Shown here piece by piece: positions 1 through 64,000 of a stretch of 64,000 nucleotides of DNA (the stretch's first letter is position 1; every line of letters begins with the position of its first letter). The stretch is from Phyllobacterium sp. 21LDTY02-6 (GTDB taxonomy: Bacteria; Pseudomonadota; Alphaproteobacteria; Rhizobiales; Rhizobiaceae): NCBI RefSeq assembly GCF_023554255.2, contig NZ_JAMJWD020000006.1, forward strand, positions 248,001 through 312,000, in the 5' to 3' direction. The position numbers and the translations under genes were made by a program. The notes under the pieces are model-generated. The model was not told the DNA's origin, ran no database searches, and was given only the letters and a program-made list of their open reading frames with translations.

Positions 1-374
1 TCGTTCGCGCGCCGCCGCCGCTCCGCATGATCGATGATGCCCATCCGCGTCGGCGCATGGCCGAGGAACAGGTTCTGCTCCACGGTCAGCTGCGGCACGA
101 GATCCAGCTCCTGGTAGATCATGGAAATGCCGTGGCGCGCCGCATCGGCGGGCGAGCGCAGTTCCACCGGCTGGCCGCCGATGGCCAGTTCGCCGCCCGT
201 CGGGCGGAAGGCGCCGGCGATGATCTTCAGCAGGGTGGACTTGCCGGCGCCATTGGCACCAAGCAGGCAATGGACCTCGCCGGGCCGCACTTCCAGCGAC
301 GCCGATTCCAGCGCCACGATGCTGGGCAGGAAGATCTTCGAGACATTGCGAACGGTTAGAACATTATCAGGCAT
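1..374 (-). CDS. Sugar ABC transporter ATP-binding protein, N-terminal part (RbsA/MglA type)
   Basis: This is the N-terminal 124 or so codons of an ATPase that energises uptake of a simple sugar or polyol. The gene runs off the left edge of the window. Translation from ATG at 372-374 gives Walker A GANGAGKST at residues 39-47, followed by a Q-loop region (IYQELDLVPQLTVEQN) typical of the duplicated RbsA/MglA/XylG ATPases, which are usually about 500 aa. The start overlaps the last codons of the SorC regulator upstream on the same strand by 8 bases, so it belongs to the operon starting at 4988. A permease is expected just beyond the edge. The class call is firm. The substrate is not readable from this fragment. 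Confidence 0.88.
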   Translation of the reverse strand, partial: MPDNVLTVRNVSKIFLPSIVALESASLEVRPGEVHCLLGANGAGKSTLLKIIAGAFRPTGGELAIGGQPVELRSPADAARHGISMIYQELDLVPQLTVEQNLFLGHAPTRMGIIDHAERRRRAN

Positions 375-1359
375 CCGACATCCTCAGCGCATATCGTGCG
401 GTTGCTTCATCGGTAACGATGACCGAAACATAGCCGGCCTTGAGCGCCGACGCGGCGATGCGGAACTTCTCCTCGCCCGCGACGACGCCGATCGACCACT
501 TCTTGGTTTTCAGGAATTCGAGCCGCATCCCGACGGTGCGGTCGTCAATGGCGCGGTCGACTATATTGCCGTCGCCATCGACGAAGCGGCCGAGTATGTC
601 GCCGACGGCGCCGGCGTCCTTCAGCCGGTCTATGTCGGCTTCGTCGAGATAGCCGGAGCTGAGAAGCACCGATTCATGCGTGATGCCGCCCATGCCGAAG
701 CAGACCACCTCCGCCTGCATGGCAAGGTCGAGCACGCGCTCGATGATCGGGTCTTCTTCGAGCACTTCGCGCGTGCTCTTCTTGCCGACGATGGCCGGCA
801 CCGGCAGGAGCGTCGCCGTGCCATTGCCGGCCTTGGCGAATTCCTCCGCGACCGCGCTGGTATGGGTCATCGAGGAACGCAGGTTGGTAGCGCCATTGAC
901 CAGCACCACATGCACGCCCGGGTTCCAGTTCGTCGGCAGGAACCGCGCCACCGCCGACATGGTGCGGCCCCAGGATACGCCGACGAGATCGGCCCGCGGC
1001 GTCAGGCCCGTCAGGTAGCGGGCCGCGGCCTGGGCGACGCTCTCGATCAGCAGCCCGGAATCCGCCGTGCCGCCGGAAGGAACGACGACGGCATCGTTGA
1101 GGCCGAATTCCTGCTGCAGCCGCACTTCGAGTTCGGTCTTGCGCTGGGCGCGCGGCGTGATCTCGATCCGCACGACGCCAAGCTCCTTGGCCTCCGTCAT
1201 CAGCCGGCCGACCTGCCAGCGCGTCAGGCCGAGCTCCTTGGCGATCTCGCTCTGTGTCTTGTCGAGGTCGTAATAGAGCTTGGCCACGCGCACCATCAGA
1301 TGCTCGCGCTGCTCGTCGGAAGGAAGCCTGGTGGAGGAAGTCAGCCGCGCATCGGTCAT
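367..1359 (-). CDS. SorC/DeoR-family sugar-binding transcriptional regulator
   Basis: A 330-residue DNA-binding regulator of the SorC family. Residues about 25-62 carry a helix-turn-helix (TQSEIAKELGLTRWQVGRLM) and the rest is the SorC sugar-phosphate-binding domain. SorC proteins usually sense a phosphorylated pathway sugar, here presumably the product of the adjacent FGGY kinase. The gene overlaps the kinase stop by four bases (ATGA) and the following ATPase start by eight, so it is embedded in the operon. It probably controls the promoter in front of the binding-protein gene at 4988. The family is clear from the sequence. The inducer is inference. Confidence 0.9.
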   Translation of the reverse strand: MTDARLTSSTRLPSDEQREHLMVRVAKLYYDLDKTQSEIAKELGLTRWQVGRLMTEAKELGVVRIEITPRAQRKTELEVRLQQEFGLNDAVVVPSGGTADSGLLIESVAQAAARYLTGLTPRADLVGVSWGRTMSAVARFLPTNWNPGVHVVLVNGATNLRSSMTHTSAVAEEFAKAGNGTATLLPVPAIVGKKSTREVLEEDPIIERVLDLAMQAEVVCFGMGGITHESVLLSSGYLDEADIDRLKDAGAVGDILGRFVDGDGNIVDRAIDDRTVGMRLEFLKTKKWSIGVVAGEEKFRIAASALKAGYVSVIVTDEATARYALRMSDA

Positions 1360-2876
1360 TGTTCGGTTCCCGCTCTTTGCCGCGCGCTGAGATCGTGGAG
1401 CACCGGCGTCAATGATTCCGTTGCCGTTCTATAAAGTTCCAGCATGTTGCGATAGCGCCTGCTGGCGGCGGGATCGGGCAGGAGTTCGCGCGTCGGCGCG
1501 GCACAGCTTTCCGAGGCGCTGATCAGGTCCGGAAACAGGCCGAGCGCATGGGCCGAGCACGCCGCCGTGCCGATGAGCGAGAGATTGTCGCCATAGGCCA
1601 CCTGCACCGGCCGGCCGAGTGCATCGACGGTGGCCTGCAACCAGAGCGGGTTCTTGCAGATGCCGCCCGCCACCACGATCCGATCGACCGATACGCTGCG
1701 TTCTTCAAGCACATCGACCACATTGGCCGAGCCGAGGGCGATCGAGTCCACGGCCGCCGAATATATGTCCGCCCGGCCATGGCCGAGGGAGAGCCCGAGA
1801 ATGGCGCCGCGCAGGTCGGCATCCCGGTAAGGCGTGCGGTTGCCCATCCAGTAGTCGAGGGTGAGCAGGCCGGAATTGCGGGCCGCGGCGGACGAGGCCT
1901 CGCGGATGAGATCGGCATGGCCGGCCTCGTCCAGCCCGAAAATCTTGCGGCTGAGCCAGTTGAGGATCGAGCCGGCGGAGACCTGCCCCGCCTCCACCAG
2001 CCAGAGCCCGTCGACCAGCGCATTCGGATAGGGACCCCAGAAGCCGCGCACATCGCCCTGTCCGGCGAGATGGGTGAGATGGACGACGGATGTGCCGCCG
2101 ATGATCAGCATGACGCCGGCGGCGACCGTGCCGGCGCCGAGCATGCCGATATGGGCATCGATGCCGCCCTGGACGACGATCGCCGGCCCTGCAATGCCGA
2201 GTGCATCGCGCACTTCCGGCAGCAAGGCCCCGACAGGATCGCCCACCGGGACGATGGTCGCGGGCAGCTTGCCGTGAAGGCCGGGAATGCCGAGGGCTTC
2301 GTAGATCTCGGGCACGAAGCTGCCGGCGCTGGAATCATAGTTCCACTTGCAGGCGGCGTTCATGCGCGAGCCGGCCCAGATGCCGCTCAGCCGGTAATTG
2401 ATGAAATCGAGCGCCTCGCAGATAATATCGGCACTGGCGAAGACTTCCGGCTCGTTGGCCGCCAGCCACATCGCCTTCGGAACGAGCCATTCGGCTGCAT
2501 CGCCGCCGCCGCTATAGGCCATGACGGGATGGGACACGGCTTCGGTTGCGCGCGCTTCGGCGGCCGCCCGGCAATCCATCCACAGGATGGCCGGATAGAG
2601 CGGTGCGCTTTCCCTGTCGCAGATCACCACGGACGACGCGGTAGTCGCCACGCAGACGGCGGCGATATCGTTCGATCCGCATTGGGCGATGGCATCGCGG
2701 CCGGCGGCAAGCACCGCGGCCCACCATTCTTCCGGCTGCTGCTCCGCCCAGCCGGCGCGTGGATGCGCGGTCGCATAGCTCGCCTCGGACGTGGCCAGCA
2801 TGGTGCGCCGTTCGACATCATAGACGCCTGCCCTGGCACCTCCCGTGCCAAGATCGAAGCTAAGGACGAGTGTCAT
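1356..2876 (-). CDS. FGGY-family carbohydrate kinase
   Basis: A 506-residue sugar kinase. The N-terminal FGGY nucleotide-binding motif FDLGTGGARAGVYD is at residues 7-20. Two actin-like lobes follow, with the C-terminal FGGY signature region around VAGGICKNPLWLQ. The family phosphorylates pentuloses, hexuloses, glycerol or tetritols. The pairing with a GatD-like dehydrogenase suggests that a polyol is first oxidised to a ketose, which this enzyme then phosphorylates. The start at 2876 lies 28 bases after the dehydrogenase stop. Substrate specificity cannot be assigned from sequence alone; the ALDFINYRLSG segment is generic to ribulokinase/xylulokinase-like members. Confidence 0.9.
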   Translation of the reverse strand: MTLVLSFDLGTGGARAGVYDVERRTMLATSEASYATAHPRAGWAEQQPEEWWAAVLAAGRDAIAQCGSNDIAAVCVATTASSVVICDRESAPLYPAILWMDCRAAAEARATEAVSHPVMAYSGGGDAAEWLVPKAMWLAANEPEVFASADIICEALDFINYRLSGIWAGSRMNAACKWNYDSSAGSFVPEIYEALGIPGLHGKLPATIVPVGDPVGALLPEVRDALGIAGPAIVVQGGIDAHIGMLGAGTVAAGVMLIIGGTSVVHLTHLAGQGDVRGFWGPYPNALVDGLWLVEAGQVSAGSILNWLSRKIFGLDEAGHADLIREASSAAARNSGLLTLDYWMGNRTPYRDADLRGAILGLSLGHGRADIYSAAVDSIALGSANVVDVLEERSVSVDRIVVAGGICKNPLWLQATVDALGRPVQVAYGDNLSLIGTAACSAHALGLFPDLISASESCAAPTRELLPDPAASRRYRNMLELYRTATESLTPVLHDLSARQRAGTEQ

Positions 2877-2904
2877 CCTCTAAATCCTCCCTGTCCCGCC
2901 ACGA

Positions 2905-3927
2905 TCAGGGGCGGAACATCACCTTGGAGAAGAACATCGACCTGTCATTCTGGAACTTGCCGAACATTGCCGGCAGTTCGGCAAGGTCGAGGTCATGGGT
3001 CAGCATGAATTCCCATTCGAGTTCTCCCGATCCGAGCTTCTCCAGCGTGACCGTCCATTGCGGCCCGGGATAGGGCGCGCCGAACGAATTCCACGACCCA
3101 TGCAGGGAAATCTCCTGCCGCAGGAAATGCTGGAAAGTCTTGTTGTCGAGCGGCACTTCGCCGACCGGAATGCCGATGAATACCACATGGCCGCTGGGCG
3201 CCGCCATCTTTACGGCCATGTTGATGGACGAGGGATGCCCCGCTGCCTCCACGATCGTATCGCAGAGAAGACCGGCCGGTATGTCGCTGCCGGAAAGGAA
3301 CGTGTGCTTGGCGCCGGCCCGGCGGGCGAGTTCCAGCTTCTCTTCCGACACGTCCACCGCGACGACTTCGCTGGCGCCCATGAGCCGCATCCACTGGATG
3401 GCGAACAGGCCGATGGGGCCGCAGCCGATGACGCCGCCGCGCTGGCCCATGGTCATGCCGCCGGCCTTCCAGATGGCGTGGAGTGCGATCGAGGCGGGGT
3501 CGGTCATGGCGACGGCCCTTGGATCGATGCCTTCCGGCGTCTTCAGGAGATTGGACACCGGCACGCAGACATATTCCGCATAGGCGCCATCGCGGCGGGA
3601 ACCGAAATAATCATAGTCGCGGCAGCGCGAGAACTGGCCCTTCTGGCACTGGTCGCATTTGTAGCAGGGCAGCATGGGCGGCACGGCCACGAGTTCGCCC
3701 TTGGTGAAGCCTTCGACGCCCTCGCCCAGTTCGGCGATATGGCCGGAGAATTCATGGCCGCAGATCAGCGGCATCTTGTGCGCGCCCTTGATCAGCATGC
3801 GCGGCAGGTCGGAGCCGCAGACACCGACGGCGGCAACGCGCAGCAGCACATGCCCCGGAAGCACATCCGGAACGGGAACCTCTTCGAGGCGTATATCACC
3901 GGGGGCGTAAAGTACTGCTGCGCGCAT
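2905..3927 (-). CDS. Zinc-dependent polyol dehydrogenase (GatD-like MDR family)
   Basis: A 340-residue medium-chain dehydrogenase. The start is placed at ATG 3925-3927 (MRAAVLYAPG) because the homologous fold begins there; an in-frame upstream start at 3990 would add unrelated residues. Catalytic zinc ligands are Cys37, His58 and Glu59 (GHEFSG), and the structural zinc cysteines are 88, 91, 94 and 102. The nucleotide loop GCGPIG is near residue 166. Stretches such as CGSDLPR, GSRRDG and a tryptophan-rich SWNSFGAPYPGPQW resemble galactitol-1-phosphate 5-dehydrogenase (GatD). It probably oxidises a polyol, or its phosphate, using NAD(P). It sits between the binding protein and the FGGY kinase. 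Confidence 0.88.
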   Translation of the reverse strand: MRAAVLYAPGDIRLEEVPVPDVLPGHVLLRVAAVGVCGSDLPRMLIKGAHKMPLICGHEFSGHIAELGEGVEGFTKGELVAVPPMLPCYKCDQCQKGQFSRCRDYDYFGSRRDGAYAEYVCVPVSNLLKTPEGIDPRAVAMTDPASIALHAIWKAGGMTMGQRGGVIGCGPIGLFAIQWMRLMGASEVVAVDVSEEKLELARRAGAKHTFLSGSDIPAGLLCDTIVEAAGHPSSINMAVKMAAPSGHVVFIGIPVGEVPLDNKTFQHFLRQEISLHGSWNSFGAPYPGPQWTVTLEKLGSGELEWEFMLTHDLDLAELPAMFGKFQNDRSMFFSKVMFRP

Positions 3928-3962
3928 GATGGATCCTTGACTGCGTATGGATAGGAAACAAT

Positions 3963-3987
3963 GCGGGGTCGGCAGAACCGGCCCCGC
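3963..3987 (-). terminator. Intercistronic stem-loop after the sugar-binding-protein gene
   Basis: Between the binding-protein stop (3996) and the dehydrogenase start (3927) the transcript can form a 10-bp GC-rich stem with a 5-base loop. Pairs run from 3963/3987 to 3972/3978, with one G-U pair. Only a short T-rich stretch follows, so it is more likely an mRNA-stabilising or attenuating hairpin than a full terminator. Such hairpins often raise binding-protein expression above that of the downstream genes. Confidence 0.55.
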
Positions 3988-3995
3988 CAATATGG

Positions 3996-4988
3996 TTATT
4001 TGCCCAGAACCTCGGGGCGATATTCGGCGAACAGGCCTTCACGCGGGAAATCCGCGACATTCTTGGCAGTGACGAGCGTCGAACCGGCATCGACGAACTT
4101 GGCCACCGGCTTCTTCGCCGCCGCCTCGCGCGCCACCTGGATGGTCACGTCGCCGAGATATTTCGGATCGTTCAGCGCGGAAGCGATGTAATTGCCGCCA
4201 TCGGCGATGATGCCGAGGGCTTCCGAAAGCCCATCGACGCCGGCGACGAGCACGTCGTTGCGGTTGTTTTCCTTCAGCACCTGCAGCGCGCCGAGAGCCA
4301 TGTCGTCATTATGGGCATAGACCAGCTTGACGTCCGGATTTGCCTGCAGGAGATCCTGCATGGCGGTAACGGCATTGGCCCGGATATATTCGGCATAGGG
4401 TCCCTCGACGATCGTATGGCCGGAACCCTCGATCGCCTTGTGGAAGCCGTCGCGGCGATCCATCATGACCGCGCCGCCGGCATCGCCCTGGATCTCGATG
4501 ATCTTGGCCTTCTCCACGCCATCGGCCTTCAGCCTTTCGACGACTGCCTCGCCGACCATCTGGCCCATCTTCTTGTTGTCGCGGCCGATATGGGCGGTGA
4601 CGCCCTCGCCATTGACGCTGCGGTCGACGGTGATGACCGGGATGCCTGCGGCAACGGCGGCTTCGAGCGAAGGCACGACCGCATCAGGATTGACCGGATT
4701 GATGATGAGCGCGTTGACGCCCTGGGTGATCAGATCCTGGATATCGTTGTTCTGCTTGCTCACATCGCCATTGGCATCGAGGAAGATCAGCGTATCGCCG
4801 CCCGCCTTGGCCGCTGCCTCGGCGCCGGTCTTCAATTGCACATAGAATGGCGACTGCAGCGTCACCTGGCTGAAGCCGATCTTCAATCCCTCCGCATGGG
4901 CTGGCGCGGTTAGCCCGATACCTGCCGCGAGCGCAACGGCAGACGCGGCCAGAACGAATCTCGACAAAAAACGACGACGGTTGAGCAT
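3996..4988 (-). CDS. Periplasmic sugar-binding protein of ABC transporter (RbsB-like)
   Basis: A 330-residue binding protein of the ribose/galactose type (periplasmic-binding family 1/4). The start at 4988 is chosen over 5003 because GGGAGGAAAACC directly precedes that ATG. The N-terminus MLNRRRFLSRFVLAASAV is followed by a hydrophobic stretch and an AHA cleavage site near residue 32. The arginine-rich start could allow Tat export. Mature features include the family segments GFSQVTLQSPFYVQLKTGAE and NALIINPVNPDAV. It is the first gene of the minus-strand operon and delivers a monosaccharide or polyol to the transporter whose ATPase is at the left edge. Confidence 0.93.
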   Translation of the reverse strand: MLNRRRFLSRFVLAASAVALAAGIGLTAPAHAEGLKIGFSQVTLQSPFYVQLKTGAEAAAKAGGDTLIFLDANGDVSKQNNDIQDLITQGVNALIINPVNPDAVVPSLEAAVAAGIPVITVDRSVNGEGVTAHIGRDNKKMGQMVGEAVVERLKADGVEKAKIIEIQGDAGGAVMMDRRDGFHKAIEGSGHTIVEGPYAEYIRANAVTAMQDLLQANPDVKLVYAHNDDMALGALQVLKENNRNDVLVAGVDGLSEALGIIADGGNYIASALNDPKYLGDVTIQVAREAAAKKPVAKFVDAGSTLVTAKNVADFPREGLFAEYRPEVLGK

Positions 4989-5043
4989 GGTTTTCCTCCC
5001 CATTGACCCAGATTTTCAGAGCGAACAACAAAAGTGCAATTTC

Positions 5044-5080
5044 TGCTCATTTGTTAAATTGAAAATAAGCAGATGCTCAT
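5044..5080. promoter_or_regulatory. Candidate SorC operator upstream of the sugar operon
   Basis: The heptamer TGCTCAT occurs at 5044-5050 and again at 5074-5080, exactly 30 bases apart (about three helical turns). The first copy also pairs with an inverted AGCA at 5068-5071 across an AT-rich core. The site lies about 60-90 bases upstream of the binding-protein start (4988), within the 245-base divergent gap. It is a plausible binding region for the SorC regulator. No experimentally defined consensus was matched. Confidence 0.3.
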
Positions 5081-5233
5081 GGCGGTGTCAACCTCACTGA
5101 AAATTTGCAATGGCCCATGGAGATTTGCATCTGCATCCTGCGCACCTCAGTGCTGCAATGCGCTGCGAAGGTGCTTGCGCGACGCCCGGCGATGGTCCTA
5201 AGCTGGCAGCTCCCCCATTGCGAGATTCTCCCG

Positions 5234-6166
5234 ATGCTCATCACAAGCGAGACCATGGCCGACACCGCGCGGCTGATCCGTCCCCATGTGCGCCGAACGC
5301 CTGTCCTGCGCACCGACCTGGCCGATTTCGGCGGTCCGGCGCTGCCGCTCGACCTGAAGCTCGAATGCCTGCAGCATTCCGGCTCGTTCAAGGCGCGCGG
5401 CGCTTTCGCCAATCTGCTGACGCGCGAGATTCCCGCCGCCGGCGTCGTCGCGGCCTCGGGCGGCAATCATGGCGCGGCCGTCGCCTATGCCGCGAAGCAG
5501 CTCGGCATCCGCGCGACCATTTTCGTGCCCGAAGTTGCCTCGGCGGCGAAGATCGCGCTGATCCGGCAATATGGCGCCGATATCGTCATCGGTGGGGCGC
5601 GCTACGCCGATGCGCTGGCCGCGAGCGAGACATTCATTGCCGAACATGGCGCGCTCGCCGTCCATGCCTATGACCAGATGGAGACCCTGCTCGGCCAGGG
5701 TACGCTGGGCCACGAGATCGAAGAGGATTTGCCCGAGGTGACGACGCTGCTGGTGGCGGTTGGCGGCGGCGGGCTCATCGGCGGCATAGCCGCTTGGTAT
5801 GCCAGCCGCATCAGGATCGTGGCGGTGGAGCCCGACGGCGCCCCGACGCTGCACGATGCCTTGCGGGCCGGCAAACCGGTCGAAGCGCCGGCGGGCAGCG
5901 TCGCGTCGGATTCCCTCGCCCCGCGCCAGGTGGGGCAGCTCATGTTTCCGATCGCACGGGACCATGTCGCCGAATCGGTCCTCGTCACGGATGATGCGAT
6001 CATCGCCGCGCAGAAGGCGCTGTGGAATGGCGCTCGCGTCGTGGCCGAACCGGGCGGCGCCACCGCCCTTGCCGCCATCCTGTCGGGCGCCTATCGTCCC
6101 GGTCCTGACGAGCGCGTCGCCGTGCTCGTCTGCGGGTCGAATACGACAGCCGTCGATTTCGGCTGA
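5234..6166 (+). CDS. PLP-dependent threonine/serine dehydratase-like protein
   Basis: A 310-residue fold-type II PLP enzyme. The Schiff-base lysine is Lys53 in SGSFKARGA. The phosphate-binding and substrate loops are ASGGNHGAAV near residue 80 and VGGGGLIGG near 180, and a C-terminal CGSN motif follows. The family deaminates threonine or serine to a 2-oxoacid. This short form lacks the regulatory ACT domain of biosynthetic IlvA, so a catabolic or metabolite-repair role (threonine/serine dehydratase or a serine racemase-like activity) is likely. The start at 5234 (MLITSETM) is preferred. An upstream ATG at 5105 would add 43 unrelated, cysteine-rich residues. It is followed by pepT after 30 bases. 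Confidence 0.85.
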   Translation: MLITSETMADTARLIRPHVRRTPVLRTDLADFGGPALPLDLKLECLQHSGSFKARGAFANLLTREIPAAGVVAASGGNHGAAVAYAAKQLGIRATIFVPEVASAAKIALIRQYGADIVIGGARYADALAASETFIAEHGALAVHAYDQMETLLGQGTLGHEIEEDLPEVTTLLVAVGGGGLIGGIAAWYASRIRIVAVEPDGAPTLHDALRAGKPVEAPAGSVASDSLAPRQVGQLMFPIARDHVAESVLVTDDAIIAAQKALWNGARVVAEPGGATALAAILSGAYRPGPDERVAVLVCGSNTTAVDFG

Positions 6167-6196
6167 TAGCGGCCGAATGGTCTGAAAGGAAGAGCA

Positions 6197-7435
6197 ATGA
6201 ACCAGACTGTCGTCGAACGTTTCCTGCGTTACGTGGTGATCGATACGCAGTCCGACCCGACATCGCCCAGGCAGCCATCGACGGAGAAGCAGAAGGATCT
6301 CGGCCGTCTTCTGGTGGAGGAACTGCTGGAACTTGGCCTTTCCGACGCCCATCTCGACGAACATGGCTATGTCTACGCCACCATCCCGTCCAATGTGGAC
6401 AGGCCGGTGCCGGTCATATGTTTCTGCTCCCACATGGATACGGCGCCCGATTTCAGCGGAGCCAATGTCAAGCCGCAGATCGTGCGCAATTATGGCGGCG
6501 GCGATATCCCCTTGCCGGGGGATTCCAGCCGGATCATCCGCCCGAGCGAACACAAGGCATTGTCGGACCAGATCGGCAACGACATCATCACCACGGACGG
6601 CACGACCCTGCTCGGAGCGGACGACAAGGCCGGCATCGCCGAGATCATGACCGCCGCGCAGACATTGGTGCAGAACCCGCAGATCCCGCACGGGACCGTC
6701 AAGATCCTGTTCACGCCGGATGAGGAGATCGGCCGCGGCGTCGACAAGGTCGACCTCGCCAGGCTCGGCGCCGAATTCGCCTATACGGTCGATGGTTCGA
6801 CGGCGGGCACTATCGAGGACGAGACCTTCTCGGCCGACGGCGTGGAGATCACCATATCCGGCGTCGCCATTCATCCGGGCTTTGCCAAGGGCCGGATGCA
6901 GAACGCCATCAAGATCGCGGCCGCGCTGCTGGACAGGCTTCCCGCCGACCAGGCGCCTGAAACGACCGAGGGGCGGCAGGGCTTCATCCACCCGACCGGC
7001 ATCACCGGGTCGATGGAAAAGGCCGAACTCGGCTTTATCATCCGCGATTTCGACGATGCGCTTCTCAAGCAGCGCGCCGCGCTGCTCGAGACATTGCTGA
7101 ACGAGGTCGTCGCCGCCTATCCCGGCGCGTCCTCTACCTTTGAGGTCAAGGAACAATACCGCAATCTGAAACAGGTGCTCGACCAGCATCCCCGGATCGT
7201 CGAATACGCCACCGAGGCGATAGCGCGGGCGGGCCTGACGCCGGTGCGCGGCAGTATCCGCGGCGGCACCGACGGATCGCGCCTGTCGTTCATGGGCCTC
7301 CCCTGCGCCAACATTTTCGCCGGTGGCCACGCCTTCCACTCGCCGCTGGAATGGGTGAGCCGGCAGGACATGGAAAAGAGCGTCGCCACGCTGGTGGCAC
7401 TCGCACAGATCTGGGCCGAACGCAGCGAGGGCTGA
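6197..7435 (+). CDS. pepT: Peptidase T (tripeptide aminopeptidase)
   Basis: A 412-residue M20 metallopeptidase that removes the N-terminal residue from tripeptides in the cytoplasm. Dinuclear zinc residues are visible: His79 and Asp81 (SHMDTAPDFSG), Asp142 (GADDKAG) and Glu176-Glu177 (TPDEEIG), with the GGTDGS segment near the C-terminus. The length matches PepT, and AGGAAGAGCA precedes the ATG with a good spacing. It is probably co-transcribed with the dehydratase 30 bases upstream, so released amino acids could be deaminated directly. Nothing is unusual in the sequence. Confidence 0.95.
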   Translation: MNQTVVERFLRYVVIDTQSDPTSPRQPSTEKQKDLGRLLVEELLELGLSDAHLDEHGYVYATIPSNVDRPVPVICFCSHMDTAPDFSGANVKPQIVRNYGGGDIPLPGDSSRIIRPSEHKALSDQIGNDIITTDGTTLLGADDKAGIAEIMTAAQTLVQNPQIPHGTVKILFTPDEEIGRGVDKVDLARLGAEFAYTVDGSTAGTIEDETFSADGVEITISGVAIHPGFAKGRMQNAIKIAAALLDRLPADQAPETTEGRQGFIHPTGITGSMEKAELGFIIRDFDDALLKQRAALLETLLNEVVAAYPGASSTFEVKEQYRNLKQVLDQHPRIVEYATEAIARAGLTPVRGSIRGGTDGSRLSFMGLPCANIFAGGHAFHSPLEWVSRQDMEKSVATLVALAQIWAERSEG

Positions 7436-7517
7436 GAGCGGTGGTTTGGTGGTGGGGTGGTAGTTCTGTGACGTTTCAATCTCTGGCGCCCAACCTTCTT
7501 GCAATCAATCCAATAAC

Positions 7518-7614
7518 CCTCATCCTGAGCTTGTCGAAGGGCGCAGCAACGGTGGTGCAATCCCTTTTTTGTTGCATCAGCATAGTGCGTGCTTCGACAA
7601 GCTCAGCATGAGGG
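7518..7614. repeat. Inverted pair of dispersed TTGTCGAAG-type repeat
   Basis: The element at 7518-7540 (containing CTGAGCTTGTCGAAGG) is repeated in inverted orientation at 7592-7614 (CTTCGACAAGCTCAG). The two could pair over about 23 bases with only one or two mismatches around a 50-base loop. Sequences of this type are common dispersed intergenic palindromes in alphaproteobacterial genomes. It follows pepT by about 80 bases and could act as a transcript-end structure. Confidence 0.75.
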
Positions 7615-7644
7615 AGGTGGGGGCTCAGCATGAGGGAGGTGGGG
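7601..7644. repeat. Perfect 22-base tandem duplication
   Basis: The 22-base unit beginning GCTCAGCATGAGGGAGG is present twice head to tail, at 7601-7622 and 7623-7644, with no mismatch. The unit is the outer half of the inverted repeat copy at 7592-7614, so it looks like a recent slippage duplication within the repeat. Confidence 0.85.
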
Positions 7645-8055
7645 TGCAATCCCTTTTCGAGATGCTGGATACGGAAAATCCGCACCACGCCCGCGAAAAT
7701 CGCGTCTGGTCATTGAAAAGGGGGGAGACGGGCGGTCTTCAGCGCGTCAATATGGTATCAGGGTCTAGGTCCGAAGACCGCCCGCGACGTCTTTGCCTGC
7801 TGTTCCTGCGTTTGTCAGACGCAACAACCCGGAAAACGAAGCGCTACCTCCGTTTCCTTCTGCAGTTTGCCGGCCAGTCGGGGTTGTCACTTCCGACTAT
7901 CCGGCAACGCCATCCTTTCCCAGCTTGTCGAAACAGCACCGGAAGCTGCTCCCCCACTGGAAAGGACCTGCACAGAATAACCCGGTTTCAAAGTGGTGGG
8001 ATAAGTTTCCATTTATCCCACCAGAGGGGACGGGCGTTGCATTACTGTTGTGGGG

Positions 8056-8080
8056 TCCTTCAACAGGCTCAGGATGAGGA
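8056..8080. repeat. Diverged copy of the dispersed repeat
   Basis: The stretch CCTTCAACAGGCTCAGGATG is a degenerate inverted-orientation copy of the TTGTCGAAG-type element. It sits in the same gene-free kilobase. Confidence 0.6.
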
Positions 8081-8159
8081 TGATTGATTTGATTGCAGAA
8101 AAGCAGGGAGCCCAGGTTGGAAACCTCGCAGAATTATCCCCCTGCCAAACACCCAATTC

Positions 8160-8235
8160 CCTCATCCTGAGCCCTCATGCTGAGCTTGTCGAACCACGAA
8201 GGGCGCAGCAACGTTTGTGCAATCGCTTTTTTATA
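8160..8235. repeat. Long copy of the dispersed repeat with T-run end
   Basis: This copy carries CCTCATCCTGAGC, then a second CATGCTGAGCTTGTCGAA, then GAAGGGCGCAGCAAC, GTGCAATC and a T-run. The same order of blocks occurs at 7518-7570, so the repeated unit is about 55 bases long. The inner block is duplicated here relative to the first copy. Confidence 0.7.
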
Positions 8236-8398
8236 GCACTGCATCAAACATTGCGGCATCGAAGGCAGGCTCTTTTGGGCCGGATTTTTGCCTGCCGCCG
8301 ATGTGCGAACTTCATCATCCCATGTGAATTCGACAACAAGTGACGGTGGTTTCGCTGCGCCGCTCTCTTGACTCCGCAGCTTTTCACGCCGCAATGTA

Positions 8399-8417
8399 TT
8401 GTCTGACGTCTTACATA
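8399..8417. promoter_or_regulatory. Putative GntR-type operator upstream of the transporter operon
   Basis: TTGTCTGACGT (8399-8409) overlaps GTCTTACA (8408-8415). These resemble the two TTGTNNNACAA palindromes in the frl-like promoter region at 14350 and 14476, read on the other strand as TTGTCTTACAA and TTGTCTGACAA. The site lies 48-66 bases upstream of the GTG start at 8465. It would place the transporter under the same GntR regulator. This is a motif match by eye. Confidence 0.4.
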
Positions 8418-8464
8418 ACCACAAGAGAATGCGGGGAAGACGTTGCCAAAGAAGGAGGTCTCTC

Positions 8465-9292
8465 GTGAACAGTTTTCTCAAATTTGCAGTGGCAGGAGCA
8501 TTGGCTCTTGCGGCCTCGACGGCGGCCCACGCCGGCGCGACGCTCGATCGGGTCATGAGCAAGAAGGCAATGGTGGTCGCCACGAACAGCAGCTGGCCTC
8601 CCCAGAGCTATCTGGACGACAATAATGAAATGGTCGGGTTCGACATCGACATGGCCAAGGAAATCGGCAAGCGCCTGGGCGTCGAAGTCTCGTTCGAGAC
8701 GCCGGATTGGGCGACCCTGACGGGCGGCCGCTGGCAGGGACGCTATGATGTGGGCGTTGGTTCGGTAACGCCGACCAAGGCGCGCGCCAATGTCATCGAT
8801 TTCGCCTCGATCTATTATTACAGCCCCTATGTCTATGTCGTGCACAAGGACAGCAAGGCTGCTTCGGTCAACGATCTCAACGGAAAGGTGATCGGCGTCG
8901 AAACGGCGACGACCTCCGAGGATTTCATCCGCCGCCAGCTCGAGATCGATGCGCCGGGCCTGCCGCCGATCGAATACAAGATCGAGCCGGGCGAAGTGCG
9001 CACCTTTGCCGACTCCATGCTGCCTTTCGACGATCTGCGGCTTGGCGATGGCGTGCGCCTCGACGCGGTGATCGCGCCGGAACAGACTGCACAGAACGCC
9101 ATCAAGAACGGCTATCCGGTACGCATCATCGAAGGCGAATATGCCTTCCGCGAACCGCTGGTCGTGATCGCCGAAAAGGGCGATCCGGAATGGACCGCCA
9201 AGGTCGGCGAAACCATCGCGGCGATCAAGGCCGACGGTACCTTGGCCAAGCTGACCACCAAATGGTACGGCAAGGACTACAGCGCCAACTGA
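8465..9292 (+). CDS. Periplasmic polar amino-acid-type solute-binding protein
   Basis: A 275-residue family 3 (HisJ/GlnH-like) binding protein. The GTG start at 8465 is chosen because AAGGAGG precedes it with ideal spacing and it opens a clean signal peptide (VNSFLKFAVAGALALAAS, cleavage after AHA near residue 22). Family segments include MVGFDIDMAKEIGKRLGV and DVGVGSVTPTKAR. It begins an operon of binding protein, FAD oxidoreductase, permease and ATPase. The oxidase embedded in the operon suggests an amino-acid derivative as ligand; by context this may be a fructosyl amino acid or opine-like compound. That assignment is inference. Confidence 0.92.
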   Translation: MNSFLKFAVAGALALAASTAAHAGATLDRVMSKKAMVVATNSSWPPQSYLDDNNEMVGFDIDMAKEIGKRLGVEVSFETPDWATLTGGRWQGRYDVGVGSVTPTKARANVIDFASIYYYSPYVYVVHKDSKAASVNDLNGKVIGVETATTSEDFIRRQLEIDAPGLPPIEYKIEPGEVRTFADSMLPFDDLRLGDGVRLDAVIAPEQTAQNAIKNGYPVRIIEGEYAFREPLVVIAEKGDPEWTAKVGETIAAIKADGTLAKLTTKWYGKDYSAN

Positions 9293-9299
9293 TACATTT

Positions 9300-9328
9300 G
9301 AAGGGGGCGGCCGATGTCGCCCCTTTTC
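9300..9328 (+). terminator. Stem-loop after the binding-protein gene
   Basis: About eight bases after the binding-protein stop, AAGGGG pairs with CCCCTT, with an inner CG/CG pair set, one bulged G and an 8-base loop, ending in TTTT. It resembles a leaky terminator or stabilising hairpin between a binding protein and its downstream genes. It contains an ATG (9314) that mimics a start with a ribosome site, which is why 9359 is preferred for the next gene. Confidence 0.55.
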
Positions 9329-9358
9329 AATCGCCTTGCCGTGGGCCGCGAGAGATCA

Positions 9359-10642
9359 ATGACATATATAGATACGTTTTACCGCCGGACGCTTGCGGAC
9401 GATCGTTCCTTTCCGAAGCTCGATGGCATCATCGAATGCGACACGCTGATCGTTGGCGGCGGCCTTGCCGGCCTCACCGCCGCGTTGCAGCTCGCAAGAG
9501 CCGGCCAGTCGGTGGTGGTGCTCGAAGCGCAGCGCATCGGCTGGGGCGCCTCCGGCCGCAATGGCGGATTTGTCAGCCCGGGCTATGCCAATGGCGCCGA
9601 TGCGATCGAGCGTGCCGTCGGCGCCGATGCTGCCCGCAAGCTGCATGCGCTTTCGGTCGAAGGGATGTATTTCGTCCGCGATACGATCGCAGAATTGAAG
9701 ATTGCCGAGGCGGCGCCCGTCAACGGCATCATGAGCGTGTTGCGCTATCCCGATCCGGACGGGCTCAAGGCCTATGCCGAGAAGCTGCAGAAGAATTTCA
9801 ACTACAAGGTCGATTTCATGGAGTGCGACGAGGTGCGCCAGCGCCTGCGCTCCAATCGCTACTTCCAGGCGCTGCGCGACCCGCAGGCGTTCCACATACA
9901 TCCGCTGAACTATCTGCGTGCGCTCGCCCGCGAGATCGAGCGGCTCGGCGGCAGGATTTTCGAGCAGAGCGCGGCGGCATCGACCGATCTTTCCGGAGCC
10001 TCGAAGGTCGTGCGCACCGCCGCCGGTACGGTGAAAGCGCGCCGCCTGGTGTTGAGCACCGGCGGCTATACGACTTCGCTGATACCGAAGGTCGGCCGCA
10101 GCTTCCTGCCCATCGCCACCTATGTGATGCTTTCAGAAGAGGCGCCGGAACTGATCGCTTCCGCCATCGCGACCACCGATGCCATCGGCGACAACCGGCG
10201 GGCGGGCGATTATTACCGGGTGGTCGATGGCGGGCGCCGCCTGCTCTGGGGCGGCCGGATCACCACCAAGGCGGCTTCCGCCAGCGCCCTCGCCAATGAG
10301 CTGCGCCGGGAAATGACCACCACCTATCCTCAGCTGGCGCAATTGCGCACCGAAGTCGCCTGGTCGGGGCTGATGTCCTATGCGCGCCACCTCATGCCCC
10401 AGATCGGCCGGCTGCAGCCCGATGTGTGGTATTGCACGGCCTTTGGCGGACATGGGCTCAACACGACGGCGATCGGCGGAAAGCTGGTTGCCGAAGCCAT
10501 ACTCGGCCAGTCCGACCGCTATACGCTCTTCAACCCCTATGGCCTCGTCTGGGCCGGCGGCCTCGCCGGGCTCGCCACCGCCCAGCTGACCTACTGGAAA
10601 TTGCAGGCCCAGGACTGGTGGCGGGAGCGCCCCTATGTCTGA
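9359..10642 (+). CDS. FAD-dependent oxidoreductase (DAO family), amine/amino-acid oxidase type
   Basis: A 427-residue flavoprotein of the DAO/PuuB-OrdL family. The dinucleotide-binding motif VGGGLAGLTAALQLARAG begins at about residue 32, and the GWGASGRNGGFVSPG stretch is typical of gamma-glutamylputrescine oxidase-like proteins. A C-terminal FGGHGLNTTAIGG motif contacts FAD. Start 9359 (MTYIDTF) matches where the family begins; 9314 lies inside a stem-loop. The family oxidises secondary or primary amines on small amino-acid derivatives. Placed between the transporter genes and near FrlB/FrlD-like genes, it may be an Amadori-type or opine oxidase, but the substrate is not determined by sequence. 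Confidence 0.85.
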   Translation: MTYIDTFYRRTLADDRSFPKLDGIIECDTLIVGGGLAGLTAALQLARAGQSVVVLEAQRIGWGASGRNGGFVSPGYANGADAIERAVGADAARKLHALSVEGMYFVRDTIAELKIAEAAPVNGIMSVLRYPDPDGLKAYAEKLQKNFNYKVDFMECDEVRQRLRSNRYFQALRDPQAFHIHPLNYLRALAREIERLGGRIFEQSAAASTDLSGASKVVRTAAGTVKARRLVLSTGGYTTSLIPKVGRSFLPIATYVMLSEEAPELIASAIATTDAIGDNRRAGDYYRVVDGGRRLLWGGRITTKAASASALANELRREMTTTYPQLAQLRTEVAWSGLMSYARHLMPQIGRLQPDVWYCTAFGGHGLNTTAIGGKLVAEAILGQSDRYTLFNPYGLVWAGGLAGLATAQLTYWKLQAQDWWRERPYV

Positions 10643-10687
10643 GCCCAAGAGCCCCCTGTTCGAGCTTAAGAGAAGGAAACTTCGCTC

Positions 10688-11647
10688 ATGATCGCAACGT
10701 TTATCCTGTCGCATCCGAAGGCGACGAAGCGGATCGGCGGATCGGTTGCCATCGTGCTTTTGGCTGCCATGCTTTACTGGATGGGCGTGGGACCGGGCTG
10801 GCTGCAGCCATTCCTGCCCGGAGCCCTGCAATCCCCCGGGGCGTCGCGCGTCGCGGCCGCGATCGTGATCTCGCTGCTGATCGCGCTGAACTGGAAGGTG
10901 CTGGGCCTCCTGCCGCGGCTCTACCAGGTCGGCGCCGTCTGGGCCGAGCTATTCGCGCTCCTGCTGCTGTTCTTCTATTCGTTCAATCTCAGTTTCAGCT
11001 TCATCGCCAAGAAGATCGGGTTTCTCATCACGCAAGGCGTGGTGACGACGCTATATATTTCGGTGATCTCGATCGTCATCGCGACGATCATCGCGCTCAT
11101 CGGCGCAATCGCCAAACTGTCGAAGAACGGCGTCGTCTACGGCCTCGCCAGCTTTTACACCTCGCTCTTCCGCGGCCTGCCGCTCTTGATGCAGATCTAC
11201 ATCATCTATCTCGGACTGCCGCAGGTCGGCTATGTGATCGGCGCCATTCCGGCCGGCATCCTCGCGCTTTCGCTCTGCTACGGCGCCTATATGACGGAGA
11301 TCTTCCGCGCCGGCATCGAGAGCATCCCGAAGGGCCAGACCGAGGGCGCCACCGCGCTCGGCCTGCGGCCCAACCACACGATGTTCCTGGTGATCCTGCC
11401 GCAGGCGATGCGCGTCATCATTCCGCCGACGGGCAACCAGTTCATCGCCATGCTCAAGGATTCGTCGCTGGTCTCCGTCGTCGGCGTCTGGGAAATCATG
11501 TATCTGGCACGCACGATGGGCCAGAAGGAGTTCCGCCACATCGAGATGCTGATCACCGCATCCATGATCTACTGGCTGCTGTCCATCGCCCTTGAAATCA
11601 TCCAGGCCCGCATCGAGGAACGGTTCGGCCGTTCCCTGAAGCGCTGA
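10688..11647 (+). CDS. Polar amino-acid-type ABC transporter permease (HisM/GlnP family)
   Basis: A 319-residue inner-membrane permease. The N-terminal ~100 residues carry two or three hydrophobic segments (about 18-35, 55-72, 80-100) beyond the conserved domain. The conserved part starts at about residue 115 (TQGVVTTLYISVISIVIATI), and the EAA loop is YMTEIFRAGIESIPKGQTEGATALGL. The family normally works as a heterodimer (HisQM) or homodimer (GlnP). Only one permease gene is present, so a homodimer is expected. It starts 45 bases after the oxidoreductase and 18 bases before the ATPase gene. Confidence 0.92.
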   Translation: MIATFILSHPKATKRIGGSVAIVLLAAMLYWMGVGPGWLQPFLPGALQSPGASRVAAAIVISLLIALNWKVLGLLPRLYQVGAVWAELFALLLLFFYSFNLSFSFIAKKIGFLITQGVVTTLYISVISIVIATIIALIGAIAKLSKNGVVYGLASFYTSLFRGLPLLMQIYIIYLGLPQVGYVIGAIPAGILALSLCYGAYMTEIFRAGIESIPKGQTEGATALGLRPNHTMFLVILPQAMRVIIPPTGNQFIAMLKDSSLVSVVGVWEIMYLARTMGQKEFRHIEMLITASMIYWLLSIALEIIQARIEERFGRSLKR

Positions 11648-11665
11648 TCGGAGACGACAGAACTC

Positions 11666-12418
11666 ATGACCCAGCCTGCTCCTGCAAGTGCCGAGATCGA
11701 GATGAAAGACGTCCATAAATGGTATGGAAGCTATCATGCGCTCGACGATATAAACCTGACGATTGCGCCGCGGGAGAAGGTGGTCCTGTGCGGACCGTCG
11801 GGCTCGGGCAAATCGACCCTGATCCGCTGCATCAACCGGCTGGAGACGCACCAATCGGGCAGGATCGTCGTCGGCGGCATCGAACTCAACGATGAAGAGG
11901 ACCGGATCGACGAGGTGCGGCGCGAGGTGGGGATGGTATTCCAGCACTTCAACCTGTTTCCGCATCTCACCATCCTGCAGAACTGCATCCTCGCCCCGCT
12001 ATGGGTTCGCAAGACGCCGAAGAAGCAGGCGATCGACCAGGCGATGCACTTTCTCGAACGCGTCCGGATTCCCGAGCAGGCGAACAAGTTTCCCGGCCAG
12101 CTTTCCGGCGGCCAGCAGCAACGGGTGGCGATTGCCCGGGCGCTCTGCATGAGCCCCCGGATCATGCTGTTCGACGAGCCGACATCGGCGCTTGATCCGG
12201 AAATGGTCAAGGAAGTGCTCGACACCATGGTTTCCCTCGCCAGGGAAGGCATGACGATGGTGTGCGTCACCCATGAAATGGGCTTTGCCCGCCAGGTGGC
12301 GGACCGGGTGATCTTCATGGATCAGGGGCGGATCGTCGAGGAAGGAAAACCGGCGGAATTCTTCGACAATCCGCAGAACGAGCGCAGCAAGCTGTTCCTC
12401 AGCCAGATATTGCACTAG
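11666..12418 (+). CDS. Polar amino-acid-type ABC transporter ATP-binding protein (GlnQ-like)
   Basis: A 250-residue ATPase. Walker [10 protein letters not shown] is at residues 43-51, the Q-loop at [12 protein letters not shown], the signature LSGGQQQR, Walker [10 protein letters not shown], and the switch histidine in VCVTHEM. Length and motifs match GlnQ/HisP. It is the last gene of the operon starting at 8465 and energises uptake through the permease immediately upstream. The next gene converges from the other strand 28 bases later. Confidence 0.94.
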
Positions 12419-12445
12419 GTTCCAGCCGGCGGCAGGTCGAGGCGG

Positions 12446-13258
12446 TCAGAGCCGGCGCGGTATTTGCCGGAAGCCGCCAAGATGGGTGCATGTGGCGGCC
12501 GCGGCATCGCGCCCGGCCTCAAGCCAGACGCGCAGATTGCCGCCCTCCCTGCTCCTTGCGGCGATGAAGCCGGCAATGAAGCTGTCGCCGGCGCCCGTGG
12601 TATCGACGACGTCGACCGGCTTGATGCCGATCTGGACGATCTCCTTGCCGTCGGATGCCAGCGAGCCGAGCGCGCCCATCGTCACCACCGCCAGGGCGGC
12701 GCCGCGCCGGTGGAACTCGGCTGCCATGTGCCGCGCTTCATCGGGGGAGCCGGCCGAGGCGAAGACGATGCCGAGGCCGGTCACGTCGAGATTTCGCGGA
12801 TCGGCATTGACGGAGACGTCCTGCGAGACGCTCGTGCCGCTTTGCGCCAGCGCCTGCCGAAGGGCGCCGCCATCGTCGAGCCAGCCGATATGGACATGGC
12901 GCATCTGCACCAGCACTGGGAGTTCGTCGGGCTCTGGCGCATAGCCCCGGCACGCACCGAACTCCTCGACGACAAAGACCCGTTCGCCCGCCTCGGTGAT
13001 GTCGATGTCGGTGAAGGCGGTAACGGCGGGCCGAATGGCCACATGGTCGGTATTGACGCTGTTCGCCGACAAGGCGTCGACGATATGCCGGCCATCGGCA
13101 TCATCGCCGATGGCGCCGAAATAGGCCGTCGGGCAGCCGAGCGCGGTCAACTGGACGGCGACATTGACGGCATTGCCGCCGGCGAAAGCCTCGCGCACCG
13201 GTGTTTGAAAGCGGTCGACGCAATTGTCGCCGACCGCTGCGAACTGGAAGGATCTCAT
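12446..13258 (-). CDS. PfkB-family carbohydrate kinase (FrlD-like)
   Basis: A 270-residue ribokinase-fold kinase. The N-terminal glycine motif is AGGNAVNVAVQL at 26-37. The C-terminal PfkB signature DTTGAGDSFIAGF holds the anion hole and catalytic Asp225. The short length and the adjacent FrlB-like SIS gene match the fructosamine 6-kinase FrlD, which phosphorylates fructosyl-amino acids at the sugar C6. Other PfkB kinases cannot be excluded from sequence alone. The gene follows the SIS gene on the same strand after about 50 bases, so both are probably transcribed from the promoter near 14340. Confidence 0.78.
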   Translation of the reverse strand: MRSFQFAAVGDNCVDRFQTPVREAFAGGNAVNVAVQLTALGCPTAYFGAIGDDADGRHIVDALSANSVNTDHVAIRPAVTAFTDIDITEAGERVFVVEEFGACRGYAPEPDELPVLVQMRHVHIGWLDDGGALRQALAQSGTSVSQDVSVNADPRNLDVTGLGIVFASAGSPDEARHMAAEFHRRGAALAVVTMGALGSLASDGKEIVQIGIKPVDVVDTTGAGDSFIAGFIAARSREGGNLRVWLEAGRDAAAATCTHLGGFRQIPRRL

Positions 13259-13308
13259 TCAGGCCTCAATACATGATGCAGCACCATGCGGGCTGACTGC
13301 GTCCATAA

Positions 13309-14322
13309 TCAATAGGCGACGCGCTTGTAATAGCGCCGCGTGGTCAGCGGATGATTGCGGATCACTTCCAGATGCGCGCTGACCCTTTCGAGGACGGCGG
13401 CGAGGACGACCGGCGAGACCAGGGCGCGCACTTCATCCGAGACGCCGGGAAGCGCGAAGGATGCCGTGTCGAGAACGAACAGCTTCTTCGTGTAGTTCGG
13501 CACGAAATTCTCCACCCTTTCGGCGAGCGGGCGGAACTTGTCCTCGCCCTTGAAGAGAATGACGCTGACATCGTCTTCGACGAGTTCAAGCGTGCCGTGG
13601 AAGAAATCCGAGGCATGCACGGGCCGCGTCCTGATCCACTGCATCTCCTCGAGAATGCACATGCCGTAATAATAGGCTTCCGGCCATACATTCCCGGCTC
13701 CGGCGATGATGTGGTAGTTCGACGCCGCAATCGCCTCGGCAAAACCACGCGCCTGGGGCTCGAAACCGCGCTTCACTTCGATCAGCAATTGCGGCAGCAG
13801 CGCGATCTCGGCAATGATCTGCTCGTAATTGGCGATTTCGCCACGGTGTTTCATGATGGAAAGCGCGACGAACAAGGATTGCAGGTAGAAGGATTCGCAG
13901 GACGTGTCGTCCTCGGCAAAATTGACGAAGGCGTGGTCGCCGCCCTTGCCTAGCGGCGTCTCGGCATGGCCGACAAGGGTCAGCACGGTTGCGCCGATCT
14001 GCTTCAGCTTCGCCAGCATCGCCACGCTTTCCTTGGTCGTTCCCGAGAGCGAAGGCATGACGACGATGGACTTGGCGGTGAGATTGGCCGAATTGGCGAG
14101 GATCAGTTCCGCCGGCAGATCGAGATAGGCCGGAAAGCGCGAGCTGCGCTGCAGGAGCTGGGCTGCCGGCTGCATCAATATGGCCGCGCCGCCCGTGCCA
14201 AGGAAGAAGACATTCTCCGCGCCTCTGTTCAGGCAATCGGCAATGACGGCATCGAAACGTGCCGCAAAGCCAGTCGCGCCCGACTGAATGCGAAGATATC
14301 TCTGTTCATCGAAGTTTAGCAT
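13309..14322 (-). CDS. SIS-domain deglycase (FrlB-like fructosamine-6-phosphate deglycase)
   Basis: A 337-residue protein with two SIS sugar-isomerase domains, the first near residues 35-170 and the second from about 200. Motifs include FFLGTGGAAIL, VVMPSLSGTTKE and the C-terminal RRYYKRVAY, which is close to the ending of FrlB proteins. FrlB splits fructosamine 6-phosphate into glucose 6-phosphate and an amino acid. The start is placed at 14322 (MLNFDEQRY). An upstream ATG at 14367 would put the operator at 14350-14360 inside the coding sequence. With the PfkB kinase gene it forms a two-step Amadori catabolic module. Specificity is inferred from the pairing. Confidence 0.78.
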   Translation of the reverse strand: MLNFDEQRYLRIQSGATGFAARFDAVIADCLNRGAENVFFLGTGGAAILMQPAAQLLQRSSRFPAYLDLPAELILANSANLTAKSIVVMPSLSGTTKESVAMLAKLKQIGATVLTLVGHAETPLGKGGDHAFVNFAEDDTSCESFYLQSLFVALSIMKHRGEIANYEQIIAEIALLPQLLIEVKRGFEPQARGFAEAIAASNYHIIAGAGNVWPEAYYYGMCILEEMQWIRTRPVHASDFFHGTLELVEDDVSVILFKGEDKFRPLAERVENFVPNYTKKLFVLDTASFALPGVSDEVRALVSPVVLAAVLERVSAHLEVIRNHPLTTRRYYKRVAY

Positions 14323-14349
14323 GACAATGTCTGGTCCCGGTTTGAAATG

Positions 14350-14360
14350 TTGTAAGACAA
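14350..14360. promoter_or_regulatory. TTGTNNNACAA palindrome, probable GntR operator (frl-like promoter)
   Basis: TTGTAAGACAA is an 11-base palindrome in the divergent gap between the FrlB-like gene and the GntR gene. It matches the general GT-N(3)-AC pattern of GntR-family operators. A second copy, TTGTCAGACAA, lies at 14476-14486. Their flanking positions on either side of the gap fit control of both directions by the adjacent GntR protein. Confidence 0.55.
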
Positions 14361-14475
14361 CTGACATCTAGGCCGCAGCTTGTCAAGCGGAAGTAGAGCG
14401 CCTTTTCGGCATATTGCGGCACTTGTCGGGGAAGCCTGGCGCCGCAGTCGCATGCCTGGCTTGACCTCGCAGGAT

Positions 14476-14486
14476 TTGTCAGACAA
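14476..14486. promoter_or_regulatory. TTGTNNNACAA palindrome, second GntR operator copy
   Basis: TTGTCAGACAA matches the copy at 14350-14360 in 10 of 11 positions. It is 29 bases upstream of the GTG start of the GntR gene at 14515. It probably mediates autoregulation. Confidence 0.55.
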
Positions 14487-14514
14487 GAAGAATGAACAAT
14501 TGCGAGGTATTGCC

Positions 14515-15246
14515 GTGGAAGAACCGTTGCGCGATTCAAGGACCCTTGTGGTGCGCTTGAGAGACCGGATTGCGGAACTCATCCGCGAGGAGGGCCTCGC
14601 CCCCGGCGACAAGCTGCCGACCGAATCGCAGCTGACCGAACGTTTCAAGGTCTCCCGTCCCGCACTCAGGGAAGCCCTGAAGCTGCTCGAGCAGGACAGT
14701 TTCATCTATGTCGAGCATGGGCGCGGGCGCTTCGTTTCGGCGATGTCCGCCGTGCATGTGGACCGGCCCATCACGGTGTTCGAGAGCGTCACGGACATGT
14801 CGCGGCAATACGGATATCGCACCAGCAACCGCATTCTCTCCATCAGCGAGGAAATCGCCGACAAGACCGTGGCCAGGCATCTGAAGCTCGATGCCGGCGA
14901 GCGGGTGATCCGGCTGGAACGGCTGCGCCTCGAGCGCGACACGCCAATCATGTATTGCCTCGACTATGTTCCGCGCACGATCATCCCCGAAAAGCTCTAT
15001 GATCTCGACTGGAGTGGATCGCTGCTCGACCTGTTGGAACGCTACAAGCAGCGCCCGCGCATGTCCGCGGCATCGGTGACCGCGGTGACGCTGCCGGAAG
15101 AAATCGTGGAGCGCCACGATCTGCGGGATTTCGGCCCTGCCCTGCTGATCACGGAAACGGCATATAATGACGCCGGCGCCCCCGTCGTCTACGCCGTCGA
15201 CTATCACCGCGGCAGCCATTTCACCTTCAGCCTCGTGCGCAAATAA
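14515..15246 (+). CDS. GntR-family regulator, HutC subfamily (FrlR-like)
   Basis: A 243-residue repressor. The GntR winged helix occupies residues about 10-75 (LAPGDKLPTESQLTERFKVSRPALREALKLLEQ), and the C-terminal UTRA ligand-binding domain follows, as in HutC/FrlR. Start GTG 14515 is chosen because GAGG lies seven bases upstream and because longer frames from 14380 would include the operator at 14476. UTRA regulators of this context usually sense a phosphorylated sugar intermediate. It is divergent from the FrlB/FrlD-like genes and followed after 18 bases by a SIS gene. Confidence 0.88.
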   Translation: MEEPLRDSRTLVVRLRDRIAELIREEGLAPGDKLPTESQLTERFKVSRPALREALKLLEQDSFIYVEHGRGRFVSAMSAVHVDRPITVFESVTDMSRQYGYRTSNRILSISEEIADKTVARHLKLDAGERVIRLERLRLERDTPIMYCLDYVPRTIIPEKLYDLDWSGSLLDLLERYKQRPRMSAASVTAVTLPEEIVERHDLRDFGPALLITETAYNDAGAPVVYAVDYHRGSHFTFSLVRK

Positions 15247-15264
15247 TCGCGGGAGGAGCAGCAC

Positions 15265-15786
15265 ATGCGGCCGCCGCCCTTGCAAACCGTCAGGGAAGAA
15301 CTGGATGCGGCGATGGCGCGCATCGATGAGACCGGCCTTGCGGCGCTGCAAGGCCTGTTCCAGGATTCGGCCAGGCGGATCTTCTTCTGCGGGCAAGGTC
15401 GTTCGGGGCTGGTGGCCGAGATGGCTGCGATGCGGTTCATGCACCTTGGCTACCGGGTCCACTTCGTCGGGGAGGCAACCGCTCCCTCGATTGCATCGGG
15501 CGATCTGATGATCGTCCTCTCGGCCTCGGGCGAAACCGCCACCACGATAGCGTTCGCCAGGATCGCGCGTTCCGAAGGTGCGCAAGTTGCGGGCCTGATG
15601 GGGAGAGCCGAAAGCACCCTCGCCCAATATTGCGATCCGCGCATCCTCGTGCCGGTGGCCGGCAGCCGCCAGTTCGGCGGCACGCTGTTCGAACAGAGCT
15701 GCCTGCTCATCCTCGACAGCATTGCGCTGGCCTTTTCGGACGGGCAGCACGATGCCATGCAGGCCCGTCACACCAATCTGCAATAG
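15265..15786 (+). CDS. SIS-domain protein, 6-phospho-3-hexuloisomerase-like (HxlB family)
   Basis: A 173-residue single SIS domain protein preceded by GGGAGGAGCAGCACATG. Motifs are FFCGQGRSGLVAEMAAMRF at about 35-53 and IVLSASGETATT, typical of HxlB. HxlB interconverts hexulose and fructose 6-phosphates in the ribulose monophosphate route. No hexulose-phosphate synthase (HxlA) lies nearby, so a different sugar-phosphate isomerisation within the fructosamine-like island is more likely. It is co-transcribed with the GntR gene (18-base gap). Confidence 0.82.
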   Translation: MRPPPLQTVREELDAAMARIDETGLAALQGLFQDSARRIFFCGQGRSGLVAEMAAMRFMHLGYRVHFVGEATAPSIASGDLMIVLSASGETATTIAFARIARSEGAQVAGLMGRAESTLAQYCDPRILVPVAGSRQFGGTLFEQSCLLILDSIALAFSDGQHDAMQARHTNLQ

Positions 15787-15804
15787 CGCCCGAGGGCTGG
15801 GCCG

Positions 15805-16743
15805 CTAGGCAGGCAGCGCGACTATGTCGATATGGTCGCCCTCGGCAGTCTCCACATCGTTCATGATGGCTTCGACGTCGTGGCCGCGATCGACGAGTTC
15901 GCCGTCCTCGGTGATGACATTGATACGATATCCGAGACCGATCAGCATCTGGAGATAGGTCTCCGGCGTCACGCTCGAAATCCAGCCGATAAGGCTCGGG
16001 CTGAACTCGCTGACGATAATGGGCCGGAACTGCCTGAGAATATCGATCATGCCGTTGAACGCCTTCACCTCGGCGCCCTCGATATCGATCTTGATGAAAT
16101 CGATGCGATCCCAGCTCTTCAGGATGCCGTCGAGGCGCACACAGGGTATCAGCCGCTTGATTTCAAGTGACTGTCCGGCTTGCAGCGTCGCAGTCGTGCC
16201 ATTGGAGCCGGAACCGCTCAGCGAAAGCACGTCCGTCCGGTCGCCGACAGCGGTCAGCAGGATCTCCACCTGGCTGAACTGATTGGCGTCGCGGCTGGCG
16301 GTGAGCAACCTGCCGTTTTCGATGTTCGGCTCGATGGCGAGGACACGCCCCGTCGTGCCGACGAGCTTCGCCAGCAGCATGGTGAAATAGCCGATATTGG
16401 CGCCGATATCGAGCGCCCGCATGCCGGGTTTCACGAGTTCCTTCACGATCCGCGTGACGTTCGGCTCATAGCTGCCACCGGCAACATTGCTGCCCACATC
16501 GGGATCGGCGCGATCGGCATAGATCCACGCATCGTTGAGAAACACCTTTTCGAGGTTTTTCGCGCCGGGCGGGTCGAGCAAGCGGCGATTCTGGAACTCG
16601 AGCGAGTTCAGATACATGCGAACTATGTCTTCAAGCGGCTTGCCCGCATAGCCATAATGCCCGCTTTCTTCCTCGTTCATCTGTCGTCCCAAGATCAAAC
16701 GGAAAGCATATTCGATATCGGCTCTGGTCGTTTCAATCGTCAT
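15805..16743 (-). CDS. FkbM-family methyltransferase
   Basis: A 312-residue protein. Residues about 95-240 form the FkbM SAM-dependent methyltransferase domain, with motif I MRALDIGANIGYFTMLLAKL and the acidic DFIKIDIEGAEVKAFNGM segment. The first ~70 residues (AFRLILGRQMNEEESGHYGY...LEFQNRRLL) resemble the short helical repeat found at the ends of glycan-modifying enzymes. FkbM enzymes O-methylate sugars or polyketides, so surface glycan modification is plausible. It stands alone on the minus strand between unrelated units, and no glycosyltransferase lies nearby. The acceptor is unknown. Confidence 0.87.
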   Translation of the reverse strand: MTIETTRADIEYAFRLILGRQMNEEESGHYGYAGKPLEDIVRMYLNSLEFQNRRLLDPPGAKNLEKVFLNDAWIYADRADPDVGSNVAGGSYEPNVTRIVKELVKPGMRALDIGANIGYFTMLLAKLVGTTGRVLAIEPNIENGRLLTASRDANQFSQVEILLTAVGDRTDVLSLSGSGSNGTTATLQAGQSLEIKRLIPCVRLDGILKSWDRIDFIKIDIEGAEVKAFNGMIDILRQFRPIIVSEFSPSLIGWISSVTPETYLQMLIGLGYRINVITEDGELVDRGHDVEAIMNDVETAEGDHIDIVALPA

Positions 16744-16869
16744 GTGATGCGTCTCGCCCCCTCGCTAGCCCGGCATTGTCAATGATCTATAACCGATGCT
16801 TTCCGGGCAAGGAACAAATTCCGGCTGATCATGTTGATCAACAACACAATTCGCAATGGAGAGTGTTTC

Positions 16870-17154
16870 ATGCCCAAGCAGAAGAAATGGTCGCAGGAAG
16901 TGACCGAGAAAAGCGACGCACTCGACCTTGAGGAGAATGTCTTCGAGGCCGACGACCCAAGGAAAATCGCCCGATCGTTGAAGAAATCGGCGGAAGCGTC
17001 CGACCGGCGGAAATCAAGCCCGTTCCGCTCCGCCATGTCGATGCTGACATTCTATGTCAATCGGGCCGGTACCAAGCTTCCGCAGAAGCAGAAGCGCGTG
17101 CTCGAACGGGCCAAGGACGAATTGCGGGAATTGTACGGGCGCAAGCCCTCATAG
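16870..17154 (+). CDS. DUF3175 domain-containing small protein
   Basis: A 94-residue basic protein beginning MPKQKKWSQEVTEKSDALDL, with GGAG ten bases ahead of the ATG. An in-frame start at 16831 lacks the conserved beginning. The sequence RKSSPFRSAMSMLTFYVNRAG is the hallmark of DUF3175, a small family widespread in rhizobia and relatives. No function is established. The high lysine/arginine content suggests nucleic-acid or membrane-surface contact, which is inference only. Confidence 0.88.
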   Translation: MPKQKKWSQEVTEKSDALDLEENVFEADDPRKIARSLKKSAEASDRRKSSPFRSAMSMLTFYVNRAGTKLPQKQKRVLERAKDELRELYGRKPS

Positions 17155-17174
17155 ACAGGCGCGCTTGCCGCCGG

Positions 17175-18527
17175 CTATTGCGATGCCGAGATCACCTGCC
17201 GCAGCGCCGACGAGAAGCGCATCTCGATCTCGTCGCGATGGACATGGCGGCCACCCGATACGAGCTTCCTGCCGCGCACCCAGACATCGTCTGGCTTGAC
17301 CGCATTGGCAAAAATCCAGGCATCGAGTGCCGCATCCCCCGCATAGACGTCCGCTACATCGGCGGAAAGGCTGACGAAACTGGCCGGCCTTCCGACTTCA
17401 AGGCCGCTCTCGGCGCCGAGCGCTGTGGTGCCGCCCCGCAATGCACCGTCGAAGAGCGCGCGGCCGGTAGAACCCGCCTGGCCCGCCATGACATTGCGCG
17501 AGCGGTGCAGCAGACGCTGCGAATATTCGAGCTGGCGCAACTCGTCCCCTATGCCGATCAGGACATTGGAATCCGAACCCACGCCATAGGCGCCGCCGGC
17601 GGCGGTGAACGCCGCGCCCGGAAATATCCCGTCGCCGAGATTGGCCTCCGTCACCGGGCAAAGCCCGGCTACCGCGCCGGATTGCGCCATGCGGCGGGTT
17701 TCGTCGGCGGTCATGTGGGTGGCATGGATGAGGCACCAGCCGGCATCGACAGCAACATGATCGAGCAGCCATTCCACCGGCCGTTTATCGGACCAGGCGA
17801 GGCAGTCGTCCACCTCCTTCACCTGCTCGGCGATATGAATATGCTTCGGGCCGTTTCCCGCCAATCGCGTCACCGCGGCAAGCTCGGCTTGCGTCACCGC
17901 GCGCAGGCTATGCGGCGCGACGCCGAGATTGGCTCCCGGCATGTCGCCGATTATCCGTTCACAGCGGGCGTAGAGCTTTTCGAAACTCGCCAGCGAATTG
18001 ACGAAGCGGCGCTGGCCTTCATTCGGGGCGGCGCCGCCGAAGGTGGAATGGGCATAGAATACCGGCAGCAGCGTCAAATCGATGCCGGTCTCGGCCGCCG
18101 CCCCGGCTATCCTCGCCGCCATTTCGGCAATGTCGCCATAGGGGCTTCCATCCAGATCATGGTGGAGATAGTGAAACTCGCCGACCCTGGTGAAGCCGGC
18201 TTCGAGCATTTCCACATAGAGCTGCGCTGCGAAGGCCTGCGCATGGTCCGGCGTCATGGATAGGGCGAAGCGATACATGATATCGCGCCAGCTCCAGAAA
18301 CTGTCCTCCCCCGCCCCGCGGGTTTCCGCCAGCCCGGCCATGCCGCGCTGGAACGCATGGCTGTGAAGGTTCGGCATTCCGGGAATGATGATTTCATGGC
18401 GTTCGTCGGCGGCGGAAGCAACGCCGTCAAGCTCCAGCGACTGGATGCCTCGATCGTCGAACGACACCCGCACATTGCTCTTCCAGCCGGTCGGCGTGAG
18501 GAGAGTCTTTGCAAATACGCTGGCCAT
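17175..18527 (-). CDS. hutF: Formimidoylglutamate deiminase
   Basis: A 450-residue amidohydrolase that deaminates N-formimino-L-glutamate to N-formylglutamate and ammonia, step four of the five-step histidine pathway. The metal motif is PGMPNLHSHAFQRGMAGL near residue 60. A distal HIAEQVKEVDDC segment with the zinc histidine near 230 and a later GSDSN aspartate complete the amidohydrolase core. The start at 18527 is set by CACGGGAGGAACC in front of ATG; a longer frame to 18605 would cross the HutC operator. It is divergent from hutI across an 86-base gap and works with hutG at 21399. Confidence 0.94.
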   Translation of the reverse strand: MASVFAKTLLTPTGWKSNVRVSFDDRGIQSLELDGVASAADERHEIIIPGMPNLHSHAFQRGMAGLAETRGAGEDSFWSWRDIMYRFALSMTPDHAQAFAAQLYVEMLEAGFTRVGEFHYLHHDLDGSPYGDIAEMAARIAGAAAETGIDLTLLPVFYAHSTFGGAAPNEGQRRFVNSLASFEKLYARCERIIGDMPGANLGVAPHSLRAVTQAELAAVTRLAGNGPKHIHIAEQVKEVDDCLAWSDKRPVEWLLDHVAVDAGWCLIHATHMTADETRRMAQSGAVAGLCPVTEANLGDGIFPGAAFTAAGGAYGVGSDSNVLIGIGDELRQLEYSQRLLHRSRNVMAGQAGSTGRALFDGALRGGTTALGAESGLEVGRPASFVSLSADVADVYAGDAALDAWIFANAVKPDDVWVRGRKLVSGGRHVHRDEIEMRFSSALRQVISASQ

Positions 18528-18569
18528 GGTTCCTCCCGTGACAGAAAAATCGTTTGCGTTGGGTTTAAT

Positions 18570-18583
18570 TATGTCTATACATA
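18570..18583. promoter_or_regulatory. HutC-type operator between hutF and hutI
   Basis: TATGTCTATACATA contains GTCTATAC, an exact fit to the GTMTAKAC core of HutC-subfamily GntR operators, with TAT/ATA extensions making a near-complete 14-base palindrome. It is central to the divergent hutF/hutI promoter region. A HutC regulator is encoded at 24469 at the end of the same locus, with urocanate as the usual inducer in the family. Confidence 0.75.
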
Positions 18584-18613
18584 TTGGAGGGAGAAGGAAA
18601 GGCACAAAGCTCG

Positions 18614-19864
18614 ATGGGTGGAGAGAATAATAGCGCAGATCCTGAGGTGGTTCCGGGACATTTGTGGCTGGGCGCCCGCCTTGCCACGCTCGAAGAGGGC
18701 AATGCCGAACCGATAGAAGACGGAGCCTTGCTGGTCAGGAACGGCGTGATCGCGTTCGCCGGGCCAAGGGCTGAGCTACCGGCCGATCTCGCCAAGGACG
18801 CTGCCATCACCGATGTGCAGGGCCGCCTCATCACCCCCGCCTTCATCGACTGCCACACCCACCTCGTCTATGGCGGCAACCGCGCACGCGAATTCGAGAT
18901 GCGGCTGGACGGCGCCAGCTATGAGGAGATCGCCCGCGCCGGCGGCGGCATCGTCTCTTCCGTCAAGGCCACGAACGAACTCGATGACGACGCGCTGACG
19001 GCCCAGGCCCTTCCGAGACTGGACGCGCTCCTGGCCGAAGGTGTCTCGACGGTCGAGATAAAGTCCGGCTACGGGCTCAACATCGAAGCCGAATTGAAGA
19101 TGCTTCGCGTGGCGCGTGGCCTGGCGCGGCATCGGCCGGTGCGCATAGTGACGAGCTATCTCGCCGCGCACGCCACGCCCCGCGAATATAAGGGAAGAGC
19201 GGACGACTATATCGCCGAAGTCGTCATCCCCGGCCTGACTGCTGCGCATGCGCAAGGTCTGGTCGACGCGGTCGACGGTTTCTGCGAAGGCATTGCATTC
19301 TCGACGGAGCAGATTGCGCGGGTATTCGACGAGGCGGCAAGGCTCGGCCTGCCGGTCAAGCTTCACGCCGAACAGCTCTCCAACCTTGGCGGCGCAAAGC
19401 TTGCCGCTTCCCATGGTGCACTCTCCGCCGACCACCTCGAATATCTGGATGATGAGGGCGCGCGCGCATTGGCGGATGCCGGAACCGTCGCCGTCCTGCT
19501 TCCGGGCGCCTTCTATGCGCTGCGCGAGGAGCGGGCCCCGCCGGTAGCGGCGCTGAGAAATGCCGGCGCGCGCATTGCCATCGCCACCGACAGCAACCCG
19601 GGAACATCCCCCCTCACCTCGCTTCTCCTGACGATGAACATGGCCTGCACGCTGTTCGGCCTGACCGTGGCGGAAGCACTGGCCGGGGTGACCCGCGAGG
19701 CGGCACGGGCGCTCCGCATTCTCGATCGGACAGGCACGCTCACAACGGGAAAATCCGCGGATTTCGCGGTCTGGAATGTCGAGCAGCCGGCAGAGCTTGC
19801 CTATCGGATCGGCTTCAATCCCCTGCATGAACGGATATTTCAAGGAAAGACGACCAACAGATGA
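18614..19864 (+). CDS. hutI: Imidazolonepropionase
   Basis: A 416-residue amidohydrolase that opens imidazolone-5-propionate to formiminoglutamate, step three of histidine degradation. The metal-binding motif [14 protein letters not shown] is near residue 80, later histidines sit in KLHAEQ and SADHLEY, and the conserved aspartate is in [14 protein letters not shown] 18614 is preferred. A TTG ten codons upstream (18584) overlaps the purine-rich ribosome-binding stretch GGAGGGAGAAGGAAAGG. It overlaps hutH by four bases and leads the hutIHGUDC operon. Confidence 0.94.
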
Positions 19865-21402
19865 CCGTCACACTTCAACCCGGCAATGTCCCGCTGGCTG
19901 TTCTTGCCGAGCTCTACTGGACCGGCGCTCCCGCCCGGCTCGATACTGCCTGCCATGCCGGCGTCAAAGCTGCCGCGCGCCGTATCGCCGAGATCGCCGC
20001 GGGGAACGCCCCCGTCTATGGCATCAATACCGGCTTCGGCAAGCTGGCTTCGATCAAGATCGAGGCTGCGGATGTCGCAACGCTTCAGCGCAACCTCATT
20101 CTCTCGCATTGCTGCGGCGTCGGCCAGCCGCTGACGGAAAATATCGTGCGGCTGATCATGGTGCTCAAGCTGATCTCCCTTGGCCGCGGCGCTTCCGGCG
20201 TCCGTATGGAACTGATCCGGCTGATCGAAGACATGCTTTCGAAGGGTGTCATTCCCGTCATACCCGAGAAGGGTTCGGTTGGTGCATCCGGCGATCTGGC
20301 GCCGCTGGCCCACATGGCCGCCGCGATGATCGGCGAAGGCGAAGTCGTCGTGGAGGGCGCCCGCATGGCAGCGCGCGACGGTCTCGCCAGGGCTGGCCTC
20401 ACGCCGGTGGTGCTTGCCGCAAAAGAGGGTCTGGCTCTGATCAACGGCACGCAGGTTTCGACGGCATTGGCGCTGGCGGGCCTGTTCCGCGCCCATCGTG
20501 CCGCACAGTCGGCACTGATCACCGGCGCCTTGTCGACCGATGCGGCGATGGGTTCGTCGGCGCCGTTCGAAGCCGAAATCCACACATTGCGCGGACATCG
20601 CGGCCAGATCGACACTGGCGCGGCGTTGCGGCGTCTCCTCGAAGGTTCGCCGATCCGCGCCAGCCATGTCGAAGGCGACGAGCGCGTGCAGGACCCCTAT
20701 TGCATTCGCTGCCAGCCGCAGGTCGATGGCGCATGCCTCGATCTGCTGCGAATGGCGGCGCGGACGCTCGAGATCGAAGCCAATGCCGTGACGGACAATC
20801 CGCTCGTCCTCAGCGATGGTGCGGTGGTTTCGGGCGGCAATTTCCACGCCGAGCCCGTTGCTTTCGCCGCCGACCAGATCGCCCTCGCCATCTGCGAGAT
20901 AGGATCGATCGCCCAGCGCCGGATTGCGTTGCTGGTCGATCCGACGCTGTCCTACGGCTTGCCGGCCTTCCTCGCCAAGAAACCCGGGCTGAATTCCGGC
21001 CTGATGATTGCCGAAGTCACCTCCGCCGCGCTCATGTCCGAGAACAAGCAGATGTCCCATCCTGCCTCCGTGGACTCGACGCCGACGTCCGCCAACCAGG
21101 AAGATCATGTCTCCATGGCCTGCCATGGGGCGCGGCGGCTGCTGCAGATGACGGAGAACCTCTTCGCCATCGTCGGCATCGAGGCATTGACCGCGGCACA
21201 GGGTATCGATTTGCGCGCGCCGCTGAAGACGAGCTCGGAGTTGACCAGTGCTCACACTGCGATCCGAAATACAGTGCCGGAGCTCGAGGAAGATCGCTAC
21301 ATGGCGAACGATCTGGCGGCCGCTTCCGAATTGATTGCTTCAGGCGCCCTCAACGCGGCAATATCCTCCGGCATCCTTCCAGAACTGGATACCGCACCAT
21401 GA
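19861..21402 (+). CDS. hutH: Histidine ammonia-lyase
   Basis: A 513-residue enzyme that converts L-histidine to urocanate and ammonia, step one of the pathway. The Ala-Ser-Gly triad that cyclises to the MIO cofactor is at residues 142-144 ([12 protein letters not shown]), with Ser143 in the position known for Pseudomonas HutH. The TDNPL and SAGNFHG-like ([10 protein letters not shown]) segments and a QEDHVSM loop are also present. Length and motifs are standard. It starts in the ATGA overlap with hutI and ends in an ATGA overlap with hutG, indicating translational coupling. Confidence 0.97.
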
Positions 21403-22202
21403 ATATGGTCGAGACGACACGCGGCTCTTCGCCGATCATCCTCGGATTTCCGCATACGGGCACCTTCGTGCCGGCCGATATCCAGGAGCGGCTCAACGAC
21501 AATGGCAGGCTGCTCGCCGATACGGACTGGCATATCGACAGGCTCTACAGCGACCTTCTTCCGAACGTCACGACGGTGCGGGCGGTATTTCATCGCTATG
21601 TGATCGACGCCAATCGCGATCCGCAAGGCGTCAGCCTCTATCCCGGCCAGAATACGACCGCGCTCATTCCCGAGACGGATTTCGACGGCAAGCCGATCTG
21701 GCGCAGCGGCGAACGGCCCACGGCGGCCGATACCAGAGCGCGCCTTGCGACCTATCATGCGCCCTATCATCAGGCATTGGCGCAGGAGATCGAGCGCGTT
21801 CATGCGGAGCACGGCCTGTGCATTCTCTATGATTGCCACTCCATACGCTCGCATATTCCGTTTCTGTTTCAGGGAAAACTTCCGGATTTCAATATCGGCA
21901 CGAATGAAGGCAAAAGCTGTTCCGCGGAGATCGCCTCCGCCGTCGGCCGCATCGTGTTTGCGGCACGGGGTTATGACGCGGTGATCAATGGCCGCTTCAA
22001 GGGCGGCTGGACCACGCGCCATTACGGCAATCCCGACAAGGGCGTGCACGCCATACAGATGGAGTTGACGCAATCGTCGCATCTCGGCACCGAAGCGCCG
22101 CCCTTCGACTATGACGAGGGCAAGGCGGAACGGCTGCGCCGGCATTTGCGCGACATTCTGGAAATTCTCGAACAGACAGCAATAAAGCTGGGGAGCAGAT
22201 GA
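21399..22202 (+). CDS. hutG: N-formylglutamate deformylase
   Basis: A 267-residue amidohydrolase of the N-formylglutamate amidohydrolase family. It hydrolyses N-formylglutamate to glutamate and formate, the final step of the HutF route. Recognisable blocks are [12 protein letters not shown] near residue 15, a [10 protein letters not shown] segment, and [13 protein letters not shown] near residue 145. The gene overlaps hutH by four bases at its start and hutU by four at its end. A much longer open frame covering it begins inside hutI but is not coding there. Confidence 0.95.
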
Positions 22203-23872
22203 TGAACAATCCACGGCACAATATTCGCGAGATCCGCAGCCCGCGCGGCTCCGAGCTCAATGCGAAAACCTGGATGACCGAAGCGCCGCTGCGCATGTTG
22301 ATGAACAATCTCGACCCGGATGTGGCGGAGAATCCCAATGAACTCGTCGTCTATGGCGGTATCGGCCGGGCCGCGCGGACCTGGGACGATTTCGACAAGA
22401 TCGTTTCGACGTTGAAGAACCTCAACGAGGACGAGACGCTTCTGGTGCAATCCGGGAAGCCGGTCGGCGTGTTCAAGACCCATTCGAACGCGCCACGCGT
22501 GCTCATCGCCAATTCCAACCTCGTGCCGCATTGGGCGACATGGGATCACTTCAACGAGCTCGATAAGAAGGGCCTGGCGATGTATGGCCAGATGACCGCC
22601 GGCTCGTGGATCTATATCGGCACCCAGGGCATCGTACAGGGAACCTACGAAACCTTCGTCGAAGCCGGACGCCAGCATTATGGCGGCAATCTCCAGGGAA
22701 AGTGGATATTGACCGGCGGCCTTGGCGGCATGGGCGGCGCCCAGCCGCTTGCCGCGGTGATGGCAGGCGCATGCTGTCTCGCGGTCGAATGCAATCCCGA
22801 TTCCATCGATTTCCGGTTGCGCACCCGCTATCTGGACGCCAAGGCATCGACCATCGACGAAGCATTGGAAATGATCGACCGATGGACAAAGGCCGGCGAG
22901 GCCAAGTCGGTCGGCCTGCTCGGCAACGCGGCCGAGATCCTGCCTGAACTCGTAAGGCGGGGCGTGCGCCCGGACATCGTGACGGACCAGACCTCGGCCC
23001 ACGATCCGATCAACGGCTATCTGCCGAAAGGCTGGACACTGGCGGAGTGGCGGCAGAAGCGCGAAAGCGACCCGAAGGCGGTCGAGCGGGCGGCGCGCGC
23101 TTCCATGCGGGAACATGTGGAGGCGATGATCGCCTTCTGGAACCAGGGCATTCCGACGCTCGACTACGGCAATAATATCCGCCAGGTCGCCAAGGATGAG
23201 GGACTGGAGAACGCCTTCGCCTTTCCGGGCTTCGTTCCGGCCTATATCAGGCCGCTGTTCTGCCGCGGCATAGGACCGTTCCGCTGGGCGGCACTGTCCG
23301 GCGACCCGGAGGATATCTACAAGACCGACGCCAAGGTCCGCGAACTGACGCCGGGGAATACCCATCTGCACAATTGGCTGGACATGGCGCGCGAGCGGAT
23401 ATCGTTCCAGGGATTGCCGGCGCGTATCTGCTGGGTCGGTCTCGGCGACAGGCACCGCCTGGGCCTTGCCTTCAACGAGATGGTCCGCAATGGCGAATTG
23501 AAGGCGCCGATCGTGATCGGACGGGACCATCTGGATTCGGGTTCGGTTGCCTCGCCCAACAGGGAGACGGAAGCCATGCACGACGGTTCCGACGCCGTGT
23601 CCGACTGGCCATTGCTGAACGCCCTCCTCAATACCGCATCCGGCGCGACATGGGTTTCCCTGCATCACGGCGGTGGTGTCGGCATGGGGTATTCCCAGCA
23701 TTCCGGCATGGTCATCTGCTGCGACGGGACCGACGATGCCGCCGAGCGCATCGGCCGCGTGCTCTGGAACGATCCCGCAACTGGCGTGATGCGTCACGCG
23801 GATGCCGGTTATGAAATCGCGATCGAATGCGCCAGGGACAAGGGCCTCAACCTGCCCGGCATACTCGGCTGA
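22199..23872 (+). CDS. hutU: Urocanate hydratase
   Basis: A 557-residue NAD-dependent urocanase that converts urocanate to imidazolone propionate, step two of the pathway. The NAD-binding glycine motif is [15 protein letters not shown] near residue 180. The catalytic cysteine is Cys411 in [13 protein letters not shown], equivalent to the Pseudomonas Cys410. The C-terminal [15 protein letters not shown] block is intact. Length is standard. It overlaps hutG and hutD by a few bases each. Confidence 0.97.
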
Positions 23873-24459
23873 TGAGGATATTTCGGTCCAGCACCTATCG
23901 GCAGACGCCGTGGAAGAACGGCGGCGGTGTCACGACCGAGATCATCGTGTTCCCGGAAGGGGCGGCCTTGAGCGATTTCGACTGGCGGGTCAGCATGGCG
24001 CAGGTGTCGTCGGACGGCGCCTTTTCCGAGTTCGTCGGGATCGATCGCACCCTGACCGTCATCGAGGGTGCCGCGATGACGCTTCATTTCGGCGAGCAGC
24101 GGAAAGTGCGTCTGTCGCCCGCTTCTCCCCCTTTCGACTTCCCGGGTGACGTCCGCGTGGATGCCGTCCTCGAGGGTGAAGCCCTGACCGACTTGAACGT
24201 GATGACCCGCCGCGGCCGCTGGAGCCACGATGTGACGAAAATCGGCGGCAATGAGCGCCATGCGGTTCGGACAAACGCAAATTGCGTCGTCCTGTTCTGC
24301 AGCGGCGGAGCCGTGACGGTCGAGGTCACCGGGCATAATGCGGCACTGCTCGAAAAACACGACGCGGTTCTATATGACGCGAAAGGCGGGGAATTGGAGC
24401 TTGCCTGCCATGGCTCCGGCGACGCCCTGCTCATCGAGCTTTACAAGCAGTCGGCCTGA
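23872..24459 (+). CDS. hutD: HutD family protein
   Basis: A 195-residue cupin-like protein that accompanies histidine utilisation operons. The hallmark N-terminus is STYRQTPWKNGGGVTTEI, followed by SDFDWRVSMAQV and FSEFVGIDRTLTVIEG. In Pseudomonas, HutD is thought to limit hut expression, possibly by binding an intermediate; its biochemical role is not settled. The ATG at 23872 overlaps the hutU stop. A longer frame from 23827 lies within hutU coding and is not used. Confidence 0.93.
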   Translation: MRIFRSSTYRQTPWKNGGGVTTEIIVFPEGAALSDFDWRVSMAQVSSDGAFSEFVGIDRTLTVIEGAAMTLHFGEQRKVRLSPASPPFDFPGDVRVDAVLEGEALTDLNVMTRRGRWSHDVTKIGGNERHAVRTNANCVVLFCSGGAVTVEVTGHNAALLEKHDAVLYDAKGGELELACHGSGDALLIELYKQSA

Positions 24460-24468
24460 GGATCTGCA

Positions 24469-25224
24469 GTGGAAAACCTGAAGCGTGAACCAGCGACGGA
24501 TGCGGACAGCGCCAAGGGGCAGCTTTCCGCGCGTATCAGGCAGGATATCGAACGCAAGATAATGTCTGGCGAATGGCCGCCCGGAAAGCGCATACCGATC
24601 GAGCGGGAATTGATGATCGAATATGATTGCGCCCGGATGACGGTGAACAAGGCGCTCTCGGCGCTTGCGGTGGCCGGGCTGATCGAAAGGCGCCGGAGGG
24701 CGGGAAGCTTCGTTTCCCGGCCCTTGTCGCAAGCCGCCGTGATAGAGATTTCCGATGTGAGGGCGGAGGTCGAGGCAACGGGCCAGGTCTACACTCTTGA
24801 AGTGCTTTCCCACCGGCAGCGCACCAGCACCCGCATGGACATGAAGCGGCTGGACGTGGAGCGGCCGCGCCCGATACTGGCGATTGCCTGCAGGCACTGG
24901 TCCGGCCAGCGCGTGCATTCCTTCGAAGACCGTCTCATCGATCTTTCGAACGTTCCCGAGGTTGCGGCTGTGGCCTTCGACAGCGAGCCGCCCGGCACGT
25001 GGCTGCGGACGCACGTACCATGGTCGGAAGCGGAGAACCGGATTACCGCGCTCAATGCCGATGCCGACCTCGCCGCAAAGCTCCTGCTGAAGGAAGGTTC
25101 CGCCTGCCTTCAGGTGGAACGCTCGACCTGGCGTGACGACCGCCCGATCACCAATGTGCGCATGATCTATCCCGGCGATTCATACCGGCTCGTCGCGCAT
25201 TTCAGCCCGAAAGGCGCGGGCTAG
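24469..25224 (+). CDS. hutC: Histidine utilisation repressor, GntR/HutC family
   Basis: A 251-residue repressor with a GntR winged helix at residues about 18-82 (PPGKRIPIERELMIEYDCARMTVNKAL) and a UTRA effector domain at 105-245. Urocanate is the effector known for the family. It starts with GTG 24469 ahead of a GAGGATCT ribosome site, ten bases after hutD. It probably binds the 18570-18583 operator and so controls both hutF and the hutIHGUDC operon, including itself. Confidence 0.92.
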   Translation: MENLKREPATDADSAKGQLSARIRQDIERKIMSGEWPPGKRIPIERELMIEYDCARMTVNKALSALAVAGLIERRRRAGSFVSRPLSQAAVIEISDVRAEVEATGQVYTLEVLSHRQRTSTRMDMKRLDVERPRPILAIACRHWSGQRVHSFEDRLIDLSNVPEVAAVAFDSEPPGTWLRTHVPWSEAENRITALNADADLAAKLLLKEGSACLQVERSTWRDDRPITNVRMIYPGDSYRLVAHFSPKGAG

Positions 25225-25279
25225 CAATAGCGCCACCTGCGGCCGAAATCCGTGCCGATATTTCCGCTTGTCATCGACG

Positions 25280-25299
25280 TGTAATAAACGGACATTACA
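25280..25299. promoter_or_regulatory. LacI-type operator upstream of the Pot/Afu-type ABC operon
   Basis: TGTAAT at 25280-25285 and ATTACA at 25294-25299 form a 20-base palindrome with CG exactly at its centre (25289-25290), the layout typical of LacI-family operators. It sits 36-55 bases before the ATPase start at 25335. A LacI-type regulator is encoded as the fifth gene of this operon (29340). Confidence 0.6.
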
Positions 25300-25334
25300 A
25301 GAAAAAATGCACAGCTGCGCAAGTGGGGGCGGAA

Positions 25335-26465
25335 ATGGATGCGGGAGCTTTCCTCAGTATCGAGGATATCAGTGTCGGCTATGGGCCGACAACGGTACTG
25401 GACGGCTTGAATCTTGCCATAGGCAAGGGCGAATTCGTGGCGCTCCTCGGCTCGTCGGGGTGCGGCAAGACCACCCTGCTGCGGACCATTGCCGGCTTTG
25501 CCAGGCCAGCGAAAGGAGCAATCCGGGTCGCTGACCGAAACGTGACCCACCTCCCCCCGGACAAGCGCGGAATGGCACTGGTATTCCAATCCTACGCCCT
25601 CTGGCCGCATATGACCGTAACCCAGAACATGGCCTATGGGTTGAAGCTGCAAGGCCGCGGTCGGCAGGAGATCACGTCGCGCATCGGCGAACTGCAAGGC
25701 TTGCTCGGCCTATCCGGGCTGGGCGACCGGAAGCCGGCCCAGCTATCCGGCGGACAGAGGCAGCGCGTCGCGCTTGGTCGTGCGCTGGCGATCGATCCGG
25801 AAATATTGCTGCTGGATGAGCCCTTGTCCAATCTCGACGCCCGGATCCGACTGACGGTGCGCCATGAAATCCGCGCGCTGCAGAAGCGGCTGGGTATCAC
25901 CGCCGTCCACGTGACGCATGATCGCGAGGAAGCCATGGTGATGGCGGATCGCATCGTCGTGATGAACCGCGGCCGGATCGAACAGCAGGGCACGCCCGAG
26001 GACGTCTATAACCGCCCTGCTTCGCCTTTCGTGGCCGCATTCATGGGCGCGGAGAACCTCCTCGACATGGAGGTCAGCGTGGGTCCCCAGCGGATCAATT
26101 TGGCCGGACAGCAAGTCCTTGCGATGCCCCACCATCGGGATCTGAGGAGCGGGCGCGCGGAAATCCGGTTCAGGAGCGAGGCGGCTACCCTGCTTCGGCC
26201 GGGCGAGTCGCCTCCGGCACAGGCCGGCGGGCTTGAACTTGCCGGCGGGCTTGAACTTACAGGTACCGTTGCGAATGTCAGCTATCCCGGCGGACACTTC
26301 CGCCATGGCGTCAGGATCGGCGAGCGGGAAATCCTCGTGGATTCGCCAGCGCCATTCAATCAGGACGAGCACGTGCGAGTATATGTGCCGTCTTCAGCCC
26401 TGTTTATTTTCAATACCAGTACCGATGGGGAGAACGATCGCCAAACAGAAGCGATCAGCAACTAA
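25335..26465 (+). CDS. ABC transporter ATP-binding protein (Pot/Afu type)
   Basis: A 376-residue ATPase of the PotA/FbpC/UgpC group. Walker A GSSGCGKTT is near residue 39, with Q-loop VFQSYALWPHMT, signature LSGGQRQR, Walker B ILLLDEPLSNLD and the H-loop histidine in VHVTHDREEA. A C-terminal OB/TOBE-like domain covers about residues 235-365. Start ATG 25335 is chosen; an in-frame GTG lies four codons upstream. An 18-base perfect tandem duplication (26223-26258) repeats AGGLEL in the C-terminal domain. It is the first gene of an operon continuing through binding protein, two permeases, LacI regulator and phosphodiesterase. Confidence 0.93.
   Translation: MDAGAFLSIEDISVGYGPTTVLDGLNLAIGKGEFVALLGSSGCGKTTLLRTIAGFARPAKGAIRVADRNVTHLPPDKRGMALVFQSYALWPHMTVTQNMAYGLKLQGRGRQEITSRIGELQGLLGLSGLGDRKPAQLSGGQRQRVALGRALAIDPEILLLDEPLSNLDARIRLTVRHEIRALQKRLGITAVHVTHDREEAMVMADRIVVMNRGRIEQQGTPEDVYNRPASPFVAAFMGAENLLDMEVSVGPQRINLAGQQVLAMPHHRDLRSGRAEIRFRSEAATLLRPGESPPAQAGGLELAGGLELTGTVANVSYPGGHFRHGVRIGEREILVDSPAPFNQDEHVRVYVPSSALFIFNTSTDGENDRQTEAISN
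26223..26258. repeat. 18-base perfect tandem duplication inside the ATPase gene
   Basis: GCCGGCGGGCTTGAACTT occurs twice head to tail, at 26223-26240 and 26241-26258. It keeps the reading frame and encodes AGGLEL twice in the linker of the C-terminal domain. It looks like a recent slippage event. Confidence 0.9.
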
Positions 26466-26511
26466 GTTTCCGTAATAGAAGAAGACAGCAATCTTGCTCT
26501 GGAGACCGAAA

Positions 26512-27648
26512 ATGAAAACATTCATCAATACCGGCATTTTACTGGGCCTTGCGATGTCGCCAGCCGCCGCCGCGGACCTCACGGTCCTCACGGCCGGGGA
26601 CCAGAACATGGTCGATTATGTGAACGACTATCTCGGGCCGCTCTTCGAAAAGGAGAATCCCGACGTCAAGGTGCGTGCCGTTGGCACCGGACCCGGCGAC
26701 GCCGGCTCGCAAAAGATCGTGGAGCGCTTCGACGCACAGGCAAAGGCCAATGTGGAGAACTGGGACGCGGACGTGGCCGTGGTGCACGAGAAGTTCGCCG
26801 GCCCGATGGTCAAGGCCGGTTATCTCGAAGCCTATCGCTCGAAGATACCGTCCGGCGAAATGGTGACGAGCGACAAGGCCAGGATGGCGCTCGGCACCAA
26901 TGTCGATGGCTATGTCATGCCGATGTTCTCGAGCCAGACGGCAATCGCCTACAATCCGGCCCTGATCCCGAACCCGCCGAAGACCTATGCGGAACTGGCC
27001 GAGTGGGCCAGGCAGAACCCCAAGCAGTTCGGCTATAACGGGATCAAGGGCGGCGCCTCCGGCGTCAGCTTCGTCATGGGCTGGATCTATGCTTTTGGCG
27101 ATGGCGACGCCAACAAGCTTATGAACGGACCGTTCGAAGAAGCCGAAACCCGAAAATGGGACAAGGCTTTCGCGCAATTGAAGGAATTCAGCACGAATGC
27201 GACCCTGACGCCCGGCAATGCCGGCACGCTCGACATGTTGAGCCGCGGCGAGATCGCAATGGGCCCGGTCTGGGTGGACATGTTCTATTCCTGGCAGGCC
27301 GACGGAAAACTGCCGCCGGAAATGAAGCTTTTCCTGCCGGAGCCGGGGATGCCGGGCCAGCCCATGCACTATGTCATTCCAGCCAAGAGCCCGAACCAGG
27401 AGATCGCGCGGAAATTCGTGGCCTTGGCGACGAGCCCCAAGGTGCAGGCCGAAGGCATCGTCAAACGCTTCAACTGGTATCCGGGAATCGACGCCAAATT
27501 CGTCCAGCCCGAACTGGACAAAGCGAGCTGGGATAAGCTGTTCGTCGATATTTCCCCCGACGACCTTGCAACCAAGGCGAAGCCCTTTCCCATCGCTCCC
27601 TATAATTCGGCTATACTGGAAGCCTATGAAAAGAATGTAGCCAACTAA
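26512..27648 (+). CDS. Extracellular solute-binding protein (family 1, Pot/Afu type)
   Basis: A 378-residue periplasmic binding protein. The signal peptide MKTFINTGILLGLAMSPAAAA is cleaved near residue 21. CTGGAG precedes the ATG at 26512; six extra codons upstream from 26494 lack a ribosome site. The mature fold shows the family features TAIAYNPALIPNPPKTYAEL and GPVWVDMFYSWQ. Related proteins bind polyamines, ferric iron, phosphonates or sugar phosphates. The linked phosphodiesterase suggests a phosphodiester-containing ligand, which is inference. Confidence 0.92.
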   Translation: MKTFINTGILLGLAMSPAAAADLTVLTAGDQNMVDYVNDYLGPLFEKENPDVKVRAVGTGPGDAGSQKIVERFDAQAKANVENWDADVAVVHEKFAGPMVKAGYLEAYRSKIPSGEMVTSDKARMALGTNVDGYVMPMFSSQTAIAYNPALIPNPPKTYAELAEWARQNPKQFGYNGIKGGASGVSFVMGWIYAFGDGDANKLMNGPFEEAETRKWDKAFAQLKEFSTNATLTPGNAGTLDMLSRGEIAMGPVWVDMFYSWQADGKLPPEMKLFLPEPGMPGQPMHYVIPAKSPNQEIARKFVALATSPKVQAEGIVKRFNWYPGIDAKFVQPELDKASWDKLFVDISPDDLATKAKPFPIAPYNSAILEAYEKNVAN

Positions 27649-27656
27649 TGAAATGC

Positions 27657-27679
27657 GGCCGGCCGCGCCACGGTCGGCC
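27657..27679 (+). terminator. Intercistronic stem-loop between binding protein and permease genes
   Basis: Nine bases after the binding-protein stop the RNA can form a 9-bp, almost all G-C stem (57/79 to 65/71 of the 27.6-kb block, with one G-U pair) and a 5-base loop, followed by TCCCCTTTT. It is probably a partial terminator or mRNA stabiliser that raises binding-protein output. It is analogous to the hairpins at 3963 and 9300. Confidence 0.6.
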
Positions 27680-27707
27680 TCCCCTTTTGCCGAGAGCGGA
27701 GCATCCC

Positions 27708-28529
27708 ATGAAGCAGCGCCTACTTGCGGTCCTCCTCGTTCTTCCCGCGCTTGCGATGATAATCGTGTTCTTCATCGTGCCGCTGCTCGCGTCCATTATC
27801 GGGGCATTCGAGGTAGAGGGCGCGTTCGGCCTTGGCAATTTCAGCAAGTCGTTCGAACTCTATTCCAGCGACATGATCTTCACGGCGCTGATCGTTTCGG
27901 CGTCGACGCTGCTCATCGGCGTCTTTTCGATCGCTATCGGCGGTTATCTGACACTCGGCGAGAACCCGCTGGCCGTCGCCGTGCTGCGGTGGCTCTACCG
28001 TTGGCCGATGTTCATACCCTTCATCGTCGTCGGGCAGATCCTGCGGACGTTTCTCGCCAAGAACGGTCTCATGAACAATATACTGGTCTCCGCCGGTCTA
28101 TTGACCCCGCTCCAGACCGTCGGCTTCCTCGATTGGCGCGGCATCGTTATCGCCTTCGTCTGGAAGCAGACGCCCTTCGTCACATTGCTCGTTTCCGGGG
28201 CCATGGCTTCGCTCGATCGCGGCACCATAGAGGCAGCCCGAAACCTCGGCGCGTCGCGTCTTCGAATTCTGGTCGAGATTATCGTGCCGCAGGTGGCGCC
28301 AACGATCCTCGTCGGGCTCATTCTTTCGTTCGTCACCATGATGTCGGTGCTTTCCGTACCGCTGATGATCAACGCACAATCACCGACGATGCTGACAGCG
28401 GATATCGCATTCCGTATCAACGCCCATGGCGATTACGGCGTCGCCAATGCCCTCGGGCTGATATCGCTCGTCATGACGGCCGGCGTGGCGTTCCTCTATC
28501 TGAGGCAGACAGTCAAGGAGCGCTCATGA
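27708..28529 (+). CDS. ABC transporter permease (PotB-like)
   Basis: A 273-residue inner-membrane permease with about six hydrophobic segments. The first starts at residue 5 (LLAVLLVLPALAMIIVFFIV) and the EAA loop is DRGTIEAARNLGASRLRILVEIIVPQVAP near residue 195. Start 27708 is used because GGAG precedes that ATG and the earlier in-frame start at 27648 would translate the stem-loop. The stop overlaps the next permease start (ATGA). Confidence 0.92.
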   Translation: MKQRLLAVLLVLPALAMIIVFFIVPLLASIIGAFEVEGAFGLGNFSKSFELYSSDMIFTALIVSASTLLIGVFSIAIGGYLTLGENPLAVAVLRWLYRWPMFIPFIVVGQILRTFLAKNGLMNNILVSAGLLTPLQTVGFLDWRGIVIAFVWKQTPFVTLLVSGAMASLDRGTIEAARNLGASRLRILVEIIVPQVAPTILVGLILSFVTMMSVLSVPLMINAQSPTMLTADIAFRINAHGDYGVANALGLISLVMTAGVAFLYLRQTVKERS

Positions 28530-29338
28530 CGACCCGCATCGATCTCTGGTGGCTGCCCCGGGCTGTGCTGCTCGGGCTGCTGGCGTTCATCATCTTCGGC
28601 CCCCTCACCAACCTCCTGCTCTGGACGGTCGCGGAGAAATGGTATTTCCCGCATATGCTGCCGCTCGACTATGGGTTCGGTTTCTGGCAGCGGGTGTTCT
28701 CGCCGCGCGGCAATGCGATGGTTTCGCTGGGGTCGAGCATCGTGATCGCATCCCTGACCGTCGTGGTCTCCCTGGCATTGGCAATCCCGGCCGGATACGC
28801 ATTGTCGCGATTGCGCCTGCCCTTCCGCGGGTTGTTCCTGCTGGCTTTCCTCATTCCGCAAGCCTTCCCGAACCTGCCGGTCTATGTGAATATCGCCCGC
28901 TTCTTCTACCAGATCGGCCTCAACGGCACGATCGCCGGCGTTGTTCTCGTGCATGTGACGCACGGCCTCGTCTACGCCGTCTGGATTGCAACCGCCGCAT
29001 TCTCGGCGGTGGACGTCGACCTGGAGGAAGCGGCCCGATCCATCGGCGCCGGGCCGTTCCGCGCATTCCGCGACATTACCCTCCCCCTCGCCGCGCCGGG
29101 ATTGCTCGCCAGCGCCATTTTCGTTTTTCTCGAATCGCTCGATGAATTCACAGGGACCTATTTTGTCGGCGCGCCGGACGTGACGACCCTCCCCCTCCTC
29201 CTCTATACCGCCAGTTCGGGCGGCAATTACCAGATCGCATCCATAACCGCCTTGCTGTTGCTCATTCCATCGATAGGTTTCATGTTGGTGGTCGAGCGAT
29301 TCTTGCGGGCGGATGTTCTTTCCAAAGTGGGGCATTGA
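28526..29338 (+). CDS. ABC transporter permease (PotC-like)
   Basis: A 270-residue partner permease with about six membrane segments. It carries the EAA loop DVDLEEAARSIGAGPFRAFRDITLPLAAPG near residue 170. The start at 28526 is in the ATGA overlap with the preceding permease gene. A longer frame from 27653 covers it but is out of phase with real coding upstream. It heterodimerises with the other permease. Confidence 0.92.
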   Translation: MTTRIDLWWLPRAVLLGLLAFIIFGPLTNLLLWTVAEKWYFPHMLPLDYGFGFWQRVFSPRGNAMVSLGSSIVIASLTVVVSLALAIPAGYALSRLRLPFRGLFLLAFLIPQAFPNLPVYVNIARFFYQIGLNGTIAGVVLVHVTHGLVYAVWIATAAFSAVDVDLEEAARSIGAGPFRAFRDITLPLAAPGLLASAIFVFLESLDEFTGTYFVGAPDVTTLPLLLYTASSGGNYQIASITALLLLIPSIGFMLVVERFLRADVLSKVGH

Positions 29339-29339
29339 G

Positions 29340-30404
29340 ATGAAATCCAAACGGACCTCAGACAGCAAGGGCGGCGGCAATTATGTAAGTGCAGTCCAGG
29401 TCGCCAAGGCAGCCGGCGTCTCCCGCTCGGCCGTATCCAGGGCTTTTACGCCCGGCGCCAGCGTCTCGGCCAAGAAACGCGAGAAGATACTGGCGGCAGC
29501 GGAAGCGCTCGGCTACCAGGTCAACGATCTGGCGCGCGGACTGCTGGCGCGGCGCAGCAGGCTCGTCGGCATCGTGGCGACGGACCCCGAGCTCGGCTAC
29601 CGCTCGCACCTCGTCGCAGCGCTGACGAAAGCGCTCATCCATCGTGGCAGCGTCCCTATCGTCATCAATACCGGCCATACGGAAGAGGAACTGACTGCCG
29701 CGCAGAAGACCCTGTTCGGCTATCGCGCCGAAGCGACGATCATCCTTTCCGGCTCACCACCCTCGTCTTTCGTTGAACTTGCACGGCGCAATGGCCAGCC
29801 GCTCATTGTGCTCGGACGCTCGGAAACCGGCGCCGACGACGTGAACGTCGATAATGAGGATGCCGGCCGGGAAGCAGCGCGGCTTTTCCTTGCGGCGGGA
29901 TACAGGAAGCTCGCCTTCGCAGCGCCCTCGATACGCACGCCGACGACGATAGAGCGGGAGAGGGGTTTCCGGCAGGAAGCCGAGAAAAATGGGGCGCTCG
30001 TCATGAGCGGCGACGGCTCCAACTCCAACTATCAGGGAGGGCAGGAGGCCGCCAGGCAGTTGTTCTCAGGCACGGACAGGCCCGAGGCGGTGTTCTGCGT
30101 CAATGATCTCGTGGCATTCGGCCTCATGGATCACGTGCGACGCCATGCAAACCTGCGCATACCCGAAGATGTCGCCGTTATCGGTTTCGATGACATACCC
30201 GAGGCGTCGTGGAGCGCCTATGAACTGACCACCTTCCATCAGGATGCAAGGCAGATGGCCGAGCAGGCAGTTGCGCTGCTCGACCGGCGCGAAGCAGAAC
30301 CGGAGCACAAGCCCATGCACGTGCGCCTGGCGACGCAACTGGTGCTTCGCAGCAGCACGCGGCCCGTATCGGACCTGCCGCTGCGAAATGAGGGTGCTGC
30401 CTGA
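29340..30404 (+). CDS. LacI-family transcriptional regulator
   Basis: A 354-residue regulator. The LacI helix-turn-helix (VSAVQVAKAAGVSRSAVSRAF) sits at about residues 15-37, after a 14-residue extension rich in Lys and Gly, and the hinge helix is YQVNDLARGLLARRS. The periplasmic-binding-type effector domain covers residues 70-345. Start ATG 29340 immediately follows the permease stop. It probably binds the central-CG palindrome at 25280-25299 and autoregulates the operon. The effector would be the transported compound or its hydrolysis product. Confidence 0.9.
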   Translation: MKSKRTSDSKGGGNYVSAVQVAKAAGVSRSAVSRAFTPGASVSAKKREKILAAAEALGYQVNDLARGLLARRSRLVGIVATDPELGYRSHLVAALTKALIHRGSVPIVINTGHTEEELTAAQKTLFGYRAEATIILSGSPPSSFVELARRNGQPLIVLGRSETGADDVNVDNEDAGREAARLFLAAGYRKLAFAAPSIRTPTTIERERGFRQEAEKNGALVMSGDGSNSNYQGGQEAARQLFSGTDRPEAVFCVNDLVAFGLMDHVRRHANLRIPEDVAVIGFDDIPEASWSAYELTTFHQDARQMAEQAVALLDRREAEPEHKPMHVRLATQLVLRSSTRPVSDLPLRNEGAA

Positions 30405-31177
30405 TGAAGATCATACAGGTTACGGATTTGCATCTGGTCGCAGCCGGAGCGACGCTGTGCGGGCTGGACCCGCTCGAACGCCTGCGAGCCTGCATCGCCG
30501 ATATCAATGTGTGCCATGCGGATGCGGCCCATGTGATCTTCACCGGCGATCTCAGCGACACGGGGGCAGTGGATAGCTACCATATCCTGGCAGACGAATT
30601 GCGGAAGCTGGTTCCACCGCATCATCTGCTGCTCGGCAATCATGATGACCGCGACGCGTTTCTTGAGGTCTTTCCGGAAGCGGGAGCGGAAAATGGCTTC
30701 GTCCAGAAGATCGTCCACACCCCGGAAGGTATTCTGTGCCTGCTCGACACGCTGCTGCCGGGAAGGCCGGAAGGGCGCCTGGACCAGGCAAGGCTACGAT
30801 GGCTCGATGAGCGATTGGCCGAGGCAAAGGCCGAACCGGTCTACCTGTTCGCCCATCATCCGCCCTTTCCTATCGGCATGCCTCTGCTCGACACCATGGG
30901 CATCATCGAGGCTGACGAGCTTCACGCCGCTCTGAAGCGCCACGGTAATGTCAGGCATGTTTTTGCCGGACACGCGCATCGGCCGGTCGGCGGCAGTTGG
31001 CGCGGCATCCCCATCAGCATATTGCGCAGCACCAACCACCAGACGGCGCTCGATTTCTCGGGCGGCGATCTCGCCATCACGCACGAGCCGCCTGCCTATG
31101 CGGTCATCCTGATCGACAAGGACAATGTCATCGTGCATTTTCACGACTTTCTCGATAGGTCGGCAGCTTACTATTGA
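30404..31177 (+). CDS. Metallophosphodiesterase (CpdA/GpdQ-like class III)
   Basis: A 257-residue calcineurin-like phosphoesterase. Metal ligands are visible: Asp8 and His10 (VTDLHL), Asp49 (TGDLSD), Asn79-His80 (GNHDD), His150-region FAHHPPF and GHAHRP near residue 190. This is the layout of class III cyclic-nucleotide phosphodiesterases and GpdQ-like glycerophosphodiesterases. It starts in an overlap with the LacI gene stop and is the last gene of the importer operon. No signal peptide is present, so it acts in the cytoplasm, probably on the imported compound. The exact substrate is unknown. Confidence 0.87.
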   Translation: MKIIQVTDLHLVAAGATLCGLDPLERLRACIADINVCHADAAHVIFTGDLSDTGAVDSYHILADELRKLVPPHHLLLGNHDDRDAFLEVFPEAGAENGFVQKIVHTPEGILCLLDTLLPGRPEGRLDQARLRWLDERLAEAKAEPVYLFAHHPPFPIGMPLLDTMGIIEADELHAALKRHGNVRHVFAGHAHRPVGGSWRGIPISILRSTNHQTALDFSGGDLAITHEPPAYAVILIDKDNVIVHFHDFLDRSAAYY

Positions 31178-31566
31178 TCATTGCCGTGGCGCACCCTGCG
31201 TAGATCGGCGGATGGAACTTCCTTGTACTTCCGCTGATACAGCCGGGTGAAGCGCCCGGGATTGCTGAAATGCAGCATTGCTGCGATCTCCCGCACCGTT
31301 GAAACCTCTCCGCGTAGAATGATGTCGCGCGCGGCCGCAATGCGGATCGCCAACAGATATTGAAGCGGGGAGGAGGCATGGCGTCGCCGAAACAGACGCT
31401 GGAGCGAACGAACGCTGAGTTCGGCGGCATCGGCGATATCGGATATGGCAAGCGGCTTGGTGATATTGGCCTGGATGAAATCCTCGGCCTCCTGTAGCGG
31501 ATTCGGGGCGGGCGGAATTGTCGTATCGATAGCGTCAGCGATCTTGAGAACATTGCTGTTGGACAT
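31171..31566 (-). CDS. Short AraC-type helix-turn-helix protein
   Basis: A 131-residue protein consisting almost only of the AraC C-terminal DNA-binding domain. The two helix-turn-helices are at about 37-60 (ISDIADAAELSVRSLQRLF) and 85-110 (VREIAAMLHFSNPGRFTRLYQRKY). AraC regulators normally have 250-330 residues with a sensing domain. Here only about 30 residues precede the domain. GAGGAGCCC directly before ATG 31566 argues that this is an intact short gene rather than a remnant. Its last bases overlap the phosphodiesterase gene tail to tail by 7 bases. Confidence 0.8.
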   Translation of the reverse strand: MSNSNVLKIADAIDTTIPPAPNPLQEAEDFIQANITKPLAISDIADAAELSVRSLQRLFRRRHASSPLQYLLAIRIAAARDIILRGEVSTVREIAAMLHFSNPGRFTRLYQRKYKEVPSADLRRVRHGNDQ

Positions 31567-31699
31567 GGGCTCCTCAGGAGGATTGTCGGTTGAGCTCAAT
31601 CAGAGGCGGCACCGGAAGTTCATATGAAATGCCAGGTTGCACGGTACGCAAACTGGACGACTTGGAAAATTGGACCTTAGGACTATGCGAAGTGGGCGC

Positions 31700-31715
31700 G
31701 TTGACACCTGTCAAC
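31700..31715. promoter_or_regulatory. GTTGACA-TGTCAAC palindrome, copy 1
   Basis: GTTGACACCTGTCAAC is a near-perfect 16-base palindrome (one unmatched central pair). It lies in the gap between the short AraC gene and the L,D-transpeptidase gene, 36 bases from a second, perfect copy. Confidence 0.55.
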
Positions 31716-31735
31716 GACTCGGTGGCTGGGGCAGA

Positions 31736-31751
31736 GTTGACAGCTGTCAAC
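31736..31751. promoter_or_regulatory. GTTGACAGCTGTCAAC palindrome, copy 2
   Basis: A perfect 16-base palindrome identical to the copy at 31700 in 15 of 16 positions. The two centres are 36 bases apart, so the copies face nearly the same side of the helix. This tandem arrangement is typical of a dimeric repressor operator. The repressor is not identified. Confidence 0.6.
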
Positions 31752-31828
31752 TGGCAAATGCGATTCACGCTTTATAAACCACATTTTTTTATCCTTTCCG
31801 GATCGTAGCAAAACAGCGAGATGCCGCC

Positions 31829-32569
31829 TTGTCCGAAGCCCAGAAGTCGAACGCCAAATCAAACACCACCCCGGATTTCACGCGGCGGCAATTGCTATGG
31901 GGCGCCGGCTCGCTGGCACTGCTCGGCAGCGCGGGCTGCACCCAGACGACGCTCAGCCTGCCGGAAATGAACATAGACCCGATGCCGACCAACGGCATCC
32001 GCCCGCAGATCAGCGTCGACAGGAACGTCACTGTACCCGATGTCATGTATGCGGCGGTGCAGGAGGGCCCGTATTCGCTGCCGGCGGTACCCTACCAGAA
32101 GATCCCGGCCCAGTTCCGACGGCAGGTCGTCGTCGACCCGACGGGCGAGCAGCCAGGTACGATAGTGGTCCGTCTGCAGGAACGGTTTCTCTATCTCGTC
32201 CAACCGGGCGGCGATGCCATTCGATATGGCGTCGGCATCGGCAAGGATGGCTTCCTCTGGAGCGGCCGCGCCAATATTCAATACAAAAAGCAATGGCCGC
32301 GCTGGACCCCGCCACGTGAAATGATCCAGCGCAAACCAGAGCTGGTAAAATACCAGAACGGCATGGAGCCCGGCCCGCAGAACCCGCTCGGGGCGAGGGC
32401 GCTTTACATTTTCAAGGATGGCGTGGATACTGGTTATCGTATTCACGGTTCGCCTGAATGGTGGTCCATTGGCCAGTCGATGTCATCCGGTTGCGTCCGC
32501 CTGATCAATCAGGATATTATCGACCTCTATAGTCGGGTTCCCGGCAAAGCGACGGTTGTTGTAGGCTGA
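31829..32569 (+). CDS. L,D-transpeptidase (YkuD domain), probable Tat lipoprotein
   Basis: A 246-residue cell-wall enzyme that forms 3-3 peptidoglycan cross-links or attaches lipoproteins. The YkuD active site HGSPEWWSIGQSMSSGCVR places catalytic His206 and Cys222. The N-terminus has twin arginines (FTRRQLLWGAGSLALLGSAGC) with a lipobox cysteine near residue 37, so export as a Tat-type lipoprotein is likely. The only in-frame start ahead of this signal is TTG at 31829, with a weak ribosome site. It is followed by a strong terminator at 32584. Confidence 0.88.
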   Translation: MSEAQKSNAKSNTTPDFTRRQLLWGAGSLALLGSAGCTQTTLSLPEMNIDPMPTNGIRPQISVDRNVTVPDVMYAAVQEGPYSLPAVPYQKIPAQFRRQVVVDPTGEQPGTIVVRLQERFLYLVQPGGDAIRYGVGIGKDGFLWSGRANIQYKKQWPRWTPPREMIQRKPELVKYQNGMEPGPQNPLGARALYIFKDGVDTGYRIHGSPEWWSIGQSMSSGCVRLINQDIIDLYSRVPGKATVVVG

Positions 32570-32583
32570 CGATCGACCGCTTC

Positions 32584-32616
32584 AACGGAAGTTATAGCTA
32601 GACTATCTTCCGTTTG
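32584..32616 (+). terminator. Rho-independent terminator after L,D-transpeptidase gene
   Basis: AACGGAAG (32584-32591) pairs with CTTCCGTT (32607-32614), extended inside by ATAG/CTAT across two bulged bases, with a 5-base loop and a trailing TTT. It starts 15 bases after the stop codon. Confidence 0.65.
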
Positions 32617-32639
32617 CCTCATCCTCTATATTTAATTCA

Positions 32640-33830
32640 ATGACTTATGATTCTAGTGCATTGTCGTTGAATGCCTTGTTCCAACCGGTGGTTGAAGCCG
32701 AGGACGCTTTGGCGCGCCTGGATGATCGGCTGAGCCGCAAATCCGAGGCCGGGGAGGCGTCCCGCCGGACCGCGGATGGCCTTCTCAAGGAAAACACCGG
32801 CTGGATCGAGCGCTCGCATTTCGCCGAGGCATGCAACGCGATGTGGCTCGCCGGCGAACTCGTCCATGTCGAGGACCTCGTTCTCCATGATGCGCGGATG
32901 GATATTCGCACGCCGACACATGAATTGACCATCGCGCACACCATACTGCGCGCCCGCCGCCAGATTGCTTCCAACCCTCCTTCCTGGGCGCTGAGCGCAA
33001 AGGGCCTCGCCAGCCTGCGCGGCCGCAGGGATGGCGAGTATATATCGGAACCCGCAAGGCCGGCCGAAACGCCGGGGGCGAGGGCAGGGGAGCAGGCGAG
33101 CGAGGAAGCCAAATCGGCCGCCGAGTTCGAATTCGAGACAGAGCTTGCCCGCTTCGACGAAGTCATGAAGCGGTCCGCCGAGACGCTCGCCCATCCGCGG
33201 TCACGCCTGCCGCGCACGCCGAACGTCGATATCCGCCACACCGCCACGCTGGAAGGCGACCCGCTCGTCTATGATCCCGACTGGGACGAGGACGCCCGCG
33301 TCACGCAATGGCTCGGCGTTCACGATGTTTCCCGGGCGCTGCCGCCACTGCTCGCCGCGGCCATCCTTTGGGATGCGTGGGAAACCATCGAACCCTTGCA
33401 GCATCAACATTGGCTGGGCCCATTGCTGGTATCGGCCATGTTGCGCGAAAGAGGCAAGACGCGCATCCACCTTGGCGCCTTCAATGCCGGGCTGAAAAAC
33501 ATTCCGAGAGCCGAGCGCCGATCCAGGGATATGATGACACGGTTGCTCGCCTTCATCGGCGCCGCCCGCGATTCCAGCATTGCTCACCTCAAGGAAGTCG
33601 AGCGGCTCAGCCTTGCCAGGGTCCAGCTGGAACGCAAGCTCAAGGACCGGCGCTCCACCTCCAGCCTTCCGGCTCTCATCGACCTCGTGCTTGCGCGGCC
33701 CATCATATCGGCGGCGCTCGTGGCGAAGGAACTGAAGATATCGCAGCGCGGCGCCCTCAATCTCATTGCCGAGATAGGGATGCGCGAGATCACCGGGCGA
33801 GGCCGCTTCCGCGCCTGGGGCATACTATAG
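32640..33830 (+). CDS. DUF1612 / helix-turn-helix protein (RHE_PE00001 family)
   Basis: A 396-residue protein of a family best known from rhizobial plasmids and chromosomes. The N-terminal part (FQPVVEAEDALARLDDRL, then TGWIERSHFAEACNAMWLAGELVHVEDLVLHD) is followed by a charged linker at about 135-180. The central DUF1612 region has LPPLLAAAILWDAWE and GLKNIPRAERRS, and a C-terminal helix-turn-helix is at about 350-375 (SAALVAKELKISQRGALNLI). The domain layout suggests a DNA-binding protein. No function is established. The ATG at 32640 has no obvious ribosome site. Confidence 0.85.
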   Translation: MTYDSSALSLNALFQPVVEAEDALARLDDRLSRKSEAGEASRRTADGLLKENTGWIERSHFAEACNAMWLAGELVHVEDLVLHDARMDIRTPTHELTIAHTILRARRQIASNPPSWALSAKGLASLRGRRDGEYISEPARPAETPGARAGEQASEEAKSAAEFEFETELARFDEVMKRSAETLAHPRSRLPRTPNVDIRHTATLEGDPLVYDPDWDEDARVTQWLGVHDVSRALPPLLAAAILWDAWETIEPLQHQHWLGPLLVSAMLRERGKTRIHLGAFNAGLKNIPRAERRSRDMMTRLLAFIGAARDSSIAHLKEVERLSLARVQLERKLKDRRSTSSLPALIDLVLARPIISAALVAKELKISQRGALNLIAEIGMREITGRGRFRAWGIL

Positions 33831-33918
33831 GCTGGGTCTCCGTCCGCTGAACTCGTTCGCACGGCTGGTGCAGAAGCCCTTAGGCGCTTTGAGCGGTTGA
33901 TTTTTCTCAGAATATACT

Positions 33919-33933
33919 TGATTGTTAAAGTCA
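33919..33933. promoter_or_regulatory. IRO box (RirA-type iron-responsive operator) upstream of exbB
   Basis: TGATTGTTAAAGTCA matches TGA-N9-TCA, the IRO-box pattern bound by the rhizobial iron regulator RirA. It lies 91 bases before the exbB start in an AT-rich promoter stretch. Boxes of the same form precede the other two iron transcription units at 39063 and 41175. Confidence 0.65.
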
Positions 33934-34023
33934 TAAATTATAAGCCCGCCCGTGAATGCCGCTGCAGGTACGTGCAGCCGGTGCCTCGTTGAAGGCAGAC
34001 GGGAAAGACAGGGATATCCAGAC

Positions 34024-34995
34024 ATGGAACCAAGAGCCGCAACACCGACCGAAAACCGCCGTGACAACCGAACTTCGAGGTTCGGCTTCATCTGCGCCGC
34101 TGCCCTTGCGCTGATCCTGCTGCAGCAGCCTGCTTCAGCGCAGGAAACACAATCGCCACTCGCGCAGCCATCGGTGACAACGCCCCAGCAGGTCCAGCCT
34201 GCGACCCCGGCTCCGGTAGAACCGGCCCAGCCGGACGCGACTACGGCTCCCGCTGACGCTGCGCCGTCGCAGGCGTCGGGAACGCTACCGCACAATCTGT
34301 CGCCGTGGGGAATGTTCATGGCCGCCGACTGGGTGGTGAAGGCCGTCATGCTGGGATTGGCCTTTGCATCGCTCGTAACCTGGACCGTGTGGCTCGCCAA
34401 GACACTGGAACTCGCTGGCGCTCGCGTGCGGGCCTATCGCGCACTCAACGCAATCGGAAGCGCGCGCACGCTCCAGGACGCCGAGCGCGCGCTGGAAGGG
34501 AAGGGTGGACCCGGCGCCTTGCTCGTCAGTGCGGCCCGCGAGGAAGTCCGCCTCTCCAGCGACACTCACGGGCATGTCGGACCGGAAGGCCTCAAGGAAC
34601 GCGTGGCGTCGCGCCTCTCGCGTATCGAAGCGCAGGCCGGGCGCCGCATGGGCAGGGGCACCGGCGTTCTCGCCACCATCGGCTCGACCGCACCCTTCGT
34701 CGGACTGTTCGGCACCGTATGGGGCATCATGAATTCCTTCATCGGCATCTCGCAGTCACAAACCACCAATCTTGCGATTGTCGCACCCGGCATCGCCGAG
34801 GCGCTTCTTGCGACGGCCATCGGCCTCGTCGCCGCTATCCCCGCCGTCGTGATCTACAATGTGTTCGCGCGTTCGATCACCGGTTATCGCCAGCTCCTGG
34901 CGGACGCCTCTGCCGGCGTCGAGCGTCTTGTCAGCCGCGACGTCGATTTTGCGCATCTGCCCGCAGCGCGGCAGCCTCGCGCAGCGGCGGAATAG
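34024..34995 (+). CDS. exbB: TonB-system energy transducer ExbB
   Basis: A 323-residue MotA/TolQ/ExbB proton-channel protein. A signal-like hydrophobic segment at about 20-40 is followed by a Pro/Ala/Gln-rich periplasmic stretch (45-95) typical of alphaproteobacterial ExbB. Three membrane helices then follow, with the conserved GVLATIGSTAPFVGLFGTVWGI block near residue 220. Start ATG 34024 is chosen; a longer frame from 33952 would run through the promoter. It forms an operon with exbD (9-base gap), tonB and fhuC. Confidence 0.94.
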   Translation: MEPRAATPTENRRDNRTSRFGFICAAALALILLQQPASAQETQSPLAQPSVTTPQQVQPATPAPVEPAQPDATTAPADAAPSQASGTLPHNLSPWGMFMAADWVVKAVMLGLAFASLVTWTVWLAKTLELAGARVRAYRALNAIGSARTLQDAERALEGKGGPGALLVSAAREEVRLSSDTHGHVGPEGLKERVASRLSRIEAQAGRRMGRGTGVLATIGSTAPFVGLFGTVWGIMNSFIGISQSQTTNLAIVAPGIAEALLATAIGLVAAIPAVVIYNVFARSITGYRQLLADASAGVERLVSRDVDFAHLPAARQPRAAAE

Positions 34996-35004
34996 GAGAA
35001 ACCC

Positions 35005-35454
35005 ATGGCCGGCGGCATAAGGCAAAATTCGTCCGACGACGATCTGCAGGAAAACCACGAGATCAATGTGACGCCGTTCATCGACGTCATGCTGGTGCTG
35101 CTGATCATTTTCATGGTTGCCGCACCACTTGCCACGGTCGACATCAATGTCGATCTGCCGGCATCGACGGCGACGCCCGCCCCGCGTCCAGATCAGCCAG
35201 TCTATGTGACATTGAAGGAAGACAAATCCATTGCTGTCGGCAATGACGTCCTGACCGCGGATGCGCTGGGCGGTTTCCTCGACCGCCAGACCAACGGAAA
35301 CAAGGAAACCCGGATCTTCCTGCGTGCTGACAAGGCTGTCGATTACGGCTCGCTCATGGATCTGATGAATGGCCTCCGGTCGAGCGGTTATCTCAAGATT
35401 GCACTTGTCGGCCTGGAGTCCGCACCGGCGGCATCGAACGGAAACAACGGGTAA
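35005..35454 (+). CDS. exbD: TonB-system energy transducer ExbD
   Basis: A 149-residue ExbD with one N-terminal membrane helix. The conserved INVTPFIDVMLVLLIIFMV segment holds the essential aspartate (Asp27), and a periplasmic domain follows. The AGGAG ribosome site precedes the ATG. Its stop overlaps the tonB start. It works with ExbB to pass proton-motive energy to TonB. Confidence 0.95.
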   Translation: MAGGIRQNSSDDDLQENHEINVTPFIDVMLVLLIIFMVAAPLATVDINVDLPASTATPAPRPDQPVYVTLKEDKSIAVGNDVLTADALGGFLDRQTNGNKETRIFLRADKAVDYGSLMDLMNGLRSSGYLKIALVGLESAPAASNGNNG

Positions 35455-36308
35455 TGTCCATGCGGCGCGCAGGCCCCTTTGCATTTTCGGGCACGGACTG
35501 GCGTGAGATCGGGCGTTGGTCCGCCGCGGGCGTCGTGGTGGCCGGCCTGCACGTCGGTGCCGCTCTGGCTATCCAGCAGGCCGATATCGATGAGGCAGCC
35601 GGAGACATACAGGCGCCCATCATCATCGACATGGAGCCGATGCCCGCGCCGATCGTGGCGAAGCCGGTAGAAGAAATCGCCGAGCCGGTCGAGCCGGAAG
35701 AGGTGGCCGAGCAGGAGGTCACTCCGCCGGAAGAGATCGAGCCCGAGCCCGAGGAACAGGTGGAGCCGGTAGAACAGGCCGCGCTCGAGCCTGAACCAGA
35801 TGTGGAGCCGCTTCCGGAACAGGCTGAGGAACTGGTGGAACTGCCGAAGGTGGAAGTGCCGTTGCCGGTCGTTCGGCCCGAGCCGGAAAAACCGGAACCT
35901 CAAAAGAAGCCGGCCGAAAAGAAAATCGTCAAGAAAGTCGAAAAGAGGGTCGAAAAGAAGATCGAAATCGCGAAGGTCGAAGCGCCGAAGGCTGCACAGC
36001 CGCCAAAACGGGCCGCATCGAGCGCGGCTGCCGAGCGCCAGGCCGCGAAGTGGGGCGATCGCATCAGCAGCTATCTTCGACGGAAGGCGCGCCGGGCACG
36101 AGCCGATGGCAGTGGCACGGTCACGGTCCGTTTCGTCGTGACGCGCGATGGCTCCATTGTCGCTACCAGCGTCGTCGGCAGTTCGGGTTCGAGCCAGCTC
36201 GACCAGAGTGTTCTCAATACTGTCCGCAATGCCTCGCCGGTTCCCTCCGCGCCGGATGAAGTGTCGGTTGCGCGCCAGAGCTTTACCGTACCGTTCCGGA
36301 TCAACTAG
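35454..36308 (+). CDS. tonB: TonB energy-transducing protein
   Basis: A 284-residue TonB. An N-terminal membrane anchor at about 24-42 (AAGVVVAGLHVGAALAI) is followed by a long Pro/Glu-rich then Lys-rich periplasmic linker (about 60-185). The C-terminal TonB domain (SSYLRRKARRARADGSGTV, VRFVVTRDGSIV) reaches the receptor plug. The negatively then positively charged halves of the linker are typical of the family. It energises outer-membrane receptors such as the FhuA-like protein at 41239. Confidence 0.93.
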   Translation: MSMRRAGPFAFSGTDWREIGRWSAAGVVVAGLHVGAALAIQQADIDEAAGDIQAPIIIDMEPMPAPIVAKPVEEIAEPVEPEEVAEQEVTPPEEIEPEPEEQVEPVEQAALEPEPDVEPLPEQAEELVELPKVEVPLPVVRPEPEKPEPQKKPAEKKIVKKVEKRVEKKIEIAKVEAPKAAQPPKRAASSAAAERQAAKWGDRISSYLRRKARRARADGSGTVTVRFVVTRDGSIVATSVVGSSGSSQLDQSVLNTVRNASPVPSAPDEVSVARQSFTVPFRIN

Positions 36309-36328
36309 ACGGCGCGGCTGAAAGGACG

Positions 36329-37159
36329 ATGATGGATCATCTCGAATTAAGCTCAACGGATCGGCAGGCCGCATCCAATTCCGCGGGGGCATTGTTGGAA
36401 TTGGGCGATGTCAGCTTCTCCGCAGAGGCCCGCGTTCTGCTTCGTCCGCTTTCGCTGACGTTGCGGTCGCGGCAGGTCACCGGTTTGATCGGTCACAATG
36501 GTTCCGGAAAATCGACGCTGATCAAGATCCTTGCCCGGCAACAGGCGCCAAGTGCCGGCAGGGTCATCTTCGAAGGGCAACCCATCGACGATTGGGGCGC
36601 GCGCGCTTTCGCCCGGAAGGTCGCTTATTTGCCGCAATATACGCCGCAGGCGGAGGGGATGCTGGTGCGGGAACTCGTGGCGCTGGGGCGCTATCCCTGG
36701 CACGGCGCACTCGGCCGGTTCAGCAAGCTCGATCGCGAGAAGGTCGAGGAAGCCATCGATCTGACCGATATACGCGGTTTTGCCGACCGCCTCGTCGATA
36801 CGCTGTCCGGCGGCGAACGCCAGCGCGTCTGGTTGGCGATGCTTGTCGCGCAGGATGCCGAATGGCTGCTTCTGGACGAGCCGATTTCCGCGCTGGATGT
36901 TGCTCATCAGGTGGAGATATTGTCACTCGTCCATCGCCTTTCCCAGCAAAAGGGGCTGGGCGTCGTCGTGGTGCTGCATGATGTGAACATGGCTGCACGC
37001 TACTGCGACGAGATCATCGCGCTCCATTCGGGCAAGATGATCGCACGTGGTACGCCCGACGAGATCATGACTCCGGAAAGCCTTGCCGCCATCTATGGGA
37101 TCAACATGGATGTCATCAAACATCCGTCCACTGGCGTTCCGGTCAGTTTCGTTCGTTGA
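36329..37159 (+). CDS. fhuC: Ferric hydroxamate ABC transporter ATP-binding protein (FhuC-like)
   Basis: A 276-residue ATPase of the iron-siderophore group. Walker A GHNGSGKST is at residues 55-63, signature LSGGERQR, Walker B WLLLDEPISALD. Long stretches such as VRELVALGRYPWHGALGRF and VLHDVNMAARYCD are nearly those of enteric FhuC, so ferric hydroxamate import is likely. It follows tonB by 20 bases. The usual partners FhuB (permease) and FhuD (binding protein) are not in this window, so its membrane partner must be encoded elsewhere or be atypical. Confidence 0.9.
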   Translation: MMDHLELSSTDRQAASNSAGALLELGDVSFSAEARVLLRPLSLTLRSRQVTGLIGHNGSGKSTLIKILARQQAPSAGRVIFEGQPIDDWGARAFARKVAYLPQYTPQAEGMLVRELVALGRYPWHGALGRFSKLDREKVEEAIDLTDIRGFADRLVDTLSGGERQRVWLAMLVAQDAEWLLLDEPISALDVAHQVEILSLVHRLSQQKGLGVVVVLHDVNMAARYCDEIIALHSGKMIARGTPDEIMTPESLAAIYGINMDVIKHPSTGVPVSFVR

Positions 37160-37183
37160 TCGGACACTGGCCGGGCCGACACC

Positions 37184-39010
37184 CTAGCCCGCCAATGACG
37201 GCGTGCCATGCTCGCCGAACTGGGCATCGTACAGCCTCTTGTAGAAGCGGCCGGACTGCAACAGCTGCGTATGGGTGCCCTGTTCCAGTATGCGGCTCTC
37301 ATCCACGACGATGATACGGTCCGCATTGCGGATGGTCGCAAGCCGATGCGCGATCACCAATGTCGTACGACCCTCGGCAAGCTCCGCCAGCGAGGCCTGG
37401 ATTTCGCGCTCGGTCTGGGTATCCAGCGCCGACGTCGCCTCGTCGAGAATGAGAATGGGCGGGTTCTTGAGGAACATGCGCGCGATCGCCAGCCGCTGCT
37501 TCTGCCCGCCGGAAAGCTTCACGCCACGCTCGCCGATCACCGTGTCGAAACCATCGGGCATTGCGGATATCGTCGCGTCCAGCCTCGCCCGCCGCGCAGC
37601 TTCCGCTATGTCGAAATCCGAGGCATCCAACCGGCCATAGGCGATGTTCTCGCGGATGGTTCCGCCGAAAAGGAACACGTCCTGCTGCACCACTCCGATC
37701 TGGCTCCGCAGGGAGGTGAGGGTCATATCGCGAATATCGGTGCCATCTATGTATATGGCTCCGGCGTCCACTTCATAGAAGCGCGGGAGGAGGGAGCATA
37801 ATGTGGTCTTGCCGGCGCCGGACGAGCCGACGAAAGCCACCGTCTCGCCGGCCTTGATCTTGAGGTTGACATCGCGCAGGGCAGGGCGGTCGAGCGAATA
37901 GCCGAAGGTGACGCCGGCATAATCGATATCGCCGCGCAGCTTGGAGACAGTCACGGCATCGGGCCGGTCGGCGATGTCGGGCTCGGTATCGAGAAGCGCC
38001 GTATACCGCCGGAAACCCGCTATGCCCTTGGGATAGGATTCGATGACTGCGTTGATCTTCTCGATCGGACGCACGAACACGGTGACGAGCAGCAGGAAGC
38101 TGACAAAGCCGCCATTGGACATTTGTCCCGTTATGACGAGATAGCTGCCGGCAATCATCACGATCACCTGGATGAGCCGCATGCTCATATAATTGAGCGA
38201 CGTGCTGGCCGCCATGATCCAGTAGGCGGCAAGCTTGGTCTCGCGGTAGCGGGCATTGTCCCGTGCAAACAGCTGGCGCTCGTGCTCTTCATTGGCAAAG
38301 GCCTGGACCACGCGCATGCCGCCGACATTCTCTTCGATCCGGACATTGAAATCACCGACCCGGCGATAGAGGTTCTGCCAGTTCGCTGTCATCCTGCCGC
38401 CATAGCGCCCTGCACCCCAGACAATGATCGGCACGACGATCAGGGTGATGAGCGCAAGCATCGGATTGACATAGTACATCAGGCAGAAGGCGCCGATGAA
38501 AGTCATGACGGCTATGAACAGGTCTTCCGGCCCGTGATGGGCGACCTCGCCGATTTCCTCGAGATCCTTGGTTACCCGCGCGACGAGGTGGCCCGTCTTG
38601 TGGTTGTCGTAGAAGCGGAAGGAGAGCTTCTGCAGATGATCGAAGCTCTTCCGGCGCATCTCGGTTTCGATATTGATGCCGAGCTTGTGGCCCCAATAGA
38701 CGACGATGGCATTGAGGCCAGTGTTGAAGAGGTAGAGGGCCAGAAGCGCCAGCGAGGCAATTATGACGAGAGTCCAATCCTGCTGCGGCAGCAGATCGTC
38801 GACAAAGGTCTTCACCGCCATCGGGAAACCGAGCTCGAGCAGTCCCGACAGCACCGCGCAGGAGAAATCCAGCGCGAACAGGCCCTTATAGGGTGCGTAA
38901 TAGGCAAAGAAGCGTTTTATCATTGGATGCACGTGCTGATTGCTGACATGGGGTGCCGTGAGGCGCGGGGAGGGGGATAACACATCCGCTTCTTGAACCC
39001 AATGCGCCAT
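37184..39010 (-). CDS. Exporter-fold ABC half-transporter (fused membrane and ATPase domains)
   Basis: A protein of up to 608 residues with six membrane helices (about 35-330) followed by an ATPase with Walker A GSSGAGKTT, signature LSGGQKQR and Walker B ILILDEATSALD. It is a half-transporter expected to homodimerise. An in-frame ATG at 38923 (MIKRFFAYYAPYKG) is where homology begins, and 39010 has GGAG upstream. It is divergent from the siderophore-interacting protein across a shared IRO palindrome, so it is probably iron-regulated. It could export a siderophore or, like the exporter-fold importers IrtAB and YbtPQ, import a ferric siderophore. Confidence 0.88.
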   Translation of the reverse strand: MAHWVQEADVLSPSPRLTAPHVSNQHVHPMIKRFFAYYAPYKGLFALDFSCAVLSGLLELGFPMAVKTFVDDLLPQQDWTLVIIASLALLALYLFNTGLNAIVVYWGHKLGINIETEMRRKSFDHLQKLSFRFYDNHKTGHLVARVTKDLEEIGEVAHHGPEDLFIAVMTFIGAFCLMYYVNPMLALITLIVVPIIVWGAGRYGGRMTANWQNLYRRVGDFNVRIEENVGGMRVVQAFANEEHERQLFARDNARYRETKLAAYWIMAASTSLNYMSMRLIQVIVMIAGSYLVITGQMSNGGFVSFLLLVTVFVRPIEKINAVIESYPKGIAGFRRYTALLDTEPDIADRPDAVTVSKLRGDIDYAGVTFGYSLDRPALRDVNLKIKAGETVAFVGSSGAGKTTLCSLLPRFYEVDAGAIYIDGTDIRDMTLTSLRSQIGVVQQDVFLFGGTIRENIAYGRLDASDFDIAEAARRARLDATISAMPDGFDTVIGERGVKLSGGQKQRLAIARMFLKNPPILILDEATSALDTQTEREIQASLAELAEGRTTLVIAHRLATIRNADRIIVVDESRILEQGTHTQLLQSGRFYKRLYDAQFGEHGTPSLAG

Positions 39011-39053
39011 AGAGGTGGAATTTCTCCGAGATCGCTTCTATCCGAAGTTGTGA

Positions 39054-39086
39054 ACAATAATATGACTTGATGCGTCATATTATTGT
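39054..39086. promoter_or_regulatory. 33-base palindrome containing an IRO box
   Basis: Thirteen-base arms (39054-39066 and 39074-39086) are perfectly inverted around a 7-base centre. Inside, 39063-39077 reads TGACTTGATGCGTCA, an exact TGA-N9-TCA IRO box. It lies between the divergent ABC half-transporter (start 39010) and the siderophore-interacting protein (start 39154), so RirA or a related iron sensor probably controls both. Confidence 0.7.
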
Positions 39087-39153
39087 CGGGTAATACGAAA
39101 CAGGCATGCTGGCGGAAGCCGTGCCCGGCAAAGCCATGTTTCGAGGAGTGGAA

Positions 39154-40215
39154 ATGGATCAGGTTCGATTAAGCGCTACTGCACGGGTGAGTCTTCCGAC
39201 CCCTCTCGTCTACTTCAACAAGCTCACCAATCATTTTGCGGAGCATGGCGAGGTAACGAAGGCAGGGCACAAGGGCCAGATCGAACTGAGCTATGGTATC
39301 GCCACGATCGAAGCCGGCGACGATACGCTGCTTCTTTCGGCGGAAAGCGATGACGAGACCGGCCTCGCATACATGAAACATGCGATTGCCGAACATGTGA
39401 TCGAATTTGCGCGCCGCGAACGACCGAAAATCGTCTGGGCCGGCGACGGCACGTCCGGCGGCGCGCTGCCCTATTTCAGGGAAATGAGCGTGGTCGGCGT
39501 CAGCACTCTTTCGCCCATGATGCGGCGGGTTCGGCTGCGCGGCAAAGACTTGCGCCGCTTCTCCTATGGCGGGCTTCATATTCGCCTGCTGATCCCGCCG
39601 GAGCAGGTCGCGCCGCAATGGCCTATTGCCGGCGAAGATGGCCGGCCGATCTGGCCGGCAGAAGAACACAAGCTCACGGCCCGGGTCTATACGATCAGGA
39701 ATATCGACGTCGAACGCGGCGAAGTGGACATCGACATCGTCATTCATGATGAAACGCCCGGCTCCGTATGGGTCATGAATGCCCAGCCCGGCGATATTGT
39801 CGGATTGACCGGCCCCGGCGGCGGCGGGGTGCCGGATGCGGACTGGCAATTGCTCGCAGGAGACGAGACCGCCCTGCCGGCGATCGGCCGCATCATCGAA
39901 GAACTCCCGGCCGAGGCGAAAGTCGTCGCGCGTATCGAAGTGGACAGTGCGCTCGAAGAACAGCGCTTCGACCATCGCTGCCAGCTCGATCTGCAGTGGC
40001 TGCACCGGAATGGCCGCAAGGCAGGCACGACCACGCTCCTGCAGGACGCGGTGAGAAGCGTTGAATTTCCCAAGGATCAGCAGCGCATCTTCGCCTGGGC
40101 GGGCTGCGAATTCACCGCATTCAAGGCAATCCGCGGCTATTTGCGCAAGGAGCGCAAGCTTGATCGCAAGCAGCACCTTGTCGTTTCCTATTGGCGGCAG
40201 GGCGTAGAGGGTTAA
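39154..40215 (+). CDS. Siderophore-interacting protein with N-terminal DUF2218
   Basis: A 353-residue cytoplasmic flavoprotein that reduces ferric siderophores to release iron. Residues about 20-105 form a DUF2218 domain (IELSYGIATIEAGDDTLLL). The SIP FAD-binding domain follows from about 118, with the isoalloxazine motif ARVYTIRN, and the C-terminal NAD(P)H domain contains the conserved WAGCEFTAFKAIRGYLR. Start ATG 39154 is supported by GAGGAGTGGAA. The DUF2218-SIP fusion is common in rhizobia and relatives. It is followed by an AraC regulator. Confidence 0.93.
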   Translation: MDQVRLSATARVSLPTPLVYFNKLTNHFAEHGEVTKAGHKGQIELSYGIATIEAGDDTLLLSAESDDETGLAYMKHAIAEHVIEFARRERPKIVWAGDGTSGGALPYFREMSVVGVSTLSPMMRRVRLRGKDLRRFSYGGLHIRLLIPPEQVAPQWPIAGEDGRPIWPAEEHKLTARVYTIRNIDVERGEVDIDIVIHDETPGSVWVMNAQPGDIVGLTGPGGGGVPDADWQLLAGDETALPAIGRIIEELPAEAKVVARIEVDSALEEQRFDHRCQLDLQWLHRNGRKAGTTTLLQDAVRSVEFPKDQQRIFAWAGCEFTAFKAIRGYLRKERKLDRKQHLVVSYWRQGVEG

Positions 40216-40234
40216 AATCCGCGGGGCAAGGGAA

Positions 40235-41116
40235 ATGACATTTCACCCACGCATGACGAGCCGGATTGAAGGTGTGTCCGTTATCGGCGGCCTCAAATGG
40301 CGTTCATGGGCGGGTGTTGTAGCGGATGTCTGGTCGGTGAAGTGCGAGCCGGAAGCGCGAGGCGAATATATCTCCGAAGACCCGCGACTGTTCGTCGTGC
40401 TGGACAAATGCGGCGGAGGAACGCTTCAACTCGGTACGGACAAGGCTTCCGACCTGAACAGCCATGGCATTGATTGCCCGATGAGCTTCATTCCGGCCGG
40501 TCTGCCCGTATGGGGCCGCTTGCGCAAGATGGAATATCTGCGCCATCTCGATATCCATTTCGATCTGGACATTATCAGACGCCGGTTCGGCGACGATCTC
40601 ATCACCCAGCGCTTCCAGAAGCCACGCCTGATGTTCTCGGATGACGCAGTCGCCGGGCTGGCGCGTCTCATCGCCGATGAATGCGTCAACGAGCAGCCGC
40701 TCAACGACCTCTATGGCGACAGCCTGGTGACGGCGCTTGTGGTTCAGCTTTTCCAGATCGGCCAGGCTAGGAAGCGGCAACGCAGCCAGCTATCGGCTCG
40801 GCATCTGCGGCTGGTGACGGCCTATATCGAAGAACATAGTCTCCGGACGATCCGGCTGCAGGAGCTCTCGGATCTGACGGGCCTGTCGCAATCCTATTTC
40901 AGCCATGCATTCAAGGCTTCGACGGGCATGGCTCCGCATCAATGGCAGATGAAGGCGCGGATCAGGAAAGTCCAATCGCTGCTCGGAAAGAGAGGCGCAT
41001 CGCTGACAACGGTCGCGTCGCTCGCAGGCTTTTCCGATCAGGCGCATCTGACCCGGGTTTTCAAACGGGTGGTGGGCGTGACCCCTGCAGTCTGGCAACG
41101 GGAGCAATGGAACTGA
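40235..41116 (+). CDS. AraC-family regulator of siderophore genes
   Basis: A 293-residue regulator with an N-terminal cupin-like sensing region and a C-terminal AraC domain. Its helices are at about 200-222 (IRLQELSDLTGLSQSYFSHAFK) and 250-275 (LTTVASLAGFSDQAHLTRVFKR). It is preceded by AAGGGAA and lies 20 bases after the siderophore-interacting protein gene, and 122 bases before the FhuA-like receptor gene. Regulators in this position usually sense the intracellular ferric siderophore and activate the receptor gene. That role is inferred from position. Confidence 0.9.
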   Translation: MTFHPRMTSRIEGVSVIGGLKWRSWAGVVADVWSVKCEPEARGEYISEDPRLFVVLDKCGGGTLQLGTDKASDLNSHGIDCPMSFIPAGLPVWGRLRKMEYLRHLDIHFDLDIIRRRFGDDLITQRFQKPRLMFSDDAVAGLARLIADECVNEQPLNDLYGDSLVTALVVQLFQIGQARKRQRSQLSARHLRLVTAYIEEHSLRTIRLQELSDLTGLSQSYFSHAFKASTGMAPHQWQMKARIRKVQSLLGKRGASLTTVASLAGFSDQAHLTRVFKRVVGVTPAVWQREQWN

Positions 41117-41174
41117 AGAAGCGCCCATAATCGTTCAAAACGCAGCAGAAACCGTCAATCCACACCGCCTAACT

Positions 41175-41189
41175 TGATATACAAGCTCA
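41175..41189. promoter_or_regulatory. IRO box upstream of the FhuA-like receptor gene
   Basis: TGATATACAAGCTCA matches TGA-N9-TCA. It lies 50 bases before the preferred receptor start. It is the third such box in the iron island. Confidence 0.65.
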
Positions 41190-41238
41190 ACTTAATTGAG
41201 ACGGCCGGTGGGGCATGACGTTGCAAGGAATTTTGACG

Positions 41239-43419
41239 ATGCGCGGGACATATAGATCAACTTTATTGACGCTTCTGGGGAGCGCCGCGGCGCTGAGCTT
41301 GATGTCGGTTGCGGCACAGGCACAGGATGCGAACTCATCGATTAGGCTGCAGGAAATCGTCATCAGCGGCCAGAATGCCGACGGAACCGCGACGGGTCCC
41401 GTGCAAGGCTTCGTGCCGCAGCGTTCGGCCACCGGTTCCAAGAGCAGTACCCCGATCGAAGAGATCCCGCAGGCTGTATCGGTTATCGGCCGTGACCAGA
41501 TGGATGCGCAGGGCGCGGAAAAGATCGATGAAGCGCTGCGCTATACATCCGGCATTTTCGCACAGCCGTTCGGCGTCGATAACGACACGAACTGGCTCTA
41601 TATTCGCGGCTTCGACGCCACCCAGAAGGGCACTTTTCTCGACGGCCTGCACAATTTCGGTTACGCCTTTGGCGGTTTCTATATCGATTCCTACGGCATT
41701 GAGCGGATAGACGTCCTTAAAGGTCCGGCCTCCGTGCTCTATGGCGGCAGCAACCCGGGCGGCATCGTCAACTATATCAGCAAGCGACCGACGGGCGAGC
41801 GCATCCGCAGGGTCGAGGCCGGCATCAACAGCTATGGCAATGGCTATCTCGGCTTCGACATCGGCGACAAGGCTTCCGATACGGTCGACTACCGCATCAA
41901 CGGCAAGATCGGCGGCGGCGACAATTACACCGACTACTCCGAAGAGTTCCGCGGCGTGATCAATCCCAGCATCACCTGGAAGCCGGATGAAGCCACCAAG
42001 CTGACGATCCTCGGCAACTATACCCATCTCGATTCGGTACATGATGGCGGCTCGTTCCTGCCCTATTACGGAACTGTGGTACCGACCGCCTTCGGCCGGA
42101 TCGACCGGAAGGCCAACTTCACGGAGCCGTCGATCGACGATTACAATCGCGAGCAGGCGTCCATCGGCTATGAGCTGGAACATACGTTCGACAATGACTG
42201 GACGGTGCGCCAGAACGTTCGGTATGGCCACAGCAATGTGCAAGAACACTCCATATATGCTTCTGGATATTCGGCAGGCTATGATGAATCGGCGCTCTAT
42301 CGCTACACGTACAGCGACGTACCTGGTCCAGCGAACGAGCTGGCGCGCGTAAACTTCAAGCACGACACCACTGTCGACAACTTCCTGGTCGACAATCAGT
42401 TGGAGGGCATAGTCACGACCGGCCCGATCGAGCATAGACTGCTGTTTGGCGTCGACTACAAGTTCTACAACATCGATCAGGTACAGATTTCGGTTGACGC
42501 TACCCCCATGAGTGCCAGTGATCCCGTCTACGGCACGCCTCAGCCGCCGTTGGGCGCTCCTTATATCGATCAGGTGATCAAGCAGCACCAGATCGGCATC
42601 TACACGCAGGACCAGATGCGGTTCGGCGATGGCTGGATCGTCACGCTCAATGGCCGTTATGATTATGTGAAGACCGATGCCAGCGGGCTCCCCGACTATG
42701 AGGGCCATGATGGCAGCCTGAGCGGCCGCGCCGGCATCGCCTATGAGTTCGATAATGGCCTCACGCCTTATGCAAGCATCGCTAGCTTCTTCAGCCCCGA
42801 AATCGGCGTCAACGGCAATCGCGAATTCCTGAAGCCGGAGACGGGACAGCAATATGAGGTCGGCGTCAAATACCGGCCGGAATGGTTCGACGGGCTGATC
42901 ACCGCTTCATTCTTCGACCTGACCAAGGAAAATGTCCTCACGGGCCCCTTCCAGCAGGCGTTCCAGATCGGCGAAGTCAATTCGCGCGGCTTCGAGATCG
43001 AGGCGCAGGCCAACATCACCGATGCCTGGAAACTGACCGCGTCATTCACCGCGATGGACATCGAGGTCAAGGAGGATGCCGATCCGCTGCTCATCGGCAA
43101 GCGGCCTTACCTGATACCCGAAACGCAGGCATCGCTGTTCGCCCAATACACCGTTCCGTCGGGCAAGCTGGAAGGCCTGGAACTCGGCGCTGGCGTCCGC
43201 TACGTCGGATCGACCTATGCGGATCGCGAGAATACGCTCAAAGTGCCGGATGTCGCGCTGCTCGATCTGAAGCTGGGCTACAAGAAAGACAATTGGGGCG
43301 TCGATCTGAATGTCACCAATGTCTTCGACAAGGAATATGTTGCGGGCTGCCAGGGCGTCAATGTCTGTGGTTATGGCGAAGGCCGGCGCGCGCTGCTGAA
43401 GGCGCACATGACCTGGTAA
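41239..43419 (+). CDS. TonB-dependent ferric hydroxamate receptor (FhuA-like)
   Basis: A 726-residue outer-membrane receptor. The signal peptide MRGTYRSTLLTLLGSAAALS is cleaved after AQA. A TonB-box-like LQEIVISG follows, then the plug domain (about 50-180, with the LYGGSNPGGIVNYISKRP block) and a 22-strand barrel ending in the aromatic residue of KAHMTW. The C-terminal DKEYVAGCQGVNVCGYGEGR resembles the disulphide loop of FhuA. AAGGA lies nine bases before ATG 41239; an upstream in-frame ATG at 41215 is possible. An IRO box is upstream. It probably takes up hydroxamate siderophores with the TonB system at 34024-36308. Confidence 0.92.
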   Translation: MRGTYRSTLLTLLGSAAALSLMSVAAQAQDANSSIRLQEIVISGQNADGTATGPVQGFVPQRSATGSKSSTPIEEIPQAVSVIGRDQMDAQGAEKIDEALRYTSGIFAQPFGVDNDTNWLYIRGFDATQKGTFLDGLHNFGYAFGGFYIDSYGIERIDVLKGPASVLYGGSNPGGIVNYISKRPTGERIRRVEAGINSYGNGYLGFDIGDKASDTVDYRINGKIGGGDNYTDYSEEFRGVINPSITWKPDEATKLTILGNYTHLDSVHDGGSFLPYYGTVVPTAFGRIDRKANFTEPSIDDYNREQASIGYELEHTFDNDWTVRQNVRYGHSNVQEHSIYASGYSAGYDESALYRYTYSDVPGPANELARVNFKHDTTVDNFLVDNQLEGIVTTGPIEHRLLFGVDYKFYNIDQVQISVDATPMSASDPVYGTPQPPLGAPYIDQVIKQHQIGIYTQDQMRFGDGWIVTLNGRYDYVKTDASGLPDYEGHDGSLSGRAGIAYEFDNGLTPYASIASFFSPEIGVNGNREFLKPETGQQYEVGVKYRPEWFDGLITASFFDLTKENVLTGPFQQAFQIGEVNSRGFEIEAQANITDAWKLTASFTAMDIEVKEDADPLLIGKRPYLIPETQASLFAQYTVPSGKLEGLELGAGVRYVGSTYADRENTLKVPDVALLDLKLGYKKDNWGVDLNVTNVFDKEYVAGCQGVNVCGYGEGRRALLKAHMTW

Positions 43420-43422
43420 GAT

Positions 43423-45018
43423 CTAGCGGGCCGCAGCCAGGATCATGTCTGCGGCCTTTTCAGCGATCATGATCGTTGGAGAATTCGTATTGCCGGATGT
43501 GATGTTCGGCATGATCGACGCATCGGCTATTCTCAGGCCATCGACGCCCCGTACGCGCAATTGCGGATCGACGACGGAATCCGGATCAGCGCCCATGCGG
43601 CAGGTGCCGGCGGGATGGAAGATGGTCGTCCCTATCGCACCGGCGGCTTCGATGAGTTCGGCTTCGCTTTGATATTGCGGCCCCGGCTTAAATTCCTCCG
43701 GGCTGTATTTCTGCAACGATTTCTGCGCCACGATATTGCGCGTGATGCGGATCGAATCTGCCGCCACACGCCTGTCGCCTTCGGTGCTGAGATAGTTCGG
43801 CCTTATGGCCGGCTGGTCGCGGTGATGCCGCGATTTGACGTGGACGCTGCCGCGACTTTCGGGCCGAAGATTGCAAACGCTGGCGGTGAAGGCAGGGAAG
43901 GGGTGGACGTTCTCGCCGAATTTCTCCAAGGACAATGGCTGAACGTGATACTGCAGATTGGCGGTTTCGACGGATGGATCCGAGCGCGTGAAAACGCCGA
44001 GCTGGCTCGGCGCCATCGACATTGGCCCTGATTGCCGCAACAGATATTCAAGCGCAATGGAGGCCTTGCCGACGAGGCGGTTGGCTTTCTCGTTCAAGGT
44101 CGGAATGCCGGAAACCTTGTAGGCGCAGCGCAACTGCAAATGGTCCTGCAGATTTTCTCCGACATCGCGCCGCTCGACTCTCGTCTCTATCCCCGCCGCC
44201 TGCAATACGTCGCCGCGCCCTATGCCGGAGAGTTCCAATATTTGCGGCGAGCCGATCGAGCCGGCGGCCAGGACTATCTCGCGCCGGCACCGCAGCTGGC
44301 GCACTGTCCCCTCCTGCTCGAGTTCGAGCCCGGTCGCTCGCGGCCCATCGAAGAGGAGCCTCAATACATGCGCGCCGGTCTCCACCCGCAGGTTGGATCG
44401 ATCTCTGGCGGGGCGGAGAAATGCCTTGGCCGTGTTCCAGCGAATGCCACGCTTCTGGTTGACCTTGAAATAGGACGAGCCTTCATTGTCGCCGCGATTG
44501 AAATCATCGATGCGCGGGATGCCGGCTTCCTCAGCAGCGTCCCGGAAAGCATCGAGGATGGCCCAATGCAGCCGGGCTTCCTCCACGCGCCATTCGCCGC
44601 CGGCGCCATGAAACTCGCTTTCGCCCAGATAGTAATCTTCCGATTTCCTGAAATAGGGCAGGACATCGTCCCATCCCCAGCCGGTGCAGCCGCTCTGCCG
44701 CCAGATATCGTAGTCTCGGGCCTGGCCGCGCATATAGATCATGCCATTGATCGACGAGCAGCCGCCCAGCACCTTTCCACGCGGATAATTGAGAATGCGA
44801 CCATTCAGCCCCGGTTCCGCCTCGGTGGTGAAGCACCAGTCCGTGCGCGGGTTCGAGATGCAGTAGAGATAGCCGACCGGAATATGTATCCAGTGATAAT
44901 TGTCGCGCCGGCCGGCTTCCAGCAGAAGCACTGACACATCCTTGTCGGCCGACAGCCGATTGGCCAGCGTGCACCCGGCCGTCCCGGCCCCGACGATGAT
45001 GTAGTCATAGGTGGTCAT
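43423..45018 (-). CDS. GMC-family oxidoreductase (choline dehydrogenase-like)
   Basis: A 531-residue FAD enzyme. The dinucleotide motif YIIVGAGTAGCTLANRLS is at residues 5-22, GMC signature 1 lies around RGKVLGGCSSINGMIYMRGQ near residue 80, signature 2 around GSIGSPQILELSGIG, and the C-terminal HPAGTCRMG and NTNSPT hold the catalytic His/Asn pair. GMC enzymes oxidise alcohols to aldehydes. It starts in an ATGA overlap with the LivM gene, so it is the last gene of the liv-type operon. This suggests the imported compound carries an alcohol group. Confidence 0.92.
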   Translation of the reverse strand: MTTYDYIIVGAGTAGCTLANRLSADKDVSVLLLEAGRRDNYHWIHIPVGYLYCISNPRTDWCFTTEAEPGLNGRILNYPRGKVLGGCSSINGMIYMRGQARDYDIWRQSGCTGWGWDDVLPYFRKSEDYYLGESEFHGAGGEWRVEEARLHWAILDAFRDAAEEAGIPRIDDFNRGDNEGSSYFKVNQKRGIRWNTAKAFLRPARDRSNLRVETGAHVLRLLFDGPRATGLELEQEGTVRQLRCRREIVLAAGSIGSPQILELSGIGRGDVLQAAGIETRVERRDVGENLQDHLQLRCAYKVSGIPTLNEKANRLVGKASIALEYLLRQSGPMSMAPSQLGVFTRSDPSVETANLQYHVQPLSLEKFGENVHPFPAFTASVCNLRPESRGSVHVKSRHHRDQPAIRPNYLSTEGDRRVAADSIRITRNIVAQKSLQKYSPEEFKPGPQYQSEAELIEAAGAIGTTIFHPAGTCRMGADPDSVVDPQLRVRGVDGLRIADASIMPNITSGNTNSPTIMIAEKAADMILAAAR

Positions 45019-45998
45019 CAGTCGTGGTCTTTGTTCTGCAGCCATCTTCCGAAACGGGAAGCATAGAGCTCACCGATAAGCCCACGCCGGAACACGAGTA
45101 CGCAGATCATGAAGATGATCCCGGTGATGACCGTGACCGGAAATTCCGACGTTGCCAGATAATTGCCGAGCGCCGTGATCAGCGCGGCACCGAAGATCGG
45201 TCCCACCAGCGTGCCGATGCCGCCAAGCAATGTCATCAGCACCACTTCGCCGGACATTTGCCAGCTGACATCGGTAAGCGTGGCAAACTGGAAGACGATG
45301 GCTTTCATGCCGCCCGCGAGGCCGGTCAAAGCAGCGGACATGACAAAGGCCGCCAGCTTGTAACGGGCCACCGAGTAGCCGAGCGATATGGCGCGAGGTT
45401 CGTTCTCGCGGACGGATTTCAATATCATCCCGAACGGCGAATTGATGATGCGCCAGATGATGAACATGCCGAGCAGGAAAACGGCAAGTACGAAGAAATA
45501 CATGTTGAGCGGCTGGTTGAGGTCGATAAGACCAAACAGATGGCCGCGCGGAATGCCCTGGATTCCGTCTTCGCCGAAGGTGAACGGCGCCTGCAGGCAG
45601 AAGAAGAAGAACATCTGCGACAATGCCAGCGTGATCATGGTCGAATAGATGCCCTGCCGGCGGATCGCCAGGAAGCCGATGACGAGGCCGAGCACGGCAG
45701 CTCCGGCCACGCCGACCAGAATGCCGAGTTCCGGCGTCAAGCCCCAGACCTTGACGGAATGCGCCGTGAAATAGGCCGCGCCGCCGAAGAATGCCGCATG
45801 TCCGAACGATAATATGCCCGTATAGCCGAGGAGAAGGTTGAACGCGCAGGCAAAGAGGGCAAAGCACAGGACCTTCATGAGGAATACGGGATAGAAATAG
45901 AAGGGTGCGGCCAGGAGCAGGGCGATACCGATCAGGATCAGGACGAACTCGAGATTGAGCCGGCGCGGCTTATCGGTCGCAAGGGATGCTTCGGTCAT
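45018..45998 (-). CDS. Branched-chain amino-acid-type ABC permease (LivM-like)
   Basis: A 326-residue inner-membrane permease with 8-10 hydrophobic segments. The LivM hallmark LLGYTGILSFGHAAFFGGAAY is at about 55-75, and a C-terminal LLGGIGTLVGPIFGA segment contacts the ATPase. Start 45998 is chosen because AAGG lies nine bases upstream; ATG 46007 directly abuts the same AAGG. It overlaps the LivH gene end. Confidence 0.92.
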   Translation of the reverse strand: MTEASLATDKPRRLNLEFVLILIGIALLLAAPFYFYPVFLMKVLCFALFACAFNLLLGYTGILSFGHAAFFGGAAYFTAHSVKVWGLTPELGILVGVAGAAVLGLVIGFLAIRRQGIYSTMITLALSQMFFFFCLQAPFTFGEDGIQGIPRGHLFGLIDLNQPLNMYFFVLAVFLLGMFIIWRIINSPFGMILKSVRENEPRAISLGYSVARYKLAAFVMSAALTGLAGGMKAIVFQFATLTDVSWQMSGEVVLMTLLGGIGTLVGPIFGAALITALGNYLATSEFPVTVITGIIFMICVLVFRRGLIGELYASRFGRWLQNKDHD

Positions 45999-45999
45999 G

Positions 46000-46887
46000 T
46001 CAGACATCCTTTCCGAACAGGCCCGCGGGCCGCACAAGCAATACGATGGCCATGATCACGAAGATGACGATGCTCGATGCCTCCGGATAGAACACTTTGG
46101 TCAGTCCCTCGAATATGCCGAGCATGTAGCCCGTGATGATGGCGCCGAGGATCGAGCCCATGCCACCCACGACAACGACGGCGAACACGACGATGATGAG
46201 GTTCGAACCCATGAGCGGGCTTACCTGGTAGATCGGCGCGGCCAGGATGCCGGCGAGACCGGCGAGGCCCGCTCCAAGCCCGTAGGTAAAGGTGAGCAGC
46301 AGCGGAACGTTGATGCCGAAAGCACGCACCAGCGTCGGGTTTTCCGTCGCAGCGCGCAGGTAGGAACCGAGTTTCGTCTTCTCGATCAGCAACCAGGTGC
46401 CGAGGCACACCACCAGCGACGCAACGACCACCCATGCGCGATATTTCGGCAGGAACATGAAGCCGAGATTGTAGCCTCCGGCAAGAGCACCGGGGACGGC
46501 ATAGGGCTGCCCGGCAGCGCCGTAATAGTAGCGGAACATGCCTTCAAGAACGAGCGCCAGGCCGAAGGTGAACAGCAGCCCGTAAAGATGGTCGAGATTG
46601 TACAGCCGCGATAGCGCAATGCGTTCGATGAAGGCGCCGGCGAGGCCGACAACCAGCGGCGCGATGATCAGCGCCGGCCAGTAGCCGATGCCAAGCTCGG
46701 CGAGCAGCAGATAGCCGACAAAAGCGCCAATCATATATTGCGCGCCGTGGGCGAAGTTGATCACCCGCAGCAAACCGAAAATGATGGCCAGCCCGAGACT
46801 CAGCATGGCGTAGAAGGAACCGTTGATCAGGCCGATCAGCAATTGCCCGAGGAAGGCTTGCACCGGCACGCCGAAGATCATCATCAT
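46000..46887 (-). CDS. Branched-chain amino-acid-type ABC permease (LivH-like)
   Basis: A 295-residue permease with about eight membrane segments. Typical LivH blocks are SLGLAIIFGLLRVINFAHG near residue 30 and VVVVGGMGSILGAIITGYMLG near 245. It pairs with LivM to form the channel. The gene follows livF by four bases and overlaps the LivM gene. Confidence 0.93.
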   Translation of the reverse strand: MMMIFGVPVQAFLGQLLIGLINGSFYAMLSLGLAIIFGLLRVINFAHGAQYMIGAFVGYLLLAELGIGYWPALIIAPLVVGLAGAFIERIALSRLYNLDHLYGLLFTFGLALVLEGMFRYYYGAAGQPYAVPGALAGGYNLGFMFLPKYRAWVVVASLVVCLGTWLLIEKTKLGSYLRAATENPTLVRAFGINVPLLLTFTYGLGAGLAGLAGILAAPIYQVSPLMGSNLIIVVFAVVVVGGMGSILGAIITGYMLGIFEGLTKVFYPEASSIVIFVIMAIVLLVRPAGLFGKDV

Positions 46888-46891
46888 CGCG

Positions 46892-47596
46892 TCAAACTCC
46901 CAGCGCTTCGTTGAGCATGGTCATGCGTTGCGGTAGTTCCCCGACAGGGAAATTATCGATGATCCTGCCATGGTCCACCACATAGAAGCGATCGGCCACC
47001 TTGCTGGCGAAACGGAAATTCTGCTCCACCAGAAGCACGGTGATACCGCGTTTCTTCAGCTCCACGAGCACTTCGCCGATGCGCTGCACGATGACCGGCG
47101 CGAGGCCCTCTGTCGGTTCGTCGAGGAGCAGAAGCTTCACCCCGGTACGAAGGATGCGCGCCATCGCAAGCATTTGTTGCTCGCCGCCGGACAGCTTGGT
47201 GCCGGGACTGTTGCGCCGTTCCTTGATGTTCGGAAACAGCTCGAAAATTTCGTCGATGCTCATGCCGCCCTTCGATACGACCGGCGGCAGATGCAGGTTC
47301 TCCTCCACAGTCAGCGTCGCGAATATGCCCCGCTCCTCCGGCACGAACCCGATTCCGGCATGCGCGGTACGGTGGAGAGGCACGCGCATCATGTCCTTTC
47401 CGTCGAAAGCGATCTTGCCGGTGCGCTTGCGGATGATGCCCATTATGGCACGGAGCGTCGTCGTCTTGCCGACACCGTTCCGGCCGAGCAAGGTCACCGT
47501 CTCGCCGGAATGGATATCGAGATCGATACCGTGCAGCGCGTGACCTTCGCCATACCAGGCATTGAGATCGCGGACGGAAAGCAGCGGCTCACTCAT
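46892..47596 (-). CDS. Branched-chain amino-acid-type ABC ATPase (LivF-like)
   Basis: A 234-residue ATPase. Walker A GRNGVGKTT is near residue 38, with LivF-type PEERGIFATLTVEENL, signature LSGGEQQMLA, Walker B LLLLDEPTEGLAP and LVEQNF. Start 47596 (MSEPLLSV) lies within the overlap with the LivG gene. An upstream ATG at 47617 adds seven residues inside livG coding. Confidence 0.93.
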   Translation of the reverse strand: MSEPLLSVRDLNAWYGEGHALHGIDLDIHSGETVTLLGRNGVGKTTTLRAIMGIIRKRTGKIAFDGKDMMRVPLHRTAHAGIGFVPEERGIFATLTVEENLHLPPVVSKGGMSIDEIFELFPNIKERRNSPGTKLSGGEQQMLAMARILRTGVKLLLLDEPTEGLAPVIVQRIGEVLVELKKRGITVLLVEQNFRFASKVADRFYVVDHGRIIDNFPVGELPQRMTMLNEALGV

Positions 47597-48401
47597 GTTC
47601 AGTTCCCATATAGGCAACGCGCACGCGTTCGTCCCGGCTGACGGTGCGGTAATCTCCGGATGTCAATATCTCGCCGCGTTGAAGCACGGTCACCTGATCG
47701 CACAAATCGGCCACCACCTTCAGATTGTGCTCCACCATCAGCACGGCCCTGTCCCGCGCCACGTCCCGGATGAGATCGGATACATGGTGGACGTCTTCAT
47801 GCCCCATGCCGGCCATGGGTTCGTCGAGCAGCAGAACCTTCGGTTCCAGCGCCAGCGTCGTTGCGATCTCGAGCACGCGCTTGCGGCCATAGGAGAGATC
47901 GGCGGCTAGCCGGTTGCGAGCATCCTGCAAGCCGACAGATTCTATCAGTTGCATTGCGCGGTCGTTGAGTTGGTCGAGAGCGCCCATCGGCAGCCAGAAT
48001 TGCGTCGAAAGGTGGTGGGGCCGTTGCAGCGCCACTCTCACATTGTCGAGCACCGACAAATGCGGAAATACCGCGGAAATCTGGAACGAGCGGACCAGGC
48101 CCATGCGCGCCACCTTGGCCGGGTCGGTGCGCGTGATGTCTTCGCCAAGCAGCGTTATCGTGCCGCTCGAGGGCTGCAGGAATTTGGTCAGCAAGTTGAA
48201 GACGGTCGTCTTGCCCGCGCCATTGGGGCCGATCAGGGCATGGATTTTGGCGTGGCGCACATCCAGATCGACATTGTTGACCGCGACGAACCCGCCGAAA
48301 TCGCGGCGCAATCCGCGCGCTGTCAGGACGACGTCCGAAACCTTGTCTGCATTCGCGCCGGGGGAGATCGCTCCCCCGGCAGAGCCGTGTGACACGCTCA
48401 T
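47589..48401 (-). CDS. Branched-chain amino-acid-type ABC ATPase (LivG-like)
   Basis: A 270-residue ATPase. Walker A GPNGAGKTT is near residue 58. LivG-type features are RSFQISAVFPHLSVLDNVRVAL, a degenerate signature LSYGRKRVLEIA and Walker B VLLLDEPMAGM. The first ~22 residues precede the conserved domain. It starts just after the binding-protein gene (gap of three bases), confirming a single operon. Confidence 0.93.
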   Translation of the reverse strand: MSVSHGSAGGAISPGANADKVSDVVLTARGLRRDFGGFVAVNNVDLDVRHAKIHALIGPNGAGKTTVFNLLTKFLQPSSGTITLLGEDITRTDPAKVARMGLVRSFQISAVFPHLSVLDNVRVALQRPHHLSTQFWLPMGALDQLNDRAMQLIESVGLQDARNRLAADLSYGRKRVLEIATTLALEPKVLLLDEPMAGMGHEDVHHVSDLIRDVARDRAVLMVEHNLKVVADLCDQVTVLQRGEILTSGDYRTVSRDERVRVAYMGTEHE

Positions 48402-48404
48402 CGG

Positions 48405-49610
48405 CTACTTCACCAGATCGCAGCCGCTCTTGGCGGGGTCGATATAGGCTTCAGCACCCGGAACCGTGGCGAGCACCTTGTAATAATCCCAGGGCTGCTT
48501 GCTTTCGTCCGGCTTCTTCACTTCCATCAGGTAGACATCGCTGATGAGGCGTCCATTGGCGCCGACCTTGGCACCGCGGCCGAAGACGTCATCCACCGGC
48601 ATTTCATGCATTGCCGCGGCAACCTTTTCGGTCTCGTCCGTGCCTGCCTTCTCGATCGCCTTGAGATATTGCAGGACGCCGGAATAGGTCGCGGCATGGA
48701 TCATGTTCGGCATGCGGCCCGTGCGGTCGAAGAATTTCTTGCCGAAAGCGCGCGACTCGTCGTCCCGATCCCAATAGAAGCTCTCCGTCAGTGTCAGGCC
48801 CTGTGCCGCCTCCAGGCCGAGACCATGGACCTCGGCCAGGGTGAAGAGAAGCGCGGCAAGCCGCTGGCCACCGGCAACGATGCCGAACTCCGCCGCCTGC
48901 TTGATGGCATTGGCCGTATCCAGTCCGGCATTGGCGAGGCCGATCACCTTGGCGCCGGACGATTGCGCCTGCAGCAGGAACGAGGAATAATCGGTCGTGG
49001 CGAGCGGATGGCGCACGGAGCCGACCACGTTGCCGCCCTTGGATTTGACGAAGGTGCTCGTCTGCTCCTCGAGCGAATAGCCGAACGCATAGTCCGCCGT
49101 CAGGAAGAACCAGCTATCGCCACCAGCGCCGACAAGCGCGCCGCCTGTGCCGACCGCCAGAGCATGCGTGTCGTAGGCCCAGTGGAAGCCATAGGGTGAG
49201 CACTGCTTGCCGGTCAGTTCGGCAGTCGCCGCGCCGGTAACCAGGTCGATCTTCTTCTTTTCCTTGGAAATGCCCTGGACTGCGAGGGCCACGGACGAGG
49301 TGGTCAACTCCATGATCGAGTCCACCTGCTGCGTGTCGTACCATTGACGCGCAATATTGGCGGCAATGTCCGGCTTGTTCTGATGATCGGCCGAAATGAC
49401 CTCGATCGGTGCGTCGAGCACCTTGCCGCCAAAATCTTCCGCCGCCATCTTGGCGGCTTCGAACGACCACTTACCGCCGAAGTCCGCATAGACGCCCGAC
49501 TGATCGTTCAGGATGCCGATCTTGACCTTGCCGTCCGATACTTCCGCGCCCATCGCGGGAATGGCAGTCGCCGCCAGCAGGGCTGCGGTCGCGATGCTCA
49601 AAAGCTTCAT
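48405..49610 (-). CDS. Branched-chain amino-acid-type substrate-binding protein (LivK-like)
   Basis: A 401-residue periplasmic binding protein of the Leu/Ile/Val-receptor family. The signal peptide MKLLSIATAALLAATAIPAM is cleaved near residue 21. Family blocks are VKIGILNDQSGVYADFGG and a late YSGVLQYLKAIEKAGTDETEKV. AGGAG precedes the ATG. Many members of this family bind aromatic acids, amides or alcohol-bearing compounds rather than leucine, and the GMC oxidase in the operon points that way. It is the first gene of the operon 49610-43423. Confidence 0.93.
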   Translation of the reverse strand: MKLLSIATAALLAATAIPAMGAEVSDGKVKIGILNDQSGVYADFGGKWSFEAAKMAAEDFGGKVLDAPIEVISADHQNKPDIAANIARQWYDTQQVDSIMELTTSSVALAVQGISKEKKKIDLVTGAATAELTGKQCSPYGFHWAYDTHALAVGTGGALVGAGGDSWFFLTADYAFGYSLEEQTSTFVKSKGGNVVGSVRHPLATTDYSSFLLQAQSSGAKVIGLANAGLDTANAIKQAAEFGIVAGGQRLAALLFTLAEVHGLGLEAAQGLTLTESFYWDRDDESRAFGKKFFDRTGRMPNMIHAATYSGVLQYLKAIEKAGTDETEKVAAAMHEMPVDDVFGRGAKVGANGRLISDVYLMEVKKPDESKQPWDYYKVLATVPGAEAYIDPAKSGCDLVK

Positions 49611-49897
49611 TCGTATCTCCTCCCAAAGATTAAACTAACCGGCCATCCGGAGGATGATCCGCTACAGCCGATGATGTGATGAAAATCTACACACGCCCAT
49701 GCGGCTCAGCCGCACCCCGCTTGGTTATTCTCCTCCCTCGATCCGGCCGTTTCCCGATCCGGATAAACCAGCCCATGATCGCCTTGTTTCTCCCGACCGG
49801 CAACCATGTTGTTGCAAAAACTGTAGCATTGACAAATAAGTACACAAACACCTAATTTTGCACATATCAAGTACAAAAACGTACAGCAGGGCAGCGC

Positions 49898-50809
49898 ATG
49901 CGGCAGTTCACCTGGGACGATTTGCAATACTTCCTGGCGGTGGCGAAGACCGGCCAGCTGACCAATGCAGCGCGAAGGCTGCGCACGAACCACGTCACCG
50001 TTTCGCGGCGGATCGACAGGCTCGAAGAAGCTCTCTCGGCGCGGCTGTTCGAGCGCAGTCCGCGGGGCTACATTCTGACGGCGCTTGGAGAGAAACTGAT
50101 CGAATCCGCCGAGATCATGGAACGGGAAGCCGTGCGGTTCCAGAGCGAGGCGGCAGGCGGAACGGCGGCACTGAGCGGCGTCGTGCGATTGAGCATCCTC
50201 GAAGGCATCGCCAATTTCTTCCTGGCGGACCGGTTGCCTCTCATGGCGCAATCCCACCCCTCTCTTTCCATCGAGATGGTAACGATCCAACAGATCGTTT
50301 CGCTTTCCCGGCGCGAAGCGGATCTGTCGATCACGCTGAATGCCACGCGGACGGGAAGGTATCATCAGGAGAAGCTGACGCTTTATCGCCTTTTCGTCTA
50401 CGGGTCGCGGTCCTATCTCGAGCGTCATTCGACTGTCCGGCAGCGTTCGGATCTGTCCACCCATCAGTTCATCGGCTATATCGAGGACATGATCTTCACG
50501 CCCGGGCTCGACTATATGCGCGAGATCCTGCCGGGCCTGAGGGCATCCTATCAGAGTTCGAGCATCTTCTCGCAATTGAGCGCCGCGCGATCGGGCTTCG
50601 GCCTCTGCATCCTTCCATACTATATCGCCCGCAACTACCCCGAACTCGTGCCGGTACTGCCGAAGCAATTGCATCTCAATCGGGATTACTGGCTGATCTG
50701 CCACGAGGATATCGTCAATACACCGCGCATCCGCGTCTTGCGCGAATTCATCAAATCCGAGGTCGAGGGTCAGGCACCCATGTTCGAAGGCAGACCGCTG
50801 CTGACCTGA
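49898..50809 (+). CDS. LysR-family transcriptional regulator
   Basis: A 303-residue regulator with the LysR helix-turn-helix at residues about 3-62 (FTWDDLQYFLAVAKTGQLTNAARRLRTNHVTVSRRI) and an effector-binding domain at 90-290. It is divergent from the liv-GMC operon across 287 bases and is its likely regulator. The start at 49898 matches the family beginning; a frame from 49858 is a different reading frame. Confidence 0.92.
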   Translation: MRQFTWDDLQYFLAVAKTGQLTNAARRLRTNHVTVSRRIDRLEEALSARLFERSPRGYILTALGEKLIESAEIMEREAVRFQSEAAGGTAALSGVVRLSILEGIANFFLADRLPLMAQSHPSLSIEMVTIQQIVSLSRREADLSITLNATRTGRYHQEKLTLYRLFVYGSRSYLERHSTVRQRSDLSTHQFIGYIEDMIFTPGLDYMREILPGLRASYQSSSIFSQLSAARSGFGLCILPYYIARNYPELVPVLPKQLHLNRDYWLICHEDIVNTPRIRVLREFIKSEVEGQAPMFEGRPLLT

Positions 50810-50890
50810 TATCTGTGCCAGGTGTTTGAAATGGACTTGCCGGGCCGACAATCGTAAGCTCGAACGGACCAAACGAGGCGGGGCAAGAGC

Positions 50891-52669
50891 TTGGACAATG
50901 ACCGGATAGCGCGGAGACTGGTCGCGATCCTTGCGATCGACATGGTCGGCTATTCGCGCCACATGGAAGTCGACGAATCTGCCACGATCGCACGACTGCG
51001 CCACCACCGTCAGGAGATCATGCAGCCGATCATCTCCGGCCGTGACGGGCGCATCGTCAAGACGACCGGGGACGGGCTGCTGGTCGAGTTCGGCAGCGTG
51101 GTCGATGCCGTGGAAAGCGCCGTCCTCATCCAGCGCGCCGTCGCTGAAGCTGAATCCGGCATGGCCAGGGAGCAGCGCATCCAGTACCGCGCAGGCATCA
51201 ATATCGGCGATATAGTGGTCGATGGAGACGATATTTTCGGCGACGGGGTCAATATTGCAGCACGAATGGAGGCGCTGGCCGACCCCGGCGGCGTCTCGTT
51301 GACGTCGAGCGTTTTCGAGCAGGTGGCCGGGAAAGTCGCGTTCGCCTTCGAGGATCTCGGCGAGTGCCAGGTGAAGAACATCAAGAAGCGCATCCGTGTC
51401 TACCGGGTCGTTCTCGAGATCATCGCGGAGCAGCCCAGGGACGACATCACCCGGCCGGCGGCGCCGAAACCCGCGATCGCCGTGCTTCCCTTCCAGGACA
51501 TGAGCGCCGACAGGGACCAGGAATATTTCGCCGACGGCATCGCCGAAGACATCATCACCGGCCTTGCGCGCCACCAGGGCTTCCTGGTGATCGCACGCAA
51601 TTCGTCCTTCACCTACAAGGGCGCCCCGGTCGACATCAAGCAGGTGGCCGGTGAACTCGGCGTGCGTTATGTGTTGGAAGGCAGCGTCCGGCGCGGCGGC
51701 AACAGGGTTCGGATCACGGCGCAGCTGATCGATGCCGGTTCAGGCAGCCATATATGGGCGGAACAGTTCGACCGGCAGATCGATGATCTGTTCGAGGTTC
51801 AGGACGATATCACCGCCAGCATCGTCGGCGTTGTCGCTCCCGAACTGATCGGCGCTGAGATGCAGAGGGCGCGGCAAAAAGACAGCGCCAGCCTGAATGC
51901 CTGGGACTGCGTCATGCGGGCCAACTGGCATGCCTGGCGCTTGACGAAGAGCGACTGCGCGCAGGCCAAGGCTTTTGCCCACAAGGCGCTCACGGCCGAT
52001 CCCAATCTTGCGCGCGCCTATGTCGTGGTCGCAATGTGCTGCATCGACGAAGTGCTCTATGCCTGGACCAACAATCCAGCCGCTACGCTCGGCGACGCCC
52101 ACGGCATGGCGCGCAAGGCCGTGGAACTCGATGAGCGCGACGCCGAAGCGCATATGATCCTTGGTTCCGTGGCGCTGTTCATGCGCCGTTTCGAGGATTC
52201 GGGCCGCAGCCTCGACACGGCGATCGGCCTTAATCCCAATCTTGCCTCGGCCCGCATGTGGGGTGGTGGCTATTACGCGCTCACAGGCGATATCGAGCAG
52301 GCGCGGCACGCCCTCAAGCTTGCGCTGCGACTCAGTCCGCGCGATCCCGCCAATTATTGGACGTTCGGCTTCTTCGGCATGGCCGAGTTCGTTGGCGGCA
52401 ATTACGATGCGGCAATAGAATGGGCACGCAAGGCGCTGCATCTGAAGCCGCATTTCCCGACGGCCTGTCGCGTCCTGCTTGCCAGCTACGGCGAACTTGG
52501 CCAAAGGGAAAAAGCATCCGAGGCGCTAAGGCACCTCATGTCGTTCGCACCGGAGACGACGATTGAGAGCACGCGCGCCAGCGTTCCATGGAAGCACCAG
52601 GAACATGCGGAGCGCTATCTCGCCGCCCTGCGCAAGGGCGGGCTGCCGGAAGCATCGCAATCTCACTAG
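50891..52669 (+). CDS. Class III adenylate/guanylate cyclase with TolB-like and TPR domains
   Basis: A 592-residue signalling protein. The catalytic domain occupies residues about 8-180, with metal aspartates in AIDMVGYSRHM and TTGDGLLVEF and the transition-state pair in VNIAARMEAL. A FlgO/TolB-N-like domain follows at about 195-325 (AIAVLPFQDMSADRDQEYFADGIAEDI), then five or so TPR repeats to the end. Start TTG 50891 is used because no ATG precedes the catalytic aspartate. The architecture is common in rhizobia. The stop codon TAG (52667-52669) lies inside an inverted repeat, so the last residues derive from that element. Confidence 0.92.
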   Translation: MDNDRIARRLVAILAIDMVGYSRHMEVDESATIARLRHHRQEIMQPIISGRDGRIVKTTGDGLLVEFGSVVDAVESAVLIQRAVAEAESGMAREQRIQYRAGINIGDIVVDGDDIFGDGVNIAARMEALADPGGVSLTSSVFEQVAGKVAFAFEDLGECQVKNIKKRIRVYRVVLEIIAEQPRDDITRPAAPKPAIAVLPFQDMSADRDQEYFADGIAEDIITGLARHQGFLVIARNSSFTYKGAPVDIKQVAGELGVRYVLEGSVRRGGNRVRITAQLIDAGSGSHIWAEQFDRQIDDLFEVQDDITASIVGVVAPELIGAEMQRARQKDSASLNAWDCVMRANWHAWRLTKSDCAQAKAFAHKALTADPNLARAYVVVAMCCIDEVLYAWTNNPAATLGDAHGMARKAVELDERDAEAHMILGSVALFMRRFEDSGRSLDTAIGLNPNLASARMWGGGYYALTGDIEQARHALKLALRLSPRDPANYWTFGFFGMAEFVGGNYDAAIEWARKALHLKPHFPTACRVLLASYGELGQREKASEALRHLMSFAPETTIESTRASVPWKHQEHAERYLAALRKGGLPEASQSH

Positions 52670-52741
52670 TGACCCGAATCTGAAGTTCACTACATTACCG
52701 CAGCAGCGTCAGATGAACTTCAGATTCGATAAGGTCACTAG
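52666..52741. repeat. 76-base inverted repeat (MITE/REP-like), copy 1
   Basis: Outer arms CTAGTGACC/GGTCACTAG (52666-52674, 52733-52741) and inner arms GAATCTGAAGTTCA/TGAACTTCAGATTC (52676-52689, 52714-52727) form a hairpin. It begins and ends with CTAG and supplies the stop codon of the cyclase gene. The neighbouring element at 52755 has the same architecture but a different inner sequence. Confidence 0.85.
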
Positions 52742-52754
52742 CAATTATATGTTT

Positions 52755-52832
52755 CTAGTGTGGTTTCGGAATTGAAATACGCTCCGGCCCCCTGCCGCCA
52801 TAGTCAGGCGTATTTCAATTCCACCACACTAG
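52755..52832. repeat. 78-base inverted repeat (MITE/REP-like), copy 2
   Basis: Outer arms CTAGTGTGGT/ACCACACTAG (52755-52764, 52823-52832) and inner arms GGAATTGAAATACGC/GCGTATTTCAATTCC (52768-52782, 52808-52822) are perfectly complementary around a GC-rich loop. It shares CTAGTG ends and layout with the element 13 bases upstream. No coding sequence is present. Confidence 0.87.
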
Positions 52833-52885
52833 CTGTGGCCGAATGTAGCATTGCATAATTTCTATGCACGCGCAAAATTAAGGCA

Positions 52886-53473
52886 ATGCAGCGACCGCTC
52901 TCGATCATGGTGTTTGATGAAAACCGCATTCGCGCCTCCATTATCGAGGAAGGCTTGCGCGAAGCGGGTCACGACCATGTCTCTCTCATTCACGAGATCG
53001 ACGGTCTTGCGCGCCAGATCGAACGCATACAGCCCGATGTGATCGTCATCGATATCGAAACGCCCAACCGGGACATGCTGGAGCACCTGTTCCAGCTGAC
53101 CCGTATCGTCCGCAAGCCCATCGCAATGTTCGTGGACCGCTCGGATAGTTCCTCCATCGAAGCTGCGGTGGAGGCCGGTGTATCGGCCTATGTGGTGGAT
53201 GGCTTGAGAAAAGAACGGGTCAAGCCGATCCTCGACATGGCGGTCAGCCGCTTTCGCGCCTTCAGCCGCCTGCAGCAGGAGCTTGCCGACGCGAAAACGG
53301 CCCTTCAGGAGCGCAAGGTGGTCGAGCGTGCAAAAGGCATATTGATGAAATCGCGGCAACTGACCGAGGAGGAGGCCTATGTACTTCTTCGGCAATCCGC
53401 CATGAACGAGAAGAAGAAGTTGTCGGATATCGCGCAAAGCGTGGTCCTCGCGGCGAATCTTCTTGGAGGCTGA
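52886..53473 (+). CDS. nasT: ANTAR-domain antiterminator NasT
   Basis: A 195-residue response-regulator-like RNA-binding protein. The receiver-like domain covers residues 1-120 (IMVFDENRIRASII, with an aspartate in VIVIDIETP). A coiled coil follows, and the ANTAR domain is at about 130-193 (VVERAKGILMKSRQLTEEEAYVLLRQSAM). NasT proteins bind a two-hairpin RNA in the leader of nitrate assimilation operons and prevent termination when nitrate releases them from NasS. It is followed by nasS after six bases, and the expected RNA target lies at 54876-54986. Confidence 0.92.
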   Translation: MQRPLSIMVFDENRIRASIIEEGLREAGHDHVSLIHEIDGLARQIERIQPDVIVIDIETPNRDMLEHLFQLTRIVRKPIAMFVDRSDSSSIEAAVEAGVSAYVVDGLRKERVKPILDMAVSRFRAFSRLQQELADAKTALQERKVVERAKGILMKSRQLTEEEAYVLLRQSAMNEKKKLSDIAQSVVLAANLLGG

Positions 53474-53479
53474 ACTGGC

Positions 53480-54718
53480 ATGAGCTTCATTCACAAGAGC
53501 ATCGGTGAGGGCGGGGACAACGCAGGGGTAAAGGCTCATGGGGCGGGCACCCGTCTTGTCCGCGCCGGATTCATCCCGCTCCTCGATTCCGCGGTGCTGA
53601 TTGCCGCTGCCGAGCTTGGACTGGCCGAGAGGGAAGGGATCCAGCTCGACCTGATCCGCGACGTCTCATGGGCCAATATCCGCGACAGGCTGGCGTTTCG
53701 GCAATTCGACGTGGCGCATATGCTTGCACCCATGCCCGTTGCATCGATGTTGTCCATCGGCACCAATCCATCACCGGTATTGGCGCCGTTCTCGCTCGGG
53801 CGCGGCGGCAATGCCATCACTCTGTCGGTAAAGCTCTATCGGCAGATGCAGGCTGCCGCCAACCTTGCTGGCACTGAAGATGCGTTGACCAATGCCGTGG
53901 CGCTGCGAGGCGTCATCGATGCCGGGCGCAGCCGCAACGAGCCGCCGCTGGTTCTCGGCATGACCTACCCCTATTCGTCGCATAATTACGAGCTGCGCTA
54001 CTGGCTGGCGGCCGGGGGTATCGATCCGGATCGTGATGTGAAGCTCGTCGTCGTACCACCGCCGATGACGTCCGATGCGCTCGCAGCTGGAGAAATAGAC
54101 GGTTTCTGCGTCGGCGCACCGTGGAATATGATCGCCGTCGAACGCGGCGTCGGGCGTATCGTTGCCGTCAAGGGCGATATCTGGCCGTCCAGCCCGGAAA
54201 AGATCATTGGTGTCCGGCCGGAATGGGCATCGGCCAATACCGACACGCTGAGCCGGCTCGTCGTGGTGCTCGACCGCGCCGCGGAATGGTGCCATTTGCA
54301 GTCCAATCGACGGGAACTGGCGAAGATGCTTTCCGTCCCGCGCTATGTCGACACGCCAGCCGATCTGCTGCACCGCGTTCTGCTCGGGCAGTTCACCATC
54401 GACCCCATCGGCACCGAACGCATGGTGCCGGAATATTTCTCTTTCCATGGCGGCGATGCCAATTGCCCGAGGACCGAGCTCGCACAATGGATCTACAGCC
54501 AGATGGTGCGCTGGGGCCAGGTCGCGCATTCGCCGGAAAATCTTGAACGCGCTGCCGCGGCGTTCCGACCTGACATCTACCGGACTGCGCTCGGCTTGCC
54601 AGCCAATGCAGGCCCGGCCGCAGCGCAGGTAGCGGACCGCTTCATCGATGGGGTAACTTTCGACCCGAGCGATATACCGGCCTATCTGCGCAGCTTTTCC
54701 CTTCCCATCAACAAGTGA
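53480..54718 (+). CDS. nasS: Nitrate sensor NasS (NrtA-like, no signal peptide)
   Basis: A 412-residue protein of the NrtA/CmpA periplasmic-binding family. It lacks a signal peptide, so it is cytoplasmic. Family blocks are LVRAGFIPLLDSAVLIAAAELGL, LRYWLAAGGIDPDRDVKLVV and GFCVGAPWNM, which match NrtA at the nitrate pocket. NasS binds nitrate and sequesters NasT in its absence. The gene pairs with nasT and is followed by the sigma-54 promoter of the nrt operon. Confidence 0.92.
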   Translation: MSFIHKSIGEGGDNAGVKAHGAGTRLVRAGFIPLLDSAVLIAAAELGLAEREGIQLDLIRDVSWANIRDRLAFRQFDVAHMLAPMPVASMLSIGTNPSPVLAPFSLGRGGNAITLSVKLYRQMQAAANLAGTEDALTNAVALRGVIDAGRSRNEPPLVLGMTYPYSSHNYELRYWLAAGGIDPDRDVKLVVVPPPMTSDALAAGEIDGFCVGAPWNMIAVERGVGRIVAVKGDIWPSSPEKIIGVRPEWASANTDTLSRLVVVLDRAAEWCHLQSNRRELAKMLSVPRYVDTPADLLHRVLLGQFTIDPIGTERMVPEYFSFHGGDANCPRTELAQWIYSQMVRWGQVAHSPENLERAAAAFRPDIYRTALGLPANAGPAAAQVADRFIDGVTFDPSDIPAYLRSFSLPINK

Positions 54719-54743
54719 CCTCCCGCCCAAAACTGTATATTTT

Positions 54744-54758
54744 TTGTGCAATGCACAA
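54744..54758. promoter_or_regulatory. Palindrome upstream of the nrt promoter
   Basis: TTGTGCAATGCACAA is a 15-base palindrome about 90 bases upstream of the sigma-54 promoter. Position fits an enhancer-binding activator site. The arms are in the reverse order of the canonical NtrC site, so the protein is not assigned. Confidence 0.35.
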
Positions 54759-54845
54759 GCCGTAGGCATGCCGCGCCGGGCGTGCCAAAACACAGGCGCC
54801 AATATTATCCGTTCGATTCCAATCGCTTAACGGTTTTTACCGAGT

Positions 54846-54861
54846 TGGCACGGACCTTGCA
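54846..54861 (+). promoter_or_regulatory. Sigma-54 promoter of the nitrate assimilation operon
   Basis: TGGCACGGACCTTGCA fits the -24/-12 consensus TGGCACG-N4-TTGCW exactly, with the required 10 bases between GG and GC. Transcription would start near 54872, just before the leader hairpins. Nitrogen-limited activation by NtrC is the usual mode for such promoters. Confidence 0.85.
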
Positions 54862-54875
54862 TAGCTAATTGCGGA

Positions 54876-54914
54876 TCGTCAACGGAGACGAGCCGAGCGC
54901 ATCCAGAGATGCGC
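54876..54914 (+). promoter_or_regulatory. ANTAR (NasT) target hairpins in the nrt leader RNA
   Basis: Hairpin 1 (54876-54891) has the stem TCGTC/GACGA and the hexaloop AACGGA, with A at loop position 1 and G at 4 as required for ANTAR recognition. Hairpin 2 (54897-54914) pairs GCGCATC with GATGCGC; its loop does not show the same pattern clearly. The pair lies between the promoter and a terminator. Confidence 0.6.
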
Positions 54915-54960
54915 AATGAGACACAGACGTCGCTAAATCGAGCGTGGCCGGATCAACCGG

Positions 54961-54986
54961 CGATGCTCTGTTCAGCGGCGTTTTTT
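54961..54986 (+). terminator. Leader terminator of the nrt operon
   Basis: CGATGCT pairs with AGCGGCG (one A-G mismatch and one G-U) around a 6-base loop, followed directly by TTTTTT and then CGTTTTT. It sits 30 bases before nrtA. It is probably the attenuator that NasT overcomes in the presence of nitrate. Confidence 0.65.
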
Positions 54987-55015
54987 CGTTTTTGATCCGG
55001 TTGAAGGGGAACCCG

Positions 55016-56308
55016 ATGAATGGAATGCCGAATATAGGGCGACGGAAATTGCTGAAGGCCGGTGGTGCCATGGCTCTGCTGGCGGCGGCGCGGGCAGCCA
55101 TGCCGGCAGGCGCCTATGCGGCCGGGGCCGGCCCCGAGACCACGAAGGCGGTTCTGGGCTTCATCGCCTTGACCGATGCGTCGCCGCTGATCGTGGCCAA
55201 GGAAAAGGGCCTGTTCGCCAAGCATGGCATGCCGGATGTCGAAGTCGTCAAGCAGGCGTCATGGGGCACGACGCGAGACAATCTGGTGCTCGGTTCCGAG
55301 GGTAATGGCATTGACGGCGCACATATATTGACGCCGATGCCTTACCTCATCAGCGCCGGCAAGGTCACCCAGAACAACCAGCCGCTGCCCGTGGTCATCC
55401 TGGCGCGGCTCAATCTGGACGCCCAGGGCATCTCCGTCGGCTCGGCCTATAAGGAGCTGGCCGCGGGCACCGATGCGGGCGTTCTCAAGGAGGCCTTCGC
55501 TCAGAAGAAAGCAGCCGGCAATCCGGCAAAGGTTGCCATGACCTTCCCCGGCGGCACCCATGATCTCTGGTTGCGTTACTGGCTGGCAGCTGGAGGCATC
55601 GATCCGAACAAGGATGTCGAGACGATCGTCGTACCGCCGCCGCAGATGGTGGCCAACATGAAGGTCGGCACGATGGACTGCTTCTGCGTTGGCGAACCGT
55701 GGAATGCTCAACTGGTCAATCAGGGCATTGGCTATACCGCGGTCAATACCGGCGAATTATGGGGCAAGCATCCGGAGAAATCGCTCGGCATGCGTGCCGA
55801 TTGGGTCGAAAAGCACCCGAATGCCGCCAAGGCGCTGCTCATGGCGGTCATGGAGGCGCAGCAATGGGCCGACGCACCGGCCAACAAGGACGAACTCGCC
55901 GCAATCGTCGGCAAGCGCGCCTGGTTCAATGTTCCACCCAAGGACATCGCCGGGCGGCTCAAGGGCGAATACGACTACGGCTCCGGCAGGGTGGAAGACT
56001 CCAGTCCGCATCTCATGAAGTTCTGGCGCGATCACGCCTCCTATCCGTTCCAGAGCCACGACAAATGGTTCCTTACCGAGAACATCCGCTGGGGCAAGTT
56101 CGCACCGGATACCGACATCGACGCCCTGGTCGCCCAGGTGAACCGCGAAGACCTCTGGCGGGCGGCAGCGAAGGACCTCGGCGTGGCCGCGGCCGACATT
56201 CCGTCCGGCACGTCGCGCGGCGTGGAAACCTTCTTCGACGGCAAGACCTTCGATCCCGGCGATCCGCAGGCCTATCTCGACAGCCTGGCCATAAAGCATC
56301 TCGCATAA
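55016..56308 (+). CDS. nrtA: Nitrate ABC transporter substrate-binding protein
   Basis: A 430-residue periplasmic nitrate-binding protein. The N-terminus has a Tat-type signal (IGRRKLLKAGGAMALLAAARA) cleaved near residue 44. Nitrate-pocket blocks correspond to those of NasS (LRYWLAAGGIDPNKDVETIV, DCFCVGEPWN). Start ATG 55016 is preceded by GAAGGGG; a longer frame from 54944 would run through the terminator. It is the first gene of nrtABC-nirBD-nasA. Confidence 0.94.
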   Translation: MNGMPNIGRRKLLKAGGAMALLAAARAAMPAGAYAAGAGPETTKAVLGFIALTDASPLIVAKEKGLFAKHGMPDVEVVKQASWGTTRDNLVLGSEGNGIDGAHILTPMPYLISAGKVTQNNQPLPVVILARLNLDAQGISVGSAYKELAAGTDAGVLKEAFAQKKAAGNPAKVAMTFPGGTHDLWLRYWLAAGGIDPNKDVETIVVPPPQMVANMKVGTMDCFCVGEPWNAQLVNQGIGYTAVNTGELWGKHPEKSLGMRADWVEKHPNAAKALLMAVMEAQQWADAPANKDELAAIVGKRAWFNVPPKDIAGRLKGEYDYGSGRVEDSSPHLMKFWRDHASYPFQSHDKWFLTENIRWGKFAPDTDIDALVAQVNREDLWRAAAKDLGVAAADIPSGTSRGVETFFDGKTFDPGDPQAYLDSLAIKHLA

Positions 56309-56317
56309 GGATAGATC

Positions 56318-57208
56318 ATGTCAGCAAGCGAAGCCCCCATCGTCAAGGAAACCAAGCCCATGGCCAAGGTCGTGCCGCTCGCCATTGCGCCGCGCTCGGC
56401 CAGGGACACCAACCCCTTCCTCAAATGGATCGCCAATCTCGGCTCGCATATCCTGCCGCCGGTGATAACGCTCCTGTTTCTCCTGGTCCTTTGGGAGATC
56501 ATCTGCTCTTCGCCGGATGCCAGCGTGCCGCCGCCGTCGCGGGTGGTCGCAGAGACCTGGGAGCTGATCGTCGATCCGTTCTATGTCGGCCAGGGCGTCG
56601 ATCAGGGCTTGTTCTGGCACGTCCTCGCCAGCCTCAAGCGCGTCGCGCTCGGCTACAGCCTGGCCGCGGCAGCGGGGATCGCGCTTGGCGCACTGGTCGG
56701 CCGCAGCGAATGGGCCATGCGCGGGCTCGACCCGATCTTCCAGGTGCTGCGCACCGTGCCACCGCTCGCATGGCTGCCGCTGTCGCTCGCCGCGTTCAAG
56801 GATGGCAATCCGTCGGCCATCTTCGTGATCTTCATCACGGCGATCTGGCCGATCATCATCAATACCGCCGTCGGCATACGCAATATTCCGCAGGACTATC
56901 AGAATGTGGCGCGCGTGCTGCGGCTTAATCAGTTCGAATATTTCACCCGGATCATGCTGCCCGCCGCCGCGCCCTATATTTTCACCGGCCTGCGGATCGG
57001 CATCGGGCTGTCGTGGCTCGCCATCGTGGCTGCAGAAATGCTGATCGGTGGTGTCGGGATCGGCTTCTTCATCTGGGATGCCTGGAACTCCTCGCGCATG
57101 AGCGACATCATCCTGGCCCTCGTTTATGTGGGCGTCGTCGGCTTCCTGCTCGACCGCGCCATCGCCGCCATCGCCAGAATAGTCACCCGCAATACGGCAA
57201 GCAACTGA
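56318..57208 (+). CDS. nrtB: Nitrate ABC transporter permease
   Basis: A 296-residue permease with six membrane segments. The first is at about 48-68 (LPPVITLLFLLVLWEIICSS), and the conserved loop IRNIPQDYQNVARVLRLNQFEYFTRIMLP is near residue 190. It matches NrtB/SsuC family length. It starts 10 bases after nrtA. Confidence 0.94.
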   Translation: MSASEAPIVKETKPMAKVVPLAIAPRSARDTNPFLKWIANLGSHILPPVITLLFLLVLWEIICSSPDASVPPPSRVVAETWELIVDPFYVGQGVDQGLFWHVLASLKRVALGYSLAAAAGIALGALVGRSEWAMRGLDPIFQVLRTVPPLAWLPLSLAAFKDGNPSAIFVIFITAIWPIIINTAVGIRNIPQDYQNVARVLRLNQFEYFTRIMLPAAAPYIFTGLRIGIGLSWLAIVAAEMLIGGVGIGFFIWDAWNSSRMSDIILALVYVGVVGFLLDRAIAAIARIVTRNTASN

Positions 57209-57217
57209 GGGATCGCC

Positions 57218-58015
57218 ATGTCAAAATCATATCTCGCACTCGAACAGATCGACATGGTGTTCAGCAGGGACGGCACGAGCACGCAGGTGCTGAAGCAGGT
57301 ATCGCTGAACATCGACAAGGGCGAGTTCATCTCCATCATCGGCCATTCCGGCTGTGGGAAATCGACCCTGCTGAACATTGTTGCCGGCCTGACCCAGGCG
57401 ACGCGCGGCGTCGTGTTCCTTGAGGGCTCGGTCGTCGACCTGCCGGGGCCGGATCGGGCTGTCGTCTTCCAGAATCATTCGCTGCTGCCATGGCTGACAG
57501 TCTACGAGAATGTGAAACTCGCCGTCGACAAGGTGTTCGGGCGCACCAAATCGCGCCAGGAACGCCATGACTGGACCATCCGCAACCTTGAACTCGTGCA
57601 GATGGTCCATGCACGCGACAAGCGCCCATCGGAAATATCCGGAGGGATGAAGCAGCGCGTCGGCATTGCCCGGGCGCTGGCGATGGAACCCAAGGTGCTG
57701 CTGCTCGACGAACCCTTTGGCGCACTGGACGCCCTGACCCGCGCGCATCTCCAGGACCAGGTGATGCAGATTCATGCGGAACTCGCCAATACGGTGATCA
57801 TGATCACCCATGATGTCGACGAGGCCGTCCTGCTCTCCGACCGCATTGTCATGATGACCAACGGCCCCGCAGCCAGGATAGGCGAAGTTCTCGACGTTCC
57901 GCTGGAGCGGCCGCGCCGGCGGGTCGAGTTGGTCTCGGATCCGACCTATCTCCGCTGCCGGTCGGGCGTGCTGAAATTCCTCTATGAACGCCACCGCCTG
58001 ATGGAGGCTGCTTGA
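57218..58015 (+). CDS. nrtC: Nitrate ABC transporter ATP-binding protein
   Basis: A 265-residue ATPase. Walker A GHSGCGKST is near residue 43, signature ISGGMKQR, Walker B VLLLDEPFGALDALTR and the switch histidine in MITHDVDEA. Only one ATPase gene is present, without the C-terminal binding domain of cyanobacterial NrtC, so it corresponds functionally to NrtD (NasD type). The last residues (FLYERHRLMEAA) are typical. nirB starts one base after its stop. Confidence 0.9.
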   Translation: MSKSYLALEQIDMVFSRDGTSTQVLKQVSLNIDKGEFISIIGHSGCGKSTLLNIVAGLTQATRGVVFLEGSVVDLPGPDRAVVFQNHSLLPWLTVYENVKLAVDKVFGRTKSRQERHDWTIRNLELVQMVHARDKRPSEISGGMKQRVGIARALAMEPKVLLLDEPFGALDALTRAHLQDQVMQIHAELANTVIMITHDVDEAVLLSDRIVMMTNGPAARIGEVLDVPLERPRRRVELVSDPTYLRCRSGVLKFLYERHRLMEAA

Positions 58016-58016
58016 T

Positions 58017-60479
58017 ATGTCCAATAGCAAGAAACAGAAACTGGTGGTCATCGGCAATGGCATGGCGCCCGGCCGTGCGCTCGAGCATCTGCTGGAACAG
58101 GCGCCCGACGCCTATGAGATCACCATCTTCAACGCCGAACCGCGGGTCAATTACGATCGCATCATGCTGTCGCCGGTGCTTTCCGGCGAGAAGGAATTCG
58201 AGGAGATCGTCATTCACGGCGATGGCTGGTACATCAAGCACGGCATAATGCTGTACAAGGGCCACAAGGTGGTCCAGATCGATCGCGCCGCCAAGACTGT
58301 CACGTCCGATGCCGGCACGACGGAATCCTATGACAAGCTGCTGATCGCCACCGGCTCGGTTCCCTTCATTCTGCCTGTTCCCGGCAACAATCTTCCCGGC
58401 GTGCTCACCTACCGTGACCTCGACGACGTCAACGCGATGCTTCTGGCGGCGCAATCGCGCAATCGCGCAATCGTCATCGGCGGTGGGTTGCTCGGGCTGG
58501 AAGCCGCCGCCGGCCTCAAGTCGCGCGGCATGGACGTCACCGTCCTGCACATCATGCCGTCACTGATGGAGCGGCAGCTGGACCCCGCCGCCGGATACCT
58601 GCTCGAACAGGCGGTGGAGCAGCGCGGCATCAAGGTCCGCACCAAGGCCAGTACCAAGGAGATCGTCGGCGCCGGCAAGGTGGAAGGCGTTCTTCTGGCC
58701 GATGGCACGCTATTGCCTGCCGACCTCGTGGTTATGGCAGCGGGCATCCGTCCCAATGCCTCATTGGCCAAGGAGGCGGGGCTCGACGTCAATCGCGGTA
58801 TCCTGACGGATACGGGCATGCGCACGTCCGATCCCGACATCTTCTCTGTCGGCGAGTGCGCGGAAGTCGGCGGACAATGCTACGGCCTGGTCGCGCCGCT
58901 CTACGAGATGGCCCGCGTGGCCGCGGCGCAATTGTCCGGCGACGCGAGCGCCGCCTTCGTCCACAGCGAAACACCGACAAAGCTCAAGGTCACGGGTATC
59001 AACCTCTTCTCCGTCGGCGATCTGGCGGAGGGGGAGGACCGCCAGGAAATCGTGCTGAGGGATGCTTCCGCCGGCGTCTACAAGCGCCTTGTATTGAAGG
59101 AAAACCGCATCATCGGCACCGTTCTTTATGGCGAGACGTCGGACGGAGCATGGTTCCACGACCTGACCAAGAAGAAGACGGATATTTCGGAGATGCGCGA
59201 AACGCTCATCTTCGGGCAATCCTACCAGGGAGGATCGCCGCTGGACCCTATGGCGGCCGTTGCAGCATTACCAGATGACGCGGAGATCTGCGGTTGCAAC
59301 GGCGTCTGCAAGAGCAGGATTACCGATGCGATCACAGGCAAGGCCCTGACCTCGCTGGACGATGTGCGCGCCCATACCAAGGCGTCCGCCTCATGCGGCA
59401 GTTGCACCGGCCTGGTCGAACAACTTCTGGCACTGACGCTTGGCGATAGCTACAATCCTGCTGCGGTCACGCCGATGTGCAGTTGCACCGATCTCGGCCA
59501 TGATGATGTCCGCCGCCTGATCAAGGCCAAGAAGCTCAAGACCATTCCAGCCGTCATGCAGGAACTGGAGTGGAAGACCTCATGCGGCTGCGCCAAGTGC
59601 CGGCCCGCGCTCAACTACTATCTGGTGGCCGATTGGCCGGATGAATATGCGGACGACTACCAGTCGCGTTTCATCAATGAACGTGTCCACGCCAATATCC
59701 AGAAGGACGGGACCTATTCCGTCGTACCGAGAATGTGGGGCGGCATGACCAGTTCCAAAGAATTGCGCGCGATCGCCGACGTGGTTGACAAGTTCGAGAT
59801 TCCGGCCGTGAAGGTGACGGGCGGCCAGCGTATCGACATGCTTGGCATCAAGAAGGAGGACCTGCCGGCCGTCTGGGCGGATCTCGGCAAGGCGGGGTTC
59901 GTCTCGGGGCAGGCCTATGCCAAGGGCCTCCGCACCGTCAAGACCTGTGTCGGCACCGATTGGTGCCGGTTCGGCACGCAGGATTCCACCGGCCTCGGCA
60001 TAAGGATCGAGAAGTTCATGTGGGGGTCGTGGACGCCGGCCAAGGTGAAGATGGCGGTCTCCGGCTGCCCGCGCAACTGCGCCGAGGCGACGTGCAAGGA
60101 TGTCGGCATCGTCTGCGTCGATTCCGGCTACGAGATTCATTTCGCCGGTGCCGCCGGGCTCGACATCAAGGGCACGGAAGTGCTCGGCCTCGTCAAGACC
60201 GAGGACGAAGCCCTCGAACATGTCGTGGCGTTGACGCAGATGTACCGCGAGCAGGCGCGCTACCTCGAACGCATCTACAAATGGGCGAAACGGGTCGGCA
60301 TCGAGGAAATCCGCCGGCAGATCATGAACGATGCGGACAAGCGCAAGGCCTTCTTCGAGCGCTTCGTCTTCAGCCAGAAATTCGCGCAGGTCGATCCCTG
60401 GTCCGAGCGGGTTTCGGGCGTCGACAAGCACGAATTCCAGCCCATGGCGACAGTCGGCTACCAGCATGCAGCGGAGTGA
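58017..60479 (+). CDS. nirB: Assimilatory NAD(P)H nitrite reductase large subunit
   Basis: An 820-residue enzyme that reduces nitrite to ammonium. The pyridine-nucleotide oxidoreductase part covers about 1-410 (VVIGNGMAPGRALEHLL, FAD loop GGGLLGLEAAAGL). One or two BFD-type [2Fe-2S] modules follow at 420-545 (CGCNGVCKS, ASCGSCTG, then CSCTDLGHDD, SCGCAKCRPAL). The siroheme/[4Fe-4S] domain is at about 550-790, with ligands in TCVGTDWCRFG near 642 and SGCPRNCAEATCKD near 685. Length and order are standard. It needs siroheme, whose synthesis gene is not in the window. Confidence 0.96.
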   Translation: MSNSKKQKLVVIGNGMAPGRALEHLLEQAPDAYEITIFNAEPRVNYDRIMLSPVLSGEKEFEEIVIHGDGWYIKHGIMLYKGHKVVQIDRAAKTVTSDAGTTESYDKLLIATGSVPFILPVPGNNLPGVLTYRDLDDVNAMLLAAQSRNRAIVIGGGLLGLEAAAGLKSRGMDVTVLHIMPSLMERQLDPAAGYLLEQAVEQRGIKVRTKASTKEIVGAGKVEGVLLADGTLLPADLVVMAAGIRPNASLAKEAGLDVNRGILTDTGMRTSDPDIFSVGECAEVGGQCYGLVAPLYEMARVAAAQLSGDASAAFVHSETPTKLKVTGINLFSVGDLAEGEDRQEIVLRDASAGVYKRLVLKENRIIGTVLYGETSDGAWFHDLTKKKTDISEMRETLIFGQSYQGGSPLDPMAAVAALPDDAEICGCNGVCKSRITDAITGKALTSLDDVRAHTKASASCGSCTGLVEQLLALTLGDSYNPAAVTPMCSCTDLGHDDVRRLIKAKKLKTIPAVMQELEWKTSCGCAKCRPALNYYLVADWPDEYADDYQSRFINERVHANIQKDGTYSVVPRMWGGMTSSKELRAIADVVDKFEIPAVKVTGGQRIDMLGIKKEDLPAVWADLGKAGFVSGQAYAKGLRTVKTCVGTDWCRFGTQDSTGLGIRIEKFMWGSWTPAKVKMAVSGCPRNCAEATCKDVGIVCVDSGYEIHFAGAAGLDIKGTEVLGLVKTEDEALEHVVALTQMYREQARYLERIYKWAKRVGIEEIRRQIMNDADKRKAFFERFVFSQKFAQVDPWSERVSGVDKHEFQPMATVGYQHAAE

Positions 60480-60483
60480 CATT

Positions 60484-60816
60484 ATGACGAACTGGACTCC
60501 CATCGGCTCGATCAACGACATTCCCCGCCGCGGCGCGCGCTGTGTCATGACCCCGCAAGGAAAGATCGCCGTCTTCCGGACGATGGAAGATCGCGTCTTC
60601 GCCATCGACGATCATTGCCCGCACAAGGGCGGACCGCTCAGCCAGGGCATAGTGCATGGCGCGGCGGTCACGTGCCCGCTGCACAATTGGGTGATCTCGC
60701 TCGAAACCGGCAAGGCACTCGGCGCCGACGAGGGCAGCGTCAGGACGATCGATATCAAGCTTGAAGGAGATCGCATCCTGGCGCGGCTGGAACCGCTGGC
60801 CGTGGCGGCAGAATAG
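60484..60816 (+). CDS. nirD: Nitrite reductase small subunit (Rieske-type)
   Basis: A 110-residue Rieske-like protein. It contains FAIDDHCPHKGGPLSQGIVHG and VTCPLHNWVISLETG, i.e. the Cys-x-His...Cys-x2-His cluster motif (a Rieske arrangement, so it can hold a [2Fe-2S] centre). It starts at 60484, four bases after nirB, and partners NirB. Confidence 0.94.
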   Translation: MTNWTPIGSINDIPRRGARCVMTPQGKIAVFRTMEDRVFAIDDHCPHKGGPLSQGIVHGAAVTCPLHNWVISLETGKALGADEGSVRTIDIKLEGDRILARLEPLAVAAE

Positions 60817-60819
60817 CCG

Positions 60820-63483
60820 ATGGAAACCAGCGGTACCAACGTTCGCACTGCCTGCCCCTATTGCGGTGTCGGCTGCGGCATCCTCGCTGAACGGAAGGAT
60901 GACGGCAGTGTCGCCATCGCCGGCGATCCGGATCATCCGGCAAATTTCGGCCGGCTGTGCTCCAAGGGCTCGGCGCTTGGCGAAACCGTCGGGCTCGAGG
61001 GGCGATTGCTCGAGCCGAAAATCGCGGGCAGGCCCGCCGAATGGGACGAAGCTCTCGACCTCGTGGCCGAGCGGTTTTCCCGGACGATAGAGGAACATGG
61101 ACCCGACAGCGTTGCGTTCTACGTCTCCGGGCAGTTGCTGACGGAAGACTACTATCTGGCGAACAAGCTGATGAAGGGTTTCATCGGCTCCGCCAATATC
61201 GACACCAATTCGCGCCTCTGCATGTCGTCCTCGGTTGCCGGCCACCGAAGAGCCTTCGGCTCGGACACCGTGCCGGGGTGCTATGAAGACCTCGAACAGG
61301 CAGACCTCGTTATCCTTACCGGGTCCAATCTCGCCTGGTGCCATCCCGTGCTCTATCAAAGGCTGGTTGCGGCCAAAGCCGCGCGCCCGCATATGCAGAT
61401 CGTCCTCATCGATCCACGCAGGACGATGACTGCAGATATGGCCGATCTTCATCTGGCGATCCGGCCGGATGGCGATGCAGCCCTCTTCGTCGGTCTTCTG
61501 GGCTATCTCGCCGCCGAAAACATCATCGACAGGGACTATATCCAGCGCCATTGCAGCGGCTTCGAGGACGCGCTTGCCGTGGCGAGGCCGTATGATCTGT
61601 CCGAGATAGCGGCTCTGACGGGGCTCGCCATCGAGGCAATCCATCGCTTCTACCGGCTCTTTGCCGCCACCGATCGGTGCGTGACTGTCTATAGTCAGGG
61701 CGTCAACCAGTCGGCCGGCGGGACGGACAAGGTCAATGCAATCATCAATTGCCATCTCTGCACGGGGCGCATAGGGAAGCCCGGCGCCGGCCCCTTTTCG
61801 GTGACGGGACAGCCAAATGCCATGGGCGGGCGCGAAGTCGGCGGCCTTGCCAATATGCTGGCCAGCCACATGGATATCGAGAACGAGGATCATCGCCGGC
61901 TGGTCCGGGAGTTCTGGCAGTCGCCTTCATTGCCGTCGCAGCCGGGTTTGAAGGCGGTCGATCTGTTCAAGGCGATCGCCGATGGCCGGGTCAAGGCCGT
62001 CTGGATCATGGCGACCAATCCCGTGGTCTCCATGCCGGAGGCGGATCTGGCGGCAAGGGCGCTCGAGCTTTGTCCCTTCGTCGTCGTCTCGGATATCCAG
62101 GAACATACCGATACGGCGCGTTGCGCCGATGTTCTCCTCCCTGCCGCCGGCTGGGGCGAGAAGGACGGCACGGTCACCAATTCGGAACGGCGTATTTCGA
62201 GGCAAAGGGCATTTCTGCCGCTGCCGGGGAAGGCGCGGCCGGATTGGCGGATCATCGCCGATGTGGCCAAGCGCATGGGTTTCGGCGCTGCCTTCGCCTA
62301 TCGCGGTCCGTCAGAGATTTTCGCTGAGCACGCGGCGCTGTCGGGTCATCGCAATTCCGGACAGCGCGATTTCGATATCGGTGCCCACGCCGACATATCG
62401 CGGGACGCCTATGATCGGCTGGCGCCGTTCCAATGGCCCTTGCCGTCGAATGCAGCGCGTGAAGGCCAGCGCTTCTTTGGCGACGGCAGGTTCTACACAC
62501 CCGACGGGCGGGCGCGGTTTGTTGCGGTAAAGCCCTGGCAAGCCGAGAACCGGGACCCTCGCTTCCCCTTCACCCTCAATTCCGGCCGCATCCGCGATCA
62601 GTGGCACACGATGACGCGAACCGGCAAGAGCGCCCGGCTTTCCAGCCACTATGCCGAGCCGTTCGTCGAACTGCATCCGCATGATGCCGCCGAACTCGGG
62701 ATCGGCGAGGCGGAACTGGTTTCGATCGAAAACGACCATGGTTCGGCAATCATGCGGGCGCTGATCACCGATCGCCAGCAGCGCGGCAATGTCTTCGTTC
62801 CAATGCACTGGACCAATGAATTCGCCTCGATGGCCCGCGTCGATGCCATGGTCACCGCCGCCACCGATCCCATTTCGGGCCAGCCGGCGCTGAAAATGGC
62901 GCGGGTCGGGCTGCGCCGCTACACCGCCGCATGGTACGGATTTGCGGTCACCCGCTCGCCAGTGCCTCCTCAAACCCGGTATTGGGCCATGGCGCGCACC
63001 AGCGGCGGATACAGGCTCGAACTCGCAGATTGCAACGAGCCGGCGGATTGGGCGGCATTCGCACGCGAGCTCTTTGCGGTGGCGAGCGATGCCGAGCTTC
63101 TGGCCTATCACGATCCCGGCAGCGGTCAATATCGCTTGGCGCTGTTCGACGGCGCAGAACTGGTCGGAGCACTCTATGTCGACCGCACGCCCGTGATGGC
63201 GTCGCGAAGCTGGCTGAGTTCGCAGCTCGCCAAGCAGGACCATGGCCCGCGCTCGCGCATGCAATTGCTCGCCGGGCGGCCCGGGCAGGATACACCGGAC
63301 AAGGGCGCGATCATCTGTTCCTGCTTCTCGGTCGGCCGAAACGAGATCGAACACGCCGCGAAGAATGGATGCTCGTCGGTCGCATCGATCGGCGAATCCT
63401 TGAAGGCAGGCACAAATTGCGGCTCCTGCCGCGCCGAAATCCGCGAAATCCTGGCAAAGTTTCAGATGGAAGCCGCCGAATAG
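60820..63483 (+). CDS. nasA: Assimilatory nitrate reductase catalytic subunit
   Basis: An 887-residue molybdopterin enzyme that reduces nitrate to nitrite in the cytoplasm. No Tat signal is present. The N-terminal [4Fe-4S] motif TACPYCGVGCGI with a later LCSKG cysteine is at residues 10-50. Molybdopterin domains follow, including SSRLCMSSSVAG-like RLCMSSSVAGHRRAFGSD near 130, and the molybdopterin dinucleotide-binding domain near 580-700. A C-terminal BFD-type [2Fe-2S] module (ICSCFSVGRNEIE, NCGSCRAEI) is at about 830-880. It is the last gene of the nitrate operon, three bases after nirD. Confidence 0.95.
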   Translation: METSGTNVRTACPYCGVGCGILAERKDDGSVAIAGDPDHPANFGRLCSKGSALGETVGLEGRLLEPKIAGRPAEWDEALDLVAERFSRTIEEHGPDSVAFYVSGQLLTEDYYLANKLMKGFIGSANIDTNSRLCMSSSVAGHRRAFGSDTVPGCYEDLEQADLVILTGSNLAWCHPVLYQRLVAAKAARPHMQIVLIDPRRTMTADMADLHLAIRPDGDAALFVGLLGYLAAENIIDRDYIQRHCSGFEDALAVARPYDLSEIAALTGLAIEAIHRFYRLFAATDRCVTVYSQGVNQSAGGTDKVNAIINCHLCTGRIGKPGAGPFSVTGQPNAMGGREVGGLANMLASHMDIENEDHRRLVREFWQSPSLPSQPGLKAVDLFKAIADGRVKAVWIMATNPVVSMPEADLAARALELCPFVVVSDIQEHTDTARCADVLLPAAGWGEKDGTVTNSERRISRQRAFLPLPGKARPDWRIIADVAKRMGFGAAFAYRGPSEIFAEHAALSGHRNSGQRDFDIGAHADISRDAYDRLAPFQWPLPSNAAREGQRFFGDGRFYTPDGRARFVAVKPWQAENRDPRFPFTLNSGRIRDQWHTMTRTGKSARLSSHYAEPFVELHPHDAAELGIGEAELVSIENDHGSAIMRALITDRQQRGNVFVPMHWTNEFASMARVDAMVTAATDPISGQPALKMARVGLRRYTAAWYGFAVTRSPVPPQTRYWAMARTSGGYRLELADCNEPADWAAFARELFAVASDAELLAYHDPGSGQYRLALFDGAELVGALYVDRTPVMASRSWLSSQLAKQDHGPRSRMQLLAGRPGQDTPDKGAIICSCFSVGRNEIEHAAKNGCSSVASIGESLKAGTNCGSCRAEIREILAKFQMEAAE

Positions 63484-63489
63484 CGGCTT

Positions 63490-64000
63490 TCATGCGTCGA
63501 AGCGGGAGGGCGACAGCCTGTCGAGAATGGCTTCGAGTGCGGGTTCCGGCTGTTCGCCGCGGATGAGCGTGGCCGCAAGCTTCGAAAGCGCCGGCGAGGT
63601 TTGAATACCGTAGCCGCCCTGCGCCGCCAGCCAGAAGAACCCCTTTGCCTGACGGTCGAATCCTGCCACGGGCGTTCTGTCTGGCGCGAAAGTACGAAGA
63701 CCGGCCCAGCTCCGTTCGACGCGATCGACCGATATGGTGACGGCTTGCTCGAACCTGTAAAGCCCTTCGGCCAGTACCATGTCATCGACATAGGCATCAT
63801 GCGGCTCGACTGGAACCTCGTCGCAGGGCGAGACGTACAGACGCCCGCCATCGGGCTTCAGATACCAATCCTCATTGACGTCATCGACCAGCGGCCAGTT
63901 GCGCGGGTCGTGACCCTCCGGGGCGGGAAGAACCGCAATCGAACGGCGCAGTGGTGTCAGGCCAAGCGGCCGCGCACCAAAGAGCCGGGCGATGACGTCG
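63490..64000 (-). CDS. FAD-dependent oxidoreductase, C-terminal part (DAO family)
   Basis: The C-terminal 170 or so residues of a DAO-type flavoprotein that continues beyond the right edge. The conserved ending is visible: RSWAGLRTFAPDRTPVAGFDR followed by GFFWLAAQGGYGIQTSPALS, where the glycine motif holds FAD. A preceding segment, EDWYLKPDGGRLYVSP, is typical of glycine/D-amino-acid oxidase-like enzymes. It converges on nasA with a gap of six bases and is a separate unit. The N-terminal FAD motif is not in the window, so the substrate cannot be inferred. Confidence 0.87.
   Translation of the reverse strand, partial: DVIARLFGARPLGLTPLRRSIAVLPAPEGHDPRNWPLVDDVNEDWYLKPDGGRLYVSPCDEVPVEPHDAYVDDMVLAEGLYRFEQAVTISVDRVERSWAGLRTFAPDRTPVAGFDRQAKGFFWLAAQGGYGIQTSPALSKLAATLIRGEQPEPALEAILDRLSPSRFDA

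Follow-up and report, generated by a model that had tools for sequence, protein, structure and literature searches.

A probable GntR-controlled regulon for sugar-amine catabolism with a PuuB-like FAD enzyme in Phyllobacterium

Introduction

Root bacteria use plant Amadori compounds and opines as nutrients, and the routes for Amadori compounds known to us are either amadoriases or kinase/deglycase pairs. In the frl systems (frlABCD-frlR in Escherichia coli and frlBONMD in Bacillus subtilis), a PfkB kinase and an SIS deglycase are combined with a GntR-type regulator. A different layout is seen on pAtC58, in genes that we take to be the soc operon for santhopine/Amadori opine catabolism, reportedly described by Baek and others in 2003. 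Here an amino-acid-type ABC importer and a DAO-family FAD enzyme share one operon with a LacI regulator, and no kinase or deglycase is annotated beside it. The FrlR proteins of E. coli and B. subtilis have been presented as GntR-type repressors with a proposed response to phosphorylated Amadori compounds, although the B. subtilis protein is elsewhere called an activator (PMC12632257). The substrates of the Salmonella Gfr deglycases are phosphorylated by a PTS (PMC12675984).

Here, we analyse a locus in a 64,000-nucleotide stretch of Phyllobacterium DNA (the window). Like frl, it has a PfkB kinase, an SIS deglycase and a GntR-type regulator, but it differs in its amino-acid-type ABC importer, in the PuuB-like FAD enzyme within the transporter operon, and in having the GntR gene divergent from the SIS gene and three matching operators; identities to the E. 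coli proteins are low (FrlB 24.5%, FrlR 21.1%). With soc it shares the operon of importer and DAO-family enzyme and an origin in plant-associated Hyphomicrobiales. Among the matches listed in the open-licence literature, we recognised no report of this arrangement in rhizobia. We consider it fairly probable that GntR controls the whole locus as one regulon, which would serve to break down a sugar-amine of the Amadori type, with the oxidase then acting on an amine.

Results

The eight genes proposed in a sequence-only reading of the window lie at the positions it gave, and Pfam confirms their families (in order SBP_bac_3, DAO, BPD_transp_1, ABC_tran, PfkB, SIS, GntR plus UTRA, and SIS; Table 1). 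Starts were corrected to 14322 for the SIS gene and 14515 for the GntR gene, matching the annotated starts in four relatives, and the GntR gene is annotated with the same 732 bp in 4/4 of them. For the binding protein, our own reading gives a GTG start at 8465 with AAGGAGG directly 5' of it. Given these starts all three motif copies are intergenic; the longest open reading frames would place them within genes or at gene starts.

Table 1 Genes, operators and putative promoter elements of the locus, with positions in the window
Feature	Positions	Strand	Basis or remark
Putative -35 box TTGACT, transporter promoter	8368..8373	+	Conserved tTGac column
Operator A, TTGTCTGACGTCTTACAT	8399..8416 (core 8400-8415)	+	Precedes transporter-oxidase operon; relatives aligned
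Solute-binding protein, polar amino acid type (SBP_bac_3)	8465..9292	+	GTG start; Pfam
FAD amine oxidoreductase, DAO family, PuuB-like	9314..10642	+	Pfam DAO, 203 bits; PuuB comparison
ABC permease, amino-acid-type	10688..11647	+	Pfam, NCBIfam
ABC ATPase, amino-acid-type	11666..12418	+	Pfam, NCBIfam
PfkB kinase, FrlD-like	12446..13258	-	NCBIfam best match, below cut-off; FrlD identity
SIS-domain deglycase, FrlB/Gfr-like	13309..14322	-	PDB matches; EEMQW-x12-H motif
Operator B, TTGTAAGACAACTGACAT	14350..14367 (core 14351-14366)	+	Spans -10 region of SIS promoter
Putative -35 box TTGACA, SIS-PfkB promoter	14381..14386	-	Conserved gtCAa column
Putative -35 box TTGACC, GntR promoter	14461..14466	+	Conserved cttgaCc column
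Operator C, TTGTCAGACAA, single site	14476..14486	+	Between -35 and -10 of GntR promoter
GntR/UTRA regulator, proposed repressor of three promoters	14515..15246	+	GTG start; Pfam GntR and UTRA
HxlB-like sugar-phosphate isomerase	15265..15786	+	RuMP_HxlB, 151.8 bits vs cut-off 160

The motif copies reported earlier are all present, with TTGTNNNACAA at 14350 and 14476, TTGTCTGACGT at 8399-8409 and GTCTTACA at 8408-8415. At the transporter promoter, a weak -10 element at 8391-8396 lies 17 bases past TTGACT, a spacing read from the sequence. Two copies of TTGTNNNACAA occur in the window against 0.18 expected. The 8-mer GTCTKACA has five copies in the window, where 1.39 would be expected, and two of the five lie outside these promoters. 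A loose palindrome is found at 19 places genome-wide against 55 for the reversed control, that is, with no enrichment. The 8-mer and the loose palindrome alone are unspecific, and the longer operator carries the specific signal. This 16-bp operator, TGTMWGACRWCTKACA, was derived by aligning relatives and is exact only twice in the whole 4.6-Mb genome, at 8400-8415 and 14351-14366 of the window. Because the derivation partly includes the window's own sites, its conservation was evaluated in an independent set of 70 loci. These come from the best 80 of 330 SIS matches, among which close relatives are over-represented, and leave out the 10/80 on contigs apparently used for operator derivation. 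In the 70 loci, the operator is present between the SIS and GntR genes in 57/61 cases and 5' of the binding-protein gene in 53/59, with a mean of 0.0 operators in shuffles of the tested stretches. Chance as an origin of the motif is ruled out by the specificity of the extended operator in the genome scan and the independent loci.

Across the best 80 of 330 SIS matches, operator A is exact in 62/69 relatives and operator B in 67/71, a GntR/UTRA gene thereby accompanying conserved predicted sites in the catabolic divergent promoter, as we looked for in an frl-type system. Operator C is missing from 9/11 of these loci titled Mesorhizobium. The operator is missing in 6/6 loci that have the transporter and oxidase without the GntR/SIS module. 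At a locus that has lost SIS and kept GntR (L053), the transporter site is kept, with the short form TTGTCAGACAT exact and one change in the extended form. Three loci (Microvirga L162 and L164, and also L160) keep the genes and lack the extended operator at the transporter. The scan of the genome and relatives that the sequence-only reading had proposed thus finds the motif conserved near orthologues, and its idea of one regulator for three promoters gains strong support from this conservation; very probably, one GntR repressor controls all three.

A few further sites were seen. One other genomic copy of the motif (L083) lies at a gene start encoding LSDK, and a TTGTCTGACAA site in L084 is near another GntR-type gene, its family read by eye. 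A one-mismatch operator copy at C6:129507 lies 5' of an M20 peptidase/ABC operon; at E 1e-60, none of the 19 other genomes of the genus gave a match to this peptidase.

The two modules tend to occur as neighbours, as the sequence-only reading had supposed of their co-location. The oxidase is in the same locus as SIS in 70/80 loci (best 80 of 330 SIS matches); of the 10/80 that show no oxidase, five have an available stretch of <12 kb. Among 199 family genomes, 12/12 with an SIS match of at least 72%, the window's own included, have an oxidase orthologue at the same locus. The transporter operon switches side and orientation between SIS-anchored loci. S. fredii NGR234 is among the strains with the SIS gene. 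SIS also occurs without the oxidase (for example, L140 and L148), and a weaker SIS locus (L038, 65-66%) has GntR and PfkB and no such oxidase. Conversely, the transporter-oxidase unit exists without kinase/deglycase, including at a locus of the same genus whose binding protein is 91% identical to that of the window.

For the kinase, the best NCBIfam match is fructoselysine 6-kinase (155.7 bits, below the curated cut-off of 247); it is 34.7% identical to E. coli FrlD, and a DTxGAGD-type motif is found in 90/93 homologues. The SIS protein best matches fructoselysine 6-phosphate deglycase in NCBIfam (86.3 bits, below the curated cut-off of 430). Its closest solved structure by sequence is 2a3n, which we take to be a Salmonella Gfr-type protein (1e-62, full length), followed over its full length at 1e-42 by 3eua, a putative fructose-aminoacid-6-phosphate deglycase that is presumably B. 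subtilis FrlB. EEMQW-x12-H, with E and H presumably the catalytic residues, is conserved in 97/97 SIS rows. In the genus, soc amadoriase operons adjoin 4/6 cousin SIS/PfkB loci, with amadoriase and deglycase genes side by side in L067-L070, and for this reason we favour an Amadori substrate. The Amadori chemistry proposed earlier for the kinase and deglycase is thus supported by homology and by these neighbours. In this second deglycase/kinase lineage of the same genus, a different DAO-family enzyme is nearby in 6/6 loci, and the one compared (L067) is also PuuB-like (30% over 398 aa).

The FAD enzyme is PuuB-like and not SocD-like; it was compared with these two characterised enzymes, and PuuB is the closer one. 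It aligns near full length with E. coli PuuB (33.5% over 376 aa, E 1e-66) and shares with it ASGRNGG (A79-G85), invariant in 39/39 rows of the window oxidase family. This likeness comes from direct comparison, whereas L-pipecolate oxidase (AmaA), the best NCBIfam match, was judged by its NCBIfam score alone (155.3 bits, below the cut-off of 600). The gene neighbours are not puu-type, and the context gives no support to gamma-glutamylputrescine as substrate. The alignment with C58 SocD is limited to 39 residues in the FAD-binding stretch, SocA is 22% identical to the window protein, and a tree puts the enzyme apart from SocD; a SocD-type amadoriase was rejected because the similarity is confined to that stretch. 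In a separate oxidase tree of 46 rows picked by hand from the listed loci, made with a quick method, the transporter-linked oxidase persists without deglycase in several branches. The nearest folds to the predicted model, which has a C-terminal helix, are glycine/sarcosine oxidases.

The binding-protein model (pLDDT 87.9) is nearest to solved amino-acid binders (lysine-analogue/ornithine, cystine, arginine and glutamine), with the opine-binding NocT further down the ranking, and these matches do not name the substrate. The HxlB-like protein scores 151.8 bits against RuMP_HxlB, below the equivalog-domain cut-off of 160. Its position behind GntR was seen only in the window and in none of the relatives examined, and the sole HxlB match in the best 80 of 330 loci (L156, 47%) is 4.7 kb from SIS; the loci compared in the family genomes and those with the transporter-oxidase unit but no deglycase have no HxlB match. 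HxlB had been counted as part of the system; with one match in these loci it is probably not a core part. Hut-like genes lie downstream of the locus. HutC as the identity of the regulator was rejected, given an NCBIfam score of 62.3 bits against a cut-off of 220.

Discussion

In the mechanism that we propose, the repressor would bind the operators overlapping the three promoters, and the phosphorylated sugar-amine made by the kinase would probably act as inducer and release it. The ABC system would import an amino-acid-like compound, the PfkB kinase would phosphorylate the sugar moiety, and the SIS deglycase, in contrast to the PTS-dependent Gfr scheme, would cleave the product of a kinase into hexose 6-phosphate and an amino compound. 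Oxidation of an amine by the PuuB-like enzyme would follow, and its target would most likely be the amino compound that is set free or imported alongside, not the sugar-amine bond.

The sequence-only reading had instead suggested a double route, for which we find no support in that form, given that the enzyme is PuuB-like and the transporter-oxidase part is also found without kinase/deglycase. In a true double route, one imported fructosamine would be the substrate of both the FAD enzyme and the kinase/deglycase, with glucosone and a free amino acid from the oxidase and hexose 6-phosphate and an amino acid from the other path. The deglycase-less branches would suit this, as would the amadoriase beside the deglycase in the cousin loci, and the 91% binding-protein identity at such a locus means that the substrate may be the same. 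Yet the relation to SocD is confined to the FAD-binding stretch, PuuB is a gamma-glutamylputrescine oxidase, and an orthologue of SocD is already encoded in the window's genome, within a soc operon, all of which make this reading unlikely; oxidation of a released or co-imported amine fits better than two routes on one fructosamine. The modules are separable both ways, which is also what would be expected of two separate pathways that are merely co-regulated, with substrates that co-occur in places such as root exudates or rotting plant material. This too has a rather small probability: the genome has no exact extended operator before any other transporter, so separate pathways would leave the kinase/deglycase without a co-regulated importer.

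The substrate of the kinase/deglycase could also be an N-glucosyl (Heyns) product or another N-substituted hexosamine instead of a fructosamine, a reading that draws on the greater nearness of the SIS protein to 2a3n/8glr than to 3eua. We regard it as quite improbable, since the best NCBIfam match of the kinase is fructoselysine 6-kinase. The Gfr system handles both fructoselysine and glucoselysine, and text and figure legend conflict on the substrates of its deglycases, so that the resemblance to 2a3n does not decide the matter (PMC12675984). It is very improbable that the motif is bound by an unlinked regulator in place of the neighbouring GntR protein. The L084 site near a different GntR-type gene would be in keeping with it, but the operator tracks GntR, being kept in L053 and missing where the GntR/SIS module is, and one site is in the GntR gene's own promoter.

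Returning to the single regulon, we suggest more tentatively that in Hyphomicrobiales one repressor may couple deglycation to a PuuB-like oxidase that shares the importer, either as a sequential pathway or as parallel routes. With the operator, the regulator and a short substrate list defined, the role of the oxidase is directly testable. If true, the pairing of a deglycase with an amine oxidase would recur as a pathway logic that, to our knowledge, the frl, fra, gfr and soc schemes do not contain, and a widespread regulon linking a deglycase to its own importer and to an amine oxidase from a different family would be a third arrangement.

Results

Locus arrangement

The genome that contains the window spans 4.6 Mb. 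All four annotated relatives have a SIS gene of 1014 bp and a GntR gene of 732 bp; these lengths place the SIS start at 14322 and the GntR start at 14515. The motifs at 14350 and 14476 therefore lie between the genes, within the 192-bp SIS–GntR gap, the frl-like divergent promoter of the sequence-only reading. The motif at 8399, which it had put ahead of the transporter, sits 49–66 bases 5' of a GTG start, itself read from the sequence.

Features of the locus (window coordinates)
Feature	Position	Strand	Remark
Transporter operator	8399-8416		
Polar-amino-acid-type binding protein	8465-9292	+	First gene of transporter operon; GTG start
DAO-family FAD enzyme	9314-10642	+	Transporter operon
Permease	10688-11647	+	Transporter operon
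ATPase	11666-12418	+	Transporter operon
PfkB kinase	12446-13258	-	Opposed to transporter operon
SIS deglycase	13309-14322	-	Opposed to transporter operon
SIS-side operator	14350-14367		
GntR-side operator	14476-14486		
GntR/UTRA gene	14515-15246	+	Divergent from SIS
HxlB-like gene	15265-15786	+	Directly after GntR

The HxlB-like SIS isomerase gene, also listed in that reading, begins 18 bp behind GntR in the window only; it was not seen at this place in the other loci examined, which argues against its membership. Two of the annotated relatives, at L020 (13553-14434) and L023 (10742-11626), carry a DMT-family transporter gene between permease and ATPase that is missing from the window. Downstream of the locus, hutF-, hutI-, hutH- and hutG-like genes of apparent histidine utilisation occupy 17175-22202, and no tie between them and the GntR operator was seen.

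A conserved putative operator at the promoters

Across 18 divergent promoters (the window, four plasmid records and 13 genomes), TTGTAAGACAA is exact on the SIS side in 16 and TTGTCAGACAA on the GntR side in 15, while alignment of the relatives shows that flanks and spacing to the start codons vary. The same alignment gave a longer inverted-repeat-like form, TGTMWG-ACRW-CTKACA, common to the SIS-side and transporter sites. In the whole genome it is exact at two places, 8400-8415 and 14351-14366 of the window. A single additional copy, carrying one mismatch, lies outside the locus. Exact genome-wide matches of the short form TTGTMAGACAW fall in the locus in 33 of 57 cases (13 genomes with the GntR gene).

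Of 330 matches to the SIS protein, the best 80 were taken as loci for comparison. In these the extended operator is exact in 67/71 divergent promoters and in 62/69 transporter promoters (66/69 with one mismatch allowed); no copy of the reversed pattern occurs in their 1.37 Mb. When the 10 loci on contigs that helped derive the operator are dropped from these best 80 of 330, it is still exact in 57/61 divergent and 53/59 transporter promoters, with a mean of 0.0 for shuffles, so conservation of the motif in relatives extends beyond the derivation set. The extended form was not found at the transporter of L160, L162 and L164, although the genes are present, nor in the divergent promoter of these loci and L165; L160, L164 and L165 have simpler sites of the same type. 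Within the best 80 of 330, the GntR-side site was not found in 9 of 11 loci titled Mesorhizobium.

TTGAC boxes are conserved upstream of all three genes in the alignment and, judged by spacing, each putative operator would overlap the promoter spacer, the -10 region or the transcription start, an overlap that would fit repression. Elsewhere in the window's genome (L082:7756-8024; G000:C6:129255-129523), two operator-like sites, one of them the extended operator with one mismatch, lie 258 bp apart before an M20 peptidase/ABC transporter operon faced by a DAO-family FAD gene; this operon is a possible further regulon member.

Linkage of the two modules

Of 199 family genomes sampled without anchoring, 12, including the window's own, have a SIS protein of at least 72% identity, and all 12 have the oxidase orthologue at the same locus. 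None of seven weaker SIS matches (53–66%) does; four have another DAO-family gene nearby, of 25–27% identity. In the 80 SIS-anchored loci (best 80 of 330), oxidase, binding protein and permease occur together in 70, the kinase in 76, GntR in 73 and all components in 69, in a sample of relatives that leans to close ones. The co-location noted in the window is supported by these counts. Because the transporter operon may flank the SIS module on one side or the other, it is the linkage that is conserved and not the gene order.

Oxidase orthologues of at least 63% identity occur in 19 genomes, and in seven of these SIS is missing at the locus. One of the seven, L053, retains GntR and a kinase remnant, which indicates that SIS was lost there, and keeps its transporter site (short form exact, extended form with one change). 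In the other six, the fetched stretch shows neither GntR nor kinase nor SIS, and the operator is missing from the 320 bp before the binding-protein gene, even when three mismatches are allowed (0/6). The operator therefore follows GntR. In a quick-method tree of 46 oxidases, unlinked oxidases are scattered among linked ones, with five linkage changes, at least three of them forced by well-supported branches; together with the six loci just described, this means that the transporter–oxidase pair can stand alone. L052 and L054-L058 are stand-alone binding protein–oxidase–permease operons without a window-type ATPase gene directly adjoining. The window's binding protein shares 91% identity with that of the stand-alone locus in its genus. 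Residues R107 and D189/D190 of the binding protein, which in this family bind an amino-acid backbone, are invariant in 30/30 rows.

Enzymes and likely substrate

In the PDB, the SIS protein matches 2a3n at 1e-62 and, at 1e-42, 3eua, an entry titled putative fructose-aminoacid-6-phosphate deglycase. EEMQW-x12-H, whose E and H are presumably the catalytic pair, is present in 97/97 rows. Identities to the E. coli proteins are 34.7% (kinase, FrlD), 24.5% (SIS, FrlB) and 21.1% (GntR, FrlR). SIS matches occur in 8/20 genomes of the genus, two of the window type (the window and G201) and six of a 56–58% type. In all six of the latter, genes for a PfkB kinase and a DAO-family FAD enzyme lie close by. 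Four of these six cousin loci immediately adjoin SocA, SocB and SocD orthologues, and Amadori-type substrates are therefore likely for the window's SIS family.

At L067-L070, from other species of the genus, SIS deglycase, PfkB kinase, FAD enzyme and a LacI-type regulator adjoin a soc operon with SocD, so that amadoriase and deglycase routes appear to stand side by side; at L067 a sugar-type ABC transporter lies in between. The L067 FAD enzyme is PuuB-like (30% over 398 residues), was rejected as SocD-like on comparison and shares only 25% identity with the window oxidase. The window's genome has a separate soc operon on another contig (L167, G000:C6:70000-88000) with identities of 60–83% (SocR 60%, SocA 73%, SocB 83%, SocD 64%) and no SocC match at 1e-25; another PfkB-like gene is close to it.

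Sequence comparison with SocD also led us to reject the window oxidase as a SocD-type amadoriase. Compared with two characterised enzymes, the oxidase has its near relative in E. coli PuuB (33.5% over 376 residues). The best NCBIfam model, L-pipecolate oxidase, scores 155.3 bits, below its cut-off of 600, and the AlphaFold2 model (pLDDT 88.7) has a glycine/sarcosine oxidase fold.

Discussion

PMC12632257 describes FrlR as a repressor of the GntR type whose proposed signal is a phosphorylated Amadori compound. By analogy, the kinase product would release GntR from all three promoters. The ABC system would import the compound, which phosphorylation and then deglycation would convert to an amino compound plus a hexose 6-phosphate; the role of the FAD enzyme would be to oxidise an amine. 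Oxidase and kinase/deglycase could act as two parallel routes, but we prefer a sequential order on two grounds: the oxidase resembles PuuB, and at other loci it accompanies the transporter where the deglycase is missing. In the sequential order, deglycation would come before amine oxidation.
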